Shown here: positions 1 to 22,587 of the stretch, piece by piece
Position numbering within the stretch: the stretch's first letter is position 1
How the letters are laid out: every line of letters starts with the position of its first letter
Virus record (IMG/VR): IMGVR_UViG_3300034375_004191
Location: 1-22,587 of that record
Origin: a virus
Length of the DNA stretch: 22,587 bases
Direction: 5' to 3' (one strand)
Made by a program: the position numbers and the translations under genes
The notes under the pieces: generated by a model
The model's input: only the letters and a program-made list of their open reading frames with translations
Told to the model about the DNA's origin: nothing
Database searches by the model: none

Positions 1-38
1 CTAGTGGTAGTAAAGGTGCTGTATTCTTGTCATGGTAA
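1..38 (+). CDS. 3' end of an upstream gene (partial)
   Basis: Frame 3 is open from the window edge and ends at TAA 36-38, giving a tail SGSKGAVFLSW. The tail overlaps the next gene's ATG by 7 nt, the compact style seen through the whole window. Only 11 codons are visible, so no function can be given. Frame 1 is also open here, so the choice of frame rests on the tail looking protein-like and on the overlap pattern. Confidence 0.35.
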   Translation, partial: SGSKGAVFLSW

Positions 39-181
39 TTGATAAAGAAACGCAAGACAAACGTACACAGATTTGCAACAGTTGTGATAGTAATAAGTTA
101 GGTGTTTGTACTAAATGTGGTTGTATTATTAAATTAAAAGTTAAATGGAAAATAAGTTCATGTCCATTAGGAAAATGGTAA
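32..181 (+). CDS. Cys-rich zinc-ribbon-like micro-protein (49 aa)
   Basis: A 49-residue protein from ATG 32 with six cysteines: C15-x2-C18, C26-x2-C29-x-C31 and C44, ending CPLGKW. The pattern resembles small phage proteins of the form CxxC...CxxCGC...CPxGKW (DUF6171-like, from memory), which probably bind one metal ion. It sits between an unknown gene and the virion-protein genes. It is too short for a standard 50-aa ORF cutoff, so it is easily missed. Role unknown; a structural zinc site is inferred from the cysteines only. Confidence 0.75.
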   Translation: MVIDKETQDKRTQICNSCDSNKLGVCTKCGCIIKLKVKWKISSCPLGKW

Positions 182-193
182 GAGGGCAAAGAG

Positions 194-1192
194 ATGGCAT
201 TAGGTAAAATAGCAGGTGGAATACTAGGAGCAGGTCTTAGCTACTTAGGAGGTAAAAAAGTAGCAGATGCTCTTGGACAACAAGGCGCATTGATGTCGGC
301 TGCTGGTCAAACAGCTAGTAACATGGCTGCTTTTAAACCAGTTGCTATGACTAATGTTTTTGGGAGTACGACTGGAACAGGAGGTTATCAAGTATCTCCT
401 GAAATAGCTGCTCTTCAACAACAGATATCTGGGTTGTACGGAAGTAGTTTAGGACAAGCTGAACGTGCTGCTGCGTTGCAACCACAGTATGAACAAGCTG
501 CTCAAGGTTTGTTTACAATGGGTCAGTCTGCTGCTCCAGGAACTACTTTTGATGACGTTGTAAGTAACATACTTCAAAAAAGATACGAAGCTAGACAGCC
601 TTTTGAAGAAGAACAAATACAACAACTAGGTCGTACAGGGTTTGGTAGAGGTTCTGCTGGTTTGCGTGTAGCAGGAGGAAACCCGTTAATGGATGAATAT
701 CTAGCTCAACGAGATGAAAGAGCTTTTGAAGACGAGCAAGCTGCGATACAAGAAGCTATGCAACGTATCAACTTTGGTTCTGGGTTATTTGGTCAAGCTG
801 CTCAAACTACTGGATTAGGTTACGGCCTACAAAGTCAGTCACTAAGACCGACAACAGATCTACTTGCAACACAGTATTCTACTGTACAACCAGCAAGAGA
901 GTTGTTACAAGATGCTCAACGAGAGTCTACTTTAAGAGCACAAGCAGGAGCTAATCAAGGTAGGTTGTATCTAACAGGTATGCTACCTTCTGCTCAATCT
1001 TATGGTATGCAGGGAGGTGTAAGAGGCGGTATGTTAGCAGGACTGGGATCAGGTATGGAAGGTTTGTTCTCGGGTTTTAATATGCCCTCAGCTAGCTCTA
1101 ACCCGTTTGATATCGGATTAGCTGGGGGCGGAACGTTTACACAAGGAAGTACAAGAGGGCCAATGACAGGTGGTTACTCTTATTATAAATAA
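194..1192 (+). CDS. Internal virion / DNA-ejection-type protein (332 aa)
   Basis: The protein starts with a Gly/Ala-rich hydrophobic stretch (residues about 1-25, GKIAGGILGAGLSYLGG), continues with an Ala/Gln-rich helical body, and ends in a Gly/Ser-rich tail. This composition, and its place first in a run of large virion-type genes, is typical of T7 gp14-like core proteins that enter the host envelope during DNA ejection; I see no diagnostic motif, so this is inference. An AGAGGG-type ribosome site precedes ATG 194. The next gene begins 9 nt after the stop. It could instead be a tail or scaffold component. Confidence 0.6.
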   Translation: MALGKIAGGILGAGLSYLGGKKVADALGQQGALMSAAGQTASNMAAFKPVAMTNVFGSTTGTGGYQVSPEIAALQQQISGLYGSSLGQAERAAALQPQYEQAAQGLFTMGQSAAPGTTFDDVVSNILQKRYEARQPFEEEQIQQLGRTGFGRGSAGLRVAGGNPLMDEYLAQRDERAFEDEQAAIQEAMQRINFGSGLFGQAAQTTGLGYGLQSQSLRPTTDLLATQYSTVQPARELLQDAQRESTLRAQAGANQGRLYLTGMLPSAQSYGMQGGVRGGMLAGLGSGMEGLFSGFNMPSASSNPFDIGLAGGGTFTQGSTRGPMTGGYSYYK

Positions 1193-1201
1193 GGAATAGA
1201 T

Positions 1202-2221
1202 ATGGCTACACAATCTTTATTTGGTCCAAGTGCTGAAGAAATAATGTATCAGCAACAGCAGGACGAGCGTGATAGACAAGCAGTAGAATTCTATAGAGGT
1301 TTAGGTGCTGTAGATGTTCCTGGTGTCAGGACTGGTATGGTGTTTGGTCGAGGAGTAGGGCGGGGATTAACGCAAGCTGTACAAGGTGCTTTTGGTACTG
1401 GTCCAATGCAAGACCCTGCACTGGCTAAAGCTACAAGCATTAGAAACATTCTTGGACAAACAGATTTAACTAATCTAAATGACCCTAATATGTTGGATAG
1501 TTTGGCTCAACAAATGCAACAGGAAGGTCATTTTAATGAAGCCGTTAATCTAGCCAATAGAGCAAACACCTTAAGAACTCAAGCAGCAGAACTAGAGCTA
1601 CAAAGAAGAAAGATAGCAGCTTCAAGCGGTATAGATTTTAACGCTGTAAACGCTTTCCAGACTCAAGTAAGAAACACTATGGAACCTATAGAAAACGGTT
1701 TATCTCACATCAATAATGCGAGAGGATTCCTTGCGATACTTAGGACAGATGACGAAAATCCAGTAGCAGAAGCAGGCTTAGCTAACTTTTTAGCAAAAGC
1801 TACTGGTGATGCTCGATTAAGCGAAGCAGAAGTTAATAGAGTAGCTAATGGAGGAAGTATTGGACTAAGAGTAGCAGATAAACTTAATAAGTGGATTAGA
1901 GGTACAAGTACACCTAAAACCCAACAAGACAGAGAAGAAGTAATTAATGCTATGGAAATAGTGTTGAATGAGAGATATCAGCAAAAACGTAAGAGTCTAA
2001 TGACAAGTTTTGGTTCTGTCAATATGCCTCCAAACATAATGATGGATGCTCTCCCTGAATTATCTTTAAGCCCTCAAGCATCTGGTTCTGTGCTTAAAAA
2101 GACAGGTGATGGTAATCAGTCTGGGGATGGGTGGGGTAATTTTAGACGATCAACTACAAATACTCCGACAACGACAACGACAGGAAGTAACAGAGCAAGC
2201 TTGATGTCCGGAGGTAACTAA
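1202..2221 (+). CDS. Virion-associated protein (339 aa), function unknown
   Basis: Preceded by AAGGAATAGAT and ATG. The protein is mostly helical and Gln/Asn/Ala-rich. Residues about 95-140 (EEGH-FNEAVNLANRANTLRTQAAELELQRRK type) look coiled-coil prone. The C-terminal 50 residues are low complexity (Ser/Thr/Asn, including a TTTTTT run). The stop overlaps the next ATG as TAATG, which argues for co-translation with the 949-aa protein. By position it is the second of the probable ejection proteins (the T7 gp15 slot), but no family signature is recognised. Confidence 0.6.
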   Translation: MATQSLFGPSAEEIMYQQQQDERDRQAVEFYRGLGAVDVPGVRTGMVFGRGVGRGLTQAVQGAFGTGPMQDPALAKATSIRNILGQTDLTNLNDPNMLDSLAQQMQQEGHFNEAVNLANRANTLRTQAAELELQRRKIAASSGIDFNAVNAFQTQVRNTMEPIENGLSHINNARGFLAILRTDDENPVAEAGLANFLAKATGDARLSEAEVNRVANGGSIGLRVADKLNKWIRGTSTPKTQQDREEVINAMEIVLNERYQQKRKSLMTSFGSVNMPPNIMMDALPELSLSPQASGSVLKKTGDGNQSGDGWGNFRRSTTNTPTTTTTGSNRASLMSGGN

Positions 2222-5070
2222 TGGCGACTCAAACTTATCAATACACAGCACCGGACGGTACTATTTATGACATTGATGGTCCTGTAGGCGCAACACCTGC
2301 TCAAGTAAAAGCTCAAGGAGATAAGCTGTTTGCTCAGCAGAATCAACCGTCTGAGCAACCTCAAGTAGAAACACAAGTCTACGAATATCAAGCCCCTGAT
2401 GGGAATGTTTATAACCTTGACGGTCCTGTAGGAGCTAATCCAGACGAAGTAAAAGCTAAAGGAGATGAACTATATCAGCAGATGTTAAATGCTCCTGTAG
2501 CTGCTGACAGTGCTTTTGAATGGTTTGGAGAGTCTGCACAAAGAGGATTTACTACTGGTTTGGCTATAGGTGAGTCTTTAATTGACACGTTATTGATTGA
2601 TCCTTTTGTCAAAAGACCTTATGAACTAATTAAAGCTCAGGTGACAGGAGAAGCTGCACCAGAATATGCAGGAGGTTTTGGAGGTATCGTTGATCGTTTC
2701 AAAGGACATTATCAGAAAAACTTTGAGGTTCTGAGTCCTTATACAGGCGTAGACGCTAATATGGCACTACCTGAAAACTCTGGTTATATAACTAGAGTAG
2801 TAGGTAAAGGTATTGAAGTAGCAGCAGATCCTTTAAATTATGTAGGCGCAGGAGTTATAAAAACAGCAGCTACTTTGGGTGTCAAAGCAGCAGCTAAACA
2901 GACAGCTAAAGAAGCTCCTACTATGTTTAAGTTAGGTGTTTTTGCTGAAACAGGCGGAGAAATTGGAGAAGATATTGAAGCAGCTTTTTCAAAAGACGGT
3001 GAAACTTCTGGGAAAGGTAAATTAATCGGTTCTTTGGTAGGTGGCGGTACGTCCATAGCTACAACAGGAATGTTTAGAACAACTGCTCAATCAACTAAAA
3101 ACACTGTTGGTCAAATATGGCAAAAGTATAAAGACGTTAAACAAAACCCAGATGCAGCAGTTAAAAGTTACTCTACTGGCAGTGCTAAGAGATTGTTAGA
3201 GTACGCTAAGAGTGAAAGAAATCTAGGCGAATTTGAACAAATAACAAAAGACTTCAAAGATATCGCTAAAGTTCTAGGAGAAGAAAATTTCCCTTTGTTA
3301 GTCAGTATGGCTGACAATGCTGTGTTGCGTAGTCAAGTAGTAAAAAGAGCTAAAGAAAACCCAGCATTTAGACAACAAGTGGATGCAGAGATAACAAGAT
3401 TGTCTGAGCTTATAGATGACAAGGCTATTAGTATTTTTGGTCCTCAGTATGCTCAATTCAAGATTTCACTTAGTCCTGAACTAGCAGCACAACAAGCTAA
3501 AAGAGCAGAGAGTATAAGAGACATCGATAACAAAATCCAAGAGTTGTCTTTTAAATATGAACTAAGTGAGGATAAAGCAACAATAGGAACGGCTATTGAA
3601 AAGTTAGTTGAGGCTAAGAAAAAGATAGCTATGGATGAGCGAAAAGTTGATTATGAAGCTCTGTTAGCGGAAGCAAAGAAACGCGGTATTAGAATGTCTA
3701 AGTCTAGTGTGAGAGACGTTTATAACTTTGTTGTTGCTAATAAGTTAAGAGATATCTTTGGTAAGACTACTTCTGTGGATAAGGACATTATGAAGTATTG
3801 GGGTCCACAGGAAAGTTTAGGAGGTGAGTTTGCATCAGTTAGTTTTGCTCAGGTTGAAAGTCTTAAGAGAGCAATTAATGAAGGGCTTAGAGCTTATAAG
3901 CCAGGGACAAACGAGTTTAGAAAGTTGACTCAATTAGATAGCGTCTTGGACGAAGCTAGAAAGTCTTTTAGAGGTGACTTTGATAAACGACTGCGTGATC
4001 TAGACACACTGTACTATCAAAAAATTGGTTTGCCTTTCGGTGAGCGAGGCATTAAAGAATTAAGTTCTAAAGGGTATGCAGAGCAGGTAGCTCCTGTTAT
4101 TGTCAAAAATGCAGAAGCACTTGATGACTTTTTAGGTGTAGCTGGTGAAGAAGGTTTTGATATTGCTAGAAGAGCTTTAATATCTGAAATGTATCCTAAA
4201 GTATTTAAAGATGGTGTTTTAGATCCTAGAGCTTTTAAGCGGTACATGATTCAAAAGTCAGAAGTTATTGACAGAATCCCTAATATGAGAAAAGAACTAA
4301 CAGTTCTTCAAGCAGACGATGCAGCTTTAAAACTAGAACTAAAAGCTCTAGATGATGCTAAAAAAGCATTTGATGCTAAAGTAGCTGATAACTATTTACT
4401 AAGTAATCCTGAACTAGGTCCAGACTATGCTCGCATTGTTCAAGGGATGTTGAATGACAGAAACAACATTACCAAGTTCTTTGATAACCTAAAAGACGTA
4501 ACACCGCAAGCACAGCAAAGTATCAGAAATACTATAAGGGCTGAGTTGTTCTTTAAGGCTCGTAATTCTTCACAAGGTGCTGTTGCATTTCTAACAAGCG
4601 CAAAGAACAAAGCAATAGTAGATAAAATCTTTGGTCCTAAATATGCAGATCAAGTCAAACAACTAGCAAAACTAAGTGATACTTTGAAGATTGCGGATGT
4701 TAGGGATGTGCCTGGTCTAGTTACAAGAGAAGAGCTAGATATGTTAGCTAGAATAGCTCCTGGTTTAGATGTTCCTTATATCGCTTCAACACTTAGAGAT
4801 CGTATATCTTCTAACACTCAAAAGGTCATTAGAATACTTAGTCGTTTTCAGGTCCAAAAAGGCAAGACAGCGACAGACAAAGCGATTGAAGACTTATTGC
4901 TTGATCCAGCAGGTATAGCAAAACTAGAACAAGTGTTGAAAGAAACAAAAGCATTTGACTTTACTATTAAAAAACCTACAGACATAAAGACCATAATAGG
5001 TACGTTTACAGAACTACTACCAAGTTATTTTTACACATCAGCTAAAGTAGGATTACAAGAGGAAGAGTAA
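2221..5070 (+). CDS. Large internal virion protein with tandem N-terminal repeats (949 aa)
   Basis: The longest gene in the window. Residues about 7-40 and 55-88 are two copies of a roughly 34-residue module with the pattern YxAPDGxxYxxDGPVGAxPxxVKAxGDxL, a module I recall at the N-termini of various phage virion proteins. Residues about 200-290 hold small-residue-rich, membrane-prone helices. The rest is long, charged and coiled-coil rich (for example LDDAKKAFDAKVAD). Size and position fit the T7 gp16 slot, but the lytic-transglycosylase-like domain is not here; it lies in the separate gene at 6011. Both ends overlap neighbours as TAATG. The virion role is inferred from context. Confidence 0.65.
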   Translation: MATQTYQYTAPDGTIYDIDGPVGATPAQVKAQGDKLFAQQNQPSEQPQVETQVYEYQAPDGNVYNLDGPVGANPDEVKAKGDELYQQMLNAPVAADSAFEWFGESAQRGFTTGLAIGESLIDTLLIDPFVKRPYELIKAQVTGEAAPEYAGGFGGIVDRFKGHYQKNFEVLSPYTGVDANMALPENSGYITRVVGKGIEVAADPLNYVGAGVIKTAATLGVKAAAKQTAKEAPTMFKLGVFAETGGEIGEDIEAAFSKDGETSGKGKLIGSLVGGGTSIATTGMFRTTAQSTKNTVGQIWQKYKDVKQNPDAAVKSYSTGSAKRLLEYAKSERNLGEFEQITKDFKDIAKVLGEENFPLLVSMADNAVLRSQVVKRAKENPAFRQQVDAEITRLSELIDDKAISIFGPQYAQFKISLSPELAAQQAKRAESIRDIDNKIQELSFKYELSEDKATIGTAIEKLVEAKKKIAMDERKVDYEALLAEAKKRGIRMSKSSVRDVYNFVVANKLRDIFGKTTSVDKDIMKYWGPQESLGGEFASVSFAQVESLKRAINEGLRAYKPGTNEFRKLTQLDSVLDEARKSFRGDFDKRLRDLDTLYYQKIGLPFGERGIKELSSKGYAEQVAPVIVKNAEALDDFLGVAGEEGFDIARRALISEMYPKVFKDGVLDPRAFKRYMIQKSEVIDRIPNMRKELTVLQADDAALKLELKALDDAKKAFDAKVADNYLLSNPELGPDYARIVQGMLNDRNNITKFFDNLKDVTPQAQQSIRNTIRAELFFKARNSSQGAVAFLTSAKNKAIVDKIFGPKYADQVKQLAKLSDTLKIADVRDVPGLVTREELDMLARIAPGLDVPYIASTLRDRISSNTQKVIRILSRFQVQKGKTATDKAIEDLLLDPAGIAKLEQVLKETKAFDFTIKKPTDIKTIIGTFTELLPSYFYTSAKVGLQEEE

Positions 5071-5996
5071 TGGCTAGCATATTAGATAAACTTAAAGCAC
5101 TAGGGATAGGGCAAAAGAGTCCAGAACAGTTACAGAGAGAAGCTAGTCCTGTAATGACTGCTATGATGAATCGAAGAGCACCTTCTTACGATGAGATTGA
5201 AGAACAGAAGAGACTCAATCGTGAGCAGGGTGTTTGGTTTCCTTTGTTTGACGGTAATTTAAGGTCGGGAGAAAGACTGCAAAATATTAACGGGATTACT
5301 TATAAGATTCCTGTAGGTATTGAAATACCACCAAACACGACAGGTTTTGATTTATCTCAAGACATGCCAACTACTCCGCCACAAGCTCCTGTTCCTCCAC
5401 CTTCTGCTACTCCTATGAGGCCAAGGAGTGGTCAGCTTGTTCCTGAAGAAGGTCTAATGGGTAGACCACAGGATTTCTTACCGCTTGTAGAGAGACCTGA
5501 TCTTCCTTCTTATCTCACAGCAGCAGATGTACCTGTCCCAGTAAGACCTGATCTTCCTTCACCGGAGAGAAGACAAATGCCTATACCTGGTCCTAATGAG
5601 TTTACACCTCCTGCGATGGAACCTCAAATACCGCAGCCTAACATCGATACAGAGACTGTTCTTAATAGTCTGCTGGCTAGGTATGATGCACTATATTCAG
5701 GTAAACCACCAGTAGCTCCTCAACCTCGTATGCCAGAACGTAGAGACTTAGGTCTACCTGCATTTACAACACCTGGTTATGTCCCAGAAGGTTTGATGTC
5801 TCCTAGAGTTCAGCAACCTAATATGATACCGCCAGCAATACAACCTTATGATCCTAATATGATACCTTCTTATAACGATGATTTTTCTAAAACTCCTGAA
5901 GAAGCTATTATTCCAAATGAAGCAGTTAGAGGTATGTCAGGCGAAGAGTTTGACGCATATATCGACGAGCTGACTAAGCAATATAAACTTAGATAA
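5070..5996 (+). CDS. Proline-rich virion-type protein (308 aa)
   Basis: Starts inside the upstream stop (TAATG). A charged N-terminus (residues 1-90) is followed by a long Pro-rich, probably disordered linker (about 95-280) with a repeated RPDLPS element (twice within about 25 residues) and repeated YDPNMIPSYND-like pieces. A short acidic helical tail follows (SGEEFDAYIDELTKQYK). This layout suits a flexible connector, decoy or assembly protein, but no family is recognised. It lies between the large ejection-type protein and the lysozyme-like protein, which suggests a virion role. Confidence 0.6.
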   Translation: MASILDKLKALGIGQKSPEQLQREASPVMTAMMNRRAPSYDEIEEQKRLNREQGVWFPLFDGNLRSGERLQNINGITYKIPVGIEIPPNTTGFDLSQDMPTTPPQAPVPPPSATPMRPRSGQLVPEEGLMGRPQDFLPLVERPDLPSYLTAADVPVPVRPDLPSPERRQMPIPGPNEFTPPAMEPQIPQPNIDTETVLNSLLARYDALYSGKPPVAPQPRMPERRDLGLPAFTTPGYVPEGLMSPRVQQPNMIPPAIQPYDPNMIPSYNDDFSKTPEEAIIPNEAVRGMSGEEFDAYIDELTKQYKLR

Positions 5997-6010
5997 ATTG
6001 AAGGTTCACT

Positions 6011-6676
6011 ATGGATAACAACTACGATCCGTTTGGTAATATTATTTCTACTCCTGAAATGGAGAACATTGTCAATACAAGTAGAGCTGAAATAGTAGAG
6101 CCTGTAACTAGAGTGACAGACGTTAGTCAACTTAGATCGCCATTAGCTGAACAGTTGATGGGTAAACATTTAAATAGAAAAGGATTGTCAGGTTTAGACT
6201 CTTCAGAAGCTAGAAATCTTTTATACGATTTTGCTTTAAGAGTAGGTAGAGCAGAAAGTTCAGGAAACCCTACAGCTAAGAATAAGCCTCTTAAGGGAAA
6301 GCAGGCAAGTACAGCTACAGGTTTGTATCAGTTTTTAGTAGGCACTGGAGGAGGACAAAGTGCTTTACAGACTGCTGTAAAAAGAGCTAAGAAAAGAATA
6401 GATGCTCCTTGGTTAGACCAAGTGTACAAATCAGGTAAAGTAGAGGATCTGACTGCAGATCAACAAACAGTTCTGTTTCTAGGTGACATCCTTGAAAAGT
6501 CGGGAAGCGATGACTTAGTTAAAATGCTAGTCGATCCTAATAGTTCTGAAGTAGATAGAGATAGAGCAAGGATAATGATGTACTTAAAACTGCATCATAC
6601 AGCAGTTCCCGGTAAACAATTAGACGAAGCTATCGTAAAGAACGCTAAAAGAGAAATACTAGGTATACCTGATTAA
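6011..6676 (+). CDS. Lysozyme-like / lytic transglycosylase-domain protein (221 aa)
   Basis: Residues about 70-160 carry a goose-lysozyme/SLT-type pattern: GRAESSGNP, with E82 as the likely catalytic acid, then ATGLYQF (102-108) and a helical second half including LTADQQTVLFLGDIL. Such domains cleave peptidoglycan, either from the virion during DNA entry or at lysis. There is no signal peptide. The first 60 residues are polar and may be a docking tail. T7 carries this domain at the N-terminus of gp16; here it is a separate gene two downstream of the gp16-sized protein. AAGGTTC upstream is a weak ribosome site. Confidence 0.7.
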   Translation: MDNNYDPFGNIISTPEMENIVNTSRAEIVEPVTRVTDVSQLRSPLAEQLMGKHLNRKGLSGLDSSEARNLLYDFALRVGRAESSGNPTAKNKPLKGKQASTATGLYQFLVGTGGGQSALQTAVKRAKKRIDAPWLDQVYKSGKVEDLTADQQTVLFLGDILEKSGSDDLVKMLVDPNSSEVDRDRARIMMYLKLHHTAVPGKQLDEAIVKNAKREILGIPD

Positions 6677-6832
6677 ATGGAAACATTCGTTATCACTTAC
6701 TGGGAGATCATATCAGGTCTCCTAGTTGTCATCTTTTTAGGTATTACCTGGAAAGCAGAGATCAGCACACGCTTGACAATGCTTGAAGAGAAAGTAAAGA
6801 CCCTATTCGAACTATTCAACAGCAAGAAGTAG
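6677..6832 (+). CDS. Small single-span membrane protein, possible holin/spanin-like (51 aa)
   Basis: ATG 6677 follows directly on the previous stop codon (6674-6676). The peptide has one strong membrane segment (residues about 5-25, ITYWEIISGLLVVIFLGITW) and then a charged amphipathic helix with heptad spacing (ISTRLTMLEEKVKTLFELF). The N-out, coiled-coil-in style and the position right after the lysozyme-like gene suggest a lysis or envelope role, perhaps a pinholin-like peptide. That is inference from architecture. Its TAG (6830-6832) directly abuts the stop of the opposing gene at 6833. Confidence 0.7.
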   Translation: METFVITYWEIISGLLVVIFLGITWKAEISTRLTMLEEKVKTLFELFNSKK

Positions 6833-7108
6833 TTACTTCAGGTTCAGGTAGATATCTTCTATCTTAGCTGCTTCTTCTTCCCGATGTCTCCATTCGTCCC
6901 ATGTCTGTGCAGGTTTCTTGCCTGCTTTTTGCCACTGGCAGTGGTGATACAGTTCATGCACTAGGACGTGATCCTTCATCATATCAGGTCTTACATACAC
7001 GACACCCATATCACCAGCCAGATAGAACGTTGAGTTGCTGGGGGTTATTGTTACGTCGTTAGGATAGCAGTTAAACAAAGCCAAGAAGCTAAGTACTGTT
7101 TCGAGCAT
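6833..7108 (-). CDS. HExxH mini metalloprotein (91 aa)
   Basis: Contains VLVHELYHHCQ, a zinc-peptidase HExxH motif (H51, E52, H55), followed about 25 residues later by an acidic cluster (HREEEAAKIED, E77-E79) that could give the third ligand. At 91 residues it is far shorter than typical zinc peptidases, so it is either a minimal gluzincin-like core or a degenerate metal-binding relative. The N-terminus (MLETVLSFLALFNC) is hydrophobic but lacks the basic residues of a signal peptide. AGGAG lies 6 nt before the ATG. It is the last gene of the leftward block; its stop abuts the opposing gene's stop. Confidence 0.75.
   Translation of the reverse strand: MLETVLSFLALFNCYPNDVTITPSNSTFYLAGDMGVVYVRPDMMKDHVLVHELYHHCQWQKAGKKPAQTWDEWRHREEEAAKIEDIYLNLK
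6909..6930 (+). terminator. Candidate intrinsic terminator for the rightward transcript
   Basis: On the + strand GCAGG (6909-6913), a 7-nt spacer and CCTGC (6921-6925) form a 5-bp GC-rich stem with a possible extra G-T pair, immediately followed by TTTTT (6926-6930). It lies about 80 nt past the last rightward stop codon and inside the antisense of the HExxH gene. Stem length is modest. Confidence 0.5.
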
Positions 7109-7121
7109 AAGAATCTCCTCA

Positions 7122-9011
7122 TCATATTTCGCAGACTCCTGCTGTACAAGCCAGTGTTTGTACTCCCTCTACATTATCATCCTCTTCAATCAGTTCATCC
7201 CAGAATATTTCACTAGGCATCTTCTGTTGTAAGAAGAAGAATTCCTCTTGCGTACACTCCTCGTATGGAGCTTGTTTGTATGTCCCACCATCATACGGCA
7301 GGAAGCTAACGCCACTGATGTCATCAAAGTTCTTCCAGCACCACGCACCTACTTCAACCCACTCGTCCTCTTTAACAGAGATAGTGACTGATGGTTTGTG
7401 TTCGCACCAGTGCTTCTGATATGTCATCCATAAGTCTAAATGTTCGATAGCAGTTAGGTCTTCCCGTAGTGTTGCAGCTTCCGGTGATCTCTTAGGGAAA
7501 CTAAACACAGTGGTAGACTCAGGACGCATCACACAATCTTCTGCAGGAATACCCTGTTGAACCATGAACGTAGTAAGCGGATCCTTCTTGTCACCCCTAA
7601 CTCTTCTAATGTAATACTTAGAATGTCTAGGATGAATACCGCTAGCACTATCAACAAGTTGACTGACAGTGCCACTAGGCTTAACACAAGTGACGGCAGT
7701 AGGACAAGGGATATTAAGATCAGTGGAAAGCTGTATGCATTCATCAACTGATACCATCTTGAGTCTGTGGAGAAGAGTCTTGAGTTGCTCATTGTTGTCT
7801 CCCAACATCTTGTTGTCTAGGATACCCGTCAGGGATACGCCCAGTAATCTTTCTTCCTCAGTGTTACGCTGCCATATCTTTCTGAGGTACGGGAAGTGTG
7901 TCATGGTTGACTGGTAAACACCTAGTATTGAAGCGAGTCTAACCTTACGCTCTAGGTCATAGATACTGTCACCTTCACGCACAACAACTTCTGATAGGTT
8001 ACAGAACTGATAGGGTCTAAGGATAATCTCGCTACATGGGTTGGTACCAAACTCCTGTTCAGCATCCCTACGTCCATTCTTAGCAGCTTGTTTGATTGCT
8101 GCTTCACGGTTGAAGATACCACGCTCACCACTGTGACTGTGATATAGACTTGACCATTCGTTCATGAACTGACCAACGTCAGGCTTCTCAGCATATACAG
8201 CAGAGTTGTTAGCTAATGCACGTTGTGGGTTATCAGTCCACCATTGACCTGTTTTAGCGTGACGCATCTTGTCATCTTCTAAATCAGATAACGAGATCAT
8301 CGCAGAACGTCTAACACCACCTACCACTACAACTTCAGCTACCTTACACATGATGTCGTGGCACTCTAAGGTATTTAGTTTACGTCCTTCAGCTCCCTGG
8401 AACTTACGGATAACAAACTCAAACAGTTCGTTCAACGGTTCTGGTCCACTAGCTCTACCACCGAATGTCTTGAGTCGTGTTCCTGCTGCTCTAATCTTTC
8501 TAAGATCCCACTTAGGTATCTCACCGGAGTACAGCAGGGCGATAACTTGTCGTAATGACTTAGCCCATCCTTCTTTACTGTCAGCTACTACAACTGTGGT
8601 GTCTGACTTAAACAGCTTCTCAGGTATCTCTGGGAGCTTGTTAACGTACTTCTGTTCAACGCTGAAGCCTACACCCGTACCACACAGCAGGATGTACATC
8701 GCCTCGTCAAACGCTTTAGGATCATCAACAGGTAGATAGCTGCAGTTGTATCCTGCTGTATTGTCTCTCTCTAAGGCTTTACCAGCAGTCATAATTGAGC
8801 GCATTGAGGGGACTACCTCTAGATTTTTAATCGCTTCACGAAGCTCTGAGTCAGTCTCAACTGGTATTTTGTAGCTATGTTTAGATTGCAAATGATTCTG
8901 CATAAAATCCATGTAGCGATCTACAGTCTCATACCAATCCTCACGACGTTGTTGACTGTCTAAGAAGCGAGAGTACCTCGACTTTGCTATGTATTGCTGG
9001 TAAAAATCCAT
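7122..9011 (-). CDS. nrdJ: Class II (adenosylcobalamin-dependent) ribonucleotide reductase
   Basis: Reduces ribonucleoside triphosphates or diphosphates to deoxynucleotides for phage DNA synthesis, using coenzyme B12 to make the thiyl radical. Visible active-site signatures are C90 (AGYNCSYL) and C337 (YQFCNLSEV) as the likely reducible pair, and NPCSE at 324-328 with C326 (radical) and E328. A C-terminal shuttle pair C622/C627 lies in LACTAGVCEI. The 629-aa length and single gene fit the monomeric Lactobacillus-type class II enzyme (about 740 aa, somewhat longer). There is no intein and no adjacent small subunit. ATG overlaps the upstream stop as TGATG. Confidence 0.95.
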   Translation of the reverse strand: MDFYQQYIAKSRYSRFLDSQQRREDWYETVDRYMDFMQNHLQSKHSYKIPVETDSELREAIKNLEVVPSMRSIMTAGKALERDNTAGYNCSYLPVDDPKAFDEAMYILLCGTGVGFSVEQKYVNKLPEIPEKLFKSDTTVVVADSKEGWAKSLRQVIALLYSGEIPKWDLRKIRAAGTRLKTFGGRASGPEPLNELFEFVIRKFQGAEGRKLNTLECHDIMCKVAEVVVVGGVRRSAMISLSDLEDDKMRHAKTGQWWTDNPQRALANNSAVYAEKPDVGQFMNEWSSLYHSHSGERGIFNREAAIKQAAKNGRRDAEQEFGTNPCSEIILRPYQFCNLSEVVVREGDSIYDLERKVRLASILGVYQSTMTHFPYLRKIWQRNTEEERLLGVSLTGILDNKMLGDNNEQLKTLLHRLKMVSVDECIQLSTDLNIPCPTAVTCVKPSGTVSQLVDSASGIHPRHSKYYIRRVRGDKKDPLTTFMVQQGIPAEDCVMRPESTTVFSFPKRSPEAATLREDLTAIEHLDLWMTYQKHWCEHKPSVTISVKEDEWVEVGAWCWKNFDDISGVSFLPYDGGTYKQAPYEECTQEEFFFLQQKMPSEIFWDELIEEDDNVEGVQTLACTAGVCEI

Positions 9012-9169
9012 CAGTATATTTCCTTTCTTAATTGTTCGTATCTATCTTCAATTACATCTTCAAACCTATCTAAGATATCTTCAGAAGTCAGATCAAGCAA
9101 TTCAATAAGGTCTAGCTCATTGAACTGCATTAATCTTTCTTTTAATTCATGGAGTGTCAGGGGTGTCAT
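9011..9169 (-). CDS. Small acidic protein upstream of nrdJ (52 aa)
   Basis: Reads MTPLTLHELKERLMQFNELD and onward, ending YEQLRKEIY: a strongly acidic, entirely helical peptide. Its stop TGA shares a base with the nrdJ ATG (TGATG) and its start lies 23 nt inside the preceding gene, so it is probably translated by coupling. From memory, similar acidic peptides (LLxxLDIxxEDIxxRFEDxIED) sit near replication or nucleotide genes in T7-like marine phages. Function unknown. It is missed by 60-codon cutoffs. Confidence 0.75.
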   Translation of the reverse strand: MTPLTLHELKERLMQFNELDLIELLDLTSEDILDRFEDVIEDRYEQLRKEIY

Positions 9170-9434
9170 GTTTTTCCATGTCCTCTATTTCGATTACTGC
9201 CAATGTAGCATAACCTGAGATGTCACGCCACGAATCGTCATAGTAGCAATTACCGTTCAGTATCCTAGCCATCTTGTTAGCAATCAGATCAAGACTCTCT
9301 CGCATGAACGCTGGCATGAACTTGTAGTTCGGAGAGTCCTGCATGATCTTCTTGATGTCCTGACTAATCTGACTCACGTTCTGGTACTTACCGTATTGTC
9401 CTTCTCTAGCGTCGAGTATCTCGTTTGTTTCCAT
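9147..9434 (-). CDS. Conserved phage protein, DUF6378-like (95 aa)
   Basis: The sequence ILDAREGQYGKY followed by MRESLDLIANKMARILNG and ILNGNCYYDDSWRDISGYATL matches what I recall of DUF6378, a small helical phage protein that pairs with nucleotide-metabolism and replication genes. The conserved DSWRDISGYA stretch resembles all-alpha NTP-pyrophosphohydrolase-like helices, but I do not see the full acidic metal motif, so enzymatic function is not claimed. It overlaps the metallophosphoesterase by 29 nt and the next small gene by 23 nt, so it is embedded in the replication operon. Confidence 0.75.
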   Translation of the reverse strand: METNEILDAREGQYGKYQNVSQISQDIKKIMQDSPNYKFMPAFMRESLDLIANKMARILNGNCYYDDSWRDISGYATLAVIEIEDMEKHDTPDTP

Positions 9435-10188
9435 ATTTATTCCTTAAATAAGTCAGACTAATTGGCATCTCATCAAAGCTACCGTTGTTTACTTCATTTA
9501 ACATCCAGATACCTGACCAGCTACCATTAGTCTGAGGTGTCAAGTAGTCCTCATCGTGTTGGTAGCAAATACCTGCAAAGATACCAGTGATTCTAGTGTC
9601 ATCAGCCCTCTTGCTAAACGCTATCGCTCGATCTTGAACGTGTCCCATAATACAACTCATGTGTTTCTTCTGTAGTAGTAGACCTGGGTTAGTAACTGAT
9701 CTACCCATAACACCTGATGTAAAGTAGTGACTGTAGGCAATGTTATCTATGACCTTGACATCTAAGAAATCTTGTACTTCCCAACCATACTTACTGAGGT
9801 TAAAGTCGTTGTATCCTATCAGACCTTCTAGCTTCCTATCAGACTCAATAGCTCTTTGAATCCTTTGTTCATGATTCCCAATAAGAAAGACAAGTTTAGG
9901 TTTCCACGATTTCTTTCTGTTTCTTTTTAGTCTGTTGACTTCTGCAACAATAGGCTTCATTAATTTATCCATTGCTATGTTGCCTGCAATGATGTCGTTG
10001 TTGTATGTCCTACCTTCAAAGGACTTTTTACCAACATCATAGATTGACAGACTTGGCATATCCCAATGATCTCCTAGATGGACAATAACATCAGGCTTCT
10101 TCTCTGCTGCATACTTACCTACCCACTCTAAATGTCCATTAGGATAACCAGGTTTACATTGGGTATCAGGTATTACTAGGTGTCTCAT
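9406..10188 (-). CDS. Calcineurin-like metallophosphoesterase (260 aa)
   Basis: Shows the ordered dimetal motifs of the superfamily: IPDTQ (D8, Q10), HLGDHWD (D40, H41, D43), IGNHE (104-107), SHYF (H154) and GHVQ (182-185). It probably hydrolyses phosphomonoesters or diesters in the cytoplasm; the substrate cannot be told from the sequence. Relatives occur in replication clusters of many podoviruses, sometimes annotated as phosphatases or SbcD-like nucleases, but there is no SbcC partner here. It overlaps the nuclease gene by 23 nt upstream and the DUF6378-like gene by 29 nt downstream. Confidence 0.88.
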   Translation of the reverse strand: MRHLVIPDTQCKPGYPNGHLEWVGKYAAEKKPDVIVHLGDHWDMPSLSIYDVGKKSFEGRTYNNDIIAGNIAMDKLMKPIVAEVNRLKRNRKKSWKPKLVFLIGNHEQRIQRAIESDRKLEGLIGYNDFNLSKYGWEVQDFLDVKVIDNIAYSHYFTSGVMGRSVTNPGLLLQKKHMSCIMGHVQDRAIAFSKRADDTRITGIFAGICYQHDEDYLTPQTNGSWSGIWMLNEVNNGSFDEMPISLTYLRNKYGNKRDTRR

Positions 10189-10525
10189 GCTGTTCCTTTA
10201 ACAGTTGTATGAAGTATTCTGCATCAATTACGACCAGTGGTTTAGAGTGATTCTGTTTGACAACTAGGACAGGTTCTCTATCTTCAGGGCAGTTGTCTGA
10301 GGCTTGTGAGTAGAAGGCATACACAGCAATAGAGTTTCTAGACTTACACTCTACTGATATACCTAAAGTATCTCCTGCCTTTTGAGAAAACAAAATGTCT
10401 TCTCCTCCTGCACCCATGCTAGTAGACCTTACGTCTTCCTTAGAAAAGGCAAACGTGTCAATGATCTTGTCTCTAAACCATTGCTGTAGTTTTCGACCTT
10501 TAGCTTTTGCGCTTTGGGTTTTGAT
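10166..10525 (-). CDS. PD-(D/E)XK-type phage nuclease with apparent ATC start (119 aa)
   Basis: The frame is open back to a stop at 10541-10543. Starting at ATC (10525-10523) the product reads M/I-KTQSAKAKGRKLQQWFRD, then DVRSTSMGAGGEDI (E42/D43) and SVECKSR (E59, K61), the acid...ExK pattern of PD-(D/E)XK enzymes. I recall phage nucleases or Holliday-junction-resolvase-like proteins starting MKTQSAKAKGR. A perfect AAGGAGG (10537-10531) lies 5 nt before the ATC, and no in-frame ATG, GTG, TTG or CTG exists before ATG 10417, which would delete the conserved first 36 residues. It lies between exonuclease and phosphoesterase genes. The role in branch or end processing is inferred. Confidence 0.8.
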   Translation of the reverse strand: MKTQSAKAKGRKLQQWFRDKIIDTFAFSKEDVRSTSMGAGGEDILFSQKAGDTLGISVECKSRNSIAVYAFYSQASDNCPEDREPVLVVKQNHSKPLVVIDAEYFIQLLKEQHETPSNT

Positions 10526-10535
10526 TGCTTCCTCC

Positions 10536-11240
10536 TTAAGTTAACTTTGGAGTCCAGATTTCCCCAGCTTTCCTACGAATCCATAGTAGCTGTGCTCGTT
10601 CAGTTAGTAACTCAAGGTTATCCTCATACGCCTGTAATACGGCAGCGAATAATTGTCTCTCGTTCTGACATTCCTCCAGTAATTTACCTGCTTTGACTGG
10701 ACCAACACCTTTTAACCCAGGTATGTTATCCACTCGATCGCCAGTAAGTATCTGAAGGTAAAAGTTCTTGATGGCTTCCTTCTCAGTAATGTAATAAAGA
10801 TTGTCCTTGACAAAGTTGTAGTGCCATCCCCTCAACATATCAAGGTCTTTATCAAGCGACATAATGCAAAAGGCACCTGCCCTCATTTGATAGGCAGCTA
10901 TACCAATTGCATCATCCGCTTCCTCACCTTCAACTAACTCAAAGCCCCACTTCTCAGTGAGGTAGTTACGCAGAGTCTCATAATGATTAGGCTTTCTAGC
11001 GTCACTACGATTCCCTTTGTACTCTTTCTCGTTAGCTATCTTATATCGGAAGTTGGATCGACCAGTGATGTAACCAGAGTAGTCATCAACATAGGTAGGT
11101 GAGATTAAACCCTCAATGTAATTACCCATGCGACTAACTGCAAACTTCTCATCGTCATCATCACTAGCGAATCCAATCCGATACACTAGGATATCACCGT
11201 CTATCAGTGCAGTTGCATTGTTGAGAGACGGCGCACCCAT
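10536..11240 (-). CDS. 5'-3' exonuclease, FEN/T7 gp6-like (234 aa)
   Basis: Removes RNA primers and degrades DNA 5' ends during replication or recombination. The motifs are in order: ALIDGDILVYR (D14, D16), YKGNR (74-78), EGEEADDAIG (104-113), SLDKDLD (D130, D132), and the helix-3-turn-helix TGDRVDNIPGLKGVGPVKAG (166-185) with metal ligands D168 and D171. The length is short for Pol I-type nucleases but typical of stand-alone phage enzymes. It lies one base after the SSB gene. Its stop codon overlaps the Shine-Dalgarno of the nuclease downstream. Confidence 0.9.
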   Translation of the reverse strand: MGAPSLNNATALIDGDILVYRIGFASDDDDEKFAVSRMGNYIEGLISPTYVDDYSGYITGRSNFRYKIANEKEYKGNRSDARKPNHYETLRNYLTEKWGFELVEGEEADDAIGIAAYQMRAGAFCIMSLDKDLDMLRGWHYNFVKDNLYYITEKEAIKNFYLQILTGDRVDNIPGLKGVGPVKAGKLLEECQNERQLFAAVLQAYEDNLELLTERAQLLWIRRKAGEIWTPKLT

Positions 11241-11241
11241 A

Positions 11242-11634
11242 CTACAGTGCCTCTTGTACTAATGCGTCTGTAGGTTCGGCTATGTATTCAACCAAATCAG
11301 TCACAGTAATAGCAGAAATACCTGCGTTGATATTACCGTTGAACTTATTTTTATATGGTTTGATTACAGCCGTACACTTAGACCCGTTACCAATAACTTC
11401 CTCAATCTCTTGACCACCTGCGTCAAATGCTTTGATTGGGTAGTTCTTAGACTTAGGCGTGATGTAGTATCCTTTTTCATCATCATGGTTTACATCCAAC
11501 ATCGCCTGATCCTGTAATGCTTCAACGGCTTTATCAGATAGATTACAAATCTCTACTTGATACTTACCAGATAACTTATTAGGTTTATCTAGATTGGCCC
11601 ACATTACATCACCTTTAATCTTAACTGGTTTCAT
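11242..11634 (-). CDS. Probable ssDNA-binding protein, T7 gp2.5-like (130 aa)
   Basis: A 130-residue beta-rich protein (GDVMWANLDKPNKLSGKYQVE, then KAVIKPYKNKFNGNINAGIS) matching the appearance of short OB-fold phage ssDNA-binding proteins, and placed between polymerase and exonuclease as expected. The YKNKFNG segment is the usual anchor in this group, from memory. T7 gp2.5 is larger (232 aa) and ends in a highly acidic tail with a terminal Phe; here the end (EPTDALVQEAL) is only weakly acidic and lacks the aromatic residue. Another OB-fold role is possible. Confidence 0.7.
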   Translation of the reverse strand: MKPVKIKGDVMWANLDKPNKLSGKYQVEICNLSDKAVEALQDQAMLDVNHDDEKGYYITPKSKNYPIKAFDAGGQEIEEVIGNGSKCTAVIKPYKNKFNGNINAGISAITVTDLVEYIAEPTDALVQEAL

Positions 11635-11650
11635 TTAGTTCTCCTTAGCT

Positions 11651-13294
11651 TTAGTGTGTCGCTGCCCAATTAGCTCCTACTTTGAATTCCCCGTCCAAAG
11701 GGCAACGTAATTTCAGACGGATTCCTGCTTGACGGATGGCTTGCACTGCTAAAAAACCAACCATCTCCGCATCCTTTTCAGTTGTTTCAATCTGCCATTC
11801 ATCATGCACATTAGCAACGAAACGGGCATTAATTTTACCATTAACTAACTTCCTATGCAAGATAATTAACGCTTGTTTCATAACGATTGCACCTGCACCT
11901 TGCAGTAATGTGTTGAGTGCTGAGTGCTGTGATCGGACAATCAACCTACGACCATCCAACCCAGGTAGCCATTCCTTCTCAGCCAATCGACTCACCTTGT
12001 CCTTAAGTTTCTGTAAGGCTGGAGTGTTCGCTAGGAAGCTATCAATTAACTTCTTACCTTCACGTTCTCCACCGCCTACAATAGCACCTATCTTAGCTGG
12101 ACCAGCACCATACAGGAAGGCATAGATAAATGTCTTAGCTTGATCCCTTTGTGTCAGTCCTGCGGCTTCCATGTTCTTGGTATGGATGTCACCTTCCAGT
12201 ATCTCTTTAGTGTAGGTAGGGTCTCCCATGTAGTGTGCTAACATCCTAAGTTCTAAACCACTAGCGTCAGCACCTAACAGTACATTACCGTCCTCTACTG
12301 TCCACATGGATCTACACTCTTCACCATACTCAGTCCCTACTCTAGGCACTTGGGCAAGGTTAGGGTTACTGTGTGTCATTCGTCCCGTGACTGCTCCATT
12401 GGTTCTGACCTGACAATGTACCCGTCCCCCTTCATCCACATTTTCAACCCACGATTTAACTTGAGCCACCCTTTTCTGAAGCAGTAGAAATCGCAGAAGA
12501 CTAGTAGCTTCAGGTCTTTTAATAGTTTGTAATACTTTCTCGTCGACAATTACTGCTCCTTTCTCAGTGAACTTCTTAGGTTTCCATCCAAGACCCATCA
12601 GTCTCTCCGCTATCTGCTTACGGGAACCTGGGTTAAACACTTCAACTTTATCCTTTAATCTCCTACCAGTCTTGTCGCTGTATCGCTCAGTGACAATCGG
12701 TTTGAATATCTCTTGTAACTCAGACTCAATGTCTACAAGGCTTTGTTGCCAGACTGAAAGCATAGACATACACTTCGGTACATCTAGCTTGAATCCGTTT
12801 TCTTCTTGCTGTTTAACGATCTGAGCCACCTCATGCTCAAGATCAACTGACTGACCCCAGTCCAATAGATTATCAGTAAGATGCGTATATAGTGCATGAG
12901 TGATCTGAACATCTTGGATACAGTAGTCCACCATGTCCTCAGATAAACCGTTATCAAAGTCACTGAAGTCCCCTTTTTTTAGCCCTAGCCTCACGCCCCA
13001 TGCATCGAGAGAGTGTCCTTTTTCTATCACGGGGTTTAGCAATCTTGACATAATCAATGTATCTCTTAACGGGTTCAAGTCTGTATTCAAACTCCACAGC
13101 TTCTTCAATACTGGTAAGTCGAACTTGATTATGTTGTGTCCAATCAAGAGATCGTCCGCGCTTACATATCTTTGTAACTCGGTCGCTGATTTCCATACTT
13201 TAATTTCTCCTGTATCTATGTCCTTAGTCACAGCACACCAAATGACAGTAGGATCTAAGCCATCAGTTTCAATATCAATCGCTAGTCTTTTCAT
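11651..13294 (-). CDS. polA: Family A DNA polymerase with 3'-5' exonuclease (547 aa)
   Basis: Replicates the phage genome. The exonuclease domain (residues 1-140) has DIET (D7, E9), HNIIKFD (D59) and YCIQD (Y124, D128). The polymerase domain has motif A DASGLELR (D343), motif B KTFIYAFLYG (K387, Y391, Y395) and motif C VHDE (496-499). Y391 aligns with E. coli Phe762 / T7 Tyr526. At 547 aa it is much shorter than T7 gp5 (704): most of the loss lies before motif A, so a thioredoxin-binding insertion is probably absent. ATG overlaps the upstream micro-gene stop as ATGA. Confidence 0.95.
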   Translation of the reverse strand: MKRLAIDIETDGLDPTVIWCAVTKDIDTGEIKVWKSATELQRYVSADDLLIGHNIIKFDLPVLKKLWSLNTDLNPLRDTLIMSRLLNPVIEKGHSLDAWGVRLGLKKGDFSDFDNGLSEDMVDYCIQDVQITHALYTHLTDNLLDWGQSVDLEHEVAQIVKQQEENGFKLDVPKCMSMLSVWQQSLVDIESELQEIFKPIVTERYSDKTGRRLKDKVEVFNPGSRKQIAERLMGLGWKPKKFTEKGAVIVDEKVLQTIKRPEATSLLRFLLLQKRVAQVKSWVENVDEGGRVHCQVRTNGAVTGRMTHSNPNLAQVPRVGTEYGEECRSMWTVEDGNVLLGADASGLELRMLAHYMGDPTYTKEILEGDIHTKNMEAAGLTQRDQAKTFIYAFLYGAGPAKIGAIVGGGEREGKKLIDSFLANTPALQKLKDKVSRLAEKEWLPGLDGRRLIVRSQHSALNTLLQGAGAIVMKQALIILHRKLVNGKINARFVANVHDEWQIETTEKDAEMVGFLAVQAIRQAGIRLKLRCPLDGEFKVGANWAATH

Positions 13295-13431
13295 GTCTGT
13301 AAGTATAATCCAAAGTTACCTAAACAAAAACCTACAAAAGTTATTGCCATCGCAGTTTGTCCTTTAGTAAAGAGATCAATAGCTATGATTAAATATACCA
13401 CAGCTATAACTAATATTAACCAGCTTGACAT
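13291..13431 (-). CDS. Two-span membrane micro-protein between methyltransferase and polymerase (46 aa)
   Basis: Reads MSSWLILVIAVVYLIIAIDL, then FTKGQ, then a second hydrophobic run AMAITFVGFCLGNFGLYLQT: two membrane helices joined by a short charged turn. The start lies 16 nt inside the 3' end of the methyltransferase gene and the stop overlaps the polymerase ATG (ATGA), so it is probably translated with both. Function unknown; a membrane anchor, toxin-like or superinfection-type role is possible but unsupported. Confidence 0.72.
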   Translation of the reverse strand: MSSWLILVIAVVYLIIAIDLFTKGQTAMAITFVGFCLGNFGLYLQT

Positions 13432-14348
13432 ATCGCTCTGCCTATTAGTTCTGGTATCTGAGGAACAACTGCATTGCCTAGTTGTTTAAGTCTGTCCACC
13501 CTACCGGAAACCCCATAAGCCACTCTACCCACATCGGGTTCAACTGCCCACCAGCATGAGTAGCTAGCGTCTTGGAGTTCCTTGCTAATTCTGCTGGTGA
13601 TCTGCCATTGTCCTTGTAGTCCCTCGCTGTTGGAGTTGGAAACATTTCTCTCGCTACTGCTACTTCCAAGTTCTTGTGCGGATGGCTTGCTACTTTCGGA
13701 GTAAGTGTTGTTGCCATCGCTGAGTTTGCCCTGGGAGTAGGCCACAGTTTCGGATGTCTCACTTGATCCTGAAGTCTCAGTTGTCTCTGATGTCCTGACT
13801 CTCTCTTCCAGTTCCCCTTCGCCATCTCTTCCAAGACTTCCTGTGATACTGTCCCGCCTTGTACTGTCTCTGGGGTACGCCACAATCCAGATTCTGTCCC
13901 GTCTGTGAGGCGCACCAATACTGGCAGCGGTGATACAATGCCACTCCGCATCATACCCGATCTCAGAGATTTCCCTGAGCACTTGATCCAGTCCCCTAGA
14001 TCGAAGGGCTGAGACGTTTTCAATGATTGCGTATTTCGGTTTGATTTCTTCAATGAGCCTTTTGAACTCTGACCAGAGTCCTGATCTTTTGCCTTCAAGT
14101 CCTGCTCCTTTACCTGCGAGACTGATGTCCTGACATGGGAACCCTCCGCAAATAACGTCAACTGTTTCTTCAATGTCTTCTCCTTTAAGTGTTGATACAT
14201 CTTCAAATATAGGCACATTAGGCCAGTGCTTTTTTAATACCTGTTGACATTTCTTATCTACTTCACAGAAAGCAACAGTCTTCATACCTGCACGTTCTAG
14301 TCCTAAACTAAACCCGCCAATACCGCTAAACAAATCAAGCACATTCAT
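13416..14348 (-). CDS. dcm: DNA C5-cytosine methyltransferase (310 aa)
   Basis: Transfers a methyl group from SAM to cytosine C5 in phage DNA, presumably against host restriction. Motif I is DLFSGIGGFSLGLE (5-18), motif IV GGFPCQDIS with catalytic C72, motif VI IIENVS (N111), motif VIII APHRRDRIW (147-154), and motif X RVDRLKQLGNAVVPQIPELIG (283-303). Residues about 160-265, where the target-recognition domain should be, are unusually Ser/Thr/Glu-rich and low in complexity. That region, and most of the gene, is also open in the +1 frame. ATG overlaps the primase-helicase stop (ATGA). No cognate restriction enzyme is visible. Confidence 0.93.
   Translation of the reverse strand: MNVLDLFSGIGGFSLGLERAGMKTVAFCEVDKKCQQVLKKHWPNVPIFEDVSTLKGEDIEETVDVICGGFPCQDISLAGKGAGLEGKRSGLWSEFKRLIEEIKPKYAIIENVSALRSRGLDQVLREISEIGYDAEWHCITAASIGAPHRRDRIWIVAYPRDSTRRDSITGSLGRDGEGELEERVRTSETTETSGSSETSETVAYSQGKLSDGNNTYSESSKPSAQELGSSSSERNVSNSNSEGLQGQWQITSRISKELQDASYSCWWAVEPDVGRVAYGVSGRVDRLKQLGNAVVPQIPELIGRAICQAG
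13478..14173 (-). CDS. Gene nested in the methyltransferase gene, +1 frame (231 aa)
   Basis: Open from TTG 14173 to 13478, wholly inside the methyltransferase gene. AAAGGAG sits 6 nt before the TTG, giving MKKQLTLFAEGSHVRTS; in-frame ATGs at 14218 and 14200 have no such site. Visible pieces are SLKTSQ (50-55), SGMMRSG (72-78), LWRTP (97-101), LWPTPRAN (143-150), FPTPTARDYKDNG (178-190) and LNPMWVEWLMGFPVGWTDL (211-229). From memory these same elements occur, in this order, in many phage and bacterial proteins linked to Dcm-type methyltransferases and of unknown function. The host frame is low-complexity opposite the motif-rich part, suggesting the nested frame is the constrained one. Expression is not proven. 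Confidence 0.65.
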   Translation of the reverse strand: MKKQLTLFAEGSHVRTSVSQVKEQDLKAKDQDSGQSSKGSLKKSNRNTQSLKTSQPFDLGDWIKCSGKSLRSGMMRSGIVSPLPVLVRLTDGTESGLWRTPETVQGGTVSQEVLEEMAKGNWKRESGHQRQLRLQDQVRHPKLWPTPRANSAMATTLTPKVASHPHKNLEVAVAREMFPTPTARDYKDNGRSPAELARNSKTLATHAGGQLNPMWVEWLMGFPVGWTDLNN

Positions 14349-15931
14349 AGCACATCCTCATCTAATCTTTCTGTCATCCTACCAGTATCTCGATTGTATA
14401 GTAATCTACAAGCCGGACCTGTCATACCACAAAACCTGTTCTTTAGGACTCTGACTTTAGTTGTGTGTCGTTCGTCTTCATTATCAGCTTGACCGTTACG
14501 TTCCAGTCCAATAATCATGTTAGGAATCTGACCAAGTGATTGACTACCACGCAGCTGACTCATTGATGTAACCGCACCTTCTTCGTGTCCTTTACCTTCT
14601 GGACGTTTTAAGTGAGACACAGCAAACAAACAGATACCTGTTTCTTGTACCAGTTCTCTCAGTTTGTGCATGATCTCATCAATATTCTTACGCTCATCTC
14701 CATGCTCTTGTGAACCTACAACAATTGAGACGTGATCCAAGAAGATATACTTACAGTCTAACGCTTTAGCCATGTACCTTACTCGGTTGACAATACGACT
14801 TACTTCGCTTGAACCAAAGTGATCTAAAAGAAACAGTCTACCTGTGCCTAACGTAGCATCAAAGGCATCTCTCAACTCATGCTCAGTCGCTTCTACATGT
14901 GGTAAGTGCAGTAGTTTGTTAGCCTTCAAAGACATCATTGACCTCGCAGTAGTCCTTACTGACTCCTCCAAGAACATCAGACCTATGTTGTCTTTAGTAT
15001 TGTTGAGTATGTGGTAGACCAACTCACGCATGAACTGAGACTTACCCAGTCCTGAACCAGCAGTACAAAGTACAAGTTCCTGTGGTCGTATCCCGTAGGT
15101 TAGTTTATTTAGACCACCAAACGGATAGTCAACTAGGCTTCTCTCTACTGGTTGGTTTACCTCTTCCCAGAGTGTAGAACCATCGATGATACCGTCAGGT
15201 ACAAACCGTTCAGACTTCCACCAGGTGTTGTTGAACTGCTCCACCAGATTCTTTTGTAAGTAGTCGCTTGCATCTTTGAAACCTGGATCGTGTTTAAATA
15301 CTCTGACCTTTGCTCCAAACAATTCAGCAACTTGCTTGGCTGCATCTTGTCCTTGTGGGTCGGCATCAAAACAAACATAGATATTCTCAAACGAATCAAG
15401 ATAGTCATAGTTTTGTTTGCAGTCTGCTAATGCTGAAGCTGCACCGTTACGGACACTTACTGCAGCGTAGGTACTACCCATCAACTGAAAGGCAGACAGC
15501 GCATCAAACTCTCCCTCGCAGATTGTGATTGTCTTCTGACCACTAGGAAATAGAGACTGACCAAACAGTTTACCTTGTCCCCATTGACCTTCTGTCCAGA
15601 ACTTCTTTTCTGTACTGCTTCGCCTCTTGTAAGCAACGATGTTACCGTCACCATCTGTGTAAGGAAAACAGTAACTACCTTCACTCTCAACGACACCAAA
15701 GAATTCAGTAGTTGCTCGATGGATGTTACGACTAACTATTGTCTTTGCTTTACCTTCTATCTTGGTCAGCAGTTTACTGTTGTCAACAACTCTGACTCTA
15801 GGTTTACCGTCAGTCATGTGAACAGCTTTACAGCCAGAACTGAAACACTTTGTACCCCAATCATAGACTGTTAAAGCATCACTACTTCCACAGTCAGGAC
15901 AAGGTTGGTGGGTAGCTATTTGGACACCCAT
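14345..15931 (-). CDS. T7 gp4-like primase-helicase (528 aa)
   Basis: Unwinds DNA and makes primers at the fork. The N-terminal zinc finger is C11-x2-C14 ... C29-x4-C34. The TOPRIM primase core has CEGEFDAL (E139, E141) and CFDADPQGQD (D189, D191). A RecA-like helicase follows with Walker A AGSGLGKS (291-298), the LEES catalytic-glutamate region near 321, a Walker B-like YIFLDHVS, and SMSQLRGSQSLGQIPN near the C-terminus. The order and 528-aa length match the family (T7 gp4, 566 aa). AAGGAG precedes the ATG, and an unusual TA-rich repeat lies just upstream. Confidence 0.95.
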   Translation of the reverse strand: MGVQIATHQPCPDCGSSDALTVYDWGTKCFSSGCKAVHMTDGKPRVRVVDNSKLLTKIEGKAKTIVSRNIHRATTEFFGVVESEGSYCFPYTDGDGNIVAYKRRSSTEKKFWTEGQWGQGKLFGQSLFPSGQKTITICEGEFDALSAFQLMGSTYAAVSVRNGAASALADCKQNYDYLDSFENIYVCFDADPQGQDAAKQVAELFGAKVRVFKHDPGFKDASDYLQKNLVEQFNNTWWKSERFVPDGIIDGSTLWEEVNQPVERSLVDYPFGGLNKLTYGIRPQELVLCTAGSGLGKSQFMRELVYHILNNTKDNIGLMFLEESVRTTARSMMSLKANKLLHLPHVEATEHELRDAFDATLGTGRLFLLDHFGSSEVSRIVNRVRYMAKALDCKYIFLDHVSIVVGSQEHGDERKNIDEIMHKLRELVQETGICLFAVSHLKRPEGKGHEEGAVTSMSQLRGSQSLGQIPNMIIGLERNGQADNEDERHTTKVRVLKNRFCGMTGPACRLLYNRDTGRMTERLDEDVL

Positions 15932-15944
15932 TATCCACTCTCCT

Positions 15945-15970
15945 TATATATATCTATATATATCTATATA
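15945..15970. repeat. 10-bp TA-rich tandem repeat upstream of primase-helicase
   Basis: Two full copies of TATATATATC plus a partial TATATA. The unit length is close to one helical turn. A palindrome GTTAATTAAC (15973-15982) and a copy of the repeated GGAAAACC element (15988-16009) follow. It may be a DNA-unwinding element or promoter -10 cluster; nothing more can be said from sequence. Confidence 0.6.
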
Positions 15971-15972
15971 GA

Positions 15973-15982
15973 GTTAATTAAC
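15973..15982. repeat. Perfect palindrome GTTAATTAAC
   Basis: A 10-bp perfect palindrome in the 94-bp gap between the primase-helicase and the first small early-type gene, sitting between the TA repeat and the GGAAAACC element. It may be a protein-binding site. Palindromes of this length in AT-rich DNA also arise by chance. Confidence 0.35.
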
Positions 15983-15987
15983 ACTAG

Positions 15988-16009
15988 GTAGGAAAACCAC
16001 TACTACTTA
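15988..16009 (+). repeat. GGAAAACC element, copy 1
   Basis: Begins GTAGGAAAACCACTACTACT; 20 of 22 positions match copy 3 (19914-19935, opposite strand), and 17 bp match copy 2 exactly. It is flanked by CTAGGTAG and CTACTTAG (15984-15991 / 16003-16010), which can pair with one G-T, so an RNA or DNA hairpin is possible. Confidence 0.6.
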
Positions 16010-16025
16010 GAATGAAATAACAATA

Positions 16026-16208
16026 CTAATTAATACTATTTGATGTTTTACCACTAATAGTTGAAACTAAATCTAACTGCATAGACATTTCTATTAAATC
16101 CAATAAGACCTTTCTATTACCATGTAGAGACATTAATTCAACTACATCCGCTAGGGTTTGGTAGTAGTGGTTTTCCTCCATAGTCTGCTCGTATTCTTCT
16201 TGACTCAT
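16026..16208 (-). CDS. Small protein of unknown function (60 aa)
   Basis: Helical, acidic N-terminus (MSQEEYEQTMEENHYYQTLA) and a hydrophobic-patterned second half (VLLDLIEMSMQLDLVST). ATG overlaps the preceding stop as ATGA, with AAAAAGGAC just upstream. It is the last of the small early-type genes before the primase-helicase intergenic region. Codons for EENHYYQ contain a 17-bp copy of the repeated GGAAAACC element. No family recognised. Confidence 0.65.
   Translation of the reverse strand: MSQEEYEQTMEENHYYQTLADVVELMSLHGNRKVLLDLIEMSMQLDLVSTISGKTSNSIN
16161..16177 (-). repeat. GGAAAACC element, copy 2 (inside a coding region)
   Basis: The - strand reads AGGAAAACCACTACTAC, identical over 17 bp to copy 1 and in the opposite orientation 155 bp away. 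It falls in codons of the 60-aa gene, so it may be incidental or may pair with copy 1. Confidence 0.5.
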
Positions 16209-16378
16209 GCTTTGTCCTTTTTAAGTGATAAATCCCATTCAACTTCGGTCACTAGTTTACCATCAATAAAGAATTGCTTGGTGTTGTTAGTCCATATCAG
16301 TTGATACTTCAGTTTACCTTCCCTGAATATCTCAAAGACAGTTTCAATGTCATCATCTTTCGTTCCAGTAGTCGTCAT
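16205..16378 (-). CDS. Small protein of unknown function (57 aa)
   Basis: ATG 16378 to TGA 16205. Reads MTTTGTKDDDIETVFEIFRE, then a beta-rich core KLKYQLIWTNNTKQFFIDGK and a charged tail. It overlaps the zinc-ribbon gene upstream by 26 nt and the next gene as ATGA. It is shorter than 60 codons and lies between two accepted genes without leaving a gap, which supports it being real. No family recognised. Confidence 0.7.
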   Translation of the reverse strand: MTTTGTKDDDIETVFEIFREGKLKYQLIWTNNTKQFFIDGKLVTEVEWDLSLKKDKA

Positions 16379-16610
16379 ATTCGTCCTCTAAGGCGTTTAA
16401 ATTGTCTTCGGTATGGTCTACCCTTACCTCATCCCCGATCGTCGCTCTATCGTCGCTGTGGTGCTTCAGATCGGGTCTATCAAGCAAGAGTATGTCACCC
16501 ATATCTGAGTCGGCCAGGCAATCGTTACATAATTCAACGAACTGGTTGTTCAGATTCTTACGGGTAGACTCATAGTCGTTAAGTTCTGAGTCGCAGCTAA
16601 TACATCTCAT
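16353..16610 (-). CDS. Small zinc-ribbon protein (85 aa)
   Basis: The N-terminus MRCISCDSELNDYEST has C3-x2-C6, and LCNDCLADS gives a second pair (C28, C31), forming a four-cysteine zinc knuckle. The rest is acidic (ALEDEYDDYW). From memory, MRCxxCxxxLxDxExTRK proteins are common in early regions of T7-like phages, but their target is unknown. Start and stop both overlap neighbours (ATGA at 16607-16610). A nucleic-acid or transcription-factor binding role is inferred. Confidence 0.75.
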   Translation of the reverse strand: MRCISCDSELNDYESTRKNLNNQFVELCNDCLADSDMGDILLLDRPDLKHHSDDRATIGDEVRVDHTEDNLNALEDEYDDYWNER

Positions 16611-16792
16611 TCGAACATGTACTCCTCATACTTCAACTCGATGGCCTTGTAATACTGTTGCTCTTCAGTCATTTCCTGCCATCCTTCTAGGCTTCGGTAC
16701 TGTCCAAGATACTGCATTACTTCTTCGTGCTCCATCTCCCAGACCTCATCCCAACATCGATCCATCAATTCTTGGTTTCCAATGTGACTCAT
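16607..16792 (-). CDS. Small acidic protein (61 aa)
   Basis: Rich in Glu, Trp, Tyr and Met (CWDEVWEMEHEEVMQYLGQY). Probably two or three amphipathic helices. Both ends overlap adjacent genes by 4 nt (ATGA). Strong negative charge in an early-type cluster would fit a DNA-mimic or host-protein-binding role, but there is no family evidence. Confidence 0.65.
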   Translation of the reverse strand: MSHIGNQELMDRCWDEVWEMEHEEVMQYLGQYRSLEGWQEMTEEQQYYKAIELKYEEYMFE

Positions 16793-16986
16793 GCTGATCT
16801 CCTTGTCGCTTTAGTTCCTCTATAAAATTCTTTCGCATCGTTCCATCCTTTGATGTACTCCAACATTAAATCACCCGTTAAATTGTGTTGTTTGACACCA
16901 TCCTTCACGCTGTGTGGGTCTAAGTCTCGGTCAAATAACCAATCGTCCCAGCCCCTATCGTATGGGCTACCTATTTCTTTATTCAT
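16789..16986 (-). CDS. Small protein with YDRGWDDWLF motif (65 aa)
   Basis: Reads SPYDRGWDDWLFDRDLDPHS and ends LEYIKGWNDAKEFYRGTKAT. The YDRG...D..Y/W...RDPH...Y..G(W/Y)...A layout resembles small phage proteins I have seen in early regions, with unknown role. It overlaps its neighbours by 4 nt at each end (ATGA). Confidence 0.68.
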   Translation of the reverse strand: MNKEIGSPYDRGWDDWLFDRDLDPHSVKDGVKQHNLTGDLMLEYIKGWNDAKEFYRGTKATRRSA

Positions 16987-17276
16987 TCGTATGTCCTTTC
17001 TATTGTTGCGCGTACACCGTATCTCTCATAGTTTACGCGGTTAAAATACATCCAATCATCATACCCGTTTTTCGCTTCGTCCCAGGTTTCGTACTCGTTC
17101 GTTGGGTACCCATCAATACACAGTTGAAACTTAATGTTAGCCTCAATGTGGTCAATATCCGCTTGATACGCAGTAGCATTATCAGGATCTTCTTCTTGCC
17201 ATTTCCTGAGTTGAGCCAACTCTTCTGCTACCTTGTCAAACTTACAATCGTTCTCCTTCGGCATGTAGTGTGGCAT
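16983..17276 (-). CDS. Small protein of unknown function (97 aa)
   Basis: I chose ATG 17276 (MPHYMPKENDCKFDK) over the GTG 33 nt upstream because AAAGGA lies 5 nt before it and it forms TAATG with the preceding micro-gene. The middle is helical (LAQLRKWQEEDPDNATAYQADIDHIEANIK in two pieces), followed by CIDGYPTNEYETWDEAKNGYDDW. The tail is more basic (YERYGVRATIERTYE). No family recognised. Confidence 0.7.
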   Translation of the reverse strand: MPHYMPKENDCKFDKVAEELAQLRKWQEEDPDNATAYQADIDHIEANIKFQLCIDGYPTNEYETWDEAKNGYDDWMYFNRVNYERYGVRATIERTYE

Positions 17277-17434
17277 TACTTTCCTTTCGTCGTTGGTGAG
17301 AACAACCACAAATCTAGCACATCGTGCACTCTAATGCGAGTGTTGGGATAAAGAGGCTTACCAAAACCTCCCTTCTCCCTTGCAGTTGATTTCATTAAAA
17401 TCGCACGTCGCTTCTGTCTAGCCTTAGAGTTCAT
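17276..17434 (-). CDS. Basic micro-protein (52 aa)
   Basis: ATG 17434 gives MNSKARQKRRAILMKSTARE, then GGFGKPLYPNTRIRVHDVLD and a short hydrophobic end. The N-terminus is strongly basic, in contrast with its acidic neighbours, so nucleic-acid contact is possible. A TGGGG sequence 8 nt before the ATG supports this start; an internal ATG (17395) has no ribosome site. It starts inside the preceding membrane peptide gene and ends as TAATG with the next gene. Confidence 0.6.
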   Translation of the reverse strand: MNSKARQKRRAILMKSTAREKGGFGKPLYPNTRIRVHDVLDLWLFSPTTKGK

Positions 17435-17528
17435 ACGCTAAACCCCATAGCATCCACAACATGACCCCAACGTGAATACACGCTAGGATCATTAACAGCC
17501 AATCGAGCCAGGTTATTTTTGTGCTCAT
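17424..17528 (-). CDS. Single-span membrane peptide (34 aa)
   Basis: Reads MSTKITWLDWLLMILACIHV, then GVMLWMLWGLAYEL: one continuous hydrophobic helix after a short polar start. Its ATG overlaps the preceding stop (ATGA) and its end overlaps the basic micro-protein by 11 nt, the same coupling used throughout the cluster. Function unknown. It is too short for normal gene calling. Confidence 0.6.
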   Translation of the reverse strand: MSTKITWLDWLLMILACIHVGVMLWMLWGLAYEL

Positions 17529-17707
17529 TCTGTGCCTCCTATCTTGTCATATCCTGAACGTTCATCCTCTACCCGCAAGGCTTGTTGATACTCTCGCAGC
17601 GTCTCCAGAATAAACTCTAACCCATTTACTAGTGCTCCGTCGTTGATTTCCCGCGCACGTTGTAGGCACGCCATTGCTTCAAATTTAATGTCGTCTATGT
17701 GTCTCAT
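17525..17707 (-). CDS. Small helical protein (60 aa)
   Basis: The start is placed at ATG 17707 (MRHIDDIKFEAMACLQRARE) because it overlaps the upstream stop as ATGA and has GGAG about 7 nt before it; the in-frame ATG 12 nt upstream lies inside the previous gene. Two amphipathic helices (AMACLQRAREI; GLEFILETLREYQQALRVED) and a polar tail. No family recognised. Confidence 0.65.
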   Translation of the reverse strand: MRHIDDIKFEAMACLQRAREINDGALVNGLEFILETLREYQQALRVEDERSGYDKIGGTE

Positions 17708-17922
17708 TTTACGCTCCATCCCTGCTTGTAAGATTCCGTAGGCTTCCGTAATACTTTGCCTTCCTTAATGACTGGGAAGCCGTCCACGATTAAAAACATA
17801 GTGTCCATACCTCGCTTATGTCTAGTTGTTGCGACTGCGTAGTCATTGGCTGATCTATGGTTAAGGTTCAACTCCTCAGTTGCTTTTGTGTACCAGAAAA
17901 AATACTCATCCTTAAAATTCAT
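17704..17922 (-). CDS. Small protein of unknown function (72 aa)
   Basis: AAGGAG precedes ATG 17922. Residues 1-15 are aromatic-rich (MNFKDEYFFWYTKAT), the middle is polar, and MFLIVDGFPVIKEGK is a likely beta pair. It ends in SYKQGWSVK and overlaps the next gene as ATGA. No family recognised. Confidence 0.65.
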   Translation of the reverse strand: MNFKDEYFFWYTKATEELNLNHRSANDYAVATTRHKRGMDTMFLIVDGFPVIKEGKVLRKPTESYKQGWSVK

Positions 17923-17932
17923 TTTAAACTCC

Positions 17933-18292
17933 TTAATCTAATCTTGACTGTGAATATGCTTTTATCTTGTAACTATCCAAGACCTCACAAAAGGCTTTAG
18001 CATACGCTAGCTTGCGCTCCATTGATTGATTGAATTCATGCACAGATACCTTATAGCCTCCTTCGTAACTTGAATAACCTATGCGATTGTCCTTTAAGAA
18101 CTTAACAAATTTACCTCGCGCAGGTTTAATCCAGACATACGCAAAACCACAAACCCCCTCGTTGATAGTATCTCGTCGTATGTTCCCGTTACGATCCGTA
18201 TAACGCACCGTCATAGGTTCTGGAGTGCTCCGCATCCCTGCTTTAATTCCGGCTTCGTGCGCTTCGTTATAAATTTTTTGTTCTTTAGACAT
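17933..18292 (-). CDS. Early-region protein of unknown function (119 aa)
   Basis: The N-terminal helix (IYNEAHEAGIKAGMRS) is followed by a beta-rich core including GVCGFAYVWIKPARGKFVKF and GYSSYEGGYKVSVHEFNQS. A C-terminal helix (MERKLAYAKAFCEVLDSY) completes the fold. From memory, similar AHxAGxxAG...FVxxLK...GGYxxxV proteins recur in marine podovirus early regions without known function. ATG lies inside the end of the upstream gene (8-nt overlap), with AGGAG embedded in that gene's last codons. Confidence 0.72.
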   Translation of the reverse strand: MSKEQKIYNEAHEAGIKAGMRSTPEPMTVRYTDRNGNIRRDTINEGVCGFAYVWIKPARGKFVKFLKDNRIGYSSYEGGYKVSVHEFNQSMERKLAYAKAFCEVLDSYKIKAYSQSRLD

Positions 18293-18695
18293 TAAATTCT
18301 CCTTCTATAATTTTAGTTGATAACTTTCTGATTCTCTCTATGCCTTCGTTCAAGTTGTCTTTGTATTCGTAAATGAACAAGGGATTTTTTCCTTCGTGCC
18401 ACCCTTCGCCCTCATAATACCCAATCAGTAAACCATCCTCAACACTTGGGATATCTGATCCGCTTAAGTCTGTGAGGATAACGTCATACTTTATTCCACC
18501 TACTAGAGCAGATTCACCCATAGCGCGACAACCTCCGCCAGTATCTAGTGGGTAAAAGTTCTCTAACACCTCCTCAAGTTCTGATTCTAAATCTCCGGCT
18601 AACTTCTCCTCACAGTCAAAACATACTACAAGGTCTTGAAAGTTTGCAGTTTGTCGCTCGTCAGTATCTTTCCCGCAATGTCCACAGTTAAACAT
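18285..18695 (-). CDS. Zinc-ribbon protein with acidic body (136 aa)
   Basis: MFNCGHCGKDTDERQ (C4, C7) and VVCFDCEEK (C25, C28) make a four-cysteine zinc ribbon. Next come a very acidic helix (LESELEEVLENFY), a GGGCRAMGESALVGG turn and a mixed alpha/beta C-terminus. It ends in EGEFNV, the same six residues that end the next gene upstream, because both ends encode the following gene's ribosome site and start. Function unknown; nucleic-acid or host-protein binding is plausible. Confidence 0.72.
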   Translation of the reverse strand: MFNCGHCGKDTDERQTANFQDLVVCFDCEEKLAGDLESELEEVLENFYPLDTGGGCRAMGESALVGGIKYDVILTDLSGSDIPSVEDGLLIGYYEGEGWHEGKNPLFIYEYKDNLNEGIERIRKLSTKIIEGEFNV

Positions 18696-18921
18696 TAAAC
18701 TCTCCTTCTTCGTTGATAAACATAAAACGTGAGATAGTCTCTCGCATTATCTCGTAATCTTTATCAGTTACCGTAAACGGTGAGTGCGATATTTCATAGT
18801 CTAGCGCAGTCTCTAACCATTCACAGTAAATGTCTTCCGCTTCTCCATAAGTGTCTACACTTTCGCTTACTTTTGGGTTGTCATCAGCATAACCAGAATA
18901 CACGCTCACAGAATATTTCAT
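18688..18921 (-). CDS. Small acidic protein (77 aa)
   Basis: Probably beta-strand first (MKYSVSVYSGYADDN), then helical (AEDIYCEWLETALDYEI) and a C-terminal helix, ending EGEFNV. Net charge is strongly negative. AAGGAG precedes ATG 18921, which overlaps the preceding stop as ATGA. The 3' end carries the ribosome site for the zinc-ribbon gene. No family recognised. Confidence 0.68.
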   Translation of the reverse strand: MKYSVSVYSGYADDNPKVSESVDTYGEAEDIYCEWLETALDYEISHSPFTVTDKDYEIMRETISRFMFINEEGEFNV

Positions 18922-19109
18922 TGTTCCGCTCCTTTTGCAAATTGACGTTGTTTTTCCTGTTCGTAATAAGTCGCTAGTTCATCAGACAATCCGTAATACT
19001 CACGGATATTTGTAACTTCAAATCGTCCACATTCAGACAAAAACGGGTTAACAATTTCATACCCTTCAGTAAAGAAGGATTTATCAAAAACTAAATCATC
19101 TATTGTCAT
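18918..19109 (-). CDS. Small acidic protein (63 aa)
   Basis: Reads MTIDDLVFDKSFFTEGYEIV, later FEVTNIREYYGLSDELATYY, with a Lys/Gln-rich tail. AAGGAG lies 7 nt before the ATG. It is the second gene of the leftward early-type cluster and has no recognised family. It overlaps the next gene as ATGA. Confidence 0.65.
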   Translation of the reverse strand: MTIDDLVFDKSFFTEGYEIVNPFLSECGRFEVTNIREYYGLSDELATYYEQEKQRQFAKGAEQ

Positions 19110-19123
19110 AGCAATCTCCTTAT

Positions 19124-19447
19124 TTAGAATTGTGTGAATACAAGCGTGTTGTTAGTTCTCCCGCAGTAAATCGTGTTCTGTAATAAGAACTCTTCTGCGT
19201 CGTCTAGTGTTTCAAACTCTTTATCGTATGATTCGTTTAGTTCTTCTAAATCCATTTCAACATACTCACAACAAAACGCCACCACGTCCAATTCAAACTC
19301 AAATTCTCCTTCTGTATCATGTTCGTATTGCTCTAGAAAGGCAAACAAGACCTCTAAACCTTCGTATGTGAAATTGTTTGCATAAGTTCCTGATTGCCAT
19401 GTTCTGAACGAATCTCTGAAAGTGTATAAATCTACTGTCTGCTTCAT
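19124..19447 (-). CDS. First gene of the leftward block, acidic conserved phage protein (107 aa)
   Basis: VDLYTFRDSFR, FTYEGLEVLFAFLEQYEHDT, ELDVVAFCCEYVEMD and a very acidic C-terminal half. From memory, proteins with YxFxxxF...F(S/T)YEGLExLFxYLE...ELDVIAxCCEY are widespread in phages and mobile elements, usually as small hypothetical proteins. The high Asp/Glu content and first-expressed position would suit an anti-restriction or DNA-mimic role, but this is speculation. ATG 19447 has TAAGGAG at good spacing. Confidence 0.75.
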   Translation of the reverse strand: MKQTVDLYTFRDSFRTWQSGTYANNFTYEGLEVLFAFLEQYEHDTEGEFEFELDVVAFCCEYVEMDLEELNESYDKEFETLDDAEEFLLQNTIYCGRTNNTLVFTQF

Positions 19448-19549
19448 GTTTGCTTACTCCTTATAAATATATAAATGGGTTGTTGTTTGGTACGACTCAA
19501 ACACTAGAGATTTTTCAGACTCTTGTAAACATAAAAATCCACTATGTCA

Positions 19550-19612
19550 TCACTTTGCCATCAAATTGCCACTATGTGGTATCGATACAACAAAACCTGG
19601 ATTGTGTGTCAT
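19550..19612 (-). CDS. Candidate leader micro-ORF 2 (20 aa)
   Basis: ATG 19612 directly follows the stop of micro-ORF 1 (TAAATG) and reads MTHNPGFVVSIPHSGNLMAK to TGA 19550. It has no ribosome site of its own, so translation would depend on coupling. It may be a leader peptide or chance. Confidence 0.3.
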   Translation of the reverse strand: MTHNPGFVVSIPHSGNLMAK

Positions 19613-19651
19613 TTATGTTACTGTTGCACCAGGACCACACCCCTGTATCAT
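19613..19651 (-). CDS. Candidate leader micro-ORF 1 (12 aa)
   Basis: ATG 19651 reads MIQGCGPGATVT to TAA 19613, with AGGGAGG ending 8 nt before the start. It lies within the long 5' leader predicted for the leftward transcript. A short peptide with a good ribosome site followed at once by another ORF suggests leader-type control, but the length is within chance expectation. Confidence 0.35.
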   Translation of the reverse strand: MIQGCGPGATVT

Positions 19652-19716
19652 TTTTACAACCTCCCTAGTCTTTTTCTTTTGCTCTAATGGGCTGGATAAG
19701 CCACACATTCTTTCAC

Positions 19717-19780
19717 AGTCTTGTGACTCTTATATAAGACTACTCAGTTACAAGACTACTCTTATGTCTTATATAAGACT
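19717..19780. repeat. Cluster of palindromic direct repeats
   Basis: TCTTATATAAGACT occurs twice (19728-19741, 19767-19780), 39 bp apart, each containing the palindrome CTTATATAAG. AAGACTACTC is repeated directly (19736-19745, 19752-19761). AGTCTTGT (19717-19724) is inverted as ACAAGACT (19750-19757). These look like operators for a dimeric regulator or origin-type binding sites. Confidence 0.65.
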
Positions 19781-19913
19781 CAATAGCCCTGGGGGGGAGG
19801 CATATAGTATATCTAGCTAGCTTCAGCTAGGCTAACAGACACAAAAAAGAAGAAAATGGGCATAATATTGCATAAATTCCATAGTATGAAACTAGAAAAA
19901 AGACATTTAGAAT

Positions 19914-19935
19914 TAAGTGGTTGTGGTTTTCCTAC
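19914..19935 (-). repeat. GGAAAACC element, copy 3
   Basis: The - strand begins GTAGGAAAACCACAACCACT, matching copy 1 at 20 of 22 positions. It lies about 30 bp downstream of the candidate leftward promoter, in the sense orientation of that transcript. Short AGAAAAA...ACATTTAGA repeats flank it on both sides (19894-19912 and 19938-19953). Confidence 0.55.
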
Positions 19936-19965
19936 ACAGAAAAACATTTAGAGCTAAATAAGCCT

Positions 19966-19994
19966 AGTAAATAATTTAAAATAATACTTGACAA
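19966..19994 (-). promoter_or_regulatory. Candidate leftward sigma70-type promoter
   Basis: The - strand has TTGTCA (-35, one mismatch to TTGACA), 17 nt, then TTTACT (-10, four of six). Its -35 overlaps that of the rightward promoter, so the two are back to back. It would drive the early-type block from about 19.96 kb, leaving a leader of about 500 nt before the first ATG. The -10 is weak. Confidence 0.45.
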
Positions 19995-20016
19995 AACCTT
20001 AAAAATATGCTACACT
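19988..20016 (+). promoter_or_regulatory. Strong rightward sigma70-type promoter for terminase genes
   Basis: TTGACA (19988-19993) is a perfect -35. Exactly 17 nt later comes TACACT (20011-20016), preceded by TGC, an extended -10. The predicted start is about 20022-20024. It would transcribe the terminase genes and onward with host RNA polymerase. Confidence 0.72.
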
Positions 20017-20020
20017 CTCC

Positions 20021-20087
20021 ACTATTGAGAACAAAGAGCAACTAGGTTGGAAACCCCCACTACTATTACCCTCTTTACCTCAATAGT
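20021..20087 (+). promoter_or_regulatory. Structured 5' leader hairpin of the terminase mRNA
   Basis: ACTATTGAG (20021-20029) pairs with CTCAATAGT (20079-20087), nine perfect base pairs. Then AAAGAG (20033-20038) pairs with CTCTTT (20071-20076), with a small asymmetric internal loop between. The apical part (20039-20070) contains GGAAAACC copy 4 and a possible GGTT-GGA-AACC mini-stem. The hairpin begins at the predicted transcript start, so it may stabilise the mRNA or bind a regulator. Confidence 0.55.
20041..20068 (+). repeat. GGAAAACC element, diverged copy 4
   Basis: ACTAGGTTGGAAACCCCCAC followed by TACTATTA resembles copy 1 (ACTAGGTAGGAAAACCACTA followed by CTACTTAG) with a 2-nt length difference. 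It is oriented with the rightward transcript, in the apical loop of the leader hairpin. Confidence 0.45.
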
Positions 20088-20138
20088 TATTAAGGTAGTT
20101 ACTAATTCGTACTATATTGTGTTGAAAGGATAAACATT

Positions 20139-20552
20139 TTGTCCCTTGAAGACCCTAAGCCTGTAAAGAGAGGGCGAGGTAGACCTAGAAAAACTGAAGT
20201 AGAAGCAAAAAAGAAACGAAATAAGGTTGGACGTCCACCAGGAGAAGCCGCGAGGATCAAAGAGTTTCATGCTAGGTTGTTAGCAACAAGTGGTGAGACA
20301 GTAATCAATACGATTATTAAGAAAGCACTCGATGACGATGACAAAGATCAGGTAGCTTGTCTTAAAATGTGTATTGACAGGGTGCTTCCGATGTCTTATT
20401 TTGAAAAGGACAAGGATGCTAGAAGAGGTAATGTATCTATTCAGATTTCAATGGTTGGGGATGCGAAAGCAATTGTGGATCAGACAGAAGAGGAAGAACA
20501 AGATTATCAAGATGTTGAATTCGAGACGATAGATGTCCGATCTGAAGATTAA
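20139..20552 (+). CDS. terS: Small terminase subunit-like protein with AT-hooks (137 aa)
   Basis: Recognises phage DNA for packaging and loads the large subunit. Residues about 8-20 (KRGRGRPRKTE) and 28-35 (KVGRPPGEA) are two AT-hook-like GRP motifs for minor-groove binding. A helical core (VINTIIKKALDDDDKDQVACLKMCIDRVLPM) follows in two pieces, and the acidic tail EEEEQDYQDVEFETIDV probably contacts the large subunit. The start is TTG 20139 with AAAGGA 8 nt upstream; the preceding in-frame ATT is at better spacing (5 nt), and there is no ATG. It overlaps terL by 20 nt. Assignment rests on AT-hooks and position. Confidence 0.75.
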   Translation: MSLEDPKPVKRGRGRPRKTEVEAKKKRNKVGRPPGEAARIKEFHARLLATSGETVINTIIKKALDDDDKDQVACLKMCIDRVLPMSYFEKDKDARRGNVSIQISMVGDAKAIVDQTEEEEQDYQDVEFETIDVRSED

Positions 20553-21804
20553 ATTACTTCCTTGGCAACAAGAAGTCTGGACTGATAACGCTAGATTCAA
20601 AGTTATAGCAGCAGGAAGACGTACAGGTAAAAGTAGGATGGCAGCGTGGAGACTAATAGTTTCTGCGTTAGAAGCAAAGAAGGGTCATGTGTGGTATGTC
20701 GCCCCTACGCAGCAGCAAGCTAGGGACATTATGTGGCAACAGCTACTGGAGTTAGCACATCCGGTAATAACTAATAGTCATGTAAACAACATGCAGATCA
20801 CATTAGTTAACGGATCTGTCATATCGTTAAAAGGTGCTGACAGACCTGAGACGATGCGAGGTGTAGCTTTAAAGTTTGTCGTACTCGATGAGTATGCAGA
20901 TATTAAACCTACAGTATTTGAACAGATTTTAAGACCTGCGTTGGCTGACTTGAAAGGTCATGCAGTTTTTATAGGAACACCGAAGGGACGTAATCACTTC
21001 TATGATATCTATAAGCTAGGTCAGAGTAGTAGACCAGAAGCAAAGGATTGGAAGAGTTGGCACTTTACTAGTTTTGATAATCCATTACTAGATAAAGAAG
21101 AAATTGAAGTAGCTAAGAACACCATGTCTACGTTTGCATTTAGACAGGAGTTTATGGCTAGTTTTGAAGCACCACAGTCAGACTTATTTAAAGAAGACTG
21201 GGTGATAATAAAGGATAAAGAGGAAGAACCGGAGCATGGAACTTACTATATGGGGGTTGACCTTGCAGGTTTTGAAAACGTATCTTCTCAGGCAAGTAAT
21301 AAAAAGAAGTATCTAGACCAGACAGCTATAGCCATTGTCAAGGTAGGCGATGACAATAAATGGTGGGTTGATAAGGTTGACGCAGGAAGGTGGGATATTA
21401 AAGAGATATGCGAGAGGATTCTAAATCATGTCCGCTTATACGACATACAAGTAATTGGAATCGAAAAAGGTGCATTAAAAAGAGCGTTGATGCCATATCT
21501 CACAGAGATGATGCTAAAGCAAGCAGTTTATCCCAGGATAGACGAAGTAGCTTTAGGAAACAAAAGTAAGGTCGATAAGATTATTGGTGCTTTACAAGGT
21601 AGGTTTGAACATAAACAGATAGAGTTACGCGATGGAGACTGGATACCAGCATTTAAGGACGAATTACTTAACTTCCCTACTACTGGCGTACACGATGACA
21701 TGGTTGATTCTCTTAGTTTGATAGCACACATAGCTAATGCAGCAGTGTATTTTGAAGACTACGACGATGATTACGAACCCTTAGACATAATATCAGGATA
21801 TTAA
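20533..21804 (+). CDS. terL: Terminase large subunit (ATPase-nuclease, 423 aa)
   Basis: The packaging motor that translocates and cuts phage DNA at the portal. Walker A is GRRTGKS (28-34), Walker B KFVVLDEYA with D119/E120, and the coupling motif is IGTPKG (147-152). The C-terminal RNase H-like nuclease shows YMGVDLAG (D243), VIGIEKG (E311) and HDDMVDSLS (D388/D392). The length is typical. It starts 20 nt inside terS, consistent with coupling. It should act with the upstream AT-hook protein and a portal outside this window. Confidence 0.95.
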   Translation: MSDLKIKLLPWQQEVWTDNARFKVIAAGRRTGKSRMAAWRLIVSALEAKKGHVWYVAPTQQQARDIMWQQLLELAHPVITNSHVNNMQITLVNGSVISLKGADRPETMRGVALKFVVLDEYADIKPTVFEQILRPALADLKGHAVFIGTPKGRNHFYDIYKLGQSSRPEAKDWKSWHFTSFDNPLLDKEEIEVAKNTMSTFAFRQEFMASFEAPQSDLFKEDWVIIKDKEEEPEHGTYYMGVDLAGFENVSSQASNKKKYLDQTAIAIVKVGDDNKWWVDKVDAGRWDIKEICERILNHVRLYDIQVIGIEKGALKRALMPYLTEMMLKQAVYPRIDEVALGNKSKVDKIIGALQGRFEHKQIELRDGDWIPAFKDELLNFPTTGVHDDMVDSLSLIAHIANAAVYFEDYDDDYEPLDIISGY

Positions 21805-21805
21805 T

Positions 21806-22587
21806 ATGGCTGATGATTACATGACAAGTCTTTTAGAAAGACTAGGAAGAAATAAGAGTGCTGAAGGCATTACACAAGACCCTTATGCTAATGTAACACC
21901 AGAACAAGCTAAGATGGTTGGAGAGTTTGCTCCTGTTACTGGAGAAGCTATTGGAGCTTATGATACTTACAACTATGCTAAAGAAGGAGACTACTTAAAC
22001 GCTGGTATATCTGGTGTTGCTACACTTGCAGGTGCTTTGCCTGGTGTATTTGGTCTTGGCGGTGTAGTAAGGCAAGGAGTAAAAACAGCCTTAACAAAAG
22101 CAGCAACATCGTTAGATTTACTTAAAGCTAAACCAAAACCAATGGCATCATCAGATTCAAACGCTTTTGAAGTTTTGAATATTACAGACGATAGTAAAGA
22201 GGCTTGGAGAGATGCTAATAGATTACCTAACAAAAACAAACCTCCTGAAGAAGCTAGACAGGCTTTAATAGAACAAGTACAACTATTAGAAGAAGGAAAA
22301 AACACTCCTGATGAGTTTAGAAGATACGTTGATACAAAGACTCCTTACTTTTTGCACGATTCCGTACCTGAAGTAGATTCATTTGAAAGAATAGCTAATA
22401 GTCTTCCACAAGAAAGTTCAATTCTTAGGAATGGAATTATAGGTGTTAATAAACAAATACCAGAAGGAACTCTTGTAGGCTCTCGTTATGATGTTAGGGC
22501 ATTTGAAAATTTTGGAACGTATGTAGGGACAATACACGATCCTGCTAAACAAGGAAATGTATATGGTTATTCTCCTACAGCAGCTTT
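21806..22587 (+). CDS. Large protein downstream of terL, partial, function unknown
   Basis: Begins ATG 21806, one base after the terL stop, and is open to the window end (260 codons seen). It begins MADDYMTSLLERLGRNKSAE. Residues about 60-95 are small and hydrophobic (AGISGVATLAGALPGVFGLG), as in membrane-active ejection proteins, and a Lys-rich helix follows. From about residue 190 a different, globular part begins (YFLHDSVPEV, then IPEGTLVGSRYDVRAFENFG and GTIHDPAKQGNVYGYSPTA). The second half resembles domains I vaguely recall from large virion or toxin-like phage proteins, but no name is safe. Confidence 0.7.
   Translation, partial: MADDYMTSLLERLGRNKSAEGITQDPYANVTPEQAKMVGEFAPVTGEAIGAYDTYNYAKEGDYLNAGISGVATLAGALPGVFGLGGVVRQGVKTALTKAATSLDLLKAKPKPMASSDSNAFEVLNITDDSKEAWRDANRLPNKNKPPEEARQALIEQVQLLEEGKNTPDEFRRYVDTKTPYFLHDSVPEVDSFERIANSLPQESSILRNGIIGVNKQIPEGTLVGSRYDVRAFENFGTYVGTIHDPAKQGNVYGYSPTAA

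Follow-up and report, generated by a model that had tools for sequence, protein, structure and literature searches.

Comparison of a predicted phage nuclease gene with its relatives indicates that it would be translated from an AUC codon, and that AUC or AUU was very probably imposed on this gene by a small gene overlapping it in the +1 frame. In the genome analyzed here the small gene has been deleted, leaving the ATC as a relic. This genome (the window) is the 22,587-base record of an uncultivated virus, a marine tailed phage whose polymerase is nearest to those of pelagiphages HTVC103P/104P (50% identity). The first-pass annotation of the window noted the ATC but missed its probable cause, a +1-frame overlapping gene that is present in most relatives.

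The nuclease locus

On the minus strand of the window, a 5'-3' exonuclease gene (10536-11240; ORF list, Pfam, and PHROG) is followed by the nuclease gene (10166-10525; 119 codons plus stop) and by a metallophosphoesterase gene (9406-10188; ORF list, Pfam, and PHROG) that overlaps the nuclease gene end. The exonuclease gene ends in CCA AAG TTA ACT TAA, and its TAA (10538-10536) overlaps the Shine-Dalgarno (SD) sequence of the nuclease gene. Scans for promoters and terminators gave no signal exceeding that of shuffled sequences.

The nuclease matches the phrog_244 profile, 'RusA-like Holliday junction resolvase', over residues 3-115 of 119 (E 7.9e-18). The Pfam family PDDEXK_15 (PF24608) scores 20.2 bits, under the gathering cut-off of 27, so we do not assign the protein to PF24608. 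The PDDEXK-type motifs (GGED and ECK) are intact, with G41, D43, E59, C60, and K61 invariant among 30 relatives, and no sequence relative was found in the PDB. We thus predict a resolvase-like nuclease of the PDDEXK/PHROG_244 type.

Upstream, the nuclease frame is closed by an in-frame TAA (10543-10541, minus strand), after which it reads CTT AAG GAG GAA GCA ATC AAA ACC CAA. The first-pass annotation had reported an AAGGAGG 5 nt before the ATC and no NTG codon until Met37, and we see both on the minus strand: the SD lies at 10537-10531 and the ATC at 10525-10523, separated by the spacer AAGCA. None of the five codons between the TAA and the ATC is an NTG, and ATG, GTG, TTG, and CTG are all absent from the frame between the upstream stop and Met37; their first occurrences after the ATC are at codons 37 (ATG, 10417-10415), 45 (TTG), 68 (GTG), and 97 (CTG). 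The 17-mer preceding the ATC forms an anti-SD duplex of -12.1 kcal/mol, a value reached by roughly one random minus-strand 17-mer in 3000; this SD is the strongest among the 14 minus-strand gene starts compared within the window. RNA structure around the start is unexceptional (z -0.42). The protein N-terminus, described earlier as conserved and open upstream of the first ATG, indeed contains ten residues across codons 5-34 that are invariant in 30 diverse relatives (S5, A6, K7, K9, G10, R11, Q14, R18, D31, and S34).

Two other loci in the window have unusual coding features. A C-5 cytosine methylase gene (13416-14348, minus strand; Pfam DNA_methylase, E 6e-53) contains a 246-codon ORF (13478-14218) in a second same-strand frame. 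Over 231 residues this ORF matches phrog_1008, a methyltransferase family distinct from the first (E 1.7e-25), so that about 740 nt are coding in two frames. A TTG-started ORF with an AT-hook motif (20139-20552, plus strand) lies immediately 5' of the terminase large subunit gene and is a candidate small terminase.

The start codon across relatives

A protein search of IMG/VR with the nuclease leaves codon 1 free to vary. Codon 1 could be read in 79 close loci and is ATC in 70 and ATT in 9, with no other codon found. A second scan, for ATN followed by the conserved AAAACCCAAAGYGCRAAAGC, returned at least 95 ATC, at least 23 ATT, and at least one ATG (locus L273) among the matches listed, i.e., ATC or ATT in 118 of the 119. 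The residue preceding codon 1 varies within this clade (A, T, V, D, R, Q, or N), whereas the sequence is fixed from codon 1 onward.

The earlier expectation that relatives would have ATG here is correct for distant relatives and incorrect for close ones. When homologs are aligned, position 1 is Met in the distant relatives: in cyanophages, HTVC008M, and T5S1 the ATG falls exactly on codon 1 (MK[TP]QSAKAKGR). Freshwater relatives have TTG at codon 1, while in the roseophages CRP and related phages the start, ATG or GTG, stands two codons upstream of an Ile at the codon 1 position. The roseophage type of upstream start is absent from the window clade, and for the window gene an ATG there was rejected, the codon at that position being GAA.

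With a single exception, the 93 distinct sequences share GGA at bases -10 to -8 of the SD. The mean anti-SD duplex is -8.7 kcal/mol in the clade, compared with -4.2 in relatives with NTG (ATG or TTG) at codon 1 and -2.5 in those starting upstream (ATG or GTG); the strong SDs of the clade apparently compensate for a non-canonical start. Three sequence features expected of such a start are found here: no usable in-frame NTG, a conserved codon, and a strong, well-spaced SD. Together with the ATG of distant relatives at the same codon, the ATC or ATT shared by all 79 close relatives, and the lack of any other well-placed SD, they favor the earlier suggestion that AUC initiates translation, and we infer that the AUC at 10525-10523 is the nuclease start, which would then function in vivo.

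At codon 1, ATT or ATC is also found in a separate small group of loci (L246, L247, L248, and L249). In these the frame continues upstream as an open, lysine-rich N-terminal extension with a GTG about 25 codons upstream, and their nuclease is probably a longer protein.

A small gene overlapping in the +1 frame

Between the exonuclease and nuclease genes, 93 distinct relatives carry a small gene that is in the +1 frame of the nuclease gene and overlaps it by 94 nt. This small gene has about 128 codons (MD[TK]KK...YIEW.DA.SD.GW...HPVLSIGF.V...AI.IA...SN.R.HIPKGWI.KIKR...), and its product has no Pfam match and no relatives in named phages. The protein family, found in loci L005 to L080 (e.g., L006:2711-3097), is uncharacterized and weakly matches phrog_25889 (E 1e-3).

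The reading frame of the small gene bears directly on nuclease codon 1. Codon 2 is AAA, so any NTG at codon 1 creates a TGA in the small-gene frame and ATA creates a TAA, while ATC reads as TCA (Ser) and ATT as TTA (Leu), both open. Accordingly, the third base of codon 1 has changed at least 13 times by parsimony on the nucleotide tree, between C and T and never to A, although 43% of the remaining Ile codons of the clade nuclease genes are ATA. The one change to G is in L273, which lacks the small gene.

The same pattern extends through the overlap. We defined a stop-capable site as an Ile, Leu, or Val codon at which a synonymous codon would create a +1-frame stop. In nuclease codons 2-31 of the 93 distinct overlap-bearing sequences, none of 142 such sites makes a stop. 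Further along these genes, in codons 33-106, 383 of 986 (39%) do, and for codons 2-31 the proportions are 32% and 53% among relatives whose start is configured differently. The small-gene stop itself is at +94 in 93 of 93 of these sequences, formed by nuclease codon 32 (GTA or GTG) before an A. The avoidance of stops, the retention of the terminal stop, and the C/T switching at codon 1 argue that the +1 frame is really used, and that selection would protect the protein tail of the small gene.

Synonymous variation is depressed overall in codons 2-32 relative to codons 33 onward (permutation p 5e-5). This depression is restricted to codons 2-9 and 27-32, with little extra constraint in the middle of the overlap (codons 10-25), and codons 27-30 are low in variation also in group B; the case for the overlap therefore rests on stop avoidance.

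In L006 (~2990-3084) and its relatives, the SD (GGAGAA) can pair with an invariant TTTTCC at nuclease codons 27-28, and this pairing outlasts several one-sided changes. A consensus fold of 15 relatives contained no compensatory pairs.

Relatives outside this arrangement serve as natural controls. No relative with NTG at codon 1 has an upstream +1-frame ORF running past that codon. In the freshwater relatives, which start with TTG, a homologous small gene overlaps in frame 2, in which NTG-AAA is harmless. L273, represented by a single contig, is the one close relative with ATG among the matches listed, and it is without the small gene.

Loss of the small gene in the window lineage

Alignment of the window with L005 and L006 shows that 231 nt of the small gene are missing, with the deletion scar at 10545-10544 (minus strand). 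Relics remain on both sides: the former start reads ATG GAT TCG TAG (MDS*, 10584-10573), and the C-terminal tail persists in the +1 frame at 10540-10429, up to the TAA at 10431-10429. In a tree built from this single gene (~119 columns), the window and L004 are nested among small-gene carriers in a 26-row clade (99/88; the whole clade has 100/100); L273 sits in another branch. The window lineage has since drifted at codons conserved in the overlap (S28 TCC to TCT, D31 GAT to GAC) and has kept the ATC, behind an SD that is now AAGGAGG or AGGGAGG. This persistence is what inertia predicts, and the ATC is now a relic. Because the lineage comprises just two distinct haplotypes, the retention of ATC says little.

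Probable origin and maintenance of the AUC start

We consider it highly likely that the +1-frame overlap is what holds the nuclease on AUC or AUU. The AUC would be decoded by initiator tRNA as formyl-Met, aided by the unusually strong SD. The non-canonical start would have been fixed in an ancestor whose small gene read past the nuclease start to a stop at +94. Only ATC and ATT provide an AUN start while leaving the small gene open, and the clade has accordingly shifted between these two codons alone wherever the overlap exists; ATG, GTG, TTG, CTG, and ATA would each truncate the small gene and would thus be barred. In the window lineage, the 231-nt deletion removed the small gene, and the ATC simply persisted.

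The arrangement probably originated from an ATGA, in which the upstream gene ends on the start codon of the next, as is common in the nuclease family. One G to C change in the ATGA would remove both the stop and the ATG, giving the small gene 32 additional residues and leaving the nuclease with AUC; once the new tail was needed, a return to ATG would be barred. The roseophage sequence ATG GCA ATC would likewise keep the +1 frame open. AUC was therefore not dictated by the overlap alone, and SD placement or history must also contribute.

The availability of that roseophage ATG, two codons upstream and not used by the clade, also favors an alternative in which AUC persists for the benefit of weak, IF3-sensitive initiation, giving low or regulated nuclease levels, with the overlap secondary. 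The non-canonical starts of infC and sigR are regulatory in this way (PMC5472188), and the window lineage retains ATC despite having lost the overlap, although its two haplotypes give this little weight. We nevertheless regard this alternative as improbable. Low expression would favor weak SDs, and those of the clade are much stronger than in relatives starting with ATG, GTG, or TTG; the third base of codon 1 flips freely between C and T yet avoids A and G, precisely the pattern that an open +1 frame requires; and L273 has ATG after loss of the small gene. The SD strengths and L273 likewise argue against the first-pass proposal that AUC keeps nuclease levels low. A combination of the two ideas, in which a start first trapped by the overlap became regulated (IF3-sensitive or coupled to small-gene translation), with a tuned SD and with the SD-TTTTCC pairing as a possible switch, seems to us similarly doubtful.

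The 94-nt overlap with a +1-frame gene in most relatives, with an SD-like stimulator ahead of it, could also suggest that the nuclease is made as a frameshift fusion from the upstream gene and that codon 1 is an ordinary Ile. This is very unlikely, given that the nuclease is intact in the window and in L273, both without a +1-frame upstream gene, that inspection of the required frame revealed no canonical slippery heptamer, that residue -1 is unconserved, and that homologs have ATG exactly at codon 1. Still less probable is a start at Met37 (MGAGGED), the first in-frame ATG and the start of the ORF-caller version (10417-10166): codons 1-36 are conserved as protein in cyanophage, roseophage, and pelagiphage homologs annotated with the longer start, the SD ahead of Met37 is weak (-3.9 kcal/mol in the window, clade mean -2.2), and such a start would drop the conserved SAKxKGRxxQ segment. 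A sequencing error or recent point mutation, as the first-pass annotation had offered, can be set aside, as we found no support for it, the identical nuclease protein occurs with ATC in three other, separate assemblies, and ATC or ATT is clade-wide.

Relation to known systems

Conserved AUU or AUC starts in bacterial-type genes are known from infC, encoding IF3, which starts with AUU in E. coli and ATC in Streptomyces and is subject to regulation through this codon (PMC5472188). That system is an autoregulatory fidelity circuit, whereas here the gene encodes a phage nuclease and the overlapping frame is the best explanation. Similarly, sigR of Streptomyces has a conserved GTC start behind an extensive SD and was long misannotated (PMC5472188); the nuclease resembles it in having a conserved non-canonical start behind a strong SD. 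The weak start of sigR sets protein stoichiometry under IF3, whereas the nuclease codon would be explained by the overlap.

The AUU start of IS911 orfB lies within an overlap with the upstream gene. An SD precedes this AUU, according to work cited in PMC4066793. The upstream frame of IS911 also yields a -1 frameshift fusion, while the nuclease locus has no such site or need and the window, unlike IS911, has no upstream partner frame left. The closest counterparts of the nuclease itself are the PHROG_244 resolvases of cyanophages, HTVC008M, and roseophages CRP, which are homologous, carry the same motifs, and start either at the corresponding codon or two codons before it; they differ in using ATG (GTG in some CRP phages) where the window clade has ATC or ATT. 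In the literature searched we found no phage gene described as confined to AUC or AUU by an overlapping frame, although such absence is not proof.

Starts other than AUG, GUG, and UUG are rarely documented in bacterial-type genes and are mostly ascribed to regulation. The nuclease points to a different cause, accompanied by natural controls, in which the frame of an overlapping gene would decide which start codons are permitted. Gene finders would call this nuclease 36 residues short or miss it, and the locus offers a ready reporter system for the efficiency of AUC initiation with a perfect SD. If our explanation is correct, other +1 overlaps may conceal AUC- or AUU-started genes that gene finders overlook.
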